DNA from: Thermoleophilaceae bacterium | GTDB taxonomy: Bacteria > Actinomycetota > Thermoleophilia > Solirubrobacterales > Thermoleophilaceae | Assembly: GCA_030447905.1 (NCBI GenBank) | Contig: JAUJNZ010000003.1 | Location: forward strand, 126,479 to 190,478 | Direction of reading: 5' to 3' | DNA length: 64,000 nucleotides | Shown: positions 1-64,000 of the stretch, in pieces | Numbering within the stretch: position 1 is the stretch's first letter | Layout of the letters: each line of letters begins with the position of its first letter | Translations under genes and position numbers: made by a program | Notes under the pieces: model-generated | Told to the model about the DNA's origin: nothing | Seen by the model: the letters and a program-made list of their open reading frames with translations, nothing else | The model's database searches: none

Positions 1-1
1 G

Positions 2-868
2 ATGCCGAGGAGTAGGGTCGACGGCTGGAGCGAGCCGCTCGTCCTCAAGCTGATCGAGCGCCACGGCGGCAAGCGGCCTGAGCACATCCTCGAGGCGCAC
101 GCCGAGCGCCTACTGCGCGAGAGCGAGCAGGACACGCTGCCCGTCGACGTCGACCTCATCGCGTCGGTGCTCGGCATCCGCCGCCGAGTCGCTCCCTTCG
201 GGTTTGCGGGCCGTATCTACGCCGAGGAATCGGGGCAGCTCGTCATGGACCTCAACGCTGAGGACGGCGAGCCGCGGCGCCGCTTCACGGGGGCGCACGA
301 GCTCATGCACGTCGCCTTCCCCGGCTTCAAGCGCGAGGCGCGCTACCGCGCTGACACCTCGCCGGGCGCGAACCCACGCAACCGCGAGGAAGAGTATCTG
401 TGCGATCACGGGGCGGCGGCGCTGCTAATGCCGCGCCAGCTCGTAGCCGAAGGCTATCGGACCGACGACGGCCTCGACGCGGTCGAGGCGCTCGCGCGCG
501 ACGCCGAGGTGAGTCTGGAGGCGGCGGGGAACCGGCTCGTCTCGCTCTCCCCGACGCCGGCCGCCTTCCTGGTGCTGAAGATGACCCACAAGCCGGCCGA
601 CACACCTGCGCTCCGGCGCGGCGAGGACGTCCCTGAGCGGCTGCGGATGCGCTACGGCACGACCTCAAACCTCGACCTCTACGTGCCCCGCTTCAAGTCC
701 GCTCGCGAGAGCAGCGCTCTGTGCCGAGCGTGGGAGGGGTGGTCGACCGAGCGAGGGCTGGAACCGCTGCCCGGTGGGGAGCGGGCTGGCGCCTTCCGGG
801 TCGAGGCAAAGGCGTACGGTGCCGACGAGAACCGGCGCGTGCTCGCGATCGCCCGACCAGCCGCATAG
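2..868 (+). CDS. ImmA/IrrE-family metallopeptidase
   Basis: A 288-residue protein with the zinc-metallopeptidase signature HELMH at about residue 99, preceded by FTGA, and a later EEEYLCDHGAAALLMP stretch that carries the usual third metal-ligand region. In the ImmA/IrrE family this domain cleaves a partner repressor, as in the ICEBs1 ImmR/ImmA switch or the DdrO/IrrE pair. No adjacent intact repressor is visible; the nearest regulator is a C-terminal scrap of an MmyB-type regulator about 400 bases downstream. The ATG is at the very edge of the window, so an upstream start cannot be excluded. The partner and trigger are unknown. Confidence 0.85.
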   Translation: MPRSRVDGWSEPLVLKLIERHGGKRPEHILEAHAERLLRESEQDTLPVDVDLIASVLGIRRRVAPFGFAGRIYAEESGQLVMDLNAEDGEPRRRFTGAHELMHVAFPGFKREARYRADTSPGANPRNREEEYLCDHGAAALLMPRQLVAEGYRTDDGLDAVEALARDAEVSLEAAGNRLVSLSPTPAAFLVLKMTHKPADTPALRRGEDVPERLRMRYGTTSNLDLYVPRFKSARESSALCRAWEGWSTERGLEPLPGGERAGAFRVEAKAYGADENRRVLAIARPAA

Positions 869-1039
869 CGGTCCGCTCCCGTTGATCCGCCCTTGGAGGC
901 GCAAGTCATTGAGGGGCGGTGCTTTGCGACGCCGAGAGCCGATCTCCTCGCGCTCCCGACACACCGGTCCGTCGACGCGGAGTTCAGTCGCCCGGTGGGG
1001 TTCGTCCTGACCACGTCGATCACCGGTCGCATCCCGCAA

Positions 1040-1242
1040 CTCAATCTCCGTCGACGCGCTCCGCCCGTCATAGGTTGCCGACACGTCAAACCGTCGACGT
1101 CGACGAGGTCGCGGGCTACGCCGCCGCGGTGCGCGCCGAGGAGGTGGTAGGCGACGGCACGCTGCGCGGCGACGCGAAGGTCAAGCGCGTCGAGCGCGGT
1201 GGGCAGGCCGTCGGCGTGGACGTCAAGCGCGTGGGCGGCTGA
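1040..1242 (+). pseudogene. Unrecognised C-terminal coding fragment
   Basis: The frame ending at the TGA at 1240-1242 carries a coherent charged tail (DVDEVAGYAAAVRAEEVV and on to KRVGG). Upstream in the same frame the translation turns into arginine- and serine-rich nonsense, so this looks like the 3' end of a lost gene. I do not recognise the family. The rest of the stretch between 869 and 1257 shows no gene. Confidence 0.25.
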
Positions 1243-1257
1243 CGCCACTCGGGCCCC

Positions 1258-1415
1258 GATGACAACCCTCCCCGCCTCGCCGCTGACCCTCGACTGATGA
1301 TCGTCGCCTACACGGCCGAGCCGGGCTCGCGATCACACGAGGCCCTGAACCTGCTCGCTAGCTGGGCGGCGACAGAAGAGGCACACGAGACGGTCGACGG
1401 CGACGCTTCAGCTCT
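1258..1415 (+). pseudogene. C-terminal remnant of MmyB-type XRE regulator, cut by the IS
   Basis: The frame reads DPRLMIVAYTAEPGS followed by EALNLLASWAAT. This is the typical C-terminus of actinobacterial XRE regulators with an MmyB-like ligand-binding domain, where a 'VVYTAEPGSPS..ALRLLASW' ending is characteristic. The helix-turn-helix and most of the ligand domain are absent upstream. The frame runs into the left inverted repeat of the IS1595-family element at 1416, so the insertion probably fell near the 3' end of an already broken gene. No continuation is seen beyond the right end of the element. Confidence 0.55.
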
Positions 1416-1440
1416 CTCGGGATTGTGCACTTGACGCACG
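1416..1440 (+). repeat. Left terminal inverted repeat of the IS
   Basis: Reads TCGGGATTGTGCACTTGACG followed by CACGG. It matches the reverse complement of 3191-3215 at 24 of 25 positions; the single difference is G versus A at the ninth base. Confidence 0.85.
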
Positions 1441-1461
1441 GCAGGCTGTAAACTCCCGGAG

Positions 1462-2136
1462 ATGGGGGTCCTGTCCGTGCGCGCCCTGCGGAAGAACTTC
1501 GCGTTGGGACCGTTGGTTGCGCACCGCGCGCCGGAGGCGGTGTCGAAGCCGGAGCTTGAGCAGTCCGCTTGGGAGAGGGGTGTGGCGCAAGCTGCTAGTG
1601 CCATCGACCCCTATGGGCTTTTTGGTCCCCTTGTCACTGCGGCGGGCGGGTTCGCGGGGCCTCTAGTGGACGCGCTCCCGTTAGCTTGGCCGCTTCAGTC
1701 TCTCATAGGTGCCGTCATAGGAATCGGCGTGTACTGGTTGGTTCCGACGCTATGGGCTGTCGTTGTTGCCCTCCATGCGCCCTACGTTCAGCGCGACGAG
1801 GCTCGGACTCGGGTAGCCAGCTTGGAGTCGGCGCTAGAAAGATCCCATCAAGCCCTTGCGTCCGAGCAGCGGCACTCCCTCGCTAAACAGGAACTCACAC
1901 GGAGGCTCGCGGAAAGAGTCTCTCCCCCGGCTGACACCTTCTACGAAAAAGCACTGAGTATCAATGGGCCGGAACAGGCCAACAGGGGGGTCTCCGAGGA
2001 GATACGTAACATTCTAAGAGAACACGACCGAGACGATCTGATTCAGTTATTCGACTCCGCAGTCGGTGAGGGAAGCATCGACTTCGATACTTACCGCCAA
2101 GCCGTTGTAGGGGTCTTGACTAGCCCTGATTTCTAA
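1462..2136 (+). CDS. Passenger membrane protein with coiled coil, unknown function
   Basis: I do not recognise this 224-residue protein. After a soluble N-terminus of about 75 residues it has one strong membrane stretch around residues 76-110 (LIGAVIGIGVYWLVPTLWAVVVAL), then a charged helical region likely to form a coiled coil (RVASLESALERSHQALASEQ), then an acidic C-terminal domain. It starts 21 bases inside the left inverted repeat, after a weak GGAG, and its last 17 bases overlap the 3' end of the convergent transposase gene, so it lies wholly inside the IS. Its base composition looks lower in GC than the chromosomal genes around it, which fits import with the element. Confidence 0.6.
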   Translation: MGVLSVRALRKNFALGPLVAHRAPEAVSKPELEQSAWERGVAQAASAIDPYGLFGPLVTAAGGFAGPLVDALPLAWPLQSLIGAVIGIGVYWLVPTLWAVVVALHAPYVQRDEARTRVASLESALERSHQALASEQRHSLAKQELTRRLAERVSPPADTFYEKALSINGPEQANRGVSEEIRNILREHDRDDLIQLFDSAVGEGSIDFDTYRQAVVGVLTSPDF

Positions 2137-3027
2137 TGAGCTTTTGGTACGGCAACGCTTCCCCATGAACCAGCACAAGCAGCGTGTCACGGAAGAGGTA
2201 GGGGTTCTCCCGGTTGTTGAAGCGGAACTCCATCTCGTCCAGGTAGGCGGGCAGGTGCTTCGAGCTGATTTGGTGATAGCTGCCGACGATCCCGCGCTTG
2301 AAGAGCGACCAGACGCCCTCAACCGTGTTGGTGTGAACGTCGGCGCGGACGTACTCGTGGGCGGAGTGATTGACCGTCTCGTGGCGTGTGTCCTCGTCCC
2401 CGATCCCCTGATAGCCGATCCACTCGTCGGTGTAGATCGCCTCGGCCTCATCGGCGACGTGCTGCCGGATGAACCCGTGGAGCGTTCCCTTGCTCCGGTC
2501 GCGGACGACTCGCAGTCGGACTTCCCGCCGCGCTCGGCGACTCCCGCGACCGGCGGGTTGTCCTCGTCGCGGTAGCGGCCTCGGCCGACACCGAAGCGGC
2601 GACCAGCGACGAACGTCTCGTCGGCCTCCACGATCCCGCGCAGGAGCGGCTGGTCGTCGTCTCCCATCGCGTCCCGGATGCGATGGGAGAGGTACCACGC
2701 GGTCCTATAGGCCACCCTCAGCATCCGCTGAAGCTGCTTCGCCGAGATGCCCTTCTTCGACTCCGTGACGAGGTACGTCGCCATGAACCACTTGGTCAGC
2801 GGCAGGTGGGAGTCGTGGAAGAGCGTCCCCGTCGTCACCGAGAAGCGGTAGCGGCAGTCGTTGCAGTCGAGCTGGTTGCGCGTCGTTATGCGAGAGACGC
2901 TCTCCGACTCGCAGCGTGGGCACTTGACGCCTTCCGGCCAGCGAAGCTCTTCGAGGTAGGCACGGCACTTCTCTTCGGTGCCGAACCGCTCGACAAGCTT
3001 GGGCAGGTTCATATTCGCAACGTCCAC
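2120..3027 (-). pseudogene. IS1595-family transposase, frameshifted
   Basis: The N-terminal part carries a zinc ribbon (CPRCES, then CNDC) and the first catalytic block (VEADETFVAGRR). The C-terminal part carries IYTDEWIGY and HTNTVEGVWSLFKRG, the remaining DDE-type catalytic blocks of the ISXO2/IS1595 transposase domain. The two parts lie in different frames and join at about 2520, where one base seems to be missing: reading AAGTCC as AAGGTCC restores GKVRLRVVRD. The start is GTG at 3027, five bases after an AGGAG that lies in a palindrome shared with the divergent small ORF. As sequenced it is probably inactive. Confidence 0.85.
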
Positions 3028-3039
3028 GGAGGCTCCTAG

Positions 3040-3183
3040 ATGGCGAAGAAAAAGGCCGACGAACTGACGACCGAGGAGGCCATGCGCCGCCTCTTCCCGA
3101 AGAAGGTCCGCGAGGCCCTAAAAAGCGAGGCTGAGCGGGCGAAAAAGGTTCCGAAGCCGTCCACTAAGAAGGACTCTACATGA
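3040..3183 (+). CDS. 47-residue basic IS passenger protein
   Basis: The ATG at 3040 follows GGAGG with seven bases between, and the frame ends at TGA 3181-3183, just before the right inverted repeat. The product (MAKKKADELTTEEAMRRLFP..., ending TKKDST) is lysine-rich and mostly helical. It is transcribed divergently from the transposase, and the two genes share the ribosome-binding palindrome GGAGGCTCCT read from opposite strands. I recall similar small 'AKKK...LFP' proteins beside other IS1595-type transposases; their role is unknown. Confidence 0.55.
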   Translation: MAKKKADELTTEEAMRRLFPKKVREALKSEAERAKKVPKPSTKKDST

Positions 3184-3190
3184 GATTGGC

Positions 3191-3215
3191 CCGTGCGTCA
3201 AGTGCATAATCCCGA
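3191..3215 (-). repeat. Right terminal inverted repeat of the IS
   Basis: Inverted copy of 1416-1440 with one mismatch. The 8 bases outside it do not match the 8 bases outside the left end. Confidence 0.85.
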
Positions 3216-3678
3216 CACGTCTGAGCCCGACGCGCAACAAGGCGGGTCCTCGGCGACGAGGTGACCTGCAGCACGGTCTAGCGTGCCGATTCGTGCTGTC
3301 GCGTGCTCTGAACCGCCTCGCTGGCCATGCAAGCGACGCTTCTCCTTCGCGCGGAGGCTGTCGCACAAAGCCTGAAGCGGCTTTGCACAGTCAGCGAGCG
3401 GGGATTGCGACCACCGGGGCAGTGGCACATCTCGCGCATTGCGATGGTGAGCTGACGGGAGGGCATCACGCTCGCTCATGGTCCGGGGCGACAGCCCAAT
3501 CGGCGTAAACCGAGACGCCTGCTCGGCACCATGACCCGGGAGAGGCCTCGCCTCCCGGTCCGCCGGGACGGGAGGAGAGGCCTAAGGGCGGCCTGACGAT
3601 GCCTAGGTGTGGTCCAGGGCGGGAGCGGCGTCCGCTCCGACCCCTCAACGGCTCTCGCAGTCCTAGTTGAGGTCCAAG
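3216..3678. other. No recognisable gene
   Basis: Several short open frames exist on both strands but none gives a coherent protein. A GC-rich region near 3540-3620 can form local hairpins. I assign nothing here. Confidence 0.4.
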
Positions 3679-4944
3679 TCAGTCGTAAGGGTCAATGCCC
3701 ATCTCTTCGAGGAAGATCGACGGTGGCTTACGGAAGCCGCGATACTGCTCGATCCGTGTCAGGGTGAGGTGTGTCTCGGCGCGGCAGACGCCGACAAAGC
3801 ACGCACGGCGCTCCTCGCTCAGCGCCGCTTCCGTCTTGGTGCGGTGGTCGGGGAGCGTCCCTTGCTCGAGCCCGACGATGTAAACCTGTGGCCATTGAAG
3901 ACCCTTCGTTCGGTGCAGCGAGGCGACCTTGACGCCGCCGCCAGCGGTCGGGGCCAGGCCCATGCCACCGAGTGTCAGCTCTGACAGGACGTGCTCGAGC
4001 GTGAACTCGGGGTCGTCGGCTTCGAGCGCGACGACCGCCTCGACGATCGGCGTCATTGCGTCCGCGAGCTCTGCGTCGAGCGCGGTCGCGCAGAGTTGGG
4101 CATGTGCGATCACGGCGCTCGGCGGAGCGTCGCCGTAGGCGAGATCGCGAAGGCGTAGAAGCTCGGGGACGGCGGGCCCGTCCGCCTCCTGCTCCAGAAA
4201 CGCCTGCACGTTCCGCTCGCCGGTTTCGGCGACGTCGAGAAGCTCGCAGAGCTTCTTCGCCTGGCGGTCGTTCAGGCTGGCGCGGAGCAGTGACAAGATC
4301 ACGCCGAGCATCTGTCGCTCTGGCGGCTCGAACGCCTCGCCCAGCCAATTGGTCGTCTGTACCCCGGCGCGTTCGAGCGTCTCGAGGATCGGCCTCGCGC
4401 GCCAGGCCGCGCGCGCGAGGACGCTGATGTCGGCGGGTTCCACTCCCTCGTGCTCGATCAGCGACTGGATCTCGCGCGCGATCGAGGCAGCCTCAGCCTC
4501 TTCGTCGCGGAACGCCCGGTGCCGGACCTCGCCGCCTTCGTAGACCTGGCGCATCTGGCGGCCGCTCGCCTGGGGATCAGCAGCGATGAGCCGGTTCGCG
4601 TGCGGGATGACCGCCTCGCGGCAGCGGTAGTTGAAGGTCAGGGGATACTCGCGCGCGCCGAGCGCAACGATGAAGCGTCGGATGTTCTCGGCCTCGGCGC
4701 CGGCGAAGCGGAAGATGGCTTGATCGTCATCGGCGAAGACGCTGACAGTTGTGACGTGCTCGGAGAGCGCCTTGACGATTGCGAACTGCGCGGCGTTCGT
4801 GTCTTGGAATTCGTCGACCAGCAAATGACTGAAGCGCACCCCCGTAGGCTTCGGCGATCTCGCCGTGCTGCTCGAATAGGTCGGCCGTGTAGACGATGAG
4901 GTCGTCGAAGTCGACGACGCGCGCCGCGCGCTTCGCGGCACCCC
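3679..4944 (-). pseudogene. UvrD/Rep-family helicase, 5'-truncated and frameshifted
   Basis: Superfamily 1 helicase motifs are present in order: VVDFDDL, motif II VDEFQDTN, motif III DDDQAIFRFAGAE, motif IV LTFNYRCR, motif V ASLHRTKGLQW, and motif VI RRACFVGVCRAE, ending at MGIDPYD. The Walker A motif and the whole N-terminal 1A region are missing: homology starts at about 4944, where it abuts the P-type ATPase remnant. A one-base excess in the C5 run at about 4840-4844 throws EAYG out of frame with VRFSHLLVDEFQD. The truncated protein could not bind ATP. Confidence 0.85.
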
Positions 4945-5714
4945 TTCTCTCGCCCGAAGCGGCGCAAACGAAGCGAGTTGGACACCACGCTCACCGACGA
5001 GAGGGCCATCGCCCCCGCGGCGATCACCGGGCTGAGGAGCCCGACCGCGGCGAGCGGGAGGGCTGCCGTGTTGTAGCCGAAGGCCCAGCCGAGGTTCTGG
5101 CGGATGACGCGCAGGGTACGGCGGGACAGGTCGAGCGCCGTGACCACGCCCCGCAGGTTGCCCGAGACGAGCGTGAGGTCGGAGGCCTCTATCGCCACGT
5201 CCGTCCCGGTGCCGATCGAGATGCCGAGGTCGGCCTGAGCCAGGGCGGGAGCGTCGTTGATGCCGTCGCCGACCATGGCGACCATCCGTCCGCCTGCCTG
5301 GAGCTTGCGAACTTCGTCGACCTTGTCCTCCGGCAGGACCTCAGCGAGCATCCGGTCGATCCCGAGCTCACCGGCGATCGCCCCCGCGGTGCGGCGGTTG
5401 TCGCCCGTGATCATCGCCACCTCGAGCCCGCGCGCCTTCAGCGCTCCCGCGACCTCCGCCGCCTCGTCCTTGAGCGTGTCGCCGACCGCGAGGGCGCCCC
5501 GAGCGCGCCCCGCCCAGCCGACGAAGACCGCGGTGAGGCCGAGCGCCTCGAGGCGGTCCACCTCCTCCCCGAGCGCCGCCGACACCGCTATCCCGCGGTC
5601 AGCCAGGAACTTGCGCCGGCCGACGTAGACCTGGACCTCTTCGACGGTCGCCTCGACCCCGTGGCCGGCCAGTGCGATGAAGCCGCTCGCACCGGGAACG
5701 GAAACGCCGTGCTC
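4945..5714 (-). pseudogene. Heavy-metal P-type ATPase, C-terminal fragment
   Basis: The frame gives the C-terminal half of a P1B ATPase. It begins in the ATP-binding domain (FIALAGHGVEATV, the HP-type loop with His replaced by GHGV), then MITGDNRRTA, the hinge MVGDGINDAPALAQADLGIS, and the final membrane segments to ALSSVSVVSNSLRLRRF. The phosphorylation motif DKTGT, the CPC channel and all N-terminal membrane helices are missing. An in-frame stop lies at 5715-5717, and the 3' end runs directly into the helicase remnant. It belongs to the copper/silver/cadmium exporter group and lies next to the metal-resistance module, suggesting it was once part of it. Confidence 0.8.
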
Positions 5715-5947
5715 TCACGGGAAGCACACCACGGCCAGGGCAAAGTCGCTGAAGAGCTCACGGGCGGCCCGCCCGTTCGACAAGCCCATTCGGACGCCCG
5801 GCTCGGTCCAGCCGCGTCACCGTCGCCGACCCCGGCGTGCCGCCGATGACGGCCGGGGCCGCGGGGGCGAGCGGCGGGAAACCGTGAGAGGAAAGCGACG
5901 AGGCACGGCCCGGGAGGAAGCTCGAGGTTGGACGCACAGACGCCGTC

Positions 5948-6901
5948 TCACTCGCCCGGCCCGCCGGTCGCCGTGACCACAGGCTCGGGGGCCGCCGGCT
6001 CCGGGGACACCGTCGCTTCTTCGGCGGCCTCTCTGCCGGCCCGCCTGCGCGATCCTCGGGGGGCGCTTGCGCCAAGCAGGACGGCGCCGAGAATGATGAG
6101 GCCCACCAGGATGATCGCGAACGCTCCGACATTATCGCTGAAGAACGTCCCCAGATTGGATACAACGCCGCGACTTAGATCCGCCGCCAGGCTGGATCCG
6201 CCGGACTCACCGTCGAGGACGCCAGGTAGCCAGTAGAGGATGAGGTAAGCGCCGGACGCGGCTAGCAGCAGGCCGGAGACGCGGCCGACGATCGGCAGCA
6301 GGCGCCCCAGCCAGCGGGCCAACACTCCCTGAGCAAGGGCGGCCGACAAGGACAGCGAGACGAGCACGGTCGCGCTGCCGGCCGTGTAGGCGCCGAAGAC
6401 GAGGAGCGTTGCCAGCGGGCCGGGCGCGGCTGCCGCCTGGCTCACGACGACGAGGAAGGTGGCGAGCGTGCAGGACACCGACGCGACCGCGTAGCCCATC
6501 CCGAACAGGGCCACCCGGCGGTATCCGCTCTGGTCGCCAGCCGGCAGTCGCAGCCGACTCGCCCGCGGGATGCCGACGTGGCGGCCAGCAGCTAGCGCGA
6601 CGCCGACCACCGTCAGGACCGCCCCGATCACCAGCGCGAGCCACGGGACGGCACCGAGGAAGAACCGCAGCCCCGCGGCGATCAGCAGCCCGGCGAACAC
6701 GAGCATCCCAGCAAAACCCGCGCTGAGCACCACCCCTACCGAGAAACCGTCCGAGGCGCGGGCGAGCGGCGACCGCCTCTGCGTTGTCTGCCCGTCGTGC
6801 CCCAGGTAGAGCCCCAGAAAGCTCGGCAGCATCGCGAACCCGCAGGGGTTGACGGTTGCCAGCAGTCCTGCGGCGAACGCCAAGGTCACCGAACCGCTCA
6901 C
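5948..6901 (-). CDS. CcdA/DsbD-family cytochrome c biogenesis membrane protein
   Basis: A 317-residue protein with about seven hydrophobic segments. The paired cysteines of the family are present: the first in TVNPCGFAMLPSF, the second in the AVASVSCTLATF segment. CcdA passes electrons from cytoplasmic thioredoxin across the membrane to an extracytoplasmic thiol-disulphide protein. GTG at 6901 is chosen because the transmembrane helix begins directly after it and the upstream gene ends 19 bases earlier. The C-terminal tail is arginine-, glutamate- and proline-rich. The likely partner is the thioredoxin-like protein immediately upstream, in the same operon. Confidence 0.85.
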   Translation of the reverse strand: MSGSVTLAFAAGLLATVNPCGFAMLPSFLGLYLGHDGQTTQRRSPLARASDGFSVGVVLSAGFAGMLVFAGLLIAAGLRFFLGAVPWLALVIGAVLTVVGVALAAGRHVGIPRASRLRLPAGDQSGYRRVALFGMGYAVASVSCTLATFLVVVSQAAAAPGPLATLLVFGAYTAGSATVLVSLSLSAALAQGVLARWLGRLLPIVGRVSGLLLAASGAYLILYWLPGVLDGESGGSSLAADLSRGVVSNLGTFFSDNVGAFAIILVGLIILGAVLLGASAPRGSRRRAGREAAEEATVSPEPAAPEPVVTATGGPGE

Positions 6902-6920
6902 GCTACACTCCCGACATCGT

Positions 6921-7555
6921 TTAGGAGGCGCCCGCCTTGTGGACGGCCGAGGCAATCGCGGCGGGGTCGCTGTCGATTCCACGGAAGACCACGCGCCCGC
7001 GAGCGTCGTAGACCACGCTTGTCCCCAACGCCGCGACCTGCAAGTCGCTCGCCAGCGCACCGGTTCGATCCCACGCCATCGGGTACGGCGGGCTGCCGGC
7101 CGCACGGCGATAGTCCCGCATCTTGGCAACCGAGTCGGTGGGGTCGATGCTGACCACGAGAGCGTCCATACTGGCTCCCAGGCGTCGCTTGAGGTTGCCG
7201 AGATCGGCCGCCTGCTGGACACAGCTTGTACACGAGCTCGCCGTGAAGAGCAAGACCCCGGGCTTGCCGTCAGGGCGGGTCAACCGGCGACCGTCGAGAT
7301 CGGTGAGCTCGAACCGCTCGATCGCCTGAGCGGCGTCTGAGGCGCCGCTCGGGCGTGTGTCAACCGGCGCCGCGTTCGTTCTCGATTCTTCAGCTCCCGG
7401 ACCGCCGCTGCGATGACGGCTAGTCCGAGCGTCAGCCCCGCGCCGAGCGCTACCCACACCGCCAGCCGGCGTTTCGATCGCCCACGGCCGGTCGCAGGCC
7501 GCTCTTCAGGACGGTGTGCGCGATCGCCCTGAGGCGCCTGTCCTACCTCGCTCAT
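6921..7555 (-). pseudogene. Membrane-anchored thioredoxin-like protein, frameshifted
   Basis: The N-terminal frame starts at ATG 7555, after AGGAG, and has a charged segment then one membrane helix (LAVWVALGAGLTLGLAVIAA). The second frame carries a redoxin domain with FELTDLDGRRL and the active-site CTSC in TASSCTSCVQQ, ending 19 bases before ccdA. They join at about 7385, where one base is out of register, so this is one TlpA/ResA-like gene interrupted by a single indel. With CcdA it would form an extracytoplasmic thiol-reducing pair. The indel may be real decay or a sequencing error. Confidence 0.75.
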
Positions 7556-7979
7556 ACCGTGGAGCTCCTCTCGCTGTCGCCTCCCGCTCGTGTGTGTCGT
7601 GCGAACCGCCCCGGCGCGGGTATCACGGCAACGGCGGTTCATCTTCGAGCTCGCTCAACGCTCGCGCGAGGGAGCCTAACATAATGAGTTACTGATATGG
7701 CGAAAGCCGAACCTGAGGGTTGAGAGTGCGTGATGCCCCTGGCCGACCGCGCCGCTGCACGGAAGATCTGCCCCAGCGCTGTATCGCAGCCCCTTCGAGA
7801 TTGGCCGCGCGCGACGATCTGGCAGCCTGCCTGCGGCGCCTCGAGCGCCGCGAAGGCTCGTCGAGTCGGCGTGTCTCGGCTCTCAAGCGGCCTTATGTCC
7901 GAGGGTCACCTGCCTCGGAAGTGATATCAGGATCGGCTAATGTAGGCTCAAAGGCGCCGGCACAACTCGAGGAGGCGAC
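7556..7979. promoter_or_regulatory. Divergent promoter region of the mercury module
   Basis: This gap separates the leftward redoxin/ccdA pair from the rightward merA-merF-arsR genes and holds no coherent ORF. A perfect palindrome TGATATCA lies at 7922-7929, about 50 bases before merA, and a half match (CTGATATGG) lies near 7692. These are candidate ArsR-type operator elements, but the assignment is inference. A strong AGGAGG-like sequence sits just before the merA ATG. Confidence 0.4.
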
Positions 7980-9578
7980 ATGGCACAGACAGAGCTGCAG
8001 ATAGCGGGTATGACCTGCGAGTCGTGCCCGACCCACGTGCGCGAAGCCCTCGAGCGTGCCGGGGCCCAAGAAGTCGAAGTCGACTGGCACCACGGCCGAG
8101 CGACTCTCGCTAGGAACGGCGTGGGCGAGCGCGAGCTCTCGCGGGCGCTCGAGGGCACGCGCTACCGCGTCGTCGACATCACCGACCGCGGACGCGAAGA
8201 GGACGAGCAGTCGCGAGGCACCCGCGACTATGACCTCATCGTCATCGGTTCGGGCGGCGCCGCGATGGCCGCGGGGATCCGCGCGCGAGACCTCGGTCGA
8301 CGTGTCCTGCTCGTCGAGCACGGGCCAACCGGCGGCACCTGCGTCAACATCGGCTGTATCCCGTCGAAGAGCCTGCTCGCCGACTCCGAACGGGTCGACG
8401 GCCACGGACCCGCGCAGCTGCCCCGCGCGGTAGAGCGCAAGGCGGGGCTTGTCGCTCAGCTTCGCCAGGACAAGTACGTCGACCTGATCGACGACTACGG
8501 GATCGAGTTCCGCGGGACCCACGCCGAGCTGCTCGACTCTCACACGGTGGCCGTCGACGGCGAGCCGACGACGGCGGACGCCATCCTCGTGGCCGCCGGC
8601 GCCCGTCCGGGAATCCCGCCGATCCCGGGGCTCGAAGAGGCCGGGTATCTGACCTCGACCACGGCGCTCGAGGTGACCGATCCGCCCCCGCGGCTGGCGG
8701 TGATCGGGGCGAACGCCGTCGGCCTCGAGCTCGGTCAGATGCTCGGGAACTTCGGCTCGAAGGTGACCTTCCTCGCCCGAAGAGGGGTCGCCCCGTACGA
8801 GGAGCGCGAGATCGGCGAGGGGCTCACCGAGGTGCTCGAGGCCGACGGCCACACCGTCCTCGCGCCCGCCGATACCCATCGCGTCGAGCGCGTGGGGGAG
8901 GAGAAGGTCGTGCGCGGCGAGGTCGCCGGTGAGCCCTTCGAGCTGCGCGTCGACGAGATCCTCGTGGCCACGGGTCGCCAGCCGAACACCGACGGGCTCG
9001 GGCTCGAGGGGATCGGCGTCGAGGTCGACCCCCTCGGCGCCATCGGCGTCGATCAGCACCAGCGCACGAGCGTGCCCTCGGTCTATGCCGCCGGCGATGT
9101 CACGACCCAGCCGCAGTACGTCTACGTCGCGGCGGCCGGGGGCTCCGCGGCGGCCGGGAACGCGCTCGGCGACGGTGACGAGAGGCTCGACTTCGACTCG
9201 CTGCCCCGAATCATCTTCACCCGCCCGACGATCGCGGCCGCCGGCCTGACCGAGGGGCAGGCGCGGGCGCGCGGCCTCGAGGTGGAGACGACCCTGCTGC
9301 CGCTCGACGCCGTCCCGCGCGCCCTGGTCAACGGCGAGACGCGCGGGGTCTTCAAGCTGGTCGCGGAGGCCGAGACCGGGCGTCTGGTGGGCGCCTCGAT
9401 CCTCGCCGACGGGGCCGGCGACGTGATCCTGTCGGCCGTGCTGGCGATCGACCGGGGCATGACCGTGGAGGAACTCGCGGCCACCTGGGCGCCGTACCTG
9501 ACGATGGCCGAGGGGCTCAAGCTGGCCGCCCAGAGCTTCGGACGCGAGGTCGGCAAGCTCTCGTGCTGTGCGGCGTGA
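7980..9578 (+). CDS. merA: Mercuric reductase with N-terminal heavy-metal domain
   Basis: Reduces Hg(II) to volatile Hg(0) with NADPH and FAD in the cytoplasm. The 532-residue product starts with a heavy-metal-associated domain carrying GMTCESC (residues 10-16). It then has the FAD Rossmann motif (IVIGSGGAAMAAG), the redox-active pair in GGTCVNIGCIPSK, the second nucleotide fold (LAVIGANAVGLELGQML), the FAD-binding YAAGDVT segment, and a C-terminal vicinal cysteine pair (LSCCAA) that hands Hg(II) to the active site. All hallmark residues are present and the length is normal. It is first in a tight run with merF and an ArsR regulator. Confidence 0.96.
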   Translation: MAQTELQIAGMTCESCPTHVREALERAGAQEVEVDWHHGRATLARNGVGERELSRALEGTRYRVVDITDRGREEDEQSRGTRDYDLIVIGSGGAAMAAGIRARDLGRRVLLVEHGPTGGTCVNIGCIPSKSLLADSERVDGHGPAQLPRAVERKAGLVAQLRQDKYVDLIDDYGIEFRGTHAELLDSHTVAVDGEPTTADAILVAAGARPGIPPIPGLEEAGYLTSTTALEVTDPPPRLAVIGANAVGLELGQMLGNFGSKVTFLARRGVAPYEEREIGEGLTEVLEADGHTVLAPADTHRVERVGEEKVVRGEVAGEPFELRVDEILVATGRQPNTDGLGLEGIGVEVDPLGAIGVDQHQRTSVPSVYAAGDVTTQPQYVYVAAAGGSAAAGNALGDGDERLDFDSLPRIIFTRPTIAAAGLTEGQARARGLEVETTLLPLDAVPRALVNGETRGVFKLVAEAETGRLVGASILADGAGDVILSAVLAIDRGMTVEELAATWAPYLTMAEGLKLAAQSFGREVGKLSCCAA

Positions 9579-9877
9579 GGGGAAAGGAGTCTCCCGCCAT
9601 TCCGGCGGCATCGGCCGGACGCGAGCTTCTCGCCGCTCGGCGCCGTCGCGCCGCGGCGGTCGTCACAGCCCTCGTCGCCGCCGTCTGCTGTGCGACCCCG
9701 GTCCTCGTCGTCCTGTTGGCTGCGGTCGGCGCCGGCGGACTCATCGCCGGGATCGACTACGTGGTCTTTCCGGTGCTCGCCCTCGCCCTTCTCCTTGCCT
9801 GGCGGGCGCACCGGCGGGTGCGAGCCTGCGCGGTAGCCTGCGCGCCCACGGACACCACCGCGAGGAAAGCTCGATGA
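9563..9877 (+). CDS. merF: MerF-like mercury transporter
   Basis: A small protein with two membrane helices. The first carries the vicinal cysteines typical of MerF/MerT (AVCCATPVLVVLLAAVG) and the second reads DYVVFPVLALALLLAWRA. It carries Hg(II) across the membrane to MerA. The frame opens at GTG 9563, overlapping merA by 16 bases. A GGAAAGGAG lies at about 9582-9590 and might serve a later start, so the first 15-20 residues are uncertain. Two further cysteines lie in the C-terminal tail (RACAVACAP). It ends with a 4-base overlap with the regulator gene. Confidence 0.85.
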   Translation: MLCGVRGKESPAIPAASAGRELLAARRRRAAAVVTALVAAVCCATPVLVVLLAAVGAGGLIAGIDYVVFPVLALALLLAWRAHRRVRACAVACAPTDTTARKAR

Positions 9878-10236
9878 CCATCTCCGAAGCCCCCTTTCGA
9901 CTCCCCGAGAAGCCGAGCGAATCCCAGATCGTCGCCAAGTACTTTCGGGGGTTGGGCGATCCAACAAGGGTGCGTATCCTCGAGCTCCTGGTCGACGGCG
10001 AGCACTCGGTGTCTGAGCTCGTCAGCCGGGTCGGCGCAACTCAGCCGCAGGTCTCAAACCACCTGGCGTGCCTGCGGTGGTGCGGCTTCGTGCAGTCCCG
10101 CCGCGAGCACCGGACGGTCTTCTACCGAGTAGCCGACGAGCGCGTCGCGACGATGATCGAGCTCGCTCGCTCGCTGCTGCAAGACAACGCGGAGCACGTC
10201 GCCGCCTGCCGCAGGATCGACGGCGATAGCTGCTGA
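9874..10236 (+). CDS. ArsR/SmtB-family regulator, probable mercury sensor
   Basis: A 120-residue winged-helix repressor: YFRGLGDPTRVRILELL, the recognition helix region QPQVSNHLACLRWCGFV, and a wing REHRTVFYRV. Cysteines in NHLACLRWC and at the C-terminus (CRRIDGDSC) could bind the metal. Actinobacterial mer operons are often controlled by ArsR-type rather than MerR-type proteins. The ATG overlaps the merF stop (ATGA). It would probably act on the divergent promoter region 7556-7979 and be relieved by Hg(II). The metal specificity is inferred from context. Confidence 0.85.
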   Translation: MTISEAPFRLPEKPSESQIVAKYFRGLGDPTRVRILELLVDGEHSVSELVSRVGATQPQVSNHLACLRWCGFVQSRREHRTVFYRVADERVATMIELARSLLQDNAEHVAACRRIDGDSC

Positions 10237-10343
10237 CCTCCGGATCAGACAGGCCGGCCGCACGGAGTACGACGGCCGTCCCCGGCGACGGTGCATCCGG
10301 CAAGCAGCGCCGGGCGGCCGCAGCGGAGGACTGATAGCCAGCC

Positions 10344-11141
10344 GTGGCCCGAAGCCAAGGGAGATCAGCGTCACCGCTCGAGGGCCGACGCGCCCTCGTG
10401 ACCGGCGGGGCAACCGGCATCGGCCGGGCGACGGCCACCCGTCTCGCCGGCGACGGCGCCGCAGTGGTCGTCAACTACATCGGGGATCCCTCGCCGGCCG
10501 AGGAGCTCGTGGCCGATCTTCGCGGCGACCGAGGAAGGGCGCTCGCCGTCGAGGCCGACGTCTCCGACGAGGCTCAGGTCGAGGCGATGTTCGACCGGGC
10601 CGGCGAGGAGCTCGGCGGCGAGATCGACATCCTCGTCAACAATGCCGGAGTCGAGCGGCCCTACCCCCTGGTCGACATGCCGCTCGAGGAGTGGAACCGT
10701 GTGCTCGCGGTCAACCTGACCGGGCCCTTCCTGTGCGCACGGGAGGCCGCACGCCGGCTCATCGCCGGGAGGCTGCCCGGGGTGATCGTGAACGTCTCGA
10801 GCGTCCACGAGGTGATCCCCTGGCCCGAGTTCGCTCACTACTGCGCGTCCAAGGGCGGGATGAAGCTCTTCGGCCAGACCATCGCCCGCGAGCTCGCGCC
10901 GCACGAGATCCGGGTCGTCCAGGTGGGCCCGGGGGCGATCCTCACCCCGATCAACCAGGACCTGATCGAGGATCCCGACAAGCGCCGGGAGGTCGAGGAG
11001 GAGATCCCCTGGGGGCGGATGGGCAAGCCCGAGGAGGTCGCCGCGGCGATCGCCTGGCTCGCCAGCGCGGAGGCCGGGTACGTGACCGGCTCCACTCTCT
11101 TCGTCGACGGGGGGATGACCCTCTATCCGAGGTTCGTCTGA
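10344..11141 (+). CDS. Short-chain dehydrogenase/reductase, glucose 1-dehydrogenase-like
   Basis: A 265-residue classical SDR with the cofactor motif TGGATGIGRA, the NNAG motif (LVNNAGVERPY), catalytic Ser in NVSSVHEV, and YCASKGG as the YxxxK pair. The C-terminal TGSTLFVDGG is typical of glucose 1-dehydrogenase-like members. The start is GTG. It stands alone, 107 bases after the arsR-type gene and directly against the phage tape-measure remnant. The substrate cannot be told from sequence. Confidence 0.85.
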   Translation: MARSQGRSASPLEGRRALVTGGATGIGRATATRLAGDGAAVVVNYIGDPSPAEELVADLRGDRGRALAVEADVSDEAQVEAMFDRAGEELGGEIDILVNNAGVERPYPLVDMPLEEWNRVLAVNLTGPFLCAREAARRLIAGRLPGVIVNVSSVHEVIPWPEFAHYCASKGGMKLFGQTIARELAPHEIRVVQVGPGAILTPINQDLIEDPDKRREVEEEIPWGRMGKPEEVAAAIAWLASAEAGYVTGSTLFVDGGMTLYPRFV

Positions 11142-11144
11142 TGT

Positions 11145-12069
11145 ATCGCCCGATCGACGAGTACGGGCTGATCGGGGACTGCCCCATGACCCGCGCGAAG
11201 GCCCCTCGCAGACCACGGAGCTCACGGGCGACCCGATTGCTCATCGTCCCCGCCTCCTGGGCCTGCCTCTTGTAGCGGGCGATGGTCGCCCCGGCGAGGA
11301 TCATCCCCGCCACGAGCGCCCCTCCGGCCGCCACCCCGAGCGCGCCGAGCCCAGTGGCCGCGCGGGCGGCTGAGGAGACAATGGCCGCTAGTCCGACCGC
11401 AAGCGGCTTCCCGACCCCGACGACGAGGGCGAGCTTCGCGGCGGGGATGCCGGCGGCCGGGCCGAGCTTCGTGAAGTGCAGCGTCGTGTCGCCGATCTCC
11501 GAGGAGGCGCCACGGAAGGTCCGGCCCATGAGGCCAGCGCCCTCACCCGCACCCCGGAAGCCGATGCGTGCGAGCCCGGCGGCCACCGCGCTCCTGCGCA
11601 GGCCGCGATCAGCCTCATCAGCACCATCCACGGCGACCCGAGCGACGGCTCGCTCGCGCCCGAACCGCTGTACCGAGCGAGTGATCCGCTGGAGCTGCTG
11701 AGAGGTCGTCTGCACCCCGACGAGGCCGACGTTGGCCCTAGCCCTTATGCGCCCGTAGCGGTTGAGGAGGGTGATCAGGCTGTTGACGCCCTGCCGGACG
11801 CCCTGCTGGCCGGTTAGCCCAACCGAGGCCCTGCCTGCACCCATACGGCTCGCCTGAACGGCCACGGAGGCAAGCTCACGGCGGAACTCGCTCGCGTCGA
11901 GCCCGGCCTTCGCCTCGAACTTGCGGGCCTCGAACTTCTCGCCCTCGGCCTGAGCCGCTCGCAACTCGCGCTGGAAGGGATCGCGGTCGAGAGTCATCTG
12001 GGCCTCGACGGTGCCGGCGTCGAAGCCCAGCAGGTTCTCCCGCTTCCGTGCGGGTGGTGGTCTTCCATG
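11145..12069 (-). pseudogene. Phage tail tape-measure protein remnant
   Basis: The frame holds MTLDRDPFQRELRAAQAEGEKFEA, preceded in frame by GFDAGTVEAQ. This resembles the N-terminus of actinophage tape-measure proteins. It continues with alternating Ala/Gly/Arg-rich helices and two hydrophobic stretches (KLALVVGVGKPLAVGLAAIV and ALGVAAGGALVAGMILAGA). It loses coherence at about 11145, where it meets the oppositely oriented SDR gene, so only an N-terminal piece of a much longer protein remains. No other phage genes are seen. A tRNA-Ser 3' half lies about 100 bases to the right, a plausible attachment scar. Confidence 0.6.
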
Positions 12070-12170
12070 ACTACGGAGATAGTGACTGACGGGGCGGTCG
12101 CTCGGCTCACCCGGATGGCGCGGTGACTGGCGCGCGCTAACCAGATGCCCTGCAAATCGGCTGTTTCGAA

Positions 12171-12234
12171 CCGGTCTCGAAAACCGTTATGGGCCAGATC
12201 GGTCCCTCGAGGGTTCGAATCCCTCCCAGCTCCG
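12171..12234 (+). pseudogene. 3' half of a tRNA-Ser (CGA), attachment-site scar
   Basis: Reads as anticodon arm CCGGTCTCGAAAACCG (loop CTCGAAA, anticodon CGA), a long variable arm, the T arm (GAGGG, TTCGAAT, CCCTC) and an acceptor 3' strand ending AGCTCC. The required 5' half is absent upstream, so it is not a complete tRNA. Retention of only the part from the anticodon arm to the 3' end is what site-specific integration into a tRNA gene leaves behind. Confidence 0.65.
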
Positions 12235-12269
12235 CTGAGGGTTTGACCGACGGTGCCTCCGTGGAAGGA

Positions 12270-12431
12270 ATGCGACGGATGCGTTCCAAGGTCGTCTGCC
12301 TCGTCCTACTCGTCCTCTTCTTGGGCGCGGGGAGTGCGTGCGCTGGCGAAGGAGAAGAACAGCAGCTACCCACGTCCCCTGTGGAGGGGTGGTCAGGAGC
12401 AGGAGCAGGGGCAGGAAGGCGGCGAGGCTGA
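12270..12431 (+). pseudogene. Small lipoprotein-like gene, copy 1, frameshifted
   Basis: ATG at 12270 or 12279 opens a signal peptide with a hydrophobic core (VVCLVLLVLFLGAGS) and a cysteine in SACAGEGEE, followed by QQLPTSPV. Compared with the other copy (26289-26423), two bases are missing after CCTGTGGAGG, so the frame leaves the Gly/Glu/Gln-rich tail (GGQEQEQGQEGGEAEQDGG) and stops at 12429. The part from 12325 onwards lies in the 284-bp inverted repeat. Function unknown. Confidence 0.5.
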
Positions 12432-12608
12432 GCAGGACGGCGGTGGCGGGGATTAGGAAGACCGCGCGCTAGCGGGCGTACGGACACGTCGACCCGCCGA
12501 CGCCGTCAAGCCGGGGGGGCCCGCGATGAGAACGGCGGGTCCCCTGGCTCGTCCTGGTCGCCGCGACCGGCACCGTCGCAACGAAAAGTCACCGGTCTCC
12601 AAAACCGG
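12325..12608 (+). repeat. 284-bp inverted repeat, left copy
   Basis: Nearly identical to the reverse complement of 26138-26423, with differences limited to small indels in short runs. It begins within the lipoprotein gene and ends exactly with the anticodon-arm core CCGGTCTCCAAAACCGG. Beyond the core the two copies diverge completely. Confidence 0.85.
12592..12608 (+). other. Anticodon-arm core copy B (tRNA-Trp-like)
   Basis: CCGGTCTCCAAAACCGG, preceded by ACGAAAAGTCA. It has no tRNA T arm or acceptor on its right side. It shares its left flank, but not its right flank, with copy D at 26138-26154. Candidate attachment-site junction. Confidence 0.6.
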
Positions 12609-12727
12609 CACCAGCCCGCCGTCTTGAGCCCGCGCCACGCGACCGAGCTCGGACGAGGCCGCTATCGGCATCCCGTCGCGTCCCGTAGCCTCAGAGCCTT
12701 CCGCAGCCGAGTGAGGAGGAGGAGACG

Positions 12728-13390
12728 ATGATCTGCCGTATCTATGACGTAGCCGGGGCGACCCTCGAGCAGTACGACGACGAGGTAGACCGGAAGGTGG
12801 GACCGGACAAGCCCGAGGGCGTGCATCTTCACGTCGCGGGCACGACCGACGATGGCCTCAAGATCATCGAGGTGTGGGACTCGCCGGAGCACATCGAGCG
12901 GTACATGACTGAAAGTGGGCTCGGCGAGGCGCTCGAGGAGGCTCAGGTGCCCGAGCCGGAGGTGACCGAGTTCGAAGTTCACAAGCTCGACTGGGTCGAG
13001 GAGCTAGACGAAGGAGGGAAGGGTGCTGCTAGGCGAGAGGCCGACTGCCGCCCCGTAGAGGGAGACCGAACGCTGTCCGCTAAACAGCGCCAGGGAGACC
13101 CCTCAGGGCGTGTGGGGCAGTCGCCTGGTGCGCCCCGCCCTTTTCATGCAGGAGGTGCCCATTCCCGGCTCGTCGCAACAACTTCGTTCGACCCGTCGAC
13201 CTACGCGACGACACGCGCGAGATCGCCGAGAGCGTGCGCGTCCTGCAGTCGGCGCTCGCCATGCAGACGGAGGCACGGCGCCCGGGCCTCTACCAGGTCG
13301 AGGCCGATGCGGGCGCCCCGTGCTCCCGCTTCCTTGGCTCTCTTGTCGATCGACTTACCCCGTGCCATCCCCATCCTCCTGGGAAGTTGA
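12728..13390 (+). CDS. Small dimeric alpha-beta barrel-like protein with run-on C-terminus
   Basis: The first roughly 95 residues (MICRIYDVAGATLEQYDDEV to FEVHKLDWV) form a complete small conserved actinobacterial protein, probably of the dimeric alpha-beta barrel type. The motifs VHLHVAGTTDDG and IEVWDSPEHIERYM are characteristic. A strong GAGGAGGAGGAG precedes the ATG. The remaining 125 residues are Arg/Ser/Pro-rich and unlike any domain, so the natural stop at about 13010 has probably been lost by a frameshift or junction. Function unknown. Confidence 0.6.
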   Translation: MICRIYDVAGATLEQYDDEVDRKVGPDKPEGVHLHVAGTTDDGLKIIEVWDSPEHIERYMTESGLGEALEEAQVPEPEVTEFEVHKLDWVEELDEGGKGAARREADCRPVEGDRTLSAKQRQGDPSGRVGQSPGAPRPFHAGGAHSRLVATTSFDPSTYATTRARSPRACASCSRRSPCRRRHGARASTRSRPMRAPRAPASLALLSIDLPRAIPILLGS

Positions 13391-13669
13391 ACTTCCCGCG
13401 TCATCCTCCACGGGGATGGCCGTCATGACGCGCTTGTCTCCGAGCACCGCTGCACACCTCGGGGTCAGTAGAGCACCGACGGGACCCAGCGGCCCCTTCG
13501 GCTCGTGGTACTGGCCGAGGGTCATGTAGGTCATCGGCTTCACCACCCGCAGCCCCTCGCCGAGGCACCAGCGGAAGAGGCCCGCCTGTCGCAGCGGCAG
13601 CAGGAAGGATGCCGGCTCCTCAATAGAGGAGAGCGACCCCACGTTGAAGGCGTCCTGGAAGAGGCGCAT
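13355..13669 (-). pseudogene. GNAT-like acetyltransferase, C-terminal fragment
   Basis: The frame contains FRWCLGEGLRVVKPMTYMTLGQY followed by HEPKG. This matches the ending of a family of actinobacterial GNAT-type proteins that usually finish with a similar 'MTLMTLGPYxEPxGxYLPSVLY' sequence. The canonical acetyl-CoA loop is not present, and the residues before and after do not fit the family, so this is a fragment. Confidence 0.4.
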
Positions 13670-13803
13670 GCCCGGTCAGGTCGCAGTCGCCTGGCCACGA
13701 GTGCTCTGTCCCAGAGTAGCGGCAGGCTCCCTGCTCGCTCTGGACGAGGGCGCACGCTTGCTTGCGCGACAAGGGCAAGCACTGCCACCTAACATCTCTG
13801 CCG

Positions 13804-14309
13804 ATGCAACGCGACGAGCTAAGAACGTTGCAGGCTCCGCTGAAGGAGCGCTACACGACCGAGCCGGCGGCCGCACAGGTCACGCTGTCGGCGGCCGGCA
13901 CCCTTGGAGAGGGCCTGTCGTGCTCGGTGCAAACCGGACGGGCGATCGCGGGGGCCGGGCTCCATCCGGCGACCGGCGGCGACGGCTCGCTTCTCTGCTC
14001 CGGCGACATGCTGCTCGAGGCGCTCGTGGCCTGTGCCGGCGTCACGTTGCAGGCGGTCGCGACGTCCCTCGAAATCCCCGTGCCCTCTGGGCGCGTGCGC
14101 GCCGAGGAGACCTCGACTTCCGCGGCACGCTCGGCGTGGGTCGGGAGGCGCCGGTGGGCTTCTCGGCGATCCGCCTCTCGTTCGAACTCGACACGGACGC
14201 GGACGACGAGCAACTCGCCAAGCTTCGCAAGCTCACCGAGCGCTACTGCGTCGTCTACCAGACGCTCGCCGGCAACCCTGCCCTCTCGACCAGCCTGGCG
14301 ATCGGGTAG
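13804..14309 (+). pseudogene. OsmC-family protein, frameshifted
   Basis: OsmC/Ohr-type peroxidase fold: MQRDELRTLQAPLKERYTTE, the first conserved cysteine in ALVACAGVTLQAVA, and the second in TERYCVVYQTL, ending ALSTSLAIG. The N- and C-terminal parts lie in different frames and join at about 14104, where one G seems missing: GCCGAGGAGACC should read GCCGAGGGAGACC, giving EGDLDFRGTL. Both catalytic cysteines survive. These proteins reduce organic hydroperoxides. With one indel, either decay or a sequencing error is possible. Confidence 0.8.
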
Positions 14310-14967
14310 TCAGCCGGCGCGTTTGGGCGCTACTCGCGCTCCCTCGTCCCAAGGGTCGGTATTCCCCGAAGAGCGGGAGTGGCGCCGCTTGAACCGCGAT
14401 GTCGTGCCGACTTCCCCTCTGCGCGAGCGGCAGCGCCGCGTCACCGCTTCGCGGCCCACCAAGGAGCGGCGCCGTACGGATAGGTCGAGCGCCGCACGGC
14501 TCAGGTAGGAGATACGAGGTTGTGAGCACTTCACCTAGTCGAGTTTGCTCGCTGGCGACGATGGCCTGGCTGCTCGCTCGTGACTGGCGACGGGGCGTCG
14601 GGCCGCTCGATGAGCGTCCGCTCTCATCGGCGCGGTCTGGAGACCCCGGCGTCTCTCGTGGTCGCGCGTCGCATCTGGGCGACGATCGGTGACCGCGCGA
14701 TCGCGGCAAGATCTCGGGGCGTCGGGCCAGTCCTCGAACAGCGTGAGCTCTCGCCCGTGGTCGTCGGCCCATGCGCCCGCGCTCGACGCGCACTGGAGGG
14801 CCTGGAGCTCACCGCGGCGCAGGCGGCGTAGAGGGCGGTCGCCCACAGAGCGCCCGGTCGCCCTCGGGCAGGGCGGCGATCAGGTCGCGGGCCTCCTCGG
14901 GGCGGCCACGCGGTCGCGGCGGCCCCGCAGGGCGGGGAGCGAGAGCCCATGTCGTCGAGGGCGCGGG
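14310..14967. other. No recognisable gene
   Basis: Long GC-rich open frames exist on both strands (for example minus 14624-15106), but their translations are Arg/Ser/Ala-rich without motifs. A stretch near 14760-14830, read on the minus strand, gives a plausible short sequence (ELTLFEDWPDAPRS) that I cannot place. Confidence 0.3.
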
Positions 14968-16215
14968 TTACGGGCGCGTGGTCGAACGCAGACGGTAGAC
15001 CGACCCCTGCCATGAAGCGACGTATACGCCCCCCGAGCCGTCCCGGCCGAAGGACGTCAGCCGGGGACGACGAGACCGAGCGAGCGGTTCTCCACCACTC
15101 TTCCATTCTTACGCCTCAGGGCGTGCAAGGCACCAGTGCAGTAATCGCCATATAGGTAGCTGCCCGACAGCGACACGATCTCGGTGTCCCGCAGGACGTA
15201 GCCGCCCGTGACTGAGCAGGCGCCACCGTCGCGGTGTCGGTAGACGTGAGTCGGGAAGACGTAGTTGCCCGTCTGGCACGAGCGGTAGGGCCCGTAGACA
15301 GCCAGGCCCTCGAAACAGCTCCAACCGAAGTTCGCCCCGCGGCCTCGAACGGAGGGGGCGAGAAGTTGATCTCCTCCCACCGGTCCTCGCCGACGTCGCC
15401 GATCCAGAGTGCGCCGGTCGCCCTGTCGAAGCTGAACCGCCACGGATTGCGCAGGCCGTATGACCAGATCTCATCGCGTCCGGGGCGGCCGACGAAGGGA
15501 TTGCTCGAGGGGATGCGGTAGGGAGCTCCGGAGGGCTGCCTGCGAGGGTCGATGCGCAGGATCTTTCCGAGCAGGGTCCCGAGGCTCTGGGCGCGAGCTG
15601 ACGCGGTTCGGTCCCCCACTGCCCGTCGCCGACGCTCCAGTAGAGGAGACCGTCGGGGCCGAACCTCGAGCTGGCCCCGAAATGCACCGGTGCGTCGGAG
15701 TGCTCGATCTCGCGTACGAGCCGCCGACTCGACCGCAGGGCGCGACCGGGGTCGTTGGGATCGCGCCGCAGCTCCTCGAGGCGGATGTCGAGGTCTCTCT
15801 GGACGTAGGCGATGTAGAAGCGGCCGCTCCGCCCGTAGTCGGGCGCGAATGCGATCGAGAGCGCGCCGGCTTCCGCGCGCCCCGTGTCGACCAGGTCCCG
15901 GATGTCGAGGAACGGCCTGCGGTCGACGACCCCGTCCTTCGTGACGCGGATCGTCCCCCCGCCTCTCGACGATGAACAGGCGCGAGGAGTCGCCCGGAGC
16001 GCTCGTCACGTACACCGGCCGATAGAACGCGCCGATTCGTCTCTCTCGAGGCGCAGACCTGGTGCCCCTCGGTGACCGGCACCGTCGCCCCGGGGGTGGT
16101 CCTCGTGGGCGCGGGCGGCTGGCGTAGTGGCGGCCGCGTGTGCCGAGCAGGAGGCCCAATGTGACCAGGAGCGCCGCCGGCTCCGGCGAGAGACGGCGTG
16201 AGGAGGGCTGCCTCA
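14968..16215 (-). pseudogene. PQQ-dependent sugar dehydrogenase, multiply frameshifted
   Basis: Read across frames this gives a secreted glucose/sorbosone dehydrogenase-type beta-propeller: a signal-like helix (PAALLVTLGLLLG), RPVYVTSAPGDSSRLFIVE, HFGASSRFGPDGLLYWSVGDG, LGKILRIDPR, DEIWSYGLRNPWRFSFD, WIGDVGEDRWEEINF, ANFGWSCFEG, GGYVLRDTEI, LYGDYCTG, and a final LTSFGRDGSGGVYVAS ending at the TAA at 14968. At least five frame changes are needed, near 16040, 15965, 15600, 15345 and 15062, several at C or G runs. The gene is dead as sequenced. Confidence 0.8.
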
Positions 16216-16639
16216 CGCACTCGCTCCCCAGGCCGGCGCCGACCGAGATCGTGGTCCGGCCGCAGTCCGCGGAACCCCAAGGTCGCAAGCAGACCGCCAA
16301 GGCCGATACGACCCGCGGCGCAGCGCGCAGGAAGCCCTTAGAGACAGCCTCCATTACCTCTCCTGTTCGCATGACATTGACGTCAGCCAGCTGATGCCGA
16401 TGTGCATGGTAGGTGCGAAGCGGGTGCGCGCGTCAAGCCCGAAGAGCTCCGCGTGACCTCCGTTGGCCATTGGTGCCTGCCCATAGGTTCCTCAGCATGG
16501 GAACTGCGTCGCCATGTCGATCAAGGCTCGAGCCATGGTCAGTCGAGGTCCGCCGGGGCACTTCGGCGCCACCCCGGGTGAGGGCAAACCCGCCCCGGCT
16601 TGCCGGAGAAGCCGCGTGACCGCCCCGACACGGCAGGCT

Positions 16640-17965
16640 CTACCTCAAGCGCTCGAACGCCCCGATGTCGCTCGCCGGCCCCTGAGGCCGTGGGACGCCC
16701 GCTGGTCGGTCGGCGGGAAGGGAGGGGCCCCGGCGTCGATAGCAGGGCTGCCGGCCAGGAGTCTGTGCGTGAGCGTCGGCCCTCCGTTGTCGGCAAGCGC
16801 GCCCAGTCGCGGATTCGCACCGCGGAGGTCGGTCCGGCGAGTGAAGCCGCAGCTGCGGGCGTTCTCGAGGTTGTGGCCGTGAGTGGTCATAGGACGGTTG
16901 CAGTTGGCGGGGCCGTGTCCATCCGTGTTGCCGGCCACGATCGTGTTCTTGAAGCTCGTCCTCGACCGACCTGCGACCGCTGTCCCTCGGTTGCCTGGGT
17001 CGAACGGGTAAGTCCGGTTGAAGGCGATCGTGCTGTGCCTCACGGTGAGCGAGCCGCCCCGCAGGGCGATTGCCCCGGCGTAAGTGCCGCCGTTCTGGCT
17101 CACCGTGGTGTTGCGCAAGAGAAGGCTTCCGCGGTTGACGATGGCGCCACCCCCGCCGTCTCTTGATCCTCCAGCCCGATTGCGACTCAGCGTGCTTCGG
17201 TCTACCGTCGCCGTGCCCCCATTGAAGAGCCCCCGCCGTCTCCGCCGCTGTATCCGTATCCGTCGTCATTGTTGAAGTTCCGGCTGACGGTCGTCTGGCT
17301 CAAGTTGAGCGTCCCGGTGTTGTAGATGCCGCCGCCGTCGGCGCCGTGGGCCCAGTTGCCGTGCACCTTCCCGCCGATCAGGCGGAGCGTTCCCGCGTTG
17401 TAGATGCCGCCGCCAGCGAAACCGTAACCGGCGTAACCGGACTGGTTTCCCCGCACTTCCGCCCGGACGAGGTCGAGGGCAACGCCGCGGCCGTTTCTAA
17501 CCCCTCCGCCCGGTTCCCTGGGTGCGCTCCCGTAATCCGGGTCCCCCGACGTGTCGCCGCCAGTGAGGCTCACGTCCGACAGGCGCGCGCTGTAGGAGCT
17601 ACCCGCCGCGGCCGACGTCTGTAGCACCCGAAAGTGCTGCCCGTAGTACTCCTCGGGACGCTCAACGACCGCTACGACCGTCCTCGACGCGCCCGCCCCC
17701 CTGATCGACACGGGGCCGCGGACGTCGAGGTCTCCAGTCGCTTCTGACTCGCCGACGTCAGCCAGCCGGGTAAGCACGTACCGCCCGGCCGGCACGTTCA
17801 CGGTGTCCGCACCCGGCGCGGCGTTGGCCACCTATGACGGCCTCGCGCAGCGAGCAGTCGGCGTCGCAGTAGCCGTCGGCGGTGTCGGCGGTCTTTGTGA
17901 CCATGAAGGTCGCCGCGTCGGCCGTGACGATCGGCGCGACGGCGACCAGGGCGACTGGCTCGGGT
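16640..17965 (-). pseudogene. CSLREA-domain right-handed beta-helix protein, frameshifted
   Basis: The 5' end carries the end of a signal peptide (VTADAATFMVTKTADTADG) and the CSLREA motif (CDADCSLREAVI). Many beta-helix turns with GGGIYNAGTL and GGGIYNTGTL follow. The 3' end carries a typical choice-of-anchor Q ending: GALADNGGPTLTHRLLAGSP, AIDAG, TDQR, then ASDIGAFE. Frame changes occur near 17830, 17215 and 16680. The N-terminus is cut near 17965, where the oppositely oriented PQ-loop gene begins. It would be a secreted, surface-attached protein; no enzyme activity can be assigned. Confidence 0.75.
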
Positions 17966-18367
17966 GTCGCCCTGCTCCTGCTTTTTCGTCTCCGCGAGGT
18001 ACGCCGTTCGCTGGTCCTCTTGTTGCTCACCGGAGCTGCCGTCACGCTCCTCGAGGAGGAGTTCGCCCCGCGCGCGGTGGGCGTCACCGCCGCCGTCGGC
18101 ACCGCCGCCATCGCGCTGCCTCAAGCGGTTCGATTGCTTCGCGACCCGGCCGCATCGGTCGCCGACGTCTCTCTGGGTACGTGGGTGCTGCTGACGGCGA
18201 ACGCCTTCGTATGGCTTATCTACGGCTACCTGATCGGTCACCCTCTGCTCGCAGCCGCCGGTGTGGTGCCGCTGCCGGCCTCGTTCCTCGTCTTTCGGCG
18301 CGCGCTCGCCGAGCGCTCCGGCCGCGGCGCGGCCCCTCCTGCACGCGCCGAGCGGAAGCCGGGTTAG
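17882..18367 (+). CDS. PQ-loop/SemiSWEET-like membrane protein, start uncertain
   Basis: Hydrophobic helices with the PQ motif in AAIALPQAVRLLRDPAAS, then LGTWVLLTANAFVWLIYGYL and PLPASFLVFRRAL. These resemble a PQ-loop repeat of the SWEET/cystinosin type, usually sugar or amino-acid carriers. The first 30 residues from ATG 17882 overlap the antisense signal-peptide region of the beta-helix gene and look artificial, so the real gene either starts later, around 17970, or is 5'-truncated at that junction. The C-terminus after the last helix is a short basic tail. Confidence 0.55.
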   Translation: MSAVFVTMKVAASAVTIGATATRATGSGVALLLLFRLREVRRSLVLLLLTGAAVTLLEEEFAPRAVGVTAAVGTAAIALPQAVRLLRDPAASVADVSLGTWVLLTANAFVWLIYGYLIGHPLLAAAGVVPLPASFLVFRRALAERSGRGAAPPARAERKPG

Positions 18368-18604
18368 CCAAGGCGCTGACTGCCACACCCCGGCGCTCGA
18401 GCGCCCAGGCGGCCCGAGGGACGCTCAACGCATGGTTGCGGCGGTGAGGAGGGGTGAGGGCGAGCGCTAGAGCGAACCGCACCTCCTCGAGGCGAGGTGG
18501 CTGAGATCGCCTGCTACGGAAGCAGGCTCGCCTCCTCACGGTCCACAGCCACTCCGCGGGGCCGTGGCCTGAGTGCCTCCGACTCGCGATAGGCGAGTTC
18601 GAAA

Positions 18605-18631
18605 AGGCACCGGTCTCCAAAACCGGTGCCT
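18605..18631 (+). other. Anticodon-arm core copy C, extended perfect hairpin
   Basis: AGGCACCGGT, loop CTCCAAA, ACCGGTGCCT: a perfect 10-bp stem around a 7-base anticodon-type loop (anticodon CCA). It is preceded by GAGTTCGAAA as in copies E and F. Copy E also shares a right flank resembling CAGCAGACGCCGT. No tRNA T arm or acceptor adjoins. The remainder of 18368-18730 shows no gene. Confidence 0.6.
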
Positions 18632-18730
18632 CGAGCAGACGCCGTAAAGGACGTCGGCTTTCACGCACAGGTGCAGCACGCCGCCGCAACTTGAGGCGCC
18701 CGGTGCGGCCCGCGCGGGCCATATCCGGCC

Positions 18731-19471
18731 TCAGCCGTGGGGCCATCCGCGCCGGCTCGCGGAGTAGGCGGGGACGCGCAGGCCGTTGAACGGCCCGGTC
18801 AGCTCCAATCCCTCGCCGGTGTTGCTCGGGTCGAACCGAAGCGCGGCCGCCTCCTCCTCACCGAGCCGCGCTCCGATCCGCAGCTCGGCCACCGGGCGGG
18901 AGCGGCCGAGCGCCGGAGCGATCGTCAGGCCGTAGCGCAGCTCGCCGGCGTCCGCGGTGGCGCACAGGTCGGCGAGGTCGGTCGGCTCCGCGGCGCGCAC
19001 CGGCGCCGCCGCCGGTACCGCGCCGACCACGGCCGGCTCGCCGCCGACCGAGTAGAGGAGGACGCTCGAGAATGGGCGCGCCCAGAAGGAGCGCGCCGGG
19101 AGGAGGAGGTGACGGGTGAGGGGGCCGCGGCCCGAGGTCGCCAGCAGGAGGTCCTGGTCGCGACCCGGACCGTAGACGGCCGGCAACTTGACCGCGAGCC
19201 CGAGGACGTCCGGGAGGGGCTGGGGCAGGCCGGCGCCGCGCGAGAAGCGCACGAGCGCGTGGTGCGAGGGGCCTGCCGCGAAGAGGGCCGCGCTCGGGCG
19301 CCCCTCGGCGGTGCCCTCGGGCGGGCGGTCGAGCACGAGTTCGGCCGCGTAGGCGACGCCGTGCGGATGGAGGCTGCGTGCTCGCCGTGCGGCGGCGAGG
19401 GACCCGAAGAAGCGCGCGGTGGCGGCGCGCACGAGCTGCGGCGGCCCCCGGCGTGCGTTGGCGGCGGTCAC
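18731..19471 (-). CDS. Catalase-superfamily-like protein
   Basis: A 246-residue protein with segments typical of small actinobacterial catalase-like proteins: SLHPHGVAYAAELVLDRP, HALVRFSRGAGLPQPLPDVL, GLAVKLP, then RDQDLLLATSG. It is about half the length of a haem catalase, and the C-terminal haem-ligand tyrosine region is not evident, so catalase activity is doubtful. It overlaps the preceding small gene by 4 bases (ATGA), so the two are co-expressed. Function unknown. Confidence 0.65.
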   Translation of the reverse strand: MTAANARRGPPQLVRAATARFFGSLAAARRARSLHPHGVAYAAELVLDRPPEGTAEGRPSAALFAAGPSHHALVRFSRGAGLPQPLPDVLGLAVKLPAVYGPGRDQDLLLATSGRGPLTRHLLLPARSFWARPFSSVLLYSVGGEPAVVGAVPAAAPVRAAEPTDLADLCATADAGELRYGLTIAPALGRSRPVAELRIGARLGEEEAAALRFDPSNTGEGLELTGPFNGLRVPAYSASRRGWPHG

Positions 19472-19686
19472 TCGCTCCGCCTCCTGGCTCCGGGCACGCG
19501 CTCTGCGACCCGCGCCATGCTCTTGGCCGCCCCCTGGATCGGCTCGGCGAGGGTGGCCAGCCTCCCGAGGGCCTCGCGCAGGTCGTCGACCCTCGCGACG
19601 ATGGGCTCGGTCGAGGGCAGCTTCTCGTCGAGCGTCTCCATGGGCTCGACCAGCCTCGATTCGAGCTCCGCCAGCGTGCCCCGCAC
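19468..19686 (-). CDS. Small helical protein paired with the catalase-like gene
   Basis: A 72-residue, mostly helical, acidic protein (MRGTLAELESRLVEPMETLD...) with a heptad-like pattern and a basic tail (VPGARRRSE). It lies directly upstream of, and overlaps, the catalase-like gene. I do not recognise a function; the pairing suggests a joint role. Confidence 0.6.
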   Translation of the reverse strand: MRGTLAELESRLVEPMETLDEKLPSTEPIVARVDDLREALGRLATLAEPIQGAAKSMARVAERVPGARRRSE

Positions 19687-20029
19687 CTAAACGACGCTCC
19701 TCTGGGGGGCGACCAGCGCCGGGAACTCGCGGAGGCGGGGCTTGAGCTCGTCGGCTATACCACCGTATGCCGCCATCTAGCTGTCCTCTCTCGCGCCGAA
19801 GACTCTCTTGCCACTACCCCCCCGCTTGCTGGGCGAGTCCTCGGCTTCTGTCGAGCGGGGGACGACCGGCCTGTTCGGCTCGGCGCCGCCTGCGCTACTG
19901 GATCTCCCATGACTTCCAGCCGTGCCCCCGGGGTTTTCAGCCGTGCTCCCGGGGCACTCGGGCATGCTGCCGGGGTGTCGGCGTTCCGTGCCGAGCCAGC
20001 GGGCGGATCGTGGCCCGCGCAGGCGAACG

Positions 20030-20225
20030 ACTCCGAAAGGAGGGCCTTGAGGCCCGCGGCGCCGTCGTTGTCGATCCGGAGGGCCTTCTCGGTCTTGCCC
20101 TGGTATCGGACGCCGTACGGGGGGTCCGTCCACAGGAGCTCGGCTTGCTCGTCCCTCATGAGGCGGGCGTAGCTCTCGGGGTCTCGAAGAGCTCTTCCTC
20201 CGGCTCACCGAGGCGCCGTCGGCCG
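20030..20225 (-). pseudogene. DNA methyltransferase fragment
   Basis: The frame gives DPESYARLMRDEQAELLWTD followed by PPYGVRYQGKT. The DPPY motif with LLWTD before it is the catalytic motif IV of N6-adenine/N4-cytosine DNA methyltransferases of the DNA methylase N4/N6 type. Coherent sequence ends at about 20030 (KALLSESFA). Only this short piece remains; the adenosylmethionine-binding motif is missing. Confidence 0.55.
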
Positions 20226-20241
20226 CTTCGAGTCCGGCGCC

Positions 20242-21090
20242 ATGACCGCCGCCTTGACGGCCTATCGCTGGGAGCTCCGAAAGCTCGTGGCCCAGAAGCG
20301 GACCTACCTCGGCCTCGCCGCGGCGGTCGGGGTGCCGCTCCTGTTCGTGGGCGTGCTCGTGCTCTCGGACGGCTCGCCCGACGGCATCCCCTTCGGCTCG
20401 GAGGTGCGCCAGTCCGGGCTTGCCGTCCCGCTCGTCATCCTCCTCTTCGGCTCGATCTGGCTCTTCCCGCTGATCGTCTCGCTCGTGGCGGGGGACGTCG
20501 TGGCCACCGAGGACAGCCACGGTACGCTCAAGACGATCCTCACCCGCTCGCTCGATCGGACTTCGATCTTCGTCGCCAAGGCGATGGCGAGCGCCACGTA
20601 CGCGGTGTTGGCGCTCGCGCTCATGGCGCTAGCGGCGGGGACGGCGGGGATCCTCGCCTTTGGCTTCGAGCCCCTGCCCGCCCTGTCCGGGGCGCCGGTC
20701 CCGGCCCCCCGGGCGCTCGTGCTCACGCTGCTCGTGCTCGGTGTCTACCTGATGCCGCTGCTCGCGGTGGCGGCGATCGCTCTGCTGCTCTCGACGGCGA
20801 CCCGCAACTCGACTGCGGCAGTCGTCGCCACGCTCATAGGCTCGCTGATCATGCAGCTCCTCGGCGTCTTCTCGAGCCTGGAGCCGATCCAGCCCTACCT
20901 GCTGACCACGCACTTCTCGGCTTGGATGGGGCTCGTTCGCGAGCCTATGGACTGGGCGCCGGTGGGACAGGCGGCCTGGGTCTGCGCTCTCTACGGCGTG
21001 CCGGCCCTCGTTGCCGGGCTCGTGGTGTTCCTGCGCCGGGACGTCGCGGGGGTAAGGCTCCCGCCCGGACCGCTGTTGGCCCGTGACTAG
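20242..21090 (+). CDS. ABC-2 type transporter permease
   Basis: A 282-residue protein with six predicted membrane helices in the ABC-2 permease arrangement, including VLTLLVLGVYLMPLLAVAAI and TAAVVATLIGSLIMQLL. The N-terminal YRWELRKLVAQKRTYLGL is the usual amphipathic start, and EDSHGTLKTILTRSLDRT the cytoplasmic loop. It is intact, but no ATPase gene adjoins; the next features are remnants. Either an ATPase is supplied from elsewhere or the gene is an orphan left from a broken operon. Substrate unknown. Confidence 0.8.
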   Translation: MTAALTAYRWELRKLVAQKRTYLGLAAAVGVPLLFVGVLVLSDGSPDGIPFGSEVRQSGLAVPLVILLFGSIWLFPLIVSLVAGDVVATEDSHGTLKTILTRSLDRTSIFVAKAMASATYAVLALALMALAAGTAGILAFGFEPLPALSGAPVPAPRALVLTLLVLGVYLMPLLAVAAIALLLSTATRNSTAAVVATLIGSLIMQLLGVFSSLEPIQPYLLTTHFSAWMGLVREPMDWAPVGQAAWVCALYGVPALVAGLVVFLRRDVAGVRLPPGPLLARD

Positions 21091-21240
21091 CGAGTGCGAG
21101 CGCCGTCGGACGAGCGCGCTGCGTAAGCGCGGCGGCGACCGCGAACTTGGCCGGCGCTGTCTATGGTCACGCTGGCGACGTCCGCCCGCTGAGGAAGCAC
21201 GCCGCCGCGGGCCAAGGCGAATCCCTCCCTGGTCCTGAGG

Positions 21241-22383
21241 ATGATCATGAGCCGACCGAGGGGCGCAGACCACCAGGCGCTGGACGAAGGAGTCCCGATC
21301 GGCGATCGCGGTCCCGGTGAGTCCTACCGCCCCGACAACGTGGCCCCATCGATGTGCGGCGCCCACCAGCCGGGGATCGCGACACCGATGCTCGACCACG
21401 TGGCGTTCGCCGCGTTGGACCTCGCCTCCGACGACCGGGCGCAACTGGCCGACCTGCTCGGTGCGCTGACGAACGAAGCAGACCGGCTCATGCTTGCCCA
21501 GCACCGCGCGCCGGGAGAAGGCTGGCCGGCAGGCGGCTTGACCGTCACATCGGGCTCGGCCCGGGCGTCTTCCACGAGCGCTTCGGCCTGGCGCCGCAGC
21601 GACCGGTCGCGCTCACCAACCTGCCGGTCTTCCCGGGTGACGACCTAGATCCAGCGGCCACCGGCGAGACTTGTCCATTCAAGCGTGCGCACGAGCACCG
21701 TCGATCGCGGATGACGCGCTGGCCCGGCTGGTCGCTCTCAGCGAGCACGCAACGACGGTGCGCTGGTCGCAGCGCGGCTCGATGCGTCGCTGGCCGGGAG
21801 AGCGCCCCGAGGGGCGCCCGCGCAACCTGCTGGGATTCAAGGACGCCACCGGCAATCCCCGCCGCGGCAAAGACCATGCCCGTCACGTCTGGGCCGGCAA
21901 GGGCGAGCGCAGCTGGATGGTCGACGGCACGTTCCTCGTCGTCCGCAAGATCAGAGTCGCGCTGGACGCCTGGAACGCGCTATCGCTCGAGGACTAGGAA
22001 CGCATCATCGGTCGCCACCGTGACAGCGGCGCCCCACTCGGCCGCGCGCACGAGTTCGAAGCGATGCCGCTCGACGACGCCACGATCCCGCCCAATGCGC
22101 ACGCCCGCCTCGTCAACCCGCGGGCCAACGGCGGGCTCACCGTCCTCCGACGTGGCTACAGCTATGACCAGGGCACAGGCGCCGACGGCCGCGCCGACGT
22201 GGGCCTACTGCTGCTTCTCTACCAGCGCGACCCGCGCCGCCAATTTATCCCCCTGCAACGGCACCTCGCTCAACACGACGCCCTGAGCCGGTTCCTCAGA
22301 CGATCGCTAGCGGCATCTTCGCCATCCCACCCGGAGCGCAGCCCGGGCATGCCATCGCTCACCACCTCACCGCCACCCGTTGA
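21241..22383 (+). pseudogene. DyP-type (EfeB-like) haem peroxidase, broken
   Basis: Assembled over frames: CGAHQPGIATPMLDHVAFAA, LGPGVFHERFGL, NLPVFPGDDLDP, RPRNLLGFKDATGNP (the family's GFKDGTxN with G to A), ALDAWNALSLED, a TAG stop at 21995 where homologues read CAG (Q), ERIIGRHRDSGAPLG, RLVNPRANGG, LRRGYSYDQG, GLLLLLYQRDPRRQF, and a final GIFAIPPGAQPGH ending at the TGA at 22381. That makes about three frame changes plus one nonsense codon. The Tat signal peptide expected of EfeB is missing. Clearly a pseudogene. Confidence 0.85.
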
Positions 22384-22491
22384 CGTCACCGAGCGTGCAC
22401 GCGCTTGACGCTCAGTCCAACGCGTGATCTGCGCCCTCGCGGTTTGCCTCGGCGACATGTCGTCGGCCACGGACCGCCGAGTCAGCGCGGA

Positions 22492-22667
22492 CTACGACAT
22501 GCGGCGCCTCAGATAAGCAGCGAGTAGGTGTGGAAGGTGGCGCGGGCGCGCAGCCAGCGGCGCCCATCCCTCGCTCGTCACTAGCTCCTCGGTCGCGCGG
22601 GCAAGCCGCGCCGCTGTTCTTCGCGTCGGCGTTGGCACTCCTCGGCGCTCGCCTTGCTCTTGCCCAT
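22492..22667 (-). pseudogene. ArdC-like antirestriction protein, N-terminal fragment
   Basis: ATG at 22667 follows a good AGGAGG. The product begins MGKSKASAEECQRRREEQ, then in a shifted frame LVTSEGWAPLAARPR. This resembles the start of actinobacterial ArdC N-terminal-domain proteins, which bind single-stranded DNA and are common on plasmids and integrative elements. It is frameshifted and ends within about 60 residues, so only the start of the gene remains. Confidence 0.45.
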
Positions 22668-23904
22668 GGGGCCTCCTCCTGGTGGGGCTCCCGCCGCCGC
22701 GTGTCCCTGAAGGGGTCGTAGTGCGCTCCGGCGCTCGCCTCGATGGCGGCGCCCTACCAGCTCCATCGCCGCACGACGGGGCTCCCGCTCGAGCTCGACG
22801 GCCGTGAGCCTGCGGGTCCGCCTGTACTCGGGGCGTGGGTAGGGCGACGGCCAGGCGCCCCAGAGGTCCGCGCTCGACAGGGCGTCCTTCAGGCCGGTGA
22901 CGCCGACGCCGACGTCCACCGGGCCGAGGTAGCCCGCGCGCTCGTACAGCGACCCGAGGATCGCGAGGAAGCGGGTGATGTTGCCCGCGACGTAGCGCTC
23001 GGAGAGGATGAGGCGCCCGTCGTCCGTCGAGAACCCGGCCCGACCGCCGAAGAGGTGCGCGGTCCCGTCGAGGTCGACGATCATCCGCAGGACGCCTTCG
23101 GCCGGCCCGGCGTCGCCGCGCTTCGCGCTCCTCGCTGCCCGCGGACCAGGAGTCGGCGCCGAAGCGCCGCCAGCCGGCCAGCGCCCAGCCGAGGTCCGGG
23201 GACATGACCTGCGGCGGGAAGACCTCGGGGCGCGCGGCGGAGTTCGAGAGCGACGCGAGCATCATGTCGGTGCGTTCCTCGCCGCGGGCCTTCTCGAGCA
23301 TCTCCTCCTGCGACGCCACCGGGCGCGCGATGGCATGGAGGTAGATGAGGCGCCGGGTCGGCGATTAGCCCGAGGCCGCGATCTCCTCCTCGAGCAGCCG
23401 CCTTACGTCGACCTCCCACGCCTCACGGCGGCGGTAGAGGCGCCCGACCTCGCCCTCGTCGAGGACGCGATTGGCCGTGGCGCCGCGCCCGTAGTAGCGC
23501 CCGCCGACCTGGTGGGGAGCGCGCGGCGACGGGGGTACCACGACGACGAGATAGCCGCGCGAGGGGTCGGCGGCGGTCTCGACCGGGTCGATCTCGACGG
23601 TCGGGGGCTCAGAGACGAGCGTCTGGACGATCTGGTCGATGCGCTCGCGCTGCCCGGCGAGAGCGATGGGGGTGGGGACGGTCGGGCGGCCCTCGGCATC
23701 CTCGGCGACTCCGTAGAGGAGCGTGCCGCCGTCGACGGTCATGGCCGCGACGTCGACCGCGAGGTCACGGTTCCCCCTCTTGCTGCCCTCCTGCGGCAGC
23801 TCGCGCTTGGCATCGAAGGTGTGCGTCTCCTCAAGGTCGCCGCGCTCCGCGGCGGCCACGATCGTCTGCTCTTCGGTGGGCCGCCACACGCCGGCCATGG
23901 TCAC
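22668..23904 (-). pseudogene. AlbA_2/Schlafen-type DNA-binding protein, broken
   Basis: The N-terminal 180 residues form an AlbA_2 domain: ETHTFDAKRELPQ, RDLAVDVAAMTVDGGTLLYG, VAEDAEGRPT, PIALAGQRERIDQIVQTLVS. A TAA at 23365-23367 interrupts the frame after EEEIAASG; the same frame continues with RRLIYLHAIARPVASQEEML to DSWSAG. A frame change near 23130 then leads into IVDLDGTAHLFGGRAG, ITRFLAILGSLYERAGY and AAMELVG. The full protein would be about 400 residues. Role unknown; such proteins are frequent in mobile elements and defence regions. Confidence 0.7.
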
Positions 23905-23965
23905 AGAGCGGCCAGATGCTTAGGCGAGAGTCCGGCGCCTACGCACGGGACGAAAGGCTCGCCCC

Positions 23966-24847
23966 TCACACGTCGTCAGGGCGCAGCACGGTCAGTCCAG
24001 CGAGACGTGCCTTGTTGCGCACGTTTCGGTCGTCGGCGATCATCGCGACGCGTGCGGTGAGGTCCTGCCACGCCAGCTCGAGCGCTCCGGCGATGATCAC
24101 GTCGTCGGGCACGTCGGCCCAAAGCCAGGGGAGGGTGCTGCCCATGTCGGCCGTGATTGCGATGTCCTGATAGCTGAGCTTGTCGGCGAGGGGCACGCCG
24201 CTGAACGTGTCGCCGCGGCGGTCGAGCTCCTCGATCTGGCGACTGACCTTGAGGGCCGCGTCCCGCGTCTTCGGGTCGCGCTTGCGCTCGTCGAGCTCGG
24301 AGAGGACCTGCGGCAGGGCGACCAGCGTCCAACGCTCGCCGTCGAGCTGCCAGTCCTGCAGGTTGGGGCGCTCCAGCAGGGCGCTCGTGTCGGCGACGAG
24401 CAGGCGCTCACCCTTGCCTTGGGCGGTCGGCAGGGAGCGCAGGACTCCGAGATATTTGTCGAGCGCGGCAGCCACCCTCTGCTTGATCGCGTCGATCGAG
24501 TCGGCGGGCGCCCCCTTCGGGTAGGACCCGTTGGGCTGCTCGATCACGTTGCTCAGCAGCTTCTCGGTGTCGTCGAGCTGATCGGCTCTGTCAGGGGCGC
24601 CCACCCGGACGGCGGCGCGAGCGAACTCGCGAAGGCGCTCGGTCGCCTCACGGGTGCGCTTGACCGTCGGCTGCGCCGCGTCGGGAAGCGCCGACCACTG
24701 CCACTTGTTCCAACCGAGAAAGACAACGCTTGTCACCCCGGCGTTGACGTCGTGGTAGTGGACGCTCGAGTGGTCGAGCAGCTCATCGAGCGCCGTCCTC
24801 GCGTCACTCGCGCGCTGCTCGAGGATCTCGAGCCCGCTCACCGGCAT
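23966..24847 (-). CDS. PIN-domain protein
   Basis: 293 residues from ATG 24847. The frame is open further upstream, but that extension is Arg/Gly-rich and unlikely to be coding. The C-terminal half is a PIN-like nuclease domain: LLVADTSALLERPN with the first aspartate, LPQVLSELDERKR, DDVIIAGALELAW, and a final ARVAMIADDRNVRNKARLAG with the last acidic pair. The N-terminal half is helical (SGLEILEQRASDARTALDEL). No antitoxin-sized partner adjoins, and the protein is longer than VapC, so a solitary RNase-like role is more likely than a classic toxin. Confidence 0.75.
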   Translation of the reverse strand: MPVSGLEILEQRASDARTALDELLDHSSVHYHDVNAGVTSVVFLGWNKWQWSALPDAAQPTVKRTREATERLREFARAAVRVGAPDRADQLDDTEKLLSNVIEQPNGSYPKGAPADSIDAIKQRVAAALDKYLGVLRSLPTAQGKGERLLVADTSALLERPNLQDWQLDGERWTLVALPQVLSELDERKRDPKTRDAALKVSRQIEELDRRGDTFSGVPLADKLSYQDIAITADMGSTLPWLWADVPDDVIIAGALELAWQDLTARVAMIADDRNVRNKARLAGLTVLRPDDV

Positions 24848-25408
24848 CTCAGCATCGCCCACGCGTGAATGGTCGCGCAGCGACCGGTCACATCCCCGGG
24901 CCCGCCTGCCGTCACGCGAGGCGCGAGGGGCCATACGGGCGCGACCCCCTCCTCCACCGCTCGGACGCCCTGAACACCCAGGACGGAAGGCGGGGCAACG
25001 ACGTCGCCCACGGAGGGGCGGGATCAGACTCGTGTGCGACCGACCCCCGCGACGCTCGCAGTTCCTGCTGAGGGCGCACGCGCTGTAAGCCCGCAGGTTG
25101 AGGTTGACCATTCGGCGAGGCGCGGGCTCGGACCCTCGGTCGGCCCGCAGCTCGCCGCGGCAAGGGGCCTCGCCACGCTCGCGAACGCCGTCGAGCGCGA
25201 GGTGGCCGCCACGCTGCCGCGAAAGCGTCCCCGACCACGGTGCGGGAGGTCGTCGCTAACCCCACATGAGATGATCTACGGAGCGATCGCCGTCGCGAAG
25301 TTCCACGGCGGGCGGGACATGCTCCCTGCGTGTCCTCGACTTCAGCGAGATCGGCGACGACGCGAGCTGCCGCTAGCCAGAAGAAGATCACGACACAAGA
25401 GGAGAGTC
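24848..25408. other. No recognisable gene
   Basis: An open plus frame from 25034 runs into the cupin gene, but its first 125 codons are Arg/Pro/Ala-rich without motifs, and the cupin has its own ribosome-binding site. I see no other gene. Confidence 0.35.
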
Positions 25409-25780
25409 ATGCCAAAGGCGTCCAAGCAAAGCGCTTCAGAGACAGAGACGCTCGAGGGATATGAGGGCCATTTCGAGCACTTTACCGGCGGCTACACCGT
25501 CGGGTTTGAGACATATACGCAGGACGCCGACCTGAGCCCCTTATTCAAGGGACTTCCCGACGACCGCTGCCAGGCGGCGCACTGGGGCTATGTCATCAGG
25601 GGGAAGGTCGCCTACCACTTCGATGATCGCGACGAGGTCTTTGAGGCAGGCGAGGCCTACTACGCGCCGCCGGGACACACACCGGAGATCTTCGCGGGAA
25701 CTGAGGTCGTTGAATTCAGCTCGACGAAGGAGTTGCAAGAGACGATGGAAGTCGTCACGAAAAACATGGAGGCGAGTTAG
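25409..25780 (+). CDS. Small cupin-domain protein
   Basis: A 123-residue single-domain cupin: GYEGHFEHFTGGYTVGFETY, AAHWGYVIRGKVAYHFDDRD, EVFEAGEAYYAPPGHTPEIF, GTEVVEFSS. The ATG at 25409 follows AGAGGAGAG at good spacing. The histidine and glutamate pattern is close to the metal-binding cupin motif. It is followed by a strong terminator-like hairpin, so it is probably monocistronic. Its ligand or enzyme activity cannot be told. Confidence 0.75.
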   Translation: MPKASKQSASETETLEGYEGHFEHFTGGYTVGFETYTQDADLSPLFKGLPDDRCQAAHWGYVIRGKVAYHFDDRDEVFEAGEAYYAPPGHTPEIFAGTEVVEFSSTKELQETMEVVTKNMEAS

Positions 25781-25803
25781 CCCGGATTTTGTACCAAGGT
25801 GAG

Positions 25804-25832
25804 CGCCCCGGCCTTCGCCGGGGCGGCCGTTT
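25804..25832 (+). terminator. Rho-independent-type terminator after the cupin gene
   Basis: Perfect 9-bp stem CGCCCCGGC / GCCGGGGCG with loop CTTC, 24 bases after the cupin stop, followed by GCCGTTTCG. The downstream T run is short (three). Confidence 0.65.
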
Positions 25833-26107
25833 CGTCCGGTTGAGCAGGGATTGCGGGTTGACGAGGCTCGCGACCCCGGCTCAGGAGGATCACCTTGAAG
25901 GTGCAGCGCGATGGCCGCAGTTTCACCGTCTCCGCAACGAAGTCCTCCGCACGCTGCCCGGAGCGGGCGGACACGATCGCGAGAAGTCCCCGCACCGGGC
26001 GATTTCCGATCTCGGCCGGCCGCGACGGAGGTTGTGCTGCTAGGCAGTCCCGGGTCAGAAGATGCCCTCTGCGGGACTTTCTCGCACGTGGCCTTCGCGC
26101 TGGTCAG

Positions 26108-26154
26108 CGGGGCACCCAGGACTCGAACCTGGAATCGCCGGTTTTGGAGACCGG
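26108..26154 (-). pseudogene. 3' half of a tRNA-Trp (CCA) with anticodon-arm core copy D
   Basis: On the minus strand: anticodon arm CCGGTCTCCAAAACCGG (anticodon CCA), variable CGATT, T arm CCAGG / TTCGAGT / CCTGG, acceptor GTGCCCC and discriminator G, followed by CTG. No GGGGCAC 5' half is found upstream; instead the sequence enters the 284-bp inverted repeat. It is therefore the 3' part of a tRNA gene left at an integration junction. Confidence 0.7.
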
Positions 26155-26423
26155 TGACTTTTCGTTGCGACGGTGCCGGTCGCGGCGACCAGGACGAGCC
26201 AGGGGACCCGCCGTTCTCATCGCGGGCCCCCCGGCTTGACGGCGTCGGCGGGTCGACGTGTCCGTACGCCCGCTAGCGCGCGGTCTTCCTAATCCCCGCC
26301 ACCGCCGTCCTGCTCAGCCTCGCCGCCTTCCTGCCCCTGCTCCTGCTCCTGACCACCCTCCTCCACAGGGGACGTGGGTAGCTGCTGTTCTTCTCCTTCG
26401 CCAGCGCACGCACTCCCGCGCCG
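26138..26423 (-). repeat. 284-bp inverted repeat, right copy
   Basis: Reverse complement of 12325-12608 with a few small indels. Its inner end is the anticodon-arm core; its outer end (about 26423) is joined to a haem peroxidase fragment. Confidence 0.85.
26289..26423 (-). pseudogene. Small lipoprotein-like gene, copy 2, lacking its N-terminus
   Basis: The frame keeps ACAGEGEEQQLPTSPVEEGG and the Glu/Gln/Gly-rich tail to its stop at 26289. This copy has the intact tail but has lost the signal peptide: upstream it is fused in frame to a haem peroxidase fragment. Copy 1 at 12270 has the signal peptide but a frameshifted tail. Together they imply an ancestral lipoprotein of about 60 residues. 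Confidence 0.5.
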
Positions 26424-26648
26424 ATACCAAGGCTCGTTAGCAAAGCTGGCCGGTGCGAGGCGAAACTGAAAGGGGCTCGGGTTGATGTGGTTGATGTACT
26501 CCTCGACGACAATCTTGATCAGCACCATGATGAGGATGTTGCGAGTCGTTTCAAAGACGCGATCGCAGTCCCACCCCGGGTACTCTTGGCGCAGACGCCG
26601 GGCGATTCGATTGTGCTCGCGCAGGACGTCGCGGCATGCGGCTTCTCC
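26424..26648 (-). pseudogene. Animal-type haem peroxidase (cyclooxygenase-like) fragment
   Basis: The frame reads CRDVLREHNRIARRLRQEYP, then GWDCDRVFETTRNILIMVL, then IKIVVEEYINHINP, and ends NEPWYR. This is the region around the proximal part of the peroxidase-cyclooxygenase superfamily (LREHNRIA, W.D...F..TR, I.VEEYI.HI). About 75 residues remain, both ends are lost, and the 3' end is fused to the small lipoprotein gene at 26423. The full-length family has more than 500 residues. Confidence 0.65.
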
Positions 26649-26995
26649 CCTTCACCGTTCGGACGGCGTCGGGATGCTATGGGCGTGGCGTGAGGAGGAC
26701 TGAGCAAGGGTCGACTCCTCCTCGGAGGTGGCCCGGGCGCGGCGAGGTGGGTACGGCGAAAGCCCGCCCTCGAGGCCGGCGAGGGCCCGACGAGGCATCG
26801 CGTCGGGCCAGCCGCGGGCGCGGGCGCCCCACCACGTCTCGCCGCGCCTGACGCGCGGGGAGCGACGGACCCAGCTTTTGTAGCTCCTGGAGGCCGAACC
26901 GGGTCTGCGGCCCTCAGAAGCCGCACGACGCATGGCCGTCAATCCCCACCAGGTCCACTCGCTTGCGCGGAGGCTCGAGGAGGACGGAGCGCTGT
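26649..26995. other. No recognisable gene
   Basis: Open GC-rich frames on both strands give no coherent protein. The stretch joins the haem peroxidase and PhoD-like fragments. Confidence 0.3.
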
Positions 26996-27140
26996 CACCA
27001 GCCTTTATAGCCGGGGACAGATCGTCGGCGTAGATCTGGTCGCCGAGCATGAGCAGCGCATCGGGCCAGGTCTCGGGAGGGGACTTGGCCATTCGCAGTG
27101 CGAGCGCTCTGAGCGCGTCGATGCCGCCGCGGGCGAGCCG
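26996..27140 (-). pseudogene. PhoD-like metallophosphatase fragment
   Basis: The frame reads IDALRALALRMAKSPPETWP followed by DALLMLGDQIYADDLSPA. The LxLGDQxYADE.SP block is a metal-binding motif of actinobacterial PhoD-like phosphatases. The coherent sequence is about 45 residues; the rest of the gene is absent. Confidence 0.55.
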
Positions 27141-27254
27141 CGCCCGCCGTCCCCTCCGCCGAAAACCAGCGCCTGACCTTTACCAGGCTGCACCGGCTCC
27201 GAGATTTCTAGTGATCGCGATGCCCGCCGTGCCTTGACGGCGTCTGCTGGAGTC

Positions 27255-27318
27255 ACCGGTTTTGGAGACCGGTGCCTTTTCGACTCGCGACCCGTGAGTC
27301 ACTCGCACGTCCTCGCCT
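27255..27318 (-). repeat. 64-bp direct repeat, copy 1, with anticodon-arm core E
   Basis: Identical to 27895-27958. On the minus strand it reads as a GCGAGTCGAAAAGGCA-type flank followed by CCGGTCTCCAAAACCGG (core at 27256-27272). No tRNA 3' half adjoins. The spacing between the two copies is 640 bases. Confidence 0.8.
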
Positions 27319-27455
27319 TCGGCGTCGAGTTTATGCCACCCCCAAGCGACATCGCGTTTGTGTTCCTGATGCAGATCGGCGTAATCCTCGGGTTTTTGAC
27401 CGGCTACCCCATGGTCGCCTGGCTGCTATCGCGGGGCACGAAGGCGACCGTCTGA
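27318..27455 (+). pseudogene. DUF4396-like membrane protein, C-terminal fragment
   Basis: FGVEFMPPPSDIAFVFLMQI then GVILGFLTGYPMVAWLLSRG, ending KATV. The 'MQIAMIxGFxTAYPVNWWLIRKG' ending is characteristic of DUF4396 proteins. Only the last membrane helix remains, starting exactly where the 64-bp repeat ends. Confidence 0.5.
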
Positions 27456-28022
27456 CAAAGCCGGCGCGCGCCTTTGAGCTGCTTGTGAGAGCGGTCGAGG
27501 TTGGGTGGGGAGCCAGCTCGTATATCGATAGCTTGCGGCCGTGCGGGTTTCCAGGCGGCCGCCATCACACGGTCGCGGTCGCCACCCCGATGCCCCCGTT
27601 CGCCGTCCGCGGCGATGAGGATGGTCGCCTGCGCGCGCGCGAAGGAGCTCCCGCGAAAGTCACGGACCTCGTGGCGCGCATGACCCCCAGCCCCGCTGGC
27701 GCGTTCCGTCTGAGTGAGGCTCCACGGTGTAGGTGCCGGCGAAGTCGGGGTCGTCGAGGGTGATCATCCTCACGTGATGAAGTGTGACATCTGTATTGAC
27801 CCCGCCGCAGCGGCGCGCGCGGCCGTCCGCCCCCGCGCAACCCTGAGATCGTGTCGGTCCGTCGGTGTCGAGGAGCTGACGAGGACACTCGGGTACCGGT
27901 TTTGGAGACCGGTGCCTTTTCGACTCGCGACCCGTGAGTCACTCGCACGTCCTCGCCTGCCTTGATGGAGCTCGATGTGCCGTGCACTTACCAGCGGCCG
28001 TTCGGGGTGCGACGATGCATCC
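27456..28022. other. Remnant region with repeat only
   Basis: Apart from the second 64-bp repeat, I see only a possible scrap on the minus strand near 27750 (MITLDDPDFAGTYTVEPH) with no family I can name. Confidence 0.3.
27895..27958 (-). repeat. 64-bp direct repeat, copy 2, with anticodon-arm core F
   Basis: Same sequence as 27255-27318; the core CCGGTCTCCAAAACCGG lies on the minus strand at 27896-27912. The flank on the far side of the core differs between the two copies. Confidence 0.8.
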
Positions 28023-28658
28023 ATGACCGAGAACACCAGCGGCGCGCAGGCAGAGTCGATGACGGCCGCGCGCGAGGCCGGTAGGCACCCTCGACCGGCT
28101 GCGTCCCATGTTCTCGATTTGTTCGTAGCGGCCACCGCCTACCACGTCGATCCAAGCCAGGCGGAGGCCCTGCATCGTCAGCGCGAGCGCTACGGTGGGG
28201 GCTATTCGGAGCGAGACCTCGTCGGGCGCCTTCTGACCGCCGCGGCGATGGCGCTGCGCCGGGCAGTCGATCAGGCGTCGCCACCCGCGCCGATCGCCAG
28301 CGGCACAGAGGCCTTCGCGGAGCTCCAGGCGGTACGCGCAGCAGCACGGTCGCGGCTAGCTTTACGCCAAAGCGGTCTCCGCGGGCTTCGCCTCGAGCGA
28401 GCGCGCAAGCGCGGCGAGCTCGAGCTCGTTGAGGCGCTCGAACTAGCTAGCGACCGACTCGGTCCTCTCCCGGCAGGGGGTCTCGGACAGGTGAGAGCGC
28501 CGGACGCCGCCCCGCCTCTGGTTGAGGGCGTCTACCCCACGCCCGACGAGCTTGCCGGCATGGCCGCGCACGCGGGAGCCGCGTTGGGTCGACTTGCTGC
28601 CGCAAGCAGCGATGTAGACCCGGTGGGCGAGCTGCGCGAGGCACTCGAAGGCCCGTAG
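28023..28658 (+). CDS. Unrecognised helical protein
   Basis: 211 residues from ATG 28023 (MTENTSGAQAESMTAAREAG). Mostly Ala/Arg/Leu-rich helices, with a central ELQAVRAAARSRLALRQSGL segment and no motif, signal peptide or membrane helix that I recognise. The frame is open from 27975, but the later ATG gives the more coherent start. Codon pattern supports coding, but confidence is moderate in this fragment-rich area. Confidence 0.4.
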   Translation: MTENTSGAQAESMTAAREAGRHPRPAASHVLDLFVAATAYHVDPSQAEALHRQRERYGGGYSERDLVGRLLTAAAMALRRAVDQASPPAPIASGTEAFAELQAVRAAARSRLALRQSGLRGLRLERARKRGELELVEALELASDRLGPLPAGGLGQVRAPDAAPPLVEGVYPTPDELAGMAAHAGAALGRLAAASSDVDPVGELREALEGP

Positions 28659-28856
28659 AGGTGTCAGAAGGGGCGGCAACCACGTCAACCTGCTCCCTGT
28701 TCCACTCGCGGTCCCGCGCTAGCTTGGCCGAACCGACGAGTGGCGGACCACCGAACAGGGTTTGCGCGACAGCCTCCGCGCCTAGTGCAAGCGCACCTCC
28801 GCTGCTTCCGAGGCCCGGCGTCAAGCGGCTATGTGGGTCCCTAGTCGGCCAAGGCC

Positions 28857-29690
28857 TTGTTTGAGCGCTTCACAGAGGGGGCCCGCGAGGTGGTGGTCTT
28901 GGCCCAGGAAGAGGCGCAGGGCCTCAAGCACGGACACATCGGTACCGAGCACCTCCTGCTCGCCCTGCTGCGTGAACAGAGGGACCTCGGCGCGCGCATA
29001 CTGAAGTCGCTCGATGTCACAGAAGAGCGCACGCGAGCGCAGGTGGGGAGGATCGTCCCGTCCGGCGGCGATGTGACCTCAGAGCATGTCCCTCTCACCG
29101 AGCGCGCCAAGCGGGCGCTCGCCCTGGCGATGCGTGAGGCCCGGCAGTGGGGTCAAAAGTACATCGCCACCGAGCACATCCTGCTTGGATTGGCACGCGA
29201 GAAGGAGGGTGTCGCGGCCCGTGTCCTGCTCGACTTCGGCGCGGACGCGGAGAAGGTTCGCAGGGAGTTTATGCGCGTGCTGTCCGAGCTTGGCGGCCGC
29301 GACGACCAGCGGCGGGCCCAGGGCAGTATGAGCGGTGCGGGGGCTAAGGAGCGGAAGTCCCCTGGCAGCCCAGAGCGGCAGCGCTTGGAAGCGCTTCAAC
29401 GTGCCAACGAGATACGCCAGGGACGGGCCCGACTAAAACGCGCCATGAAGAGCGGAGGGGTTGACCCGGCAAAGCTCTTTCTCGATCCCCCTGCGTTGAT
29501 CCAAACCGCGAAGGTGGTCGACCTCCTGCTCGGCGCTCCCGGATGGGGCCGAGTTCGCTCCAACAGGGCACTCGAGTACCTCCGGATCTCGCCGACGAGA
29601 ACGGTGGGCACCCTCAGCGAGCGTCAGCGGCTTGTGCTGGCGGAACTGCTGGGCCACCGACCCGAAGGGCAAGCGGCGAACGAGCCGTAG
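28857..29690 (+). CDS. Clp N-domain fused to an actinobacterial IHF-like domain
   Basis: 277 residues from a TTG start. Residues 1-72 and 79-143 are two Clp N-terminal repeats as in ClpC/ClpA (FTEGAREVVVLAQEEAQGLK, IGTEHLLLALLREQ; then LTERAKRALALAMREARQWG, IATEHILLGLAREKEGVAAR). After a Ser/Gly/Lys linker, residues about 172-270 match the actinobacterial integration host factor: RLEALQRANEIRQGRARLKR, the MKSGGVDPAKLF turn, TAKVVDLLLGAPGWGRVRSN, the RTVGTLSERQR loop. No AAA+ ATPase modules are present, so it is not a chaperone. It would be a DNA-binding protein with a substrate- or adaptor-binding N-domain. It is intact among broken neighbours. Confidence 0.8.
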   Translation: MFERFTEGAREVVVLAQEEAQGLKHGHIGTEHLLLALLREQRDLGARILKSLDVTEERTRAQVGRIVPSGGDVTSEHVPLTERAKRALALAMREARQWGQKYIATEHILLGLAREKEGVAARVLLDFGADAEKVRREFMRVLSELGGRDDQRRAQGSMSGAGAKERKSPGSPERQRLEALQRANEIRQGRARLKRAMKSGGVDPAKLFLDPPALIQTAKVVDLLLGAPGWGRVRSNRALEYLRISPTRTVGTLSERQRLVLAELLGHRPEGQAANEP

Positions 29691-30611
29691 TCCATCCGCG
29701 TCCCCAGGACGCAAGTGAGAGGGCGCGGTGCCGCTCGTCGCGGAGGGTGTCGCACAGACCGTTAGACGAGCTCATCGGCCGGATCTCGCGCCGCTCTGCG
29801 GCCCAGGCCGTACGACTCGCGATCCTTGAGCAGCCCCGCCTGCGCCGAAGGTCGCAGTGAGCCCGCGGCCTCGGCAGTCGAGCAGGGCGCCGACGCGCTG
29901 CGCGCGGAGGAGCAACAGCTCGGGCCGGCCGAGGCCGTCGAGGCTGGGGTGCTCGTCGATCGCCTCCTGTCCTACCGCGCGACGAAGTCGTGGGAGGACA
30001 TGGTCCGCGTCGTGGAGACCCGGGGAGCTCGCCGCGCTACTTCGGTCAGGAGCCGGAAGCTAGCTCCGCAGTTTTCGCAGAGAAGGGACCCGCCTTAAGC
30101 GCCCGCTCGAGGGTAAGAGCGCATCGCCGCGACGGCCATCCGGTTCCTCCGAACCGCAATAGGTGGGGATCCGCAGAACTGGGAGTACCAGCTGGCGCCT
30201 TGTCCTGGCCAGGCGCGCCGCGGGCGAGCCACATCGGCAAGCCGTCGAGGAAGCCCGCATACGAAACCCCAAGAGTCGCGTGGTCAGGCTGGAACCACGC
30301 GTCGACCAGGTCGCCTACCGAGCCGGTAACCATGCGCGCGAGCTCCTCGCGGTCGCGGTGACCGAGGCGGGCGGCGCGCGCAAACGGCCTGCACCATCGT
30401 GATGAGATCACCCGCCTCGAGTGAGCTCGCACGCGGGGGCGACCGCAACAAAAGCGGCCGGAGGAAGCGGACCAGCCGCTGCACGAGCGCCTGGAACTCG
30501 GGAACCGTGCGGCGCGCGCAGCCATCGCAGTAGACGCGCGCACGACGCCTGGGACGCGTTTACGCTCGACACCTGAGGGAACTCGCTCTCCGATCCCAAG
30601 AGAGGAAAGCG
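29691..30611. other. Decayed stretch with an unplaced minus-strand coding remnant
   Basis: On the minus strand, 30385-30543 gives VYCDGCARRTVPEFQALVQR and LVRFLRPLLLRSPP, and after a frame change near 30385, 30230-30370 gives REELARMVTGSVGDLVDAWF. The two seem parts of one gene but I cannot name the family. The plus strand shows nothing coherent. Confidence 0.3.
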
Positions 30612-30863
30612 ATGGAGGCGAGCATGAGTCCCGAAGGCGACGTTACACGGCAGGAGTTCGAAGAGCTGAAGCAGACCCAAGCGGTTCAAGCCGCCACCCA
30701 GGCGGGGGCACAGGCGACACAGGCAGCCACGCAGGCCGGTCAGGCAGCCACGGAGGCGGCAGGGCTCGCAGGGATGGGAGCCGCCGTTGGGGCCGGTGCG
30801 GCCGGGCTGATCGTGGGCATCTTTCTAGGGCTCGCGATAGCCAACGCCCAGCACCACCACTAG
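30612..30863 (+). CDS. Small Ala/Thr/Gln-rich single-pass membrane protein
   Basis: 83 residues from ATG 30612 (or ATG 30624), after AGAGGAAAG. An acidic N-terminus is followed by a repetitive Ala-Thr-Gln stretch (QAATQAGAQATQAATQAGQA), one Gly-rich membrane helix (GAGAAGLIVGIFLGLAIANA) and a terminal QHHH. The Gly-x-x-x-Gly spacing in the helix suggests self-association. I know no family for it. Confidence 0.5.
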   Translation: MEASMSPEGDVTRQEFEELKQTQAVQAATQAGAQATQAATQAGQAATEAAGLAGMGAAVGAGAAGLIVGIFLGLAIANAQHHH

Positions 30864-30895
30864 CTACGGCGCCGATCCGAAGAAGGGAGCCGACG

Positions 30896-31410
30896 ATGCA
30901 CAACCTCGACGTGGAGGCGCTCGAGGCGACCGCCGCCAACGCCCGCGACGATCCCGGCGCGGTCAGGCGCGAGGTGGCCTTCGAGGGGGAGTGGCAGGTC
31001 GCCGAGGGGGCGCCGCAGTTTCGGGCCACGATCCCCTTTCCGAAGGGCGAGGTGGTCTTCGAGGCGGACTTCCCGCCGCCCATGGGCGGGACGGCTCGGC
31101 CCCGGACCCGCTCGCCTACTGCTTCTGGGGCGGGCTCGCCTGCTACGCGATGACCTTCGCCCAGGAGGCGGCCCGGCAGGGCGTCGAGCTTCGCGGGCTG
31201 CGGGCGCGGCTCTCGACGGAGCTTGACCAGAGCCGGGCGCTCGGGGCGACCGACAACCCGCCGGTCGGGCAGATCGACTGGTACCTCGACGCCGATGCCG
31301 ACGCGCCGCGGGAGACGCTCGAGGAGATCAAGCGCCTGGCGGACGACCATTGCCCGGGCGTGTGGTGCATTCGCAACCCGATCGCCCTGGCCACCCACCT
31401 TGACGGCTAG
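30896..31410 (+). pseudogene. OsmC-like protein, frameshifted (second copy type)
   Basis: MHNLDVEALEATAANARDDP... to FEADFPPPMGG, then in another frame GSAPDPLAYCFWGGLACYAM, TFAQEAARQGVEL, and HCPGVWCIRNPI, ending THLDG. Conserved cysteines of OsmC-type proteins are kept (LACYAMT and CPGVWC). The frames join at about 31090, a one-base change. It differs in sequence from the OsmC remnant at 13804, so it is not a duplicate. Ribosome-binding GAAGGGAG precedes the ATG. Confidence 0.75.
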
Positions 31411-31524
31411 GCCCGCCCGCGGCTCGCGGCGCCGCCGGCGCACCGCGGACGCCCGCCGCTCGCGCCCGGCGCAGCGATGCCCTCGGCGTCGCGTCGATCG
31501 CGCCCGCGCCAAGGAGGCACCGAG

Positions 31525-31620
31525 ATGGCGGTGATGGTGGTGGGTGAGTTCCACGTCCGGGCGGGGTGCGCCGAGAGGTTCGAGCAGGCCTTCCGGCAGG
31601 CAGCTGACGCCCCGGCTACC
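31525..31620 (+). pseudogene. Antibiotic-monooxygenase-like protein, N-terminal fragment
   Basis: ATG at 31525 follows AAGGAGG. The product MAVMVVGEFHVRAGCAERFE followed by QAFRQAAD resembles the first strand and helix of a small ABM-type dimeric alpha-beta barrel protein. After about 30 residues the frame turns Pro/Arg-rich and meaningless. Confidence 0.4.
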
Positions 31621-31935
31621 AAGCCCAGGCCTACTCCCCGCGCGCGGGACGGACCCTCCGCAAGACCTTCCCCCTCGCTCGCCGAGGCCCGAGCGTGGCG
31701 CCAAGGATACTCAGGTGGCCATCCGCCGGCGCACCATGCGCGCGCCCCACTCGAGAAGAGCGGCCGCCGTCAACCAGGCCGGCGGCCTGCTTGAACGCCG
31801 GGGCCCGGCGGGCGTCTAGCCGCAGGACCGCGCCCGTGCGATCGGCTTGCGACCGTCAGGAGTGCCCGCATAGGGCGATTTCGCCATCAGGACGGCGAGA
31901 GGGCGGCAGACGGCCACGCGTGGTCAAGTCGGGGA

Positions 31936-31967
31936 AAAGAGCTACTGTGCAGGCACTTCTCTCGACG
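31936..31967 (-). repeat. 32-bp direct repeat, outer copy
   Basis: Identical to 32072-32103. On the selC strand it starts CGTCGAGAGAAGTGCC. The second copy touches the 3' end of selC; this one lies 136 bases further out. Confidence 0.75.
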
Positions 31968-32071
31968 CCTGGACCGACTGCGCCAACGCCCGCACCCACC
32001 GCCCGCTCAGGGCGATTCGGCCGTCAGCTGCGCTGGAGGCCCCGAGACGGCAGGTGCCGCCAGATCGCGGG

Positions 32072-32103
32072 AAAGAGCTACTGTGCAGGCACTTCTCTCG
32101 ACG
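32072..32103 (-). repeat. 32-bp direct repeat, copy abutting selC
   Basis: Starts at the last acceptor base and discriminator of selC and runs downstream of it. The 451 bases from 31621 to 32071 hold no gene that I can support. Confidence 0.75.
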
Positions 32104-32194
32104 GAGCGGCGATGGAATCGAACCATCCAAGCGGAGGGCTGCTCCGCCCTGCCGGTTTTGAAGACCGGATGGGCCACCAGACCCCTGCCGCTCC
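32102..32194 (-). tRNA. selC: tRNA-Sec (UCA), selenocysteine
   Basis: On the minus strand: an 8-bp acceptor stem GGAGCGGC / GCCGCTCC, a long D arm (GGGTC, TGGT, GGCCC), anticodon arm CCGGT / CTTCAAA / ACCGG with anticodon TCA, a long variable arm (GCGGAG / CTCCGC), T arm GATGG / TTCGATT / CCATC and discriminator G. The 8-bp acceptor, long variable arm, UCA anticodon and G73 together are specific for selenocysteine tRNA. CCA is not encoded. It implies that the organism has or had SelA, SelB and SelD elsewhere and translates some UGA codons as selenocysteine. Confidence 0.92.
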
Positions 32195-32294
32195 GTGTCC
32201 CATCCTAGGGTGCCGCGGTAGCTGGACTTCGGGTCCGCGCCGAGGCAAAGCCCTCCGCCGTGCTTCGTAGCCGTCATCGTCGCCGATGTGGTCC

Positions 32295-32728
32295 TCAGCC
32301 GGGCCCTGAAGTGAGTGGCTCTGTGCCGAGGAGCGTCCACGCGGACGGATGTCGCTCAAAGCCAAGCTGCGCGTAGTAGTCGACGGCCGCGGGCGCGGCG
32401 AGAAGCACCAGGCGCGCGTCCGGCTCGCACTCCCGGCGCGTGCGCTCGATCAGGCGCGTCCGATCCCCGTGCGCTGGTGTGACGCGCGGACGGCGAGGTC
32501 GGAGAGGTAGGTCACGTAGGTCCGATCGGTGAGCGATCGGGCGACGCCGAAAATGGCCCCGCCCTCCCAGGCCGACACGACGAGGCCTGCGTTCGCCAGC
32601 ATGACCGCCATGCGACGGCGGTCCTCGGCCGGCCGGCGCTCGCCGAGGCCCGAGTCGCGATAGACGTCGATGACCTCTTCGAGTTCGAGGTCGCCTCCCA
32701 CGCGAAACTCGATCCGCCCGGGCTCCAT
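32295..32728 (-). pseudogene. GNAT acetyltransferase, one-base frameshift
   Basis: N-terminal frame: GRIEFRVGGDLELEEVIDVY, GGAIFGVARSLTD, TYLSDLAVRASHQRTGIGRA, which includes the acetyl-CoA pyrophosphate loop (QRTGIGRA). It then stops; the next frame gives LIERTRRECEPDARLVLLAA, AVDYYAQLGFERHPSAW, the normal C-terminal half. Adding one base near 32455 restores GIGRALIERTRREC. It lies 16 bases after the exonuclease gene and may be its last operon member. Substrate unknown. Confidence 0.8.
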
Positions 32729-32743
32729 CGTCTCCGGCCGGAG

Positions 32744-33649
32744 CTAGCCTACTCCGTGCTCGAGTGCTCCCTTGACCGAGGCGTCGAGCGCATTGAGCCG
32801 GTAGAGGGCGATCGCCTCCGCCGAGGCGAACCGCCTCGCCGGCAGAGCGTCCGGGCCGTGGTGGCCGAGGATGCAATGCTCGAGGGCGAGCGCCTTCTCG
32901 GGCGGGAAGGCACCCAGGGTGGCGATCCGCTCGGCCACGAGCCGGTGTCCGAGGGCCAGGTGTCCGAGGAGACGCCCCTCCTCGCTCAGCTCGATCTCCG
33001 CGCCGAAGGTGAACTCGCGCGTCTTGCCGAGGTCGTGGAGCAGGGCGGCGGCCAGCAGGAGGTCCGGACGCAGGCGCGGGTGGAGAGCGCAGGCCTCGTG
33101 GGCGAGCGTGGCGACCGCGACCGTGTGCTCGAGGAGCCCGCCGAGGTAGGCATGGTGCCCTCCCCGTGTGCACGGCGCGCGGCGCAGCTCGGCGCGGAAG
33201 GCGTTGTCCTCGAAAAAGGCGGCGAGCAGGCTCCGAAGGTGGCCGTCGGCGACCTGGTCGGCGAGGTGGTCGAAGAACCCGTCGAGCTCGTCGAGGTCGC
33301 GGTAGGCGACGGGCAGGAAGTCGGCGGGGTCCCCCTCGCCGGGCTCGGCGCACCGGATCGAGGCGATCTCGGCCTGCAGCTCCCCCCGGAAGCGTTCGAT
33401 GCGCCCGGTCACCGCCACCAGGTCGCCGCGCTCGAAGCGCGCGGCGTGGAAGTCGGCGTCGCGGAATACCCGCCCGGCAAGGGAGCCCGTGCGGTCGCGA
33501 AGCTCGACGGCCAGATACGCCGCTCCGGTCCGTGCGCTCAGTCGATCCTTGCGCACGCAGGCGAAGACGCCCACGAGCTCGTCTCCGGGGCGCAGCTCGG
33601 CGACGGGGGGACCTTCGGCGGCGGGTGCGATGACGCTCACTGCACCCAT
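32744..33649 (-). CDS. YhaM-like 3'-5' exoribonuclease (OB fold plus HD domain)
   Basis: 301 residues from ATG 33649; an upstream extension of the frame is Arg/Gly-rich and not chosen. Residues about 20-110 form an OB-fold nucleic-acid-binding domain (LSARTGAAYLAVELRDRTGS, GDLVAVTGRIERFRGELQAE). The C-terminal part is an HD phosphohydrolase domain: GGHHAYLGGLLEHTVAVATL, LLLAAALLHDLGKTREF, HRLVAERIATLG, LEHCILGHHG. This layout is that of YhaM/CBF1, which trims RNA or DNA from the 3' end. Complete, in the well-preserved half of the window. Confidence 0.85.
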   Translation of the reverse strand: MGAVSVIAPAAEGPPVAELRPGDELVGVFACVRKDRLSARTGAAYLAVELRDRTGSLAGRVFRDADFHAARFERGDLVAVTGRIERFRGELQAEIASIRCAEPGEGDPADFLPVAYRDLDELDGFFDHLADQVADGHLRSLLAAFFEDNAFRAELRRAPCTRGGHHAYLGGLLEHTVAVATLAHEACALHPRLRPDLLLAAALLHDLGKTREFTFGAEIELSEEGRLLGHLALGHRLVAERIATLGAFPPEKALALEHCILGHHGPDALPARRFASAEAIALYRLNALDASVKGALEHGVG

Positions 33650-33690
33650 GCTGAGCGGCGCCCCGGACGGTCCGCCCGCGAAGGGGCCGA

Positions 33691-34059
33691 CTAAGGGGCC
33701 GCTCCGCCGGTCGCGTCCGCCACGTCCGCCAGCGCTTGGTCGCGGGAGGCGTGGATCGGGAAGACGCGGTCCAGTCCCGTGATCTCGAAGATCTTCGTGA
33801 TGTTCTCGTCGGCGCACACGAGGGCGAGCGAGCCTCCCGCCGGCCGCAGTCGCTTGACGCCCCCGACCAGCACGCCGAGCGTCGTCGAGTCGATGAAGGT
33901 CGCCTGCGAGAGGTCGACGACCACGCGGGTCTTGCCCTCTTCGATGATCTCGGCCATCCGCTCCTTGAACTCGGGCGCGGTGTAGAGATCGATCTCGCCC
34001 CCGAGCTCGATCACGTGCGTATCGGCGTCTACCTCTTGGTCTTGTATCTGGAAGTTCAC
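33691..34059 (-). CDS. STAS-domain anti-sigma factor antagonist
   Basis: 122 residues forming one STAS domain: VIELGGEIDLYTAPEFKERM, VVVDLSQATFIDSTTLGVLV with the phosphorylatable serine in DSTTLG, and IFEITGLDRVFPIHAS. Such SpoIIAA/RsbV-like proteins bind an anti-sigma kinase when unphosphorylated, freeing a sigma factor. The kinase and sigma partners are not in the window. Confidence 0.9.
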   Translation of the reverse strand: MNFQIQDQEVDADTHVIELGGEIDLYTAPEFKERMAEIIEEGKTRVVVDLSQATFIDSTTLGVLVGGVKRLRPAGGSLALVCADENITKIFEITGLDRVFPIHASRDQALADVADATGGAAP

Positions 34060-34130
34060 CGTGCTCCTGTTCCGAGGGGTCTCGCCATTGTGACGGTTCG
34101 CTGTGGCTCCGTGCCCACCGGGCGTCTCAC

Positions 34131-34886
34131 TCAGCGCCCGCCGCCGCCCGGGGCGCCTGCGCCCCCGGGCAGACCCCCTCCGGCACCCGCGCCACCTCCC
34201 GCCCCCCCAGCGCCTCCCTGACTCCCGACACCCGACGCCTGAGCGGCCGCCTGCGCCTCGATCGTGTCCAACTGCTTCTTGACCATCTTGCGCTGCGAGT
34301 CGGGAGCGAGCGCGAGCGCGCGCTTTCCGGCCAGGTCGGCCTTGCGCTCCTGATTGGCGAGCGACGCGTACCGCGCGAGGATCAGAAAGGCGTTCGAGCT
34401 CTCGTCGGCCTGGGCGGATATGTCGGCCGCTTGCGCGGCTTTCGCCGGTTGGTTGAGCCCGAACTCCCCGTAGGCTTGGAGCATTACGCGCGCAAGCGAC
34501 GGGTCAGGAGGTTGGGGGTTGGTGCCCAGATAGCGCTCCCACGCCCCGGCGGCCGCCCGAAGGTCGGGGCGGGCCTTCGGTCCGTAGAGGCCTGTGTTGG
34601 GGTCGGCGTCGTCGCCTGCGAGCTGGAATCGGGCCCGGGCGAGGTCCTCGAGCGCTCCCCGGTCGTTGGGGTTGGCGCGCAGACGCTCCTGCGCCGACTC
34701 GAGCCGCCGCTCGACGATCGGATTGTTGCTGCTGTTCGAGTCGCGGTCGCTGAAAGCGTCGAACAACCCTCCCTGAACGTCGCCGCCGATGCCGAACAGC
34801 ACGAGCCCCCCGCCCATGAGCACGGCGAGCGTGAGATAGGTCGCCTGGACGACGCGCCGGCGCTTGCCTTTGAGATCGAACAGCAT
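34131..34886 (-). CDS. Membrane-anchored helical-repeat (TPR-like) protein
   Basis: 251 residues. A single N-terminal membrane helix (ATYLTLAVLMGGGLVLFGI) is followed by helical repeats with TPR character (RLRANPNDRGALEDLARARF, LARVMLQAYGEFGLNQPAKA, AFLILARYASLANQERKADL) and a Gly/Ala-rich low-complexity tail. It starts 21 bases after tatC and is likely in its operon. Probably extracytoplasmic; function unknown. Confidence 0.7.
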   Translation of the reverse strand: MLFDLKGKRRRVVQATYLTLAVLMGGGLVLFGIGGDVQGGLFDAFSDRDSNSSNNPIVERRLESAQERLRANPNDRGALEDLARARFQLAGDDADPNTGLYGPKARPDLRAAAGAWERYLGTNPQPPDPSLARVMLQAYGEFGLNQPAKAAQAADISAQADESSNAFLILARYASLANQERKADLAGKRALALAPDSQRKMVKKQLDTIEAQAAAQASGVGSQGGAGGAGGGAGAGGGLPGGAGAPGGGGR

Positions 34887-34906
34887 GAGCGAAAAGAGCG
34901 GGTCGG

Positions 34907-35674
34907 TCAGGAACCTTCGAGCTGGGCGCTGCGCTCTGCCGTCTCCTGCGGCGGCCCTCCGAACGCCCGGGCCACCAGGATAGACGCCTCGTAGAGGAGG
35001 ATCAGGGGCAGCATCTCGAGGATCATGGTCACCGGGTCGATGGTGGGCAGGAGCGCCGCGAGCACGGCGATGGCGAGGATCGCGTAGCGGCGCCCGCGAC
35101 GCAGCTGGTCGGGGGTCACCACGCCGAGCCGGGTCGCCGCGAGCACGCCGATCGGTACCTGGAACAGGATCCCGAGCGAGATCAGGGTCAGCGACGCGAA
35201 GGAGTAGTACTCGCGCGCACGCAGCTGGGTGTTGAATTCGTCGGCGTTGAAGCCGAGCAGCACGGTGATCGCCGGGGGGAGGACGACGAAGTACGCGAAC
35301 AGTACGCCGGCTACGAACAGGAACGGCGCCGCGAGCATCAACGGCAGGGCGACGCGACGCTCGCCGGGGCTGAACGCGGGGAGCACGAAGGCGTAGGCCT
35401 GGTAGAGGATCACCGGCAGGGCGAGCAGAAGCGCGGCGTAGACCACGAGCGTCGCCGTGGTCAGGAACGGCTCAGTCGGGCTGAGGGTGATCGGCTCCTG
35501 TCCGGGGGGCAGCGGGCGATTGAGCAGCTCGATGATTCGACCGTTCTGCCAACCGCACAGGGCAAGGGCGGGCAGGAGGGCGGCCCCGGACACCAATAGC
35601 CGCGAGCGCAGCTCGTCCAGGTGCTCGACGAGGCTCAGCTCGTCTTCGTGACCGACCGGCCGCAGCTTGGCCAT
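34907..35674 (-). CDS. tatC: Twin-arginine translocase subunit TatC
   Basis: 255 residues with six membrane helices. The N-terminal family motif SLVEHLDELRSRLL carries the conserved E-L-R that binds twin-arginine signals, and SPTEPFLTT is the conserved periplasmic loop. Later helices include VALPLMLAAPFLFVAGVLFA. Exports folded proteins; the Rieske protein encoded at 40811 has a twin-arginine sequence and is a probable client. Lies 27 bases after tatA. Confidence 0.96.
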   Translation of the reverse strand: MAKLRPVGHEDELSLVEHLDELRSRLLVSGAALLPALALCGWQNGRIIELLNRPLPPGQEPITLSPTEPFLTTATLVVYAALLLALPVILYQAYAFVLPAFSPGERRVALPLMLAAPFLFVAGVLFAYFVVLPPAITVLLGFNADEFNTQLRAREYYSFASLTLISLGILFQVPIGVLAATRLGVVTPDQLRRGRRYAILAIAVLAALLPTIDPVTMILEMLPLILLYEASILVARAFGGPPQETAERSAQLEGS

Positions 35675-35701
35675 GGCCTGCTCGGGCGGGGGCGTCCCGG
35701 G

Positions 35702-36001
35702 CTAGGTGCGGGGGTCGCCCGCCGGCCGGGCCGTCCGGGGCTCCTCGACCGGCGCCGGCGCCGGGGTCGCCGAGGCGACCTCGGTCTCCCGCGGGCCTGC
35801 GCCGGTGCCCGCTTGCGGCGAGTCCGCCTCGGCTTCAAGCCGCCGCGGCTCGTCCTCCTTGTCGCGCCCGGTCACCGATTGCTTGAAGTTGCGCATTCCC
35901 TGGCCGACCGAGCGGCCAAGCTCGGGAATCCGCTTCGGTCCGAAGATGACGAGCAGGATCACGAGGACGACGATGATCTCGATGGGGCCTAGGTTCGGCA
36001 A
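35702..36001 (-). CDS. tatA: Sec-independent translocase TatA/TatE
   Basis: 99 residues from TTG 36001, chosen because a GGAGG lies five bases upstream and the protein then starts LPNLGPIEIIVVLVILLVIF, the typical TatA membrane helix. It is followed by the amphipathic GPKRIPELGRSVGQGMRNF with the conserved FGP and F residues. An Ala/Pro/Glu-rich tail follows. The frame is open further upstream, but that part does not resemble the family. In an operon with tatC. Confidence 0.93.
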   Translation of the reverse strand: MPNLGPIEIIVVLVILLVIFGPKRIPELGRSVGQGMRNFKQSVTGRDKEDEPRRLEAEADSPQAGTGAGPRETEVASATPAPAPVEEPRTARPAGDPRT

Positions 36002-36063
36002 GGACGCCTCCGGTTCGCTCCTGTGGATGGTATCGCCGAGGCTTGCGCGTCCCGGGTCGCCGG

Positions 36064-36657
36064 TCAACTTCCGTGGTCGCCCTCCCCGGCTCCCGCGCCG
36101 AAGTTGAGGTGAAAGCGGCTCGGCGTCGGCTCCTCCTGACCCTGGTACTTGCTACCCGTGACCGCCGACCCGTACGGGCGCTCGACCGGCGCGTCCATGC
36201 GCATGAACGACACCTGTCCGATCGGCATGCCCTCGTAGATGGTGATCGGCAGGTTGGCCACGTTCGAGAGCTCGAGCGTGAGCTTTCCCGAGAAGCCGGC
36301 ATCGACGAAGCCCGCGGTCGAGTGGATGAGGAGTCCGAGGCGGCCGAGCGAGCTCTTGCCCTCGAGCCGCGCGACGAGGTCGTCGGGCAGGGTCAGCCGC
36401 TCGAGGGTCTGCCCCAGCACGAACTCGCCGGGGTGGAGAATGAACGGCTCGGCATCCGGTGGCTCGACGAGCTCGGTCAGGTCCTCCATCGGCCGGCGCA
36501 CGTCGATGTAGGGATAACGCGCGTTGTGGAAGACGCGAAACTTCCGGTCGACGCGCACGTCGATGCTCGAGGGCTGCACGAGTCCGGGGTCGAACGGTTC
36601 GAGCGCGATCCGGCCGGCCTCGATCTCCGTCCGGATGGTGCGGTCGCTGAGAACCAA
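36064..36657 (-). CDS. dcd: dCTP deaminase
   Basis: 197 residues: [74 protein letters not shown], then [18 protein letters not shown] with the catalytic glutamate, and [12 protein letters not shown]. It converts dCTP to dUTP, or, in bifunctional actinobacterial members, directly to dUMP. Which of the two applies is not decided here. It lies just upstream of tatA on the same strand. Confidence 0.95.
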
Positions 36658-36778
36658 GGCCGGGGAGTCTAGATCGGCCGGCGCTGTGACGTGCTCAGGG
36701 GGAGAGTCGGAAGCGCTCGAGCCTCAGGTCTTTAGCTGCTTCGCGGCGATGCCGATAAGCGATGCAAGGAGACCTCAG

Positions 36779-37219
36779 ATGGCCCAAGAGCGAAGCCCCG
36801 ACCACGACCCCGAGAGCATCGTCCTGCCGAGCGGCAAGTCGATCGAGATCGTGCGTCTCGCCGAGGCGGCCGCCCCGTATGCCGAATCGAACTCGCCCGT
36901 CGCCCGGAGTGGCGCGGTGGTTCGCACCGAAGATCCTCGGCTCTGTCCTCACTGTGACTGCTCGCTCGTCTATCCCGTCGCGTGGGAGACCGCACCACAG
37001 GATCAGTGGTCGGTCGACTTGCGCTGCCCGAACTGCGAGCGGAGGGAGATCGTCGTTCTCGCCCAGGAGATCGCCGACCGCTTCGACGAGCAGCTCGAGC
37101 GCGGAGCGGAGACGCTGATGACAGACCTCAAGCGACTTACCCGGGCCAACATGGCTGAGCACGTCGACCGGTTCGTCGCGGCACTCGCGGCCGGGGCGAT
37201 CCAGCCGATGGACTTCTGA
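36779..37219 (+). CDS. Conserved zinc-ribbon protein, unknown function
   Basis: 146 residues from ATG 36779, after CAAGGAGA. A central ribbon with CPHCDCSLVYPVAWE and LRCPNCERREIVVLAQEI (CxxC...CxxC) is followed by a helical C-terminal half (FDEQLERGAETLMTDLKRLT) that probably mediates dimerisation. Many actinobacteria have a protein of this build, but I know no function. It is convergent with the prenyl synthase gene. Confidence 0.7.
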   Translation: MAQERSPDHDPESIVLPSGKSIEIVRLAEAAAPYAESNSPVARSGAVVRTEDPRLCPHCDCSLVYPVAWETAPQDQWSVDLRCPNCERREIVVLAQEIADRFDEQLERGAETLMTDLKRLTRANMAEHVDRFVAALAAGAIQPMDF

Positions 37220-37233
37220 GTGCGCCCTCGGCC

Positions 37234-38295
37234 TCAGGAATAGCGCTCGACCACGCCGTCGGCCACCATGTCGAGGGCCCGACGGGGGCCTGCGGGCAGG
37301 TCGAGGTCGGACAGGGCGGCCTTGGCCTCGGCGACGTGATGGAGAGCCTCGCGGCGGGCCTCGCCGAGGGCGCCGGTGACCGCGATCCGGTCGCAGACCG
37401 CCTCAGCCTGGGCCGGGTCGGTGACCACCTCTCGCAGGTCGAGGTCGCGCAGGTAGTGGTCGCGGCGACGGGCGAGGATCAAGGGCAGGGTGACCGTCCC
37501 GTCGAGCAGGTCAGTCCCGCGTCGCTTGCCCGTCCGCTCGGCCGGACCGGCCACGTCGAGGACGTCGTCGAAGATCTGGAAGGCGACGCCGATCCGCGCC
37601 CCGAAGGCGCCGAGCGCCTCCGCGGCGCTCCGGCCGGTCCGCCCGAGCAGCGCGCCCAGTCGGCAGGCGGCCTCGAACAGGCGCGCGGTCTTGAGCTCGC
37701 AGCGCTCGAGGTAGCGCTCTGGGCTGACGTCGGCTCGCCAGGCGTCCGAGCGCTGCATGAGCTCGCCGCGCGCCAGCGCGGAGGAGGCGCTCGAGAGTGC
37801 CCGCACGGCGTCGACGTCGTTCGTGGCGACGAGCTCGGCGAAGGCTCGAGAGAACAGCAGGTCGCCCGTGGCGGTGGCGGCCGCGCGTCCGGCGCTCGCG
37901 AACACCGTCGGCCGGCCGCGGCGCAGCGAAGCTCGGTCGAGCACGTCGTCATGGACCAGCGTCGCCATGTGCAGCAGCTCGACCGCGGCCCCGGCGTGCA
38001 CGAGGGCGGTCCCGGCCCGGGTGTCGCTCAGCGGCTCGACCTCTACACGGGGGTCGCCCGCCGCGCCCCCGCATACGAAGACCAGGATCGGGCGCAGACG
38101 CTTTCCGCCCGCCGCCAGCGTGCCCGCGGCATAGTCGGCAAGCGTCTCCCCGTAGCTTTCGATCACCTCACTGAGGCGCGCCTCCGTGCGGGCGAGCAGG
38201 CGCGCGAGCTCACGACCGCCCGCATCGAGCACTGGTCCCAGTTGCGCGGCCGAGGCCGTGGCGGCTACGGCGCCGGAGCGGAATGTCGCGCTCAC
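37234..38295 (-). CDS. Long-chain polyprenyl diphosphate synthase (menaquinone side chain)
   Basis: 353 residues from GTG 38295. The first aspartate-rich motif lies in LVHDDVLDRASLRRG, the second in AFQIFDDVLDVAGPAER; GGKRLRPILVF and the KTARLF motif are also present. It condenses IPP onto allylic diphosphates to form the side chain. Its start overlaps the menG stop by 4 bases, so the two are translationally coupled, which points to the menaquinone chain (hepta- to nonaprenyl). The 'DDVLD' form of the first motif is normal for this group. Confidence 0.93.
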   Translation of the reverse strand: MSATFRSGAVAATASAAQLGPVLDAGGRELARLLARTEARLSEVIESYGETLADYAAGTLAAGGKRLRPILVFVCGGAAGDPRVEVEPLSDTRAGTALVHAGAAVELLHMATLVHDDVLDRASLRRGRPTVFASAGRAAATATGDLLFSRAFAELVATNDVDAVRALSSASSALARGELMQRSDAWRADVSPERYLERCELKTARLFEAACRLGALLGRTGRSAAEALGAFGARIGVAFQIFDDVLDVAGPAERTGKRRGTDLLDGTVTLPLILARRRDHYLRDLDLREVVTDPAQAEAVCDRIAVTGALGEARREALHHVAEAKAALSDLDLPAGPRRALDMVADGVVERYS

Positions 38296-39023
38296 CGTAC
38301 CGCCACCGTACCCGCATGGATGGCTATCGCGCCACCCCCGGTCACGATCCATCGCACCTCGGCCATCCCCGCCCGCGCGAGCACTGCGGCCAGGCCGGCC
38401 GGACCGGGGAACCGTCGTACCGAGCTCGGCAGGTAGGCGTACGCGTCGGCGTCGCCCGCCAGCCGGCCGAGCAGCGGAACCAGGCGATCGAACCAGAGCC
38501 GAAAGAACCACGAGAGCGGCGGCCGTTGCGGCGTCGTGATCTCGAGCACCACGACCCGCCCTCCGAGCCGCACGGCGCGTGCCATCTCGGCGACCCCGCG
38601 CTCGAGGTCGGCGAAGTTGCGCGCCCCAAAGCCCACAGTGGCGGCATCGAAGGCGCCATCGGGGTAGGGGAGCTCCAGCGCGTTGGCGGCCTGGAACCGA
38701 ATCGCCGCGGACACCGGCGCCGACGCGGCCTTTTCGCGCGCAAGCTCGAGCATCCGCTCCGAGAAGTCGCACCCCACGACCTCGCCGCCATCCCCGACCC
38801 GCCGAGCGAGCGCCAGCGCGAGGTCGCCCGTACCCGTGGCCACGTCGAGGGCGCGCTCGCCGGGCCCCAGGCCCGCCAGGTCGGCCGCACGCTCGCGCCA
38901 GCGCTGATGCAGGCCGGCGGTCATCACCGCGTTCATGGCGTCGTAGACCCCGGCGATCCGGTCGAACATCGCCCGCACCTGCGGCTCGGCGAGCGTCCCG
39001 GGTGGCTGGCGTTCAGTGGTCAC
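38292..39023 (-). CDS. menG: Demethylmenaquinone methyltransferase
   Basis: 243 residues from GTG 39023. UbiE/MenG features: MFDRIAGVYDAMNAVMTAGL, HQRWRERAADL, the SAM-binding VATGTGDLALALARRVG, AATVGFGARNFADLERG (UbiE/COQ5 signature), and LEITTPQRPPLSWFFRLWFD. It performs the last step of menaquinone synthesis. Overlaps the downstream prenyl synthase. Together with the bc complex genes just upstream it forms a respiratory unit. Confidence 0.93.
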   Translation of the reverse strand: MTTERQPPGTLAEPQVRAMFDRIAGVYDAMNAVMTAGLHQRWRERAADLAGLGPGERALDVATGTGDLALALARRVGDGGEVVGCDFSERMLELAREKAASAPVSAAIRFQAANALELPYPDGAFDAATVGFGARNFADLERGVAEMARAVRLGGRVVVLEITTPQRPPLSWFFRLWFDRLVPLLGRLAGDADAYAYLPSSVRRFPGPAGLAAVLARAGMAEVRWIVTGGGAIAIHAGTVAVR

Positions 39024-39157
39024 GAGGTAGGGCGGCGCGAGAGGTGGCCTCTGCCCGCGAACCAAGTCTCCCAACGACCCGGGAGTCGGACAGTGCTCCA
39101 CGGCCGACTCCGAGGATGCGGAGAGCCCCGGCCTGCAGCGGAGCGGAGGTCGCCGAT

Positions 39158-39862
39158 TTACTTCAGGGAGGCGAGGAAATCCACTATGTCCTGGAACTTC
39201 TCCGGATCCTTCTGTTGAAGCTCCTGGTAGGTCGGCATCGGGGCCGTCGGGTTGAGGAGCGTGCGGGCGATCGCCTGACGCGGGAGGCGTGACCCCACGT
39301 CGGTCAGCTCGGGGCCGATCTCGTTCCCGTTCTCGCCGATGCGATGACAGCCGAGGCACCCGGCGGACGCGGTCGCCAGCTTGCCGTCCTCCTGCCCGCG
39401 GGCCTGGAGCACGATCTCGGTCGGCGAGCCGGCGAGGGCGCCGATCACGGTCAGGTAGGTCATCCCGGCGATAGTGGCGATTCCCGCGAGCGTGGCGATC
39501 GGGCGCCGCAGCGGATGTCGCTCCGGGCCGCGGTCGAAGAACGGGAGGAGCAGGAGCAGCACGAGCCACAGCGTCGGGACCATGACCGTCGCCAGCACGG
39601 TCAGCTCCGGCGGCTTGATCACCCGCAGCAGCTCGAACAGGAAGAAGAAGTACCACTCCGGTCGCGGTACGAACGACGTGGTCGTGGCGTCGGCCTTGGG
39701 ACCGAGCTCGGCGCCCAGCACGAGCGTCATGACGATGATCACCAGCATGGTGATCGCCGCCATCGTCCCGTCCTTGGCGACCGCGTAGGGGAAGAACGAC
39801 TTGCCCTGGTTCTTGAGGATGGAGTACTCCCTCAGGTACTCCTCCTTCTCGCGGGCGTTCAC
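39158..39862 (-). CDS. qcrC: Menaquinol-cytochrome c reductase, cytochrome b C-half fused to cytochrome c
   Basis: 234 residues. The N-terminal part is like subunit IV of b6f complexes (KNQGKSFFPYAVAKDGTMAA, PRPEWYFFFLFELLRVIKP with the quinone-binding PEWY, then three helices). The C-terminal part is a one-haem cytochrome c (TASAGCLGCHRIGENGNEIG, with CLGCH, and a later methionine in PTAPMPTYQEL). This matches the Bacillus QcrC layout rather than the dihaem QcrC of most actinobacteria. Confidence 0.9.
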   Translation of the reverse strand: MNAREKEEYLREYSILKNQGKSFFPYAVAKDGTMAAITMLVIIVMTLVLGAELGPKADATTTSFVPRPEWYFFFLFELLRVIKPPELTVLATVMVPTLWLVLLLLLPFFDRGPERHPLRRPIATLAGIATIAGMTYLTVIGALAGSPTEIVLQARGQEDGKLATASAGCLGCHRIGENGNEIGPELTDVGSRLPRQAIARTLLNPTAPMPTYQELQQKDPEKFQDIVDFLASLK

Positions 39863-39914
39863 GGAGCCCCCCGGCGTGCTTTCGCGTCCCTCGACGCTTC
39901 CCGACTCGTCATCG

Positions 39915-40814
39915 CTAGATCTCGTCGCGCGAGAGGGCCTTGTCCTTCTCGGCCTTGAGCCACGGGGGAGCGGTTATGCCGAGCTTGGCCACGAGGTAGA
40001 GGTGAGCGCCGATGAGGGCGGCGATCAGGCCGGGGACGAGCAGCATGTGGATCGCGTAGAAGCGGCTTAGGGTGGTCGCATTGAACTCCGCTCCGCCGCG
40101 CAGGAAGTCGGCCAGGTAGGGACCGATGATGGGTCCCGAGGCGTTGATGTTGACCGCGACCACCGTGGCCCAGAAGCCGCGCTGGTCGAACGGGAGCAGA
40201 TACCCCGTCAGGGACATGGCGAGGGTGAGCACGAGCAGCACCACCCCGATCAGCCAGTTGAGCTCACGCGGATACTTGTAGGCCCCGTAGAAGAACGTTC
40301 GGGCCATGTGCAGGAAGATGAGGACCACCATCACGGTCGCCCCCCAGCGGTGCATGCCGCGCACGAACTCGCCGAGGAAGACCTCGTTCGAGATCCGCGC
40401 GATCGACTCGTAGGCGTCGGCGGGCGCGGGGTTGTAGTACATGGCCAGGAAGACCCCGGTCACCGCTTGGGCAACGAAGGCGAACATCGTCGCCGAGCCG
40501 AGCGTGTAGGCCCAGTTGTTCCCCCTCGGCGTCTTGCGGTAGAGGAAGGCGCGCGCGAAGGGGCTGGCTCCGCTGCGCTCGTCGAGCCACCCCGCTATGC
40601 CGATCGGGACCTCGAGCGCTTTCTCCCTGAGCTGCTCGCGAGGAATCGTGCTGCCGCTGCCCCTCGACGGGCCGCCGCCGTCGCCATCGGCCGCCCCGGG
40701 GCGCAGGTCTCGCACGGCGCCGTTGGCCTGAGAGCCGTTGGGGGCCGGTCGCGAGCCGGGACGGGGCGGCTTGGGCCGCAGGGCCTTTGGGAGGGGCGGT
40801 ATCGGAAGCTTCAT
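39915..40814 (-). CDS. qcrB: Menaquinol-cytochrome c reductase cytochrome b subunit (N-half type)
   Basis: 299 residues from ATG 40814. A proline-rich N-terminal extension of about 60 residues precedes a four-helix cytochrome b: GSATMFAFVAQAVTGVFLAM, GEFVRGMHRWGATVMVVLIF with a haem histidine pair, FFYGAYKYPRELNWLIGVVL, RFYAIHMLLVPGLIAALIGA, then HLYLVAKLG with the second pair. The GWIxDR-like region and length are those of b6f-type, Bacillus QcrB. Its ATG overlaps the Rieske stop (ATGA). Confidence 0.93.
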   Translation of the reverse strand: MKLPIPPLPKALRPKPPRPGSRPAPNGSQANGAVRDLRPGAADGDGGGPSRGSGSTIPREQLREKALEVPIGIAGWLDERSGASPFARAFLYRKTPRGNNWAYTLGSATMFAFVAQAVTGVFLAMYYNPAPADAYESIARISNEVFLGEFVRGMHRWGATVMVVLIFLHMARTFFYGAYKYPRELNWLIGVVLLVLTLAMSLTGYLLPFDQRGFWATVVAVNINASGPIIGPYLADFLRGGAEFNATTLSRFYAIHMLLVPGLIAALIGAHLYLVAKLGITAPPWLKAEKDKALSRDEI

Positions 40815-41470
40815 GTCGTCGGCCTCGGCGGATACAGATACTTCCACAGGCCGTTGAGATGATTCGAGGGGTCGCGTGGCTCGTACATCTCGTCGAGCGC
40901 ATCGGTCACCGAGAACCGCCTCCCGACCTCGACGATCCCGTCCTCGACGCGGGTGCGGAAGCGGTCGAGAGGACGCACCGGCGGCCCGCCGGTCACGAGC
41001 CCCTGGAAGTCGTAGATGCCCCCGTGGCACGGGCAGATGAAACGCTGGGACGCCTGCACGTAGCGGATCGGGCAGCCGACGTGCATGCACCTGTTCGAGA
41101 TCGCGACGTATGGCTGGCGGAACCTGTCGTTGTCGAACTCCGGGTTGAAGCGCCGCAGGTAGACGGTCGTCTTGCCGGCCTCGCCGACGTCGTCGACGAC
41201 GGTGATGACCTTCGGCACGTACTCGTCAGGCCTGAAGTCGGCTTCGACTCCGACGCGCTTGAAGTCGTCCTCGAGCGTCTCCGAGAACATCGGCCCGACG
41301 GCAAAGCCGAGCGCGGGCAGCCCGAACGCGGCGGAGGCGATCCCGCCCACGGTGAGGGCGTTCAGCTCCATGAACCGCCGCCGCGTTACGGTCTCGCCCT
41401 CGTGGGCCGCGGGAATGCCCCGGTCGGCGGCATAAGGGGATTTTTTGGTCCTGGAGGGCTTGGTGGCCAT
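40811..41470 (-). CDS. qcrA: Rieske iron-sulfur protein of the quinol:cytochrome c reductase
   Basis: 219 residues. A twin-arginine-like TRRRFMELNALTVGGIASAA precedes a single membrane helix. The [2Fe-2S] ligands are in SNRCMHVGCPIRY and FICPCHGGIYDFQG. The C-terminal LDRFRTRVEDGIVEVGRRFS is typical. It moves electrons from menaquinol to the c haem of the complex. First gene of the qcr trio; strongly coupled to the cytochrome b gene. Confidence 0.95.
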   Translation of the reverse strand: MATKPSRTKKSPYAADRGIPAAHEGETVTRRRFMELNALTVGGIASAAFGLPALGFAVGPMFSETLEDDFKRVGVEADFRPDEYVPKVITVVDDVGEAGKTTVYLRRFNPEFDNDRFRQPYVAISNRCMHVGCPIRYVQASQRFICPCHGGIYDFQGLVTGGPPVRPLDRFRTRVEDGIVEVGRRFSVTDALDEMYEPRDPSNHLNGLWKYLYPPRPTT

Positions 41471-41563
41471 GGTCGAGCGGTGGGGGCGACGGTGGGGTTA
41501 CGACCAGTCAAAGGATAGGGATCGCCGGGCGCGGCGGCGGGACCGGAGGCGGAGGATCGGGGG

Positions 41564-42019
41564 CTAGGGCGCCAACCTGGCGTAGGCGGCGTTCGCCCCG
41601 TCGACCGGCCCCCTGGTCCCCTCGGCGAGGGCCTCCACGCTGGCCCGCCAGAGCTCTTGCGCCCACTCCTGGCGGCCTTCGGCCACGGCCCGGGCGCACA
41701 GCGAGATCAGGTCGGCGAGCTCGGCGACCGCCTCGAGGTCGCCGCGGGCGGCGAGGCGGGCGAGGCCGAGCGCGTACAGGGCATCACCGCCGAGCAGGCG
41801 TAGGTCGGCGTCCATGCGCGTAAAGGCGCGCGGGCGGTCGTAGTGCATGAGCCAGCCCTCGTGGACGGCCTCGGCCACGAAGGCTCGATCGGGATCGTCC
41901 GCAAGGGCATCGAAGCAACCGGCCGGAAGCTCCGGGTCGGCGTGGGCACGCAGCGGAAGGTCGACGGTGGCCACGACCTCCGCGAGGGCGCCGCGCGCGG
42001 GTTCGGCGGAACGCGTCAC
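41564..42019 (-). CDS. Conserved protein of unknown function between hemL and qcrA
   Basis: 151 residues from GTG 42019, which overlaps the hemL stop by 4 bases. Helical, acidic: DLPLRAHADPELPAGCFDAL, DRPRAFTRMDADLRLLGGDA, LYALGLARLAARGDLEAVAE, ANAAYARL. I do not know its function. The conserved position and coupling in a haem/respiration operon suggest a small accessory role. Confidence 0.65.
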   Translation of the reverse strand: MTRSAEPARGALAEVVATVDLPLRAHADPELPAGCFDALADDPDRAFVAEAVHEGWLMHYDRPRAFTRMDADLRLLGGDALYALGLARLAARGDLEAVAELADLISLCARAVAEGRQEWAQELWRASVEALAEGTRGPVDGANAAYARLAP

Positions 42020-43299
42020 AGCGCCTCGAAGGCGGCGCCCGCCGCCGTAACCGTGCGCTCGATCGCCGCATCGTCGTGGGCCAGCGACGGAAACCACGCC
42101 TCGAACTGCGACGGCGGCGGATACACGCCGCGTGTCAGCAGCTCGCGGCAGAAGGTCGCGTGGGCCTCGAGATCGCAGGCGCGCGCCTCCTGGTAGCTCG
42201 TGATCGGCGCCTCCGAGAAAAAGACGGTCATCAAGCCGGTGACGTGGACGACCTGCACCGCCACGCCCGCCGCGGACGCCGCCTCGCGGAGGCCGGTCGC
42301 GAGCTGCGCGGTGATTCCCTCGAGCCGCTGGTAGGCGTCGCCGTCGAGCAACTCGAGCGTGCCCAGGCCCGCGGCGACGGCGAGTGGATTGCCCGACAGC
42401 GTCCCGGCCTGGTAGACCTCGCCCGCGGGGGCCACGTGCTCCATGAGATCGCGCCGGCCGGCGTAGGCGGCGGCCGGAAGCCCCCCGCCCATCACCTTGC
42501 CGAGCACGGTCAGGTCGGGAGTTACGCCCTCGCGCTCCTGGGCGCCCCCGCGCGCGACGCGAAAGCCCGTGATCACCTCGTCGAAGACGAGCAGGGCGCC
42601 GGACGCGTCGGCGGCTTCGCGCAGGAAGGCCAGGAACCCCTCGGCGGGGGGCACCAAGCCCATGTTCGCCGGGTAGGGCTCGCAGAGGATCGCCGCCGGA
42701 GCGCGCTCGGCCAGCGCGCGCTCGACCGCGGCGCGGTCGTTCCACGGAACGACGACAGTGTCGGCGGCCTGCGCGGCGGGGACGCCCGGGCTCGCCGGCA
42801 GCCCCTGGGTCGCCAGCCCGGATCCCGCCTCCGCGAGCAGCCCGTCGGCGTGGCCGTGGTAGGCACCCGCGAACTTGAGCACCCCGTCGCGCCCGGTCAC
42901 CGCCCGCGCCAGCCGCACGGCGCTCATCGCCGCCTCGGTCCCCGAAGAGGTCATGCGGACCATGTTGGCGCCCGGTACCCGCTCGATGACCTCGGCCGCC
43001 AGCTCGACCTCCCCTTCGGTCGGCGCCCCGTAGCTCGTCCCGCGGGCAGCGGCCTCGGTTACGGCGGCGACGACATGCGGATGCGCGTGGCCGGCGATCA
43101 GCGGGCCCCAGGAGCCCACCCAATCGACATAGCGGTTGCCGTCCACGTCGACTAGCTCGCACCCCTCGCCGCGCGACACGAAGATCGGATCCCGCCCGAT
43201 CGACCTCATGGCGCGCACCGGCGAGTTCACGCCCCCGGGGAGCAACCGTACGGCCCGCTCGTACAGGCCGGCCGAGCGAGGCGCGGCTTCGAGCGTCAC
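42016..43299 (-). CDS. hemL: Glutamate-1-semialdehyde 2,1-aminomutase
   Basis: 427 residues from GTG 43299: GGVNSPVRAMRSIGRDPIFV, YVDWVGSWGPLIAGHAHPHV, TSSGTEAAMSAVRLARAVTG, FDEVITGFRV, and LTVLGKVMGGGLPAAAYAGR with the PLP lysine. It makes 5-aminolevulinate in the C5 tetrapyrrole pathway. In the same operon as hemB. Confidence 0.96.
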   Translation of the reverse strand: MTLEAAPRSAGLYERAVRLLPGGVNSPVRAMRSIGRDPIFVSRGEGCELVDVDGNRYVDWVGSWGPLIAGHAHPHVVAAVTEAAARGTSYGAPTEGEVELAAEVIERVPGANMVRMTSSGTEAAMSAVRLARAVTGRDGVLKFAGAYHGHADGLLAEAGSGLATQGLPASPGVPAAQAADTVVVPWNDRAAVERALAERAPAAILCEPYPANMGLVPPAEGFLAFLREAADASGALLVFDEVITGFRVARGGAQEREGVTPDLTVLGKVMGGGLPAAAYAGRRDLMEHVAPAGEVYQAGTLSGNPLAVAAGLGTLELLDGDAYQRLEGITAQLATGLREAASAAGVAVQVVHVTGLMTVFFSEAPITSYQEARACDLEAHATFCRELLTRGVYPPPSQFEAWFPSLAHDDAAIERTVTAAGAAFEAL

Positions 43300-43414
43300 C
43301 GTGCGCCGCCTACTGTGGAAGCCGTCCCGAGCGATGTCGCTGTCGAGGGGCTGTCTGAGCGAGCGAAGCGAGCGCACCCGAGAGAGCCATCTCGCTCGGG
43401 GCGGCACCGCACCG

Positions 43415-44494
43415 TCAGGAGTGCTCCCGTTCCCAGCGCTCGAAGTCGCCGGTGAAGTAGAGCATGCGGATCTTCTTGAACTCCGTCGACGAGTAGAGGG
43501 TCGCGCGCCCGTCGATCCCCGTGTCCTCCGCGATGGCGTCGAGGATGGCGTCGCACTCCTCCTTGGAGCGTCCGTGGGCCATGGTGAACACCGAGTACGG
43601 CCAGTCGGCGTAGGTCGGGCGTTGGTAGCAGTGCGAGATGCCGCGGAAGGAGGCCATGCGGGGTCCCAGCTCCAGCACCCGCTCCTCCGGCACCTCCCAG
43701 ACCCCCATGCCGTTGGCGGAGAACCCGGCCCGGCGGTGGAAGAGGATCGCCGCTACGCGCCGCAGCGCCCCGCGCTCGCGCATCGAGGCGAGGTGGTCGA
43801 GCAAGCGGCTCTGGTCGATGCCGATCGCCGCGGCGGTGGGGGCATAGGGCTCGGGGACGACCGGCATGTCGCCCTGGAGGTTGCGGATCACGGCGAGATC
43901 GAGCTCCGACAGCTCGATCGCCTCCGGCTCGCGGTAGTCCTCGACGCCGCTCGCCGCCTTGGCGAGCGCCTCGGTATCTCCCTCCATCTCGAGGTCCATG
44001 CGGATCTTGAACAGCCGCAGGGTGGGAAGCTGGCGCATCGAGGCCGCACCGGCCTCGGCGGCGAGAACCTCGAGCGTGCCGTCGAGGCCGAGCTGCGACT
44101 CTGGCTCGACGGCGATCGTGAACCACACGTTGAAGTCGTGGTTGCGCAGGTAGTTGTGGGTCACGCCGGGATGGGCGTTGATCGCCTTGGCCGCTCGCCA
44201 GGGGTGGTCTGGATCGACCCGGGCAGCCACGAGCATCGACCTGTACCCGAGCACGCGCGTGTCGAAGATCGGCGTGACCTGGCGGATGATGCGCTCGTCG
44301 AGCAGGCGCTGGGTGCGGCGCAGGACCTCGTCCTCGGTGACCTCGGCGAGCTCGCCGACGCGGGCGAACGGGCGCGGTTCGAGGGGAAAGCTTCCCTGCA
44401 GCAGGTTGAGGAGCCGCTTGTCCAGCTCGTCGAGGGGCACGGCGGCGCCGTGCGCCCGGGACCGCAGCTTGGGCGTGGCGGCTAGCTGAGCCAC
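43415..44494 (-). CDS. Siroheme decarboxylase-like AsnC-family fusion (AhbA-AhbB type)
   Basis: 359 residues built from two AsnC/Lrp-like halves. Each has a winged HTH (LDELDKRLLNLLQGSFPLEP and LSELDLAVIRNLQGDMPVVP) and an alpha-beta domain: VTHNYLRNHDFNVWFTIAVE and ISHCYQRPTYADWPYSVFTM. The 'H.Y.R...(F/Y)N.W(F/P)' pattern is that of siroheme decarboxylases AhbA/AhbB and NirDLGH rather than amino-acid-sensing Lrp. It lies between hemB and hemL and overlaps hemB by 13 bases. The likely job is decarboxylation of siroheme to didecarboxysiroheme, or a haem-linked regulator derived from it. Confidence 0.75.
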   Translation of the reverse strand: MAQLAATPKLRSRAHGAAVPLDELDKRLLNLLQGSFPLEPRPFARVGELAEVTEDEVLRRTQRLLDERIIRQVTPIFDTRVLGYRSMLVAARVDPDHPWRAAKAINAHPGVTHNYLRNHDFNVWFTIAVEPESQLGLDGTLEVLAAEAGAASMRQLPTLRLFKIRMDLEMEGDTEALAKAASGVEDYREPEAIELSELDLAVIRNLQGDMPVVPEPYAPTAAAIGIDQSRLLDHLASMRERGALRRVAAILFHRRAGFSANGMGVWEVPEERVLELGPRMASFRGISHCYQRPTYADWPYSVFTMAHGRSKEECDAILDAIAEDTGIDGRATLYSSTEFKKIRMLYFTGDFERWEREHS

Positions 44495-45456
44495 TCGGCG
44501 ACCTCACTGGCGTGGTAGGTGACGACCACGTCGGCGCCCGCGCGCCGGAGGCCGGTCAGGGCCTCTAGCACCGCGGCGCGCTCGTCGAGCAGGCCAGCGG
44601 CGGCGGCGGCCTTGACCATGGCGTACTCGCCGCTCACGTTGTAGGCGGCAACCGGAACGCGCGTCGCCTCCTTGACCCGCCGGATGACGTCGAGGTAGGG
44701 AAGGCCGGGCTTGACCATGACCATGTCGGCGCCCTCGTCGACGTCGAGCAGCGCCTCGCGCACGGCCTCGTCGGCGTTGGCGGGATCCAGCTGGTAGGAG
44801 CGGCGGTCGCCGAACGCCGGCGCAGAGCCGGCGGCCTCGCGGAAGGGACCGTAGAAGGCCGAGGCGAACTTCGCCGCGTACGAGACGATCGGCGTGGCGG
44901 GGTGGCCCTCGGCGTCGAGCTGGGACCGTAGCGCGGCAACGCGGCCGTCCATCATGTCGCTCGGCGCCACCGCGTCGGCCCCCGCTTCGGCGTGCGATAT
45001 GGCGGTCTTGGCGAGCAGCTCGAGCGTCACGTCGTTATCGACCTCGCCGTCGGCACGAACAACGCCGCAGTGACCGTGCGAGGTATAGCCGCACAGGCAC
45101 ACGTCGGTGATCACCACCAGCTCGGGGACGGCATCCTTGATCGCGCGCGTCGCCAGCTGGACGACGCCCTCATCGTCGTGGGCGCCGGAGGCCTGCTCGT
45201 CCTTGACGGCGGGAACGCCGAAGAGCAGCACGGCGGGCACTCCGGCGGCGTGAGCGGTGCGGGCCTCCTCGACGGCGAGCGCGATCGAGTGGCGAGCCAC
45301 CCCCGGCATGGCGTCGATCGGAGTGCGCTCCTCGGTGCCGAGCTGCACGAACAGAGGTAGCACCAGGTGCGAGGGCGAGAGCTCGGTCTCGCGCACGAGC
45401 CCGCGCAGGGCGCCCGTGCGACGAAGACGGCGAAGGCGCGTGGCGGGAAAGCCCAT
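44482..45456 (-). CDS. hemB: Porphobilinogen synthase (delta-aminolevulinate dehydratase)
   Basis: 324 residues from ATG 45456: LSPSHLVLPLFVQLGTEERT, the zinc-binding VITDVCLCGYTSHGHCGVVR, VAPSDMMDGRVAALRSQLD, SYAAKFASAFYGPFREA with a Schiff-base lysine, and DMVMVKPGLPYLDVIRRVKE with the second. The three-cysteine motif marks it as a zinc enzyme. First gene of the haem/menaquinone/qcr operon. Confidence 0.96.
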   Translation of the reverse strand: MGFPATRLRRLRRTGALRGLVRETELSPSHLVLPLFVQLGTEERTPIDAMPGVARHSIALAVEEARTAHAAGVPAVLLFGVPAVKDEQASGAHDDEGVVQLATRAIKDAVPELVVITDVCLCGYTSHGHCGVVRADGEVDNDVTLELLAKTAISHAEAGADAVAPSDMMDGRVAALRSQLDAEGHPATPIVSYAAKFASAFYGPFREAAGSAPAFGDRRSYQLDPANADEAVREALLDVDEGADMVMVKPGLPYLDVIRRVKEATRVPVAAYNVSGEYAMVKAAAAAGLLDERAAVLEALTGLRRAGADVVVTYHASEVAEWLS

Positions 45457-45569
45457 CGCGGCGAAGTCTAGTTGCGCGCGCCGGCTTGGCCGATTCGACC
45501 GCGCCAATCGCTCGCACACTACCGGGCAATTTTGCCACGAACTCGGCGTCGCGTTACTCTCCGCGGGCG

Positions 45570-45812
45570 ATGGTCTTCGGCCCTCTCCTCATTGGTTTGC
45601 TGGGGCTCCTGTTCGGCTCGATAGCCCGCAGGGGCGCCTGGCTCGCCGTCCTGTTCCCGGTCTTCTTCGGAGTGCTCGACGTCTTCGTCGAGGGCCCCGA
45701 TGCCGAGCTAATGACGCTGGTCGTCGTAAGCATCGTGCTCTCGGCCGCGGGAGTGCTGGTCGGGCAAGTGCTCGTGCGCCCACGCTTGGACAAGGAGAAG
45801 CAGCGGGCGTAG
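45570..45812 (+). CDS. Small membrane protein, unknown function
   Basis: 80 residues from ATG 45570 with three hydrophobic segments (MVFGPLLIGLLGLLFGSIA, GAWLAVLFPVFFGVLDVFV, LVVVSIVLSAAGVLVGQVLV) and a basic tail. Divergent from hemB, with a 113-base gap. I do not recognise it. Confidence 0.6.
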   Translation: MVFGPLLIGLLGLLFGSIARRGAWLAVLFPVFFGVLDVFVEGPDAELMTLVVVSIVLSAAGVLVGQVLVRPRLDKEKQRA

Positions 45813-45822
45813 GCGTTTCGGC

Positions 45823-47163
45823 CTAGCCGAACCGTCGCAGCCCGAGCCGCGCCGCCGCCCCGAACGCCAGCGTCAGGACGAGCAGGTGGGCGAGCGGGAG
45901 GAGCATCCCGCCCGAGCCGTCGAGCGCGGCGCCGAGGGCGGTGAGCGCGGGGTCGAAGGGAAACAGCGCGGAGACCACGCGCGTCGCGTCGTAGACCGCG
46001 CCGCTGACCGTTCCCGAGGGCACAAGCGCCACGAAGGCCACCGGCAGCGAGATCATGAAGGCGAGCAGCGAGGCCGCGCGCACCTCGCGAGCGAGCGCGC
46101 CGATCGCCGCACCCATCGCGGCGAACCCGAGCGCGCCGGCCGCGGCCGCGGCTACCCAGAGCGGTGCCCGGCTCCACTCGAGCCCGACGAAGAGCGCCAG
46201 TCCGGCGAGCATGACGAGCGCGACGACCAGCGAGCATAGGGCGGCGAGGCCGATCTTCTCGCCGAGCAGCGCGGTGCGCGAGACCAGTCCGCGCACTAGC
46301 CGGCGGAAGGCGTTCTCCTCGCGCTCGAGCGCGAGCGTGCCGGCGGCGAGCAGCAGGGTGACGAACATCAGCGAGACCGTCACCGCGAGCGCGACCGCGA
46401 AGGAAGACAGCGCCGTGGCGCCCGCGCCGTCGACCACTCGAGCGTCGACCCGGATCGGCTCTGCCACCGATCCGAGCACCTCGTCGGAGAGGTCGAGGTT
46501 CTCGCGCGCGAAGCGCGCGAAGTCGACCACCTGCTGGATCTGGCCGCGGACCGGTGAGCTCGGCGGCAGGGACGCCCGTGCCTGCGCCAGGATGCGCTCG
46601 GCCGGTCCGAGGCCGAGCACCGCGAAGTCGCGGCCGAGAAGGGAGAAGTTCCCGCCGGAGACGAGGAGGTCGAGCTCGCCGAGCGCGACGCCGGTGAACT
46701 TGCGGCCGAGCGCGGCATTGGCGTCCTGGACCTGAGACTTGATCGTGTCCCGCACGAGCTGGGCCTTGACCGGGTCCTCGGCGTTGTAGAGGACCTCGAC
46801 GGTCGCCGGCTCGAGGCCGCTCTGGAGCTTGGAGGTGATGTCCGAGGGCACGATCAGCGCGCCGAGCACGTCGCCGTCCCGCACGAGCTCGCGCGCCTCC
46901 TCACGGCTCCCCACGCGCACCGGGTCGACGGCGTCGTACAGCTGCTGCGAGTAGCGCGAGGTGTCGACCTCCTCGCCCCCCAAGCTGATGACCTCGCCGC
47001 CCTCGGGCACCTGGTTGAGGATGGCCACGCGCGGCTTCTCGGGCCCGCGGGAGAGAGCCAGGCCGATCAGCACGGCGACCACGATCGGGTAAACCACGAG
47101 CAGCGCGACGAGCAGAGGCGAGCGTCGCAGGATTTGGAGGTCCTTCAGGAGCAGCCAGCGCAC
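45823..47163 (-). CDS. ABC-2 family transporter permease
   Basis: 446 residues. One N-terminal helix (LLVALLVVYPIVVAVLIGLA) is followed by a large extracytoplasmic domain of about 200 residues and then five helices (SFAVALAVTVSLMFVTLLLA, LVVALVMLAGLALFVGLEWS and others). LALEREENAFRRLVRGLVSR is the typical ABC-2 coupling loop. It pairs with the ATPase encoded just upstream; export substrate unknown. Confidence 0.85.
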   Translation of the reverse strand: MRWLLLKDLQILRRSPLLVALLVVYPIVVAVLIGLALSRGPEKPRVAILNQVPEGGEVISLGGEEVDTSRYSQQLYDAVDPVRVGSREEARELVRDGDVLGALIVPSDITSKLQSGLEPATVEVLYNAEDPVKAQLVRDTIKSQVQDANAALGRKFTGVALGELDLLVSGGNFSLLGRDFAVLGLGPAERILAQARASLPPSSPVRGQIQQVVDFARFARENLDLSDEVLGSVAEPIRVDARVVDGAGATALSSFAVALAVTVSLMFVTLLLAAGTLALEREENAFRRLVRGLVSRTALLGEKIGLAALCSLVVALVMLAGLALFVGLEWSRAPLWVAAAAAGALGFAAMGAAIGALAREVRAASLLAFMISLPVAFVALVPSGTVSGAVYDATRVVSALFPFDPALTALGAALDGSGGMLLPLAHLLVLTLAFGAAARLGLRRFG

Positions 47164-47196
47164 GGCGGACGTGCCTCAGGTGGTGGATCCACCATC

Positions 47197-47970
47197 TCAG
47201 TGTCCGCGCCGGCGCAGGAACTCCACGAACGCCGCCTCGAAGCCGAGGCCGCTCGCGCCTACGGTCTCCTCGAGGTCCCGCGGCGAACCGCTGTAGACAG
47301 CCTCCCCGTCCGCCAGCACGAGGACCCGATGGGCGTGGCGCTCGGCCTCCTGCACCTGGTGGGTCGAATAGACGATCGCCGTGCCCGCGTCGACCAGGCC
47401 GCGCAAAAATTCCCACAACCGCTCGCGCTGGCGGGGATCGAGTGCCGTCGAGGGTTCGTCGAGCAGCAGCACCTCGGGGTCGGAGAGCAGGCCGATGGCC
47501 ACGTTGACGCGCTGGCGGTTGCCGCCCGAAAGCGTCTCGACGCGGTCACTGGCGCGCTCGGCGAGGCCGGACTGCGCCAGCATGCGGTCGACCGCCCCGG
47601 CGACGTCGTCGCAGCGCTCGAGGCGGGCGAAGAGGCGCAGGTTCTCCGCCACGGTGAGGCGCCCGTAGAGAGCCGGCTGCTGCGGCACCCAGCCGATCTC
47701 CGCCGCCGGACGGCTGACCGTACCCGCGTCGGCGCGTGCCTCTCCCGCGAGGATGGAGAGGAGCGTGGTCTTGCCCGCCCCGTTCGGGCCGACTATGGCC
47801 ACGAGCTCACCGCGGTGGGTGGCGAGCGAGACCTCCCGCAGAGCCGCGCGCGTCCCGAAGCGCTTCGACAGGCCGATCGCCTCCAGCACCGGCGGTGGCG
47901 CAGAGCGCTCGGCCCCGCCCTCGACCGCGGCGGTCCCGGGCGTGGCGGGCGTCTGGATCATCCCGCGCAA
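47197..47970 (-). CDS. ABC transporter ATP-binding protein
   Basis: 257 residues. Walker A GPNGAGKTT, Q-loop VPQQPALYG, signature LSGGNRQRV, Walker B VLLLDEPSTALD, and the H-loop in YSTHQVQEAE. The start could be ATG 47970 or 47961. It belongs to the drug/Na/heme-exporter-like ABC-2 group and drives the permease 33 bases downstream. Confidence 0.92.
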   Translation of the reverse strand: MRGMIQTPATPGTAAVEGGAERSAPPPVLEAIGLSKRFGTRAALREVSLATHRGELVAIVGPNGAGKTTLLSILAGEARADAGTVSRPAAEIGWVPQQPALYGRLTVAENLRLFARLERCDDVAGAVDRMLAQSGLAERASDRVETLSGGNRQRVNVAIGLLSDPEVLLLDEPSTALDPRQRERLWEFLRGLVDAGTAIVYSTHQVQEAERHAHRVLVLADGEAVYSGSPRDLEETVGASGLGFEAAFVEFLRRRGH

Positions 47971-47996
47971 CGGTAGAGGAGTGCGAACATGAGCAG

Positions 47997-48788
47997 GTGC
48001 GCATCCTCTTCGTCGGCGACGTCGTGGGCGCGCCCGGTCGCCGGGCGCTCGAGTCGCTCCTGCCCAGCCTGCGCGAGCGCTACGAGCCCGACTTCGTGGT
48101 CGCCAACGGCGAGAACGTCGCCGGCGGGGTGGGCATCACCGAGAAGACCGCCGGCCAGATCTACCGCGCCGGCGTCGACGCGATCACGCTCGGAAACCAC
48201 GTCTGGAAGCACTCCGAGGTCTACGAGTACCTCGACCGCGAGCCTCGCATAGTGCGCCCGGCGAACTACCCGAAGGGCAATCCCGGCCGGGGCGCCATGG
48301 TGATCGAGAGCGACGGCGGCTCGAAGCTCGGGATCATCAACCTGTCCGGTCAGGTATTCCTCGAAGCGTCGCGCTCGCCCTTCTCCGAGGTCGACGCCGC
48401 ACTCGCCGAGCTCCGCGGTGACGCCGTCCACGTGCTCGTCGACTTCCACGCCGAGGCCACGAGCGAGAAGGTCGCCATGGGATGGCACCTCGACGGCCGG
48501 GTGACCGCGTGCGTCGGCACCCACACCCACATCCCCACGGCGGACGCCAAGGTTCTTCCCGGGGGAACCGCATACATCACCGACGTCGGGATGACAGGGC
48601 CCCACGGGGGGGTGATCGGCTCCAGACGCGAGCCCACCGTGCGGCGCTTCGTAACCCAGATGCCCGTGAAGCTCGGGACCTCCGACGAAGATCCGTGGCT
48701 CAACGCGGTGTTGGTCGAGGCCGCCGACGACGGGCGGGCGCAGTCGATCGAGCAGCTGCTCGTGCCGGCGGATCGAGAGCCGGCCTAG
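47997..48788 (+). CDS. YmdB-like metallophosphoesterase (cyclic nucleotide phosphodiesterase family)
   Basis: 263 residues from GTG 47997: VRILFVGDVVGAPGRRALES, FVVANGENVAGGVGITEKTA, ITLGNHVWKHSEVYEYLD, VLVDFHAEATSEKVAMGW, GTHTHIPTADAKVLPGGTAY. Aspartate, Asn-His and paired-histidine metal ligands are all present. Bacillus YmdB hydrolyses 2',3'-cyclic nucleotides and affects motility and biofilm choices; the same is inferred here. The frame is open upstream, but homology begins at this GTG. Confidence 0.9.
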   Translation: MRILFVGDVVGAPGRRALESLLPSLRERYEPDFVVANGENVAGGVGITEKTAGQIYRAGVDAITLGNHVWKHSEVYEYLDREPRIVRPANYPKGNPGRGAMVIESDGGSKLGIINLSGQVFLEASRSPFSEVDAALAELRGDAVHVLVDFHAEATSEKVAMGWHLDGRVTACVGTHTHIPTADAKVLPGGTAYITDVGMTGPHGGVIGSRREPTVRRFVTQMPVKLGTSDEDPWLNAVLVEAADDGRAQSIEQLLVPADREPA

Positions 48789-49270
48789 GCCGGCGGCCTG
48801 CCGATCGCGAAGCTCCACATCTTGTTGCCGACGAAGTTGAGTGGAGTGGCCGCGGCCACCGACACGGCCTGGGCGACCACCTCGGGCACCCCGGCGGACG
48901 CCACGAGCACGTGCAGGAGCGTGGCCTGCACGCCAAACGCCGCCACGCTGACCGCGAAGAAGCGAGGGGCCTGGAAGCGCGCCCGCTCGGCCCGAGCGGC
49001 GAACGTCCAATTCCGGTTCCACCAGAAGTTGTTGGTCACCGCGCAGGCGAAGGCGGCCGTCGCTGCGAGAAGGTGATGGAGGCCGAACGCGGAGACCACG
49101 GCCGCGAACACCCCGAGGTTGATCACGTAGCCCGAGGCGCCCACGAGGCTGAACTTCACGAGCTGGAGCCAGTTGTGGCGGTACCGCATCCCCTGGCTCA
49201 CACGCAGGTGCGCGGGCGGGGTCGTCCTCACCGCACGAGGCGGTAGCGCGAACGTCTCCTCGGTCGGCAT
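48785..49270 (-). CDS. GtrA-family membrane protein
   Basis: 161 residues with four helices: LVKFSLVGASGYVINLGVFA, AFACAVTNNFWWNRNWTF, FFAVSVAAFGVQATLLHVLV, VSVAAATPLNFVGNKMWSF. The NFxxNRxWTF and NFxxxKxWxF pairs are family hallmarks. GtrA proteins help move lipid-linked sugars or take part in glycan modification. Lies 9 bases after the phosphatase-like gene. Confidence 0.9.
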   Translation of the reverse strand: MPTEETFALPPRAVRTTPPAHLRVSQGMRYRHNWLQLVKFSLVGASGYVINLGVFAAVVSAFGLHHLLAATAAFACAVTNNFWWNRNWTFAARAERARFQAPRFFAVSVAAFGVQATLLHVLVASAGVPEVVAQAVSVAAATPLNFVGNKMWSFAIGRPPA

Positions 49271-49279
49271 CGGCGCAGG

Positions 49280-50791
49280 CTAGCCGACCTCGTCGATCGC
49301 GCCATGGTCTGCGACCCCGAAGTGCTCGAGGGCGAGCGGCAAAACGTCCTCGATCGACCACTGCTCGTGCTCGGGCGGGCGGGCGCCCTCGAGGCCACAG
49401 GCGAGGATCACTCCGAGCGAGTCGTGGCGGTGCAGGGACCCGTGGCTTCCGCCCCCGATGTGGTCCGAGCCGCCCCAGTCGGCGAACTCGTAGCCCGGCG
49501 CTGCCGAAACCAGCACGTCGCCGGAGTTAGGGCAGGAGAGCGCGGTCCACAGGCGTCGCAGCGCGTCCGGGTACATGCGGCTTCGGACGCGGCCGTCCTC
49601 GACGGCGAGGCCGAGCACGCCGAGGTCGCCCTCGACGCTCCAGCGCCAGCCGCGAGGACCGGCCAGCTCGCCGCCCGAGGAGAAGCGCAGCTCCCCCTGG
49701 GCGCTCTGGACCACCGCCTCCGATCGATCCTCAGCCCAGCGGGCGCACAGGTCTACCCCGTCGACCCCCCGCGCGCGGTCGGCCAGGCGCGTCGCCGCCT
49801 CGCCCCTTCGCTCATGATCGAGCACGTAGATCCCTGCGAAGCGCCCGACCGGGCAGACCGCGACGTCGGCGGCGGCCGGGTCGGCGTCGGTCGGCGCTAG
49901 CACGTGCAGGTCGCCGAAGGCGGAGCTCAGGCTGACCCGGTCCTCGACGGCGGTCTGCGAGTGGTCGGACATGACGATCACCGCGTGGTCCTCGAGAAAG
50001 GCGTCGATTCCCCCCGCGACGTGCATGATTCGCTCGAGCGCGTGGTCGGCCGAGGCGATCGACGTCACTTGGGCGTAGGGGCCGCGCCGGTGGGAGTGGG
50101 TGTCGTTGTCGGGCAGCGAGAAGAGCAGGAAGTCGAAGAGGTCTTCCTCGACGAGGTGGGCGCCGACGCAGCCGGTGTGCTGGTCGCGCTGGCCGGGCAT
50201 CCCGAGGGTCGAGGTGCAGCCGGTCTCGCGCGAGGCGAAGAGGTCGGCGTAGAAGAGCTCGCCCGGGCCCCAGGTGCCGTAGGTGAACTGGGCCGCGCGA
50301 GCGATCCGCGGGTACATGCCCTCGACGGCGGGTGCATGGCGCGTGCGACCGCGATAGATCAGGTAGGTCGTTCCCGCCGTGCGCATGCCCGCATCGTCGA
50401 GGTGCTCGAAGACCGTCTTGCGCTCGCGCGTGAGGTGGGCGAGGTTGAGGTTGTAGACGGTGTCGATCAAGGAGCGGCGGACCCCGTGCGCCTGCGTGGC
50501 CGCGAACGAGGAGCCGTACTCGACGTAGCGCTCCTCGCCGCGATGGAACCAGTTGGTAGCCGGCACCTCATGCACGTCCACGGAAAGGCCCGTGGCGATC
50601 GAGGCCGCGCAGACCGGGGTGAGCGAGGGAAAGGCGGCGACGCTGTCGCGCACGTACAGGCCGCGGTCGCGGAGCGCGGCGAGCGCCGGAGCGCGGCCCT
50701 CGGAGATCGCCCGGTCGAGCATCTCGGGCTTGAGCGCGTCGATGACCCCGAGGACGAGCTTCTTCGGGGGGCGGCCGGCTCCCTCGCTCAC
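49280..50791 (-). CDS. Alkaline phosphatase-superfamily phosphodiesterase
   Basis: 503 residues from GTG 50791. Type I phosphodiesterase/nucleotide pyrophosphatase fold: KLVLGVIDALKPEMLDRAIS with the first metal aspartate, AAFPSLTPVCAASIATG with the nucleophile threonine, LPDNDTHSHRRGP, IVMSDHSQTAVEDRV, and GSDHIGGGSHGSLHRHDSLG with the last metal histidines. No signal peptide, so probably cytoplasmic. Its start overlaps the DUF4126 gene, and GtrA follows, hinting at a role in phospholipid or glycan-lipid turnover. Substrate unknown. Confidence 0.85.
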   Translation of the reverse strand: MSEGAGRPPKKLVLGVIDALKPEMLDRAISEGRAPALAALRDRGLYVRDSVAAFPSLTPVCAASIATGLSVDVHEVPATNWFHRGEERYVEYGSSFAATQAHGVRRSLIDTVYNLNLAHLTRERKTVFEHLDDAGMRTAGTTYLIYRGRTRHAPAVEGMYPRIARAAQFTYGTWGPGELFYADLFASRETGCTSTLGMPGQRDQHTGCVGAHLVEEDLFDFLLFSLPDNDTHSHRRGPYAQVTSIASADHALERIMHVAGGIDAFLEDHAVIVMSDHSQTAVEDRVSLSSAFGDLHVLAPTDADPAAADVAVCPVGRFAGIYVLDHERRGEAATRLADRARGVDGVDLCARWAEDRSEAVVQSAQGELRFSSGGELAGPRGWRWSVEGDLGVLGLAVEDGRVRSRMYPDALRRLWTALSCPNSGDVLVSAAPGYEFADWGGSDHIGGGSHGSLHRHDSLGVILACGLEGARPPEHEQWSIEDVLPLALEHFGVADHGAIDEVG

Positions 50792-51309
50792 CGCAGGATG
50801 CGCAAGCCCTCGTACTTGCGGTCTCCCTCGGCGCGCGAGCGCACGACGAGCACCACGAAGGCCACGAGCGCGAGGAGGGCGACCGGCGGCACGAAGATCG
50901 ACACCGCCGCGAGCAGGAGCGCGGCCAGGTCGCCGTAGACGGCGAACAGGCCGGCGGCCGAGCCCTCGGTGCGCCGGCGCGCCCGGGCGAGCAGCCGCGC
51001 GACGGCGACGTAGCCGAGCGCGGCGCAGACGATGCCCAGGAGGAGCCCTGGCCATGCCGCCGAGCCGCCGGCGGCGAGCGCCCCGGCGCACAGCAGGGCT
51101 CCGAGCGCGAGTCCGGCCGCGGGCAGCGCCATCTCGAGGACGCGGCTCGCGCCGGCGCGCTCGAGGGCGTAAACGATCACCGCGAGGGCGAGCACGGCGG
51201 CCAGGAAGGCCGGCGACTCGAGGAACGCGAACGAGCTGCCCTCGTAGTCGAGGCCGATGTCGCCTCCGGCGAGGGCGCCCGCGAGCAGCGGGGGAAGGAA
51301 GGGACGCAC
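50788..51309 (-). CDS. DUF4126 membrane protein, N-terminus uncertain
   Basis: The called frame (173 residues) has five to six helices (FLAAVLALAVIVYALERAGA, LFAVYGDLAALLLAAVSIFV and others). Family members begin earlier, with a segment like 'LDIGQGAGLAGASGVRPFLP'. That segment is present in frame directly upstream (51310-51350) but is followed further upstream by a run of seven C's and no clear start. Either the start lies in the region to about 51400 or a one-base error exists in the run. Coupled to the phosphatase-like gene. Confidence 0.75.
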   Translation of the reverse strand: MRPFLPPLLAGALAGGDIGLDYEGSSFAFLESPAFLAAVLALAVIVYALERAGASRVLEMALPAAGLALGALLCAGALAAGGSAAWPGLLLGIVCAALGYVAVARLLARARRRTEGSAAGLFAVYGDLAALLLAAVSIFVPPVALLALVAFVVLVVRSRAEGDRKYEGLRILR

Positions 51310-51408
51310 TCCGCTCGCGCCGGCGAGGCCGGCACCCTGGCCGATGTCGAGGAAGGGGGGAATCTCGGGAGGCGGGGCGGTCTGGGCCTGTAGGCTCAGC
51401 GGAGCGCC

Positions 51409-52893
51409 ATGACTGTAGACGACGCCCAGGGCGGGGGCACGGGCCGCGCAGCCGGATACGGCAGGTCCGGGCGTGCCGCCGACGAACGGGGGGGCGTGCC
51501 GACGCGCTCGACCTCGCGCGATCTCGAGCGCTACGCCGGGCTGTTCGCCTCCCGCACGCGCGTGATGCGCTCGTCGGCGATGCGCGACCTGATGGCGGTG
51601 ACCGCGCGCCCGGAGATCATCTCGCTGGCCGGCGGACTACCCGACACGAGCACCTTTCCGCCCGCCACCTTCGCGGCGGTCGCCGGGAGGATCGCCGCCG
51701 AGTCGTGCGCCCGGGCGCTCCAGTACGGGCCGACCGAGGGCCTCTCCGCCACCAAGAAGTGCATCGCCGAGGTGATGGCGGCCGAGCACATGGCGGTCGA
51801 CGGCGACGACCTGCTCGTGACCACGGGCGGCCAGCAGGTTCTCGACCTCGTCACCAAGACCCTGATCGACCCGGGCGACGTGGTCGTGGCCGAGGCCCCG
51901 ACCTACCCCGGCGCAGTCCCGGTCTTCTCGTCCTACGAGGCCGACGTCGTGCAGATCGACGTCGACGAGTGCGGCATGCGCATCGACCTGCTCGAGGAGA
52001 CGCTCGACCGCCTCGAGCGCGAGGGCCGGCGACCGAAGTTCGTCTACACGATCCCGAGCTTCCAGAACCCCGCCGGGGTGACGCTCTCGCTCGAGCGACG
52101 GCGCGCGCTGGTGGACATCGCGCGCCGACGAGAGCTGCTCGTGCTCGAGGACAACCCCTACGGCCTGCTCCGCTACGAAGGCAGCCCCGAGCCGACGCTG
52201 CGGTCACTCGACCAAGGCCTGTACGTCATGTACCTGGGCACGTTCTCGAAGATCCTCTCACCGGGGATACGGCTCGGCTGGGTCGCCGCGCCCCCGCCCG
52301 TGCTCGAGAAGATCAACCTCGGCAAGCAGGCGGCCGACCTCTGCACCTCGACGCTCTCGCAGCTCTTGGTCCAGGCCTATTTCGAGGAGACCCCCTGGCG
52401 GGCCTACGTCGACTCGCTGACCGAGATCTACCGCGCTCGCCGCGACACCATGCTCGACGCGCTCGCCGAGTTCTTCCCCGCCGAGGCGGAGTGGACTCGG
52501 CCCGCCGGCGGGCTGTTCATCTGGGTGACGCTTCCCGACTTCATCGACACCACCGACCTGCTCGCCCGCGCCCTGCGCGACAACGTGGCCTTCGTGCCCG
52601 GTGAGGCGGCGTACCTCGACGGTCGCGGGCGCAGCTCGATGCGGCTGAACTTCTCGAGTTCGGGCCAGGACGCCGTGCGCGAGGGAGTGCGGCGGATCGG
52701 GAAGGTCGTGTCGGAGCAGGTGGCGCTGTACGGGACGCTGACCGGGCGACGCGGAGCCCCGGTACGGCGGCCCGAGCCGGCTCGACGCGCGCCGCCGGCG
52801 TCCGAGCCCTCGCCCGAGGTGGCGGCCGGTACACCGTCGGAGGAGCCGGTCGCCCGCGTCGTTCCCATGCGGCAACGCAGCGGGCGCGCGTGA
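51409..52893 (+). CDS. PLP-dependent aminotransferase (2-aminoadipate/aromatic type)
   Basis: 494 residues. Fold type I class-II aminotransferase: ISLAGGLPDTSTFPPATF, LQYGPTEGLSATKKCIAEVM, TTGGQQVLDLVTKTLIDPGD, VYTIPSFQNPAGVTLSLER, LVLEDNPYGLLRYEG, and GTFSKILSPGIRLGWVAAP with the PLP lysine. It is related to LysN-type and MocR-type aminotransferases but has no HTH. A 30-residue Gly-rich N-terminus and a 60-residue Pro/Arg/Ser-rich C-terminal tail are unusual. It overlaps the D-Ala-D-Ala ligase gene by 4 bases. Confidence 0.88.
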   Translation: MTVDDAQGGGTGRAAGYGRSGRAADERGGVPTRSTSRDLERYAGLFASRTRVMRSSAMRDLMAVTARPEIISLAGGLPDTSTFPPATFAAVAGRIAAESCARALQYGPTEGLSATKKCIAEVMAAEHMAVDGDDLLVTTGGQQVLDLVTKTLIDPGDVVVAEAPTYPGAVPVFSSYEADVVQIDVDECGMRIDLLEETLDRLEREGRRPKFVYTIPSFQNPAGVTLSLERRRALVDIARRRELLVLEDNPYGLLRYEGSPEPTLRSLDQGLYVMYLGTFSKILSPGIRLGWVAAPPPVLEKINLGKQAADLCTSTLSQLLVQAYFEETPWRAYVDSLTEIYRARRDTMLDALAEFFPAEAEWTRPAGGLFIWVTLPDFIDTTDLLARALRDNVAFVPGEAAYLDGRGRSSMRLNFSSSGQDAVREGVRRIGKVVSEQVALYGTLTGRRGAPVRRPEPARRAPPASEPSPEVAAGTPSEEPVARVVPMRQRSGRA

Positions 52894-53855
52894 GCCGCCT
52901 CGCCGTCCTCAAGGGCGGACGCTCGCTCGAGCGCCAGGTGTCACTGCGCTCGGGAGGACGCGTCGAGGATGCGCTCGAGCGGCTCGGCCACGACGTCATC
53001 GGGATCGACGTCGGAGCCGACGTGATCGAGCGCCTGCGAGCCGCAAGCCTGGACGCCGCGTTCGTCGCCCTCCACGGACAGGACGGCGAGGACGGGACGA
53101 TTCAGGAGCTGCTCGACGTGCTCGGCATCCCCTTCACCGGCTCCGGTGTGCTCGCGTGCCTGCGCTCCTGGGACAAGGTGCTGACCAAGCACCTGTTGGC
53201 CGAGGCCGCTCTGCCCACACCCGAGTTCTTCGCCTTCAGCGAGACGGCCTTCGAGCAGCTCGGAGCCGGCGAGACCCTGCCGGCGATCGAGAAGCGGCTC
53301 TCGTTCCCGCTCGTGGTCAAGCCCGCCACCGGTGGCTCGGCGCTCGGGATCAAGTTCGCCCGCGCCGCGGCCGACGTACCGGCCGCGCTCGTGGCCGCCT
53401 TCTCCTATGCCGACCGGGTCCTGCTCGAGCGCCACGTCCGCGGTCGCGACCTCGCGGTCTCGATCCTCGACGGCTCCGACGGACCGATCGCCCTGCCGAT
53501 CGTCGAAGCCGTGCCCCGGGACGAGGACTTCTACGACTTCGAGGCGCGCTACGAGATCGGCCGGACGAGCTTCGTGTGCCCGGCGAACCTGCCTCCGTCG
53601 GTTACGGCGCGCTCCCACGACGTCGCGCTCCGCACTCACCGACTTCTTGGGCTCGAGGGCTTCGCGCGGGTCGACCTGATGCTCGAGGAGGAAAGCGAAG
53701 AGCCGTTCGTGCTCGAGGCCAATGCCACCCCCGGGCTCACGGAGACGAGCCTCGTACCCCAGGCTGCCGAGGCCGCGGGCATCGGCCTCGACGAGCTGAT
53801 CGGCCGGATCGTCGAGCTGGCGCTCGCCCGGGGGCCGGTGGGCGCCTCGCCCTGA
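52890..53855 (+). CDS. D-alanine-D-alanine ligase family protein
   Basis: 321 residues from GTG 52890: LAVLKGGRSLERQVSLRSGG, LHGQDGEDGTIQELLDVLGI, FTGSGVLACLRSWDKVLTKH, PLVVKPATGGSALGIKFARA (ATP-grasp glycine loop; usual form GSSVGV), LEGFARVDLMLEEESEEPFV, and LEANATPGLTETSLVPQAAE. The usual EVSLxS and ExNTxPGMT motifs appear as QVSLRSGG and EANATPGLTE, so substrate choice may differ. Co-translated with an aminotransferase, which could supply its amino acid. Most likely a peptidoglycan ligase. Confidence 0.82.
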   Translation: MSRLAVLKGGRSLERQVSLRSGGRVEDALERLGHDVIGIDVGADVIERLRAASLDAAFVALHGQDGEDGTIQELLDVLGIPFTGSGVLACLRSWDKVLTKHLLAEAALPTPEFFAFSETAFEQLGAGETLPAIEKRLSFPLVVKPATGGSALGIKFARAAADVPAALVAAFSYADRVLLERHVRGRDLAVSILDGSDGPIALPIVEAVPRDEDFYDFEARYEIGRTSFVCPANLPPSVTARSHDVALRTHRLLGLEGFARVDLMLEEESEEPFVLEANATPGLTETSLVPQAAEAAGIGLDELIGRIVELALARGPVGASP

Positions 53856-53864
53856 CGTTCGCGC

Positions 53865-54374
53865 TTACCCGCGCCCGCCCTCGCCGCCCTGGCCCCCCGC
53901 GAAGTCCTCCGGCGACACGTTGTCGAGGAAGTCCTTGAACTTCTCGACGACCTCCTCCTGCTCCTCGACCTCGTGCTCGAACTCGATCGCCGACTCGGCG
54001 ATGACGTCCTCGGCGGCGAAGATCGGCGCGCTCGTTCGGACGGCGAGGGCGAGCGCGTCGGAGGGCCGCGAGTCGATCTCGACCTCCTTGCCGTCCATGT
54101 TGAGCGTGATCGAGGCATAGAAGGTGTTCTCCCGCAGCTCGTTCACGGCGACCCGCGCGCACGAGATGCTCAGCTCCGAGAGCATCTCGTTCATGAGGTC
54201 ATGCGTCATCGGGCGCGGGGTGCTTGCGCCCTGGAGGCGCATCAGGATCGCGGCGGCCTCGGGGTGGCCGATCCAGATCGGCAGGAACTTGTTGCCCTCG
54301 CGCGTCTTCAGCAGCACGATCGGCTGCTTGCCGACCATGTCGAAGCTCACGCCGTAGATCACCATCTCCTGCAT
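53865..54374 (-). CDS. DUF151 bifunctional nuclease family protein
   Basis: 169 residues: MVIYGVSFDMVGKQPIVLLK, FLPIWIGHPEAAAILMRLQG, RPMTHDLMNEMLSELSI, ITLNMDGKEVEIDSRPSDAL, ALAVRTSAPIFAAEDVI. The 'IGxxEAxAI' and 'DSRPSDALALA' motifs define the family, some members of which show DNase and RNase activity. The C-terminal tail is acidic then Gly-rich. Convergent with the ligase gene, 9 bases apart. Confidence 0.9.
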   Translation of the reverse strand: MQEMVIYGVSFDMVGKQPIVLLKTREGNKFLPIWIGHPEAAAILMRLQGASTPRPMTHDLMNEMLSELSISCARVAVNELRENTFYASITLNMDGKEVEIDSRPSDALALAVRTSAPIFAAEDVIAESAIEFEHEVEEQEEVVEKFKDFLDNVSPEDFAGGQGGEGGRG

Positions 54375-54634
54375 CGAGCGAGGTTCCCTTCGCCGTCGAC
54401 TCGGGTCCCGACAGTCTAGACGCGTCGCCGCGGCCCACGCCAGGCCCTCGGGGATCGTCTGCGAGTCGCTCGGGGAGACGCTTCGGCGGGTCGGGGAGAC
54501 GCCGCGTGCCCGAACGAGGTAAGGCAGAGGCGCTCGGCAGCCCGCGTGCTCCGGGGAATGCTCAGGTTTTGGAGAAGTGAAGGGGGGAAGGTCTCTTCGA
54601 TGTCGAGGGTTCGCCGCGCATATCGAGGAGAAAC

Positions 54635-56317
54635 GTGAAGGTACTCGGGGTCAATGCCGTCTTCCACGACCCCGCCGCCGCTATAGTGGTCGACGGGGCT
54701 ACCGTGGCGGCCGCCGAGGAGGAGCGCTTCAGCCGCCGCAAGCACGGCAAGTCGCCCGTGCCCTTCTCGACCTGGGAGCTGCCCGAGGAAGCGATGCGCT
54801 TCTGCCTAGAGCGGGCGAGGCTCGAGCCCCGAGATCTCGACGCCGTCGCCTACTCCTACGACCCGGCGCTCGCGGCGCCGCTCGGCGCGGACCCGACCCG
54901 CCACGACTGGGAGGGCCTGCGGACGCTCTTCGCGCGGCGGGCTCCGTTCTTCCTTCGGGCCTCGCTGCCGGGCCTCGACCCAGCGTGTGTGCGCTTCGTG
55001 GCCCACCACTGGGCCCACGCGGCGTCCGCCCACCTGGCGAGCCCGCTCGAAGGCGCCTCGAGCGTCCTGGTGATCGACGGGCGGGGCGAGCGGGCGTCGC
55101 ATCTCGCGGGCCGGACCGACGAGGGTGGCTCGCTGGCCGTGCTGGCCGCCCAGCGTCTTCCCCACTCGCTGGGCCTGATGTACGAGGAGGTGACCGAGCA
55201 CCTCGGCTTTCGGCGCTCCTCCGACGAGTACAAGGTCATGGCGATGGCCTCCTACGGGCGGCCGGCCTTCCTTCCCCGGCTGCGCGAGGCGGTCAGGACG
55301 ACCGGCGATGGCGGTTTTACGGTCGCGCCGATCGAGTGGGAGTCGCTCGTTCCCCGGCTGGCTCGCGGCGAGGACTGGCAGCCCGAGCACGCCGACCTCG
55401 CGGCGAGCGTGCAGCGTCGCCTCGAGGAGGTCCTGCTCGAGCTCGCCCGATGGCTGCACGCCCAGACCGGCGACCGCGACCTGGTGATGGCCGGAGGGGT
55501 CGCGCTCAACTGCGTCGCCAACTCGCGGCTGCTCGAGGAGGGCCCGTTCGAGCGGATCTGGGTTCAGCCCGCGGCCGGGGACGCGGGCACCGCCCTCGGC
55601 GCTGCCCTGCACACGGCGCGGGAACTCGGTGACGAGGTCCAGCCGATGCCGACCGCTGCGCTCGGGCGCGGGTTCGAGGACGACGAGCTCGCGAGCTGGC
55701 TCGATACCGCCGCCATCGCCTACGAGCGTCCGCCCGACGTGGCCGAGGCGGTGGCCGACGCCCTCGCCGACGACGAGATCGTGGCGTGGTTTCAGGGACG
55801 CAGCGAGTTCGGCCCGCGCGCGCTCGGACATCGCAGCCTGCTGGCCGATCCGCGCTCCCAGGCGAACCTCGAGCGCCTCAACGAGGTCAAGGGACGGGAG
55901 CAGTTTCGGCCGGTGGCCCCGATGGTGCTCGCCGAGCGGGCGGAGCAGCTGTTCTCAAGCGGTCCGCTGCCGAGCCCCTACATGTTGTTCACCCATCGCG
56001 TGCGCGAAGAGTGGCGGGCGCGGATCCCGGCGGTCGTCCACGTCGACGGAACGGCTCGCATCCAGACCGTCGACGGGCGGGAGGAGCCGCTCGTGGCGCG
56101 AATGCTCGAAGGGTTCGAGCGGCGCACGGGTGTGCCGACGGTGGTCAACACGAGCCTTAACACGGCCGGCCGGCCGATGGTGGACGACCCGCGCGACGCG
56201 CTCGAGTGCTTCGGCTCGGCACCGGTCGACGTGCTGGCCATCGGGCCGTTCGTGGTGCGCCGAGCGGGGGCGCTGGCACGCTCGGCCGCGGCCACGCCCG
56301 CGGAGGTAGCGGCTTGA
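54635..56317 (+). CDS. NodU/CmcH-family carbamoyltransferase
   Basis: 560 residues: MKVLGVNAVFHDPAAAIVVD, EEERFSRRKHGKSPVPF, VAHHWAHAASAHLASP (histidine metal site), LVIDGRGERASHLAG, SDEYKVMAMASYGRP, LVMAGGVALNCVANSRLLEE, ARALGHRSLLADPRSQ-like region FGPRALGHRSLLAD, and GVPTVVNTSLNTAGRPMVDD. It transfers carbamoyl from carbamoyl phosphate to a sugar or antibiotic hydroxyl. First gene of the glycan operon; its stop overlaps the next start. A 260-base gap upstream probably holds the operon promoter. Confidence 0.92.
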   Translation: MKVLGVNAVFHDPAAAIVVDGATVAAAEEERFSRRKHGKSPVPFSTWELPEEAMRFCLERARLEPRDLDAVAYSYDPALAAPLGADPTRHDWEGLRTLFARRAPFFLRASLPGLDPACVRFVAHHWAHAASAHLASPLEGASSVLVIDGRGERASHLAGRTDEGGSLAVLAAQRLPHSLGLMYEEVTEHLGFRRSSDEYKVMAMASYGRPAFLPRLREAVRTTGDGGFTVAPIEWESLVPRLARGEDWQPEHADLAASVQRRLEEVLLELARWLHAQTGDRDLVMAGGVALNCVANSRLLEEGPFERIWVQPAAGDAGTALGAALHTARELGDEVQPMPTAALGRGFEDDELASWLDTAAIAYERPPDVAEAVADALADDEIVAWFQGRSEFGPRALGHRSLLADPRSQANLERLNEVKGREQFRPVAPMVLAERAEQLFSSGPLPSPYMLFTHRVREEWRARIPAVVHVDGTARIQTVDGREEPLVARMLEGFERRTGVPTVVNTSLNTAGRPMVDDPRDALECFGSAPVDVLAIGPFVVRRAGALARSAAATPAEVAA

Positions 56318-57903
56318 GCGGTCCCCACGCGATCGACGTGGTGATCCCCACGGCGGGTCGCGACTCGCTGGCGGCGCTGCTCCAGGCGCTGGTGGCCGGG
56401 CACGCGGCCGAGCGGCTGGGTGGGCGGGTGATCGTCGTCGCCGATCGGCGGAGCATCGACGCGACCAAATTGCGAACGCTCGGCGCGGAGGTCCTCCAGG
56501 GGCCGGGACGCGGACCGGCGGCGGCGCGCAACGCCGGCTGGCGGGCCGCCGGGGCCGAGTGGGTGGCCTTTCTCGACGACGACGTCGTCCCGGAGCCCGA
56601 CTGGGCTCAGCAGCTGCTCGAGGACATCGGGTCCCTCTCGGCGTCAGTGGCGGGCAGCCAGGGCGTCGTTCGCGTTCCGTTGCCGCCGGACCGCCCTCCC
56701 ACCGACTGGGAGCGCAACGTCGCCGGCCTCGAGCGGGCGCGCTGGGCGACCGCGGACATGGCCTACCGTCGCGCCGCGCTCGCCGCGGTCGGGGGCTTCG
56801 ACGAGCGCTTCGAGCGTGCCTACCGCGAGGACGCGGACCTGGGGCTGCGCCTAGTGCGGGCGGGTTGGAGGATCGAGCGGGGCCGGCGGACGGTGGCCCA
56901 TCCGGTGCGTGCGGCCGACCCCTGGGTGAGCGTGCGCCTTCAGGCCGGAAATGCCGACGACGTGCTCATGCGCGCCCTTCACCGCCCCGACTGGCGCGCG
57001 GCGGCGGGCGCTCCTCCCGGTCGGCTGCGCCGTCACCTGATCACGGTCGCGGCGGGCGCCGGGGCTATCACCGCGGCCGCATCGGGTCGCCGGCGCCTCG
57101 CGCTCGCCGGCGGGCTCGGCTGGGCGGCGGGCACCGGAGAGCTCGCGTGGGCACGGATCGCTCCCGGTCCGCGCACGATTCCCGAGGTTCTGAAGATGAT
57201 CTCGACGAGCGCCGCCCTGCCGCCTGCGGCCGCGTGGCACTTCGCGCGAGGCCTCGCGCGCCGGCGGCGGCTGCTCGCCGACACGGGGCGCGCCCCTCGT
57301 CCCACGGTGGCGCCGCGGGATCCGCCCCGCGAGACCGCTCGCACGCACGAGCGGTCGCGGGAGCGCAGGCGCCCGCCCGCCGAGCGCCCCGACGCCGTGC
57401 TCCTCGACCGCGACGGCACCCTGATCGTCGACGTCCCCTACAACGGGGACCCGGCCCGGGTCGAGGCTGTGCGCGGCGCCCGCGCGGCGCTCGACCGCCT
57501 GCGCGCCGTCGGCCTCCCCCTCGGCGTCATCTCCAATCAGAGCGGCGTGGCGCGCGGGCTGATCGCCGCCGAAGACGTGGCCCGGGTCAATCGCCGCGTC
57601 GAGGAGCTGCTCGGCCCGCTCGGGCCATGGGCGGTCTGCCCGCACGGACCCGAGGAGGGCTGCGAGTGCCGCAAGCCCGCCCCGGGGCTTGTCCTCGAAG
57701 CGGCGGCGCAGCTCGGCGTCGCGCCCGAGCGCTGCGCGGTGATCGGCGACATCGGCGCCGACATCGATGCCGCGCGAGCGGCGGGCGCGCGCGGGGTCCT
57801 CGTCCCCACGCCCCGCACGCGCCGGGAGGAGGTGGCCGCGGCGAGCGAGGTCGCCTACGACCTCGAGGCGGCGGTGGAGCTCCTGATCGGCGAGGCTGCG
57901 TGA
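56314..57903 (+). CDS. Family 2 glycosyltransferase fused to GmhB-like HAD phosphatase
   Basis: 529 residues from TTG 56314, overlapping the carbamoyltransferase stop. Residues 1-250 are a GT-A domain: IDVVIPTAGRDSLAALLQAL, GPGRGPAAARNAGWRAAGAE, VAFLDDDVVPEPDWAQQLLE, YREDADLGLRLVRAGWRIER. Residues about 365-529 are a HAD-IIIA phosphatase of the D,D-heptose-1,7-bisphosphate type: AVLLDRDGTLIVDVPYNGDP, GVISNQSGVARGLIAAEDV, CPHGPEEGCECRKPAPGLVL (zinc site), IGDIGADIDAARAAGARGV. One polypeptide therefore joins heptose precursor dephosphorylation to sugar transfer. Confidence 0.9.
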   Translation: MSGPHAIDVVIPTAGRDSLAALLQALVAGHAAERLGGRVIVVADRRSIDATKLRTLGAEVLQGPGRGPAAARNAGWRAAGAEWVAFLDDDVVPEPDWAQQLLEDIGSLSASVAGSQGVVRVPLPPDRPPTDWERNVAGLERARWATADMAYRRAALAAVGGFDERFERAYREDADLGLRLVRAGWRIERGRRTVAHPVRAADPWVSVRLQAGNADDVLMRALHRPDWRAAAGAPPGRLRRHLITVAAGAGAITAAASGRRRLALAGGLGWAAGTGELAWARIAPGPRTIPEVLKMISTSAALPPAAAWHFARGLARRRRLLADTGRAPRPTVAPRDPPRETARTHERSRERRRPPAERPDAVLLDRDGTLIVDVPYNGDPARVEAVRGARAALDRLRAVGLPLGVISNQSGVARGLIAAEDVARVNRRVEELLGPLGPWAVCPHGPEEGCECRKPAPGLVLEAAAQLGVAPERCAVIGDIGADIDAARAAGARGVLVPTPRTRREEVAAASEVAYDLEAAVELLIGEAA

Positions 57904-58976
57904 CGCCGCGAGGTGGACACGTCCTCGTCGCGCGCCTCGACAACGAGGGTGACGTGCTGCTCACCGGTCCGGCCGTGCGGGCGGTCGCCGCACAGGCCGA
58001 GCGGGTGACGATGCTCTGTGGGCCGCGCGGAAAGGCCGCCGCCGAGCTCCTGCCCGGCGTGGACGAGCTGCTCGTCCACCGCGCGCCCTGGATCGACCCT
58101 CAGCCCGGGCCGATCGACCGGGAGGCGGAGATGGCGTTCGTGGACGAGCTGGTCCGCCGCGGGCTCGACCGCGCGATCGTCCTCACCTCCCAACACCAGA
58201 GCCCGCTCCCGCTCGCGCTTCTGCTTCGATTCGCAGGTGTGCCGTTCGTGGCGGCGACGAGCGCCGACTACCCGGGCTCGCTGCTCGACCTGCGCCACGG
58301 CGTGAGCGACCGTGTCCACGAGGTCGAGCGGGGACTGTCGCTCGTGGGAGCGTGCGGGTACGAGCTGCCGCCGGGCGACGAGGGGCGGCTGGCCATCAGA
58401 AGGTCTGCGGGCGTGCGGTCGGCGATGTCGCCCGAGCTCCCCTACGTGGTCGTGCACCCCGGTGCCTCAGTCCCCGCGCGGGCGTGGGCTCCGGAGCGCA
58501 ACGCCGAGCTCGTCGAGGCCCTGGCCGAGCGCGGGCATCGGGTGGTGGTCACGGGCTCTCCCGGGGAGATCGACCTGACCGCACGGGTCGCGCGCGCGGC
58601 GCGGGCGGAGGTCGTCGACCTCGGTGGCACCACGAGCCTAGGCGGGCTCGCCGAGGTCCTCGCCGGCGCCGAGGCGGTCGTCGTCGGCAACACCGGTCCC
58701 GCGCACCTGGCGGCCGCGGTGGGTACGCCGGTGGTGTCGCTGTTTGCGCCGACCGTTCCGGCGGTCCGCTGGCGCCCGTGGAAGGTCGCGCACGAGCTGT
58801 TTCACGTCGAGGTGCCATGCGCCGGCTGCCGCGCGCGGGAATGTCCGGTCCCCGGGCACCCGTGCCTGGAGGGCGTCTCGACGGCCGAGGTGGTGGCCGC
58901 GATCGAGCGGCTCGCACCGCGGTCGAGTGGGCCCGGTGCCCGCCGGTCGCCGGTCGCCATCGGAGCCGGCGCGTGA
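57900..58976 (+). CDS. Family 9 (heptosyltransferase-like) glycosyltransferase
   Basis: 358 residues from GTG 57900: VLVARLDNEGDVLLTGPAVR, YVVVHPGASVPARAWAPERN, VVVTGSPGEIDLTARVARAA, LAEVLAGAEAVVVGNTGPAH, LAAAVGTPVVSLFAPTVPAV. These are the GT9 motifs shared with LPS heptosyltransferases (the D..GD start, HPG, and NTGP(A/L)H). A Cys-rich segment near the end (PCAGCRARECPVPGHPC) is seen in some family members. Coupled by overlaps on both sides. Confidence 0.92.
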   Translation: MTPRGGHVLVARLDNEGDVLLTGPAVRAVAAQAERVTMLCGPRGKAAAELLPGVDELLVHRAPWIDPQPGPIDREAEMAFVDELVRRGLDRAIVLTSQHQSPLPLALLLRFAGVPFVAATSADYPGSLLDLRHGVSDRVHEVERGLSLVGACGYELPPGDEGRLAIRRSAGVRSAMSPELPYVVVHPGASVPARAWAPERNAELVEALAERGHRVVVTGSPGEIDLTARVARAARAEVVDLGGTTSLGGLAEVLAGAEAVVVGNTGPAHLAAAVGTPVVSLFAPTVPAVRWRPWKVAHELFHVEVPCAGCRARECPVPGHPCLEGVSTAEVVAAIERLAPRSSGPGARRSPVAIGAGA

Positions 58977-59914
58977 GGATCCTCCTGTGGCACGTCCACG
59001 GCTCCTGGACCACCGCCTTCGTCCACGGGACGCACGAGTACCTCGTTCCGGTCGTCCCCGACCGCGGGCCCGAGGGGCGGGGACGCGCGCAGACCTACGC
59101 CTGGCCGCAGAGCGCGACCGAGGTCACGCCGACCCAAGCCGCGGAGGCGGAGGTGGACGTCGTGGTCCTCCAGCGCCCGGAAGAGCTCGAGGTCCTCGCC
59201 GAGCGATGGCTCGGCGGGCGGCTCCCCGGCCGTGACCTTCCCGCCGTCTACGTCGAGCACTCCTCGCCCCAGGGGCGGATCGCCGAGATGCGCCACCCCG
59301 CGGCCGACCGCTCCGATCTCACGCTCGTGCACGTTACCCACTTCAACCGCCTGTTCTGGGATACGGGCTCGACGCCGGCGCGCGTCATCGAGCACGGGAT
59401 CGTCGACCCCGGACACCGCTACACCGGCGAGCTCGCCCGGGCGGCCGTGGTGATCAACGAGGCACGCCGGCGCGGTCGCGTCACCGGCACCGACCTCCTG
59501 CCGCGGTTGAACGGCAGCGTGCCGCTCGACGTCTTCGGGATGGACTCCGAATCGATCGGCGGGCACGGCGACCTTCCCCACGGCGAGCTCCATGCCGAGA
59601 TGGCCCGCCGCCGCGCCTACCTGCACCCGATCCGCTGGACGTCGCTGGGTCTGTCGCTGATCGAGGCGATGCAGCTCGGTATGCCGATCGTCGCGCTCGG
59701 CACGACCGAGGTTCCCGAGGCCGTGCCCGCCGAGGCGGGGGTAGCCTCCAACGACCTCGACGTGCTCGCCACCGCGCTCCGGCGGCTGATGGACGACCCC
59801 GACGAGGCCCGCGAGCGTGGCCGGGCGGCCCGAGCGGCGGGGCTCCAACGCTACGGGCTCGACCGCTTCCTGTCCGACTGGGACGACCTGCTCGCGGAGG
59901 TGGCGGCGACGTGA
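58973..59914 (+). CDS. Glycosyltransferase, GT-B type
   Basis: 313 residues from GTG 58973. It begins VRILLWHVHGSWTTAFVHGT, continues with VVVLQRPEELEVLAERWLGG and a C-terminal half typical of GT-B retaining enzymes: RAYLHPIRWTSLGLSLIEAM, QLGMPIVALGTTEVPEAVPA (the E-x7-E region). A Group 1-like transferase whose sugar is unknown. Its stop and the next start overlap by 4 bases. Confidence 0.85.
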   Translation: MRILLWHVHGSWTTAFVHGTHEYLVPVVPDRGPEGRGRAQTYAWPQSATEVTPTQAAEAEVDVVVLQRPEELEVLAERWLGGRLPGRDLPAVYVEHSSPQGRIAEMRHPAADRSDLTLVHVTHFNRLFWDTGSTPARVIEHGIVDPGHRYTGELARAAVVINEARRRGRVTGTDLLPRLNGSVPLDVFGMDSESIGGHGDLPHGELHAEMARRRAYLHPIRWTSLGLSLIEAMQLGMPIVALGTTEVPEAVPAEAGVASNDLDVLATALRRLMDDPDEARERGRAARAAGLQRYGLDRFLSDWDDLLAEVAAT

Positions 59915-61146
59915 GGGTGGCGATGGTCTCCGAGCACGCGAGCCCGCTCGCGGCCCTTGGCGGGGTCGACGCCGGCGGTCAGAACGTGCACGTGGGCGCG
60001 CTCGCCGCGGCCCTCGGCCGCCGGGGGGTCGACACCGTCGTACACACGCGCCGGGAAGATGACGCGGCGCCGCGGTGCGTGGCGCTCGCCCCGCGGGTGG
60101 CCGTCGACCACGTCGACGCGGGTCCGGCCGAGGTCGTCTCCAAGGACGATCTGCTGCCGTTCATGGACGCCTTCGCCGCCGACCTGCGCGCGAGCTGGGA
60201 GCGGGAGCCGCCCGACCTCGTCCACGCCCACTTCTGGATGTCGGGGCTCGCGGCGCTCGACGCCGCGCGACCGCTCGGGATCCCCGTGGTCCAGACCTTT
60301 CACGCCCTCGGGGTGGTCAAGCGCCGGCACCAGGGAGCGGCCGACCCGAGCCCACCGGGGCGGCTCGAGAGCGAGAACCGGATCGTCGCCGAGGCCGACC
60401 GCATCGTGGCTACGTGCACCGACGAGCTGTTCGAGCTCGTCCGCCTGGGAGCAGACCGGCGCCGTGTGAGCGTCGTGCCCTGTGGCGTCGATCTCGAGTT
60501 CTTCCGGCCCGACGGGCCGGCCGAGCCGCGACCGCAGCCCACCGGAGGCACCCGCGCGCGCGTGGTCGCCGTCGCCCGGCTCGTGGAGCGCAAGGGCGTC
60601 GGCGATGTCGTCGAGGCGCTCGCGCACGTACCCCACGCCGAGCTCGTCATCGCCGGCGGCCCCGACCCGGGGGAGCTTGCGGCCGACCCGGAGGTTCGCC
60701 GGCTGCGAGCGCTGGCCGAGCGCGCCGGTGTGGTCGACCGGGTCGACTTCCGCGGCCGGGTGGGACGCGCCGCGCTGCCCGCGCTGTTTCGCTCCGCTGA
60801 CGTGGCGGTCTGCGTCCCGTGGTATGAGCCGTTCGGGATCGTCCCCCTCGAGGCCATGGCCTGCGGTGTGCCGGTCGTTGCCTCGAGCGTCGGGGGGCTG
60901 ATCGACACAGTCACCCACGGCGCGACCGGCCTCCACGTGCCGCCCCGTAAACCGCGCCGGCTCGCGGGTGCACTCGGCGCGCTGATCACCGACCCGGCGC
61001 GAGCCCAGGCGCTCGGGAACGCGGGAGCGCGCCGGGCACGCGAGCGCTACGGCTGGGACCGGATCGCCCGGTCCACGCTCGACGCCTACGCGGGCGCGGT
61101 GGCCGCAGTGCGGGCGCCGGCGCGGCGTGAGAGGGCACGCGCGTGA
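59911..61146 (+). CDS. Family 4 glycosyltransferase
   Basis: 411 residues. GT-B retaining enzyme of the sucrose-phosphate-synthase/MshA-like type: MVSEHASPLAALGGVDAGGQ, NVHVGALAAALGRRGVDTVV, LVHAHFWMSGLAALDAARPL, VVAVARLVERKGVGDVVEAL, CVPWYEPFGIVPLEAMACG with the EPFGIVPLE motif, and LHVPPRKPRRLAGALGALI. Works on a nucleotide sugar, possibly NDP-heptose or hexose. In the glycan operon; overlaps gmhA by 4 bases. Confidence 0.92.
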   Translation: MRVAMVSEHASPLAALGGVDAGGQNVHVGALAAALGRRGVDTVVHTRREDDAAPRCVALAPRVAVDHVDAGPAEVVSKDDLLPFMDAFAADLRASWEREPPDLVHAHFWMSGLAALDAARPLGIPVVQTFHALGVVKRRHQGAADPSPPGRLESENRIVAEADRIVATCTDELFELVRLGADRRRVSVVPCGVDLEFFRPDGPAEPRPQPTGGTRARVVAVARLVERKGVGDVVEALAHVPHAELVIAGGPDPGELAADPEVRRLRALAERAGVVDRVDFRGRVGRAALPALFRSADVAVCVPWYEPFGIVPLEAMACGVPVVASSVGGLIDTVTHGATGLHVPPRKPRRLAGALGALITDPARAQALGNAGARRARERYGWDRIARSTLDAYAGAVAAVRAPARRERARA

Positions 61147-61742
61147 CCGCGGGGCGAGAGCACCTGCTCGCGCTCGCCGGTGGTCTCGCGGACCTCGAGC
61201 GCGAGCTCGGCCGGCTCGAGCGCTGGTCGGAGCGGCTCGGGGCCACGCTGGTCGGGGGCGGGCGTCTGCTCGCCGTGGGCAACGGCGGCAGCGCCGCGCA
61301 GGCACAGCACCTGACCGGCGAGCTCGTGGGGCGCTACCGCGAAGACCGTCCCCCGTTGTCGGCGATCGCCCTTCACGCCGATTCTTCGAGCCTGACCGCG
61401 ATCGGCAACGACTACGGTCCCGACGAGGCCTTCGCGCGACAGGTGCGCGCCCACGGGCGCCCGGGCGACGTGCTCGTCGCCCTCTCGACCTCGGGAGCCA
61501 GCACCAACGTGCTGGCCGCGGTCGAGGCCGCCAACGAGATGGAGCTCGCGACGTGGGCGCTCACGGGTCCCCGCTCGTGTGCCCTCGCCGCTCTCTGCGA
61601 CGACGCCGTGTGCGTCGACGCGCCATCGGTGGCGACCGTCCAGGAGTGCCACCTGGTCGCCGTCCATCTGCTGTGCGCGGGCGTCGACATCCACGTCGGA
61701 AGCCTCGCGGCCATCGGGAGCGCTACCGGAGACCTCCGGTGA
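61143..61742 (+). CDS. gmhA: Phosphoheptose isomerase (SIS domain)
   Basis: 199 residues from GTG 61143: LGATLVGGGRLLAVGNGGSA, AQAQHLTGELVGRYREDRPP, LSAIALHADSSSLTAIGND, GDVLVALSTSGASTNVLAAV, ATWALTGPRSCALAALCDD, TVQECHLVAVHLLCAGVD. Converts sedoheptulose 7-phosphate to D-glycero-D-manno-heptose 7-phosphate, the entry step to heptose nucleotides. The GNGGSA and STSG motifs and the QECH metal-binding end match GmhA. Confidence 0.95.
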   Translation: MTAGREHLLALAGGLADLERELGRLERWSERLGATLVGGGRLLAVGNGGSAAQAQHLTGELVGRYREDRPPLSAIALHADSSSLTAIGNDYGPDEAFARQVRAHGRPGDVLVALSTSGASTNVLAAVEAANEMELATWALTGPRSCALAALCDDAVCVDAPSVATVQECHLVAVHLLCAGVDIHVGSLAAIGSATGDLR

Positions 61743-63175
61743 GCACGCGAGCAGGCGCCGCGCTCGTCGTGCTGGGAGACGCGCTGCTCGATCGAGATGT
61801 CGACGGTACGGTCGAGCGCCTGACCCCGGAGGCGCCGGTCCCGGTGGTCGACGATCCGGTTGAGCGCACCCGGCCCGGGGGAGCGGCGCTTGCGGCGGCG
61901 CTCGCGGCGGCCGACGGCGAGCGGCCGGTGCGGCTCGTGGCCGCCCTGGCCGACGACCGACCGGCGCAGGAGCTGCGCGATCTGCTCGGTCTGGCCGGAG
62001 TCGAGGTGATCGACCTGGGCCTCGACGGACCGACCCCGGAGAAGGTGCGGGTACGGGGCGGAGGCCGGACGCTGCTGCGCCTCGACCGCGGCGGACGCGA
62101 GCGCGGCGGCGTGCGCGCCTCGGCGGCGCAGCTCGGCGCCGCGGGCAGCGCGATATCCGAGGCCGCGGCGGTGCTCGTCTCCGACTACGGGCGGGGGGTC
62201 GCTACGGTCCCGGAGCTGCGGGAGGCGGTGGCCGGCGTGCCCGCGCCCGTGCCGCTGGTGTGGGACCCGCATCCCCGGGGGCCGGAGCCGGTGGCGGGAT
62301 CGCTGCTCGTGACTCCCAACGCCGCCGAGGCCGCCCGACTCGCGGGGTCTGGGAACGCGCACGGTGCAGACGTCGCGCGGCACGCCGCCGAGCTCGCCCG
62401 CCGCTGGCGCGCCGCCTACGTCTGCGTGACCCGCGGCAGCGAGGGAGCGCTGCTGTCGGGAGCCGAGGGACCGCCGCTCGTCGTGCCCGCGCCGGCGACC
62501 GCCGGCGGCGGCGACCCGTGTGGAGCCGGGGACCGGTTCGCCTCGCGGGCGGCGACAGCGCTCGCCGGCGGAGAGCTGCCGTCGGCAGCTGTGGCCGGTG
62601 CGGTCTCGGCGGCCACGGAGTTCGTGGCGGCGGGGGGCGCGGGGACGGCGTTCGGAAAGAGACCCGGCTCGGCGGCGCGGACCGGCGTCGGTTCTCCCGG
62701 AGAGGTCGGCGGCGAAGGTGCGGCGCTTGCCCTGGCCGATCGCGTCCGGGCGCGCGGCGGCACCGTGGTCGCCACCGGAGGCTGCTTCGACCTCCTCCAC
62801 GCCGGCCACGTGAGCGTCCTGCGTGCCGCCCGCGCGCTGGGTGACTGTCTGATCGTGCTGCTCAACTCCGACGCGTCGATGCGCCGGCTCAAGGGCGCCG
62901 ACCGCCCGCTCGTCGGGCAGGCCGACCGGGCCGCCGTGCTGGCCGCCCTCGACCCGGTCGACGCCGTGGTCGTCTTCGACGAGGACACCCCCGCGGCCGC
63001 CCTCGAGCGCCTGCGCCCCCACGTCTTCGCCAAGGGCGGCGACTATGCCGGTCGTGACCTGCCCGAGACATCGGTGCTCGAGCGCCACGGAGGGCAGTCG
63101 GTCGTCCTGCCCTACGTCGCCGGACGGTCCACGACCAGGCTGATCGAGGAGGTCGCGCTCCGTGGCGCACGCTGA
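61739..63175 (+). CDS. hldE: Bifunctional heptose kinase/adenylyltransferase
   Basis: 478 residues from GTG 61739. The N-terminal PfkB-type kinase domain has LVVLGDALLDRDVDGTVERL, TPEAPVPVVDDP, RPGGAALAAALAA, LVTPNAAEAARLAG, and the catalytic GGGDPCGAGDRFAS. The C-terminal nucleotidyltransferase domain has ATGGCFDLLHAGHVSVLRAA (HxGH), LNSDASMRRLKGADRPLVGQ and FAKGGDYAGRDLPE. Makes ADP-heptose after GmhB dephosphorylation. A Gly/Ala-rich linker joins the domains. No hldD epimerase is in the window. Confidence 0.94.
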   Translation: MSTRAGAALVVLGDALLDRDVDGTVERLTPEAPVPVVDDPVERTRPGGAALAAALAAADGERPVRLVAALADDRPAQELRDLLGLAGVEVIDLGLDGPTPEKVRVRGGGRTLLRLDRGGRERGGVRASAAQLGAAGSAISEAAAVLVSDYGRGVATVPELREAVAGVPAPVPLVWDPHPRGPEPVAGSLLVTPNAAEAARLAGSGNAHGADVARHAAELARRWRAAYVCVTRGSEGALLSGAEGPPLVVPAPATAGGGDPCGAGDRFASRAATALAGGELPSAAVAGAVSAATEFVAAGGAGTAFGKRPGSAARTGVGSPGEVGGEGAALALADRVRARGGTVVATGGCFDLLHAGHVSVLRAARALGDCLIVLLNSDASMRRLKGADRPLVGQADRAAVLAALDPVDAVVVFDEDTPAAALERLRPHVFAKGGDYAGRDLPETSVLERHGGQSVVLPYVAGRSTTRLIEEVALRGAR

Positions 63176-63857
63176 GCTGGGGACCGTCCTCGTGACCGGA
63201 GGCGCGTCCGGGCTCGGCGCGGCGATCGCCGAGGTGGTGGCCGCGGAGGGCGGGACGCCGGTGGTGCTCGACCGCCACGAGCCCCCCGCGGACGTCGAGC
63301 ACGAGCGGGTCGACCTCGCCGACGGGCGCGCCGCCGAGGCCGCGGTCGAGCGGGCGGCCGAGCGCCACGGTGGTCTCGACGCGGTGGTCACCGCCGCGGC
63401 CATGGACGAGCCCGCCCCGTTCGACCGCATCGAGGCCCAGCGCTGGGAGCGGATCGTACTGGTCAACCTGGTCGGGACCGCGGCCGTGGTTCGCGCTGCC
63501 CTGCCTCACCTTGAGCGCTCGCGGGGGAAGGTGGTGACCGTCGGGTCGACGCTCGGGCTGAGCGCGGTGAGCGACGCGACGGCCTACTGTGCGAGCAAGT
63601 TCGGAGTCGTCGGCTTCACGCGGTCGCTCGCCGTCGAGACCGCCGGTCGGGTCGGCGTGACACTGCTGATCCCCGGTGGGATGCAGACCGCCTTCTTCGA
63701 CGGCCGCGCCGAGCAGTACCGCCCGCCCGCCGACGCCCAGCTCAACCGGCCGGAGGACGTCGCCCAGACCGTCGTGTTCGCGCTGCGCCAGCCGCCGGGG
63801 TGCGAGCTGCGCGAGATGGTGGTGTGCCCGTCGCTGGAGTCGTCCTGGCCGCCCTAG
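63162..63857 (+). CDS. Short-chain dehydrogenase/reductase in the glycan operon
   Basis: 231 residues, overlapping hldE by 14 bases. Cofactor motif TGGASGLGAAIAEVV, a NAG-like VVTAAAMDEPAPF, catalytic VTVGSTLGLS, and YCASKFGVVGFTRSL with YxxxK. It lacks the extended-SDR features of an HldD epimerase, so it is unlikely to replace it. It could reduce or oxidise a sugar or a lipid carrier; substrate unknown. Confidence 0.85.
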   Translation: MAHAELGTVLVTGGASGLGAAIAEVVAAEGGTPVVLDRHEPPADVEHERVDLADGRAAEAAVERAAERHGGLDAVVTAAAMDEPAPFDRIEAQRWERIVLVNLVGTAAVVRAALPHLERSRGKVVTVGSTLGLSAVSDATAYCASKFGVVGFTRSLAVETAGRVGVTLLIPGGMQTAFFDGRAEQYRPPADAQLNRPEDVAQTVVFALRQPPGCELREMVVCPSLESSWPP

Positions 63858-64000
63858 GGAGAGGCGCGGAGCGCGGCGCTTCGGCGCGTCTGGTCGCCCT
63901 GCGGGCGCTCGGACTCGGCGACCTCCTGACCGCCTTGCCCGCGTTGCGGGCGCTACGGGAGGCCTTCCCCGCTCACCGGCTGATCCTCGCCGCTCCGCGC
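63824..64000 (+). CDS. Second family 9 glycosyltransferase, cut by the window edge
   Basis: From GTG 63824 (34 bases inside the SDR gene) the frame gives VALRALGLGDLLTALPALRA followed by LREAFPAHRLILAAPR. The 'LR..GLGD.L...PALRALR..FP' start is the typical N-terminus of GT9 heptosyltransferase-like proteins. Only 59 codons are visible. The start might be a later codon, since the first 20 residues are not family-like. Confidence 0.8.
   Translation, partial: MPVAGVVLAALGRGAERGASARLVALRALGLGDLLTALPALRALREAFPAHRLILAAPR

What the first reader, a model, noticed from the sequence alone, without database searches (positions are those of the whole stretch)
28857..29690. Clp N-domain fused to an actinobacterial integration-host-factor domain
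Two complete Clp_N repeats, which normally bind adaptors, substrates or phospho-arginine on ClpC, are joined to an H2TH-type IHF domain (GAPGWGRVRSN, RTVGTLSERQ) with no AAA+ module. I know of no described protein with this build. It is intact while all neighbours are broken, which hints at selection. Inferred role: a nucleoid or attachment-site DNA-binding protein that is itself regulated or delivered through Clp-type interactions, or one that recruits proteins to DNA. Its place among integration scars makes a role in element excision or silencing conceivable.
Basis: partly seen in the sequence, partly recalled or inferred. Interest (0 to 1): 0.77.

Follow-up and report, generated by a model that had tools for sequence, protein, structure and literature searches.

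The report
One-off ClpC-receptor / DNA-binding fusion gene
One actinobacterium carries, in a scrambled stretch of mobile DNA next to a tRNA gene, an intact gene that joins the substrate-receptor domain of the ClpC protease to a complete DNA-bending protein; the fusion is real in the sequence but was found in no other genome, so it is a private variant of an already described kind of protein rather than a new system.

Summary
The 277-aa ORF at 28857-29690 has two complete Clp_N repeats (Pfam 8e-32), no AAA+ module nearby, and an actinobacterial IHF domain at residues ~173-263 (NCBIfam 1.2e-14); AlphaFold gives this half an H2TH fold whose top PDB hits are sIHF and mIHF. The IHF half keeps its own in-frame ATG (29328) nine residues after ClpC homology ends, so an ATPase-less clpN gene seems to read through into a complete ihf gene. 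Codon models reject neutrality on both halves' branches (omega 0.08 and 0.13) but cannot date this relative to the fusion. The fusion is private: none in 231 other genomes of the order or in class and phylum samples, no Clp_N beside the 80 nearest IHF genes. It lies in a low-density tRNA-Sec island with short recent duplications, and its TTG start lacks a Shine-Dalgarno. The closest functional model is mycobacterial ClpC2, an ATPase-less Clp_N protein acting as DNA-binding repressor and decoy. Same-family genomes hold other Clp_N/HTH or MerR proteins, and phages carry many ATPase-less Clp_N proteins with varied tails. Verdict: real, new variant of a known kind, possibly a relic; modest interest.

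The parts
28857..29690 (+). Clp_N-IHF fusion ORF, 277 aa, TTG start
28902..29054 (+). first Clp_N repeat (Pfam PF02861)
   Evidence: C24:155380-155532
29127..29282 (+). second Clp_N repeat (Pfam PF02861)
   Evidence: C24:155605-155760
29328..29330 (+). in-frame ATG (codon 158), probable original start codon of the ihf gene; AGGG 4 nt upstream
   Evidence: alignment of IHF N-termini (inference)
29373..29645 (+). actinobacterial integration host factor (H2TH) domain, residues 173-263
29037..29207 (+). 171-bp piece of the Clp_N half, duplicated at 99.4% (1 mismatch) at C24:116917-117087 in a different setting
28023..28658 (+). 211-aa ORF upstream, coding-like, no family match
27318..27922 (+). 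606-bp repeat, two further 99.7% copies at C24:107455 and C24:114367
30509..30891 (+). 384-bp piece repeated at 99.5% at C24:91470-91853, near another Clp_N ORF
31750..31967 (.). repeat that borders tRNA-Sec 3' fragments at C24:95008 and at the end of contig C13 (probable attachment-site arm)
32102..32194 (-). intact tRNA-Sec; its 3' part recurs at C24:93826 (68 bp), C24:95222 (52 bp) and C13:1-66, marking an island that ends here

Best explanation
The gene is a private fusion on a decaying tRNA-Sec mobile island: an ATPase-less Clp_N gene lost its stop and reads on into a complete actinobacterial-type ihf gene (joint between residues ~148 and 158). If made, the protein should work like a DNA-anchored ClpC2: the IHF/H2TH part binds DNA (largely non-specifically, as mIHF/sIHF are thought to), and the Clp_N part offers a ClpC-type docking surface that competes with the host's ClpC for adaptors, clients or toxins, with DNA binding and Clp_N ligand binding possibly coupled. 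Shown: anatomy, folds, island setting, past purifying selection on both halves, absence elsewhere. Inferred: read-through origin, expression, DNA binding, ClpC competition and any coupling.
For: Domains and folds. The ihf part retains a normal-length N-terminus and its own ATG; ClpC homology ends at ~residue 148. Branch omega 0.075 for Clp_N (2dlnL 29.4 against omega=1) and 0.13 for IHF (2dlnL 20.4). H2TH signature GxGxVR and RISPTRT kept with conservative K-to-R changes. Clp_N T6, E31, T81 and E106, the positions that (from memory of B. subtilis ClpC) bind phospho-arginine, are kept. Precedent: ClpC2 binds its own operator, is derepressed by cyclomarin and titrates it away from ClpC1 (PMC10030653). 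Recurrence of the theme: Clp_N with HTH/Sigma70_r4-like N-termini (weak matches) and a MerR-BFN-Clp_N protein in the same family; 56 of 74 phage Clp_N ORFs lack AAA+ and carry varied tails. The same genome has another ATPase-less Clp_N gene beside a tRNA-Sec fragment (C13).
Against: No ortholog in any genome searched, so the fused state has no comparative support. TTG start without Shine-Dalgarno and no sigma-70-type promoter match (G+C-rich actinobacteria often lack the latter). Selection may have acted only before fusion. Domain order and DNA-binding part differ from ClpC2, and the ClpC2 operator motif is absent.
Confidence: 0.45

Rival explanations
1. Non-functional relic: the in-frame joint is an accident of the rearrangements in this island; the gene is unexpressed or about to decay, and both domains merely retain the imprint of selection from before the fusion.
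For: Singleton in order-, class- and phylum-wide searches; TTG start without Shine-Dalgarno; low coding density of the island, 45-69% in most 10-kb bins, against mostly 80-99% beyond the tRNA; short near-identical fragments including part of this very gene are scattered in the island; stops are rare at ~69% G+C, so an open frame survives decay for some time.
Against: 277 codons are still open, no core motif of either domain is visibly damaged, and several neighbouring genes are intact too.
Confidence: 0.4
2. Two proteins from one locus: a full fusion plus a free IHF-like protein started at the internal ATG 29328, the latter being the useful product. (Not exclusive of the other readings.)
For: In-frame ATG with AGGG 4 nt upstream and an N-terminus like those of free IHFs.
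Against: Spacing of the putative ribosome site is short; no comparative support.
Confidence: 0.12
3. Assembly artefact: the contig joins two separate genes, or is scrambled by repeats.
For: The genome is a draft in 25 contigs with 98.6-100% identical fragments spread over C24:91-157 kb; C13 ends inside a tRNA-Sec copy.
Against: The joint (29300-29330) lies outside any repeat found; the frame is kept across it; neither half exists separately elsewhere in the genome at high identity except the 171-bp piece.
Confidence: 0.08
4. Element-specific accessory factor for integration or excision at tRNA-Sec.
For: Position 2.4 kb from the tRNA-Sec attachment site; C13 has a Clp_N gene in a like position, also near an integrase-like ORF.
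Against: The C13 gene has no IHF part; the tRNA-Sec regions inspected in relatives hold no Clp_N gene.
Confidence: 0.05

Closest known systems
ClpC2 (Rv2667) of mycobacteria
   Same: ATPase-less protein with a double Clp_N domain related to ClpC; DNA-binding; decoy for ClpC ligands (PMC10030653)
   Different: ClpC2 has an N-terminal extension and binds DNA through the Clp_N part as a dimer; here the DNA-binding part is a C-terminal IHF/H2TH domain; the Clp_N half is closer to ClpC itself (~67%) than to ClpC2
Actinobacterial integration host factor (mIHF, sIHF; NF041260)
   Same: H2TH fold, basic N-terminal helix, GxGxVR loop; top PDB hits 6bek, 4itq, 6tob
   Different: Fused behind Clp_N; sits outside the clade of the order's free paralogs on a long branch; 54.6 bits against a cut-off of 60
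Phage ATPase-less Clp_N proteins (PHROG 35667, unknown function)
   Same: Clp_N at the N-terminus without AAA+, variable C-terminal tail, mobile-element setting
   Different: None of the phage proteins found has an IHF tail
HTH-Clp_N and MerR-BFN-Clp_N proteins of the same family (L032, L035, L037, L039)
   Same: Clp_N joined to a DNA-binding type domain without AAA+
   Different: DNA-binding domain is N-terminal and of HTH type (the matches of L032 and L037 are below Pfam cut-offs)

Membership tests
ClpC N-domain (Clp_N, PF02861) | two Clp_N repeats above the curated cut-off | tested here: met
   109.6 bits against 20.7, two stretches; AF2 block means of 80-98 pLDDT over residues 1-150
ClpC/ClpA unfoldase | AAA+ modules | tested here: not met
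   no AAA+ in the ORF or in window 25-36 kb
actinobacterial IHF (NF041260) | score above the curated cut-off | tested here: not met
   54.6 bits against 60, though E 1.2e-14 over 93 of 102 positions
actinobacterial IHF (NF041260) | H2TH fold of mIHF/sIHF | tested here: met
   AF2 mean pLDDT 84; Foldseek to 6bek E 4.6e-5, TM 0.65-0.69 by query, 0.78-0.85 by target
actinobacterial IHF (NF041260) | DNA binding and bending | not testable with these tools
   only the GxGxVR loop and basic residues are seen
ClpC2 | ATPase-less double Clp_N protein | tested here: met
ClpC2 | N-terminal extension (~93 aa) before Clp_N | tested here: not met
   Clp_N begins at the first residues and an in-frame stop lies 4 codons upstream
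ClpC2 | CGTCAAC-N5-GTTGACG operator just upstream of the gene | tested here: not met
   no match with up to 3 mismatches between 24749 and 35336
ClpC2 | autorepression relieved by ClpC-binding ligand | not testable with these tools
   needs the protein
PHROG 35667 | profile match | tested here: met
   8.5e-41 over residues 1-145

The most novel reading that the evidence does not exclude
A mobile-element protein that tethers a ClpC receptor domain to DNA, so that ClpC clients, adaptors or phospho-arginine-marked DNA-bound proteins are captured or shielded on the nucleoid; the first Clp_N-IHF protein and one case of a broad, undescribed class of phage and island Clp_N decoys with exchangeable tails.
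Probability: 0.15. Interest if true: 0.62.

Novelty: new variant of a known kind. Interest (0 to 1): 0.33.

Why it matters
As a single gene it matters little: one genome, no ortholog. It points to something wider that can be tested: the ClpC receptor domain is repeatedly found detached from its ATPase and attached to DNA-binding or other domains in Solirubrobacterales and on phages, where the family (PHROG 35667) has no assigned function. If these are decoys or sensors for ClpC ligands, they extend the ClpC2 principle to phage-host conflict; SPO1 Gp53 already shows that phages manipulate ClpC (PMC6873191).

Tried and rejected
Single-sequence scan of IMG/VR with the whole fusion: nothing. tblastn against phage and plasmid records: Clp_N matches only, no fusion. 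Mixed Clp_N/IHF alignments for AlphaFold misaligned the two halves, so the IHF half was folded alone and the full length with Clp_N rows only; there the IHF part is low-confidence and says nothing about domain contacts. Recent duplication of the host's own ihf as source of the IHF half: rejected by the trees. Recent copy of the host's own clpC: rejected, 47% third-position difference. A phage origin of the IHF half was looked for: 11 viral contigs carry free IHFs, none is its sister and none has Clp_N within the fetched flanks. PMC text searches for Clp_N fusions found no description; that library is partial.

Full report
What is there. The ORF at 28857-29690 is real as a reading frame and as a two-domain protein. 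The first ~148 residues align with ClpC N-domains (65-67% identity to those of relatives; PDB ClpC1 N-domain about 1e-40) and carry two Pfam Clp_N repeats. Residues 173-263 match the actinobacterial IHF family, and AlphaFold on an alignment of order-level homologs gives a helical H2TH fold whose best PDB matches are sIHF bound to DNA and mIHF. There is no AAA+ coding within several kb.

How the fusion is built. ClpC similarity stops at about residue 148. Residue 158 is an in-frame ATG (29328) followed by a short S/G/K-rich stretch and then PERQRLEALQRANEIR, the same order as in the free IHFs (M-S-P..., about 20 residues, PERS-QRM-ALQRANEIR). The simplest reading is that a Clp_N gene lost its stop and runs into an ihf gene that still has its own start. 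This is inference from anatomy; no genome with the two genes side by side was found.

Origin of the halves. The IHF half is not a recent copy of either ihf gene of this genome (C19, 56%; C3, 38%): it branches outside the clade of the order's free paralogs, on a long branch. The Clp_N half differs from the host's clpC at 47% of third and 17-20% of first and second codon positions. A two-ratio codon model gives omega 0.075 for the Clp_N branch and 0.13 for the IHF branch, both significantly below 1. This shows long constraint on each domain; it does not show that constraint continued after the fusion. The topology was fixed by hand and synonymous change is near saturation, so the values are rough.

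Distribution. With the whole protein, no other genome reaches E 1e-60 in 232 genomes of the order, 399 of the class or 396 of the phylum (ClpC itself gives about 1e-59). Because a distant fusion could hide under that threshold, a junction-centred query (residues 75-277) was run at 1e-31 over class and phylum samples of the same size: again only this genome. Among 41 relatives, whose matches were listed down to about 1e-6, none spans both domains. The 80 closest IHF loci in the GTDB contig set, mostly titled Solirubrobacterales, Thermoleophilia or unclassified Actinomycetota, have no Clp_N within the fetched flanks (up to 3 kb). Viral, phage and plasmid collections gave no fusion.

Setting. An intact tRNA-Sec lies at 32102-32194 (-). 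Near-perfect 3' pieces of it recur at C24:93826 (68 bp), C24:95222 (52 bp) and at the end of contig C13 (66 bp). In the congener G002 the same core genes follow tRNA-Sec on its 5' side at 73-95% identity, while on its 3' side the only match is a 231-bp stretch that in this genome lies at C24:91030-91257, about 67 kb from the tRNA. So some 67 kb has been inserted at the 3' end of tRNA-Sec relative to the congener, and the fusion lies near the tRNA end of that island. The island also holds a phage-type integrase (Pfam) and a terminase-like ORF (by eye only; Pfam gave no match). Coding density there is 45-69% in most 10-kb bins, against mostly 80-99% in the core beyond. Several short fragments are repeated at 98.6-100% within C24:91-157 kb, one of them 171 bp of the fusion gene itself. 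Another ATPase-less Clp_N gene lies about 2.2 kb from the C13 tRNA-Sec piece, and a broken one 0.6 kb from the piece at C24:93826.

How it may work. ClpC2 of mycobacteria is the experimental precedent: an ATPase-less Clp_N protein that binds its own operator, lets go when cyclomarin occupies the Clp_N pocket, and titrates the toxin away from ClpC1 (PMC10030653). Here DNA binding would come from the IHF domain instead, and the ClpC2 operator motif is not found near the gene. In the same family Clp_N occurs with HTH-like N-termini and in a MerR-BFN-Clp_N protein. In IMG/VR, 56 of 74 assessable Clp_N ORFs are short and have no AAA+ in the fetched flanks; tails include MazG and many unknowns. This makes a DNA-anchored decoy or sensor the most sensible function if the gene is expressed. 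Against expression stand a TTG start without Shine-Dalgarno (host clpC has GTG with GAGAGG upstream) and the singleton status. I therefore hold the functional reading (0.45) and the relic reading (0.40) nearly level.

Verdict. Observation confirmed. The claims that no protein of this type is known and that all neighbours are broken should be withdrawn; the exact Clp_N-IHF pairing was not described in the sources searched. New variant of a known kind, interest 0.33.

Noticed in passing
L209-L284 (IMG/VR contigs); PHROG 35667: ATPase-less Clp_N proteins are common on phage contigs (56 of 74 ORFs, 49 distinct) with highly varied C-terminal tails, including two MazG fusions (L233, L246) and a CxxC-rich tail (L211, L219); the PHROG has no assigned function. 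Possibly a family of ClpC decoys or adaptors, more interesting than the fusion itself.
   Followed up: partly
C24:91-157 kb (window 12172-12612, 26138-26422, 27255-27318, 27318-27922, 29037-29207, 30509-30891): Short fragments (64-783 bp) repeated at 98.6-100% identity with unrelated flanks, some inside genes, spread over the tRNA-Sec island; mechanism unknown, assembly error not excluded.
   Followed up: partly
window 31864-31967 and 32001-32103: Two diverged copies (76%) of a ~104-bp sequence containing AAAGAGCTACTGTGCAGGCACTTCTCTCGACG next to tRNA-Sec, also found at other tRNA-Sec fragments: probable attachment-site arms from stacked insertions.
   Followed up: partly
L033:2564-4441 (G004:C5): 625-aa open frame made of about six Clp_N repeats without AAA+ similarity in the ORF.
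   Followed up: no
L039:6194-7612 (G019:C8): MerR HTH, bifunctional-nuclease domain and Clp_N in one 471-aa protein.
   Followed up: no
L286-L296 (IMG/VR contigs): Eleven viral contigs carry free actinobacterial-type IHF genes; L291 has two in tandem.
   Followed up: partly
window 26110-26177 (-): Sub-threshold tRNA match (27.2 bits, cut-off 29): likely a decayed tRNA or attachment-site remnant.
   Followed up: no
window, whole: Near matches (up to 3 mismatches) to the ClpC2 operator palindrome exceed shuffles (13 against 3.2), but none is near the fusion; probably an effect of the palindromic, G+C-rich pattern.
   Followed up: no
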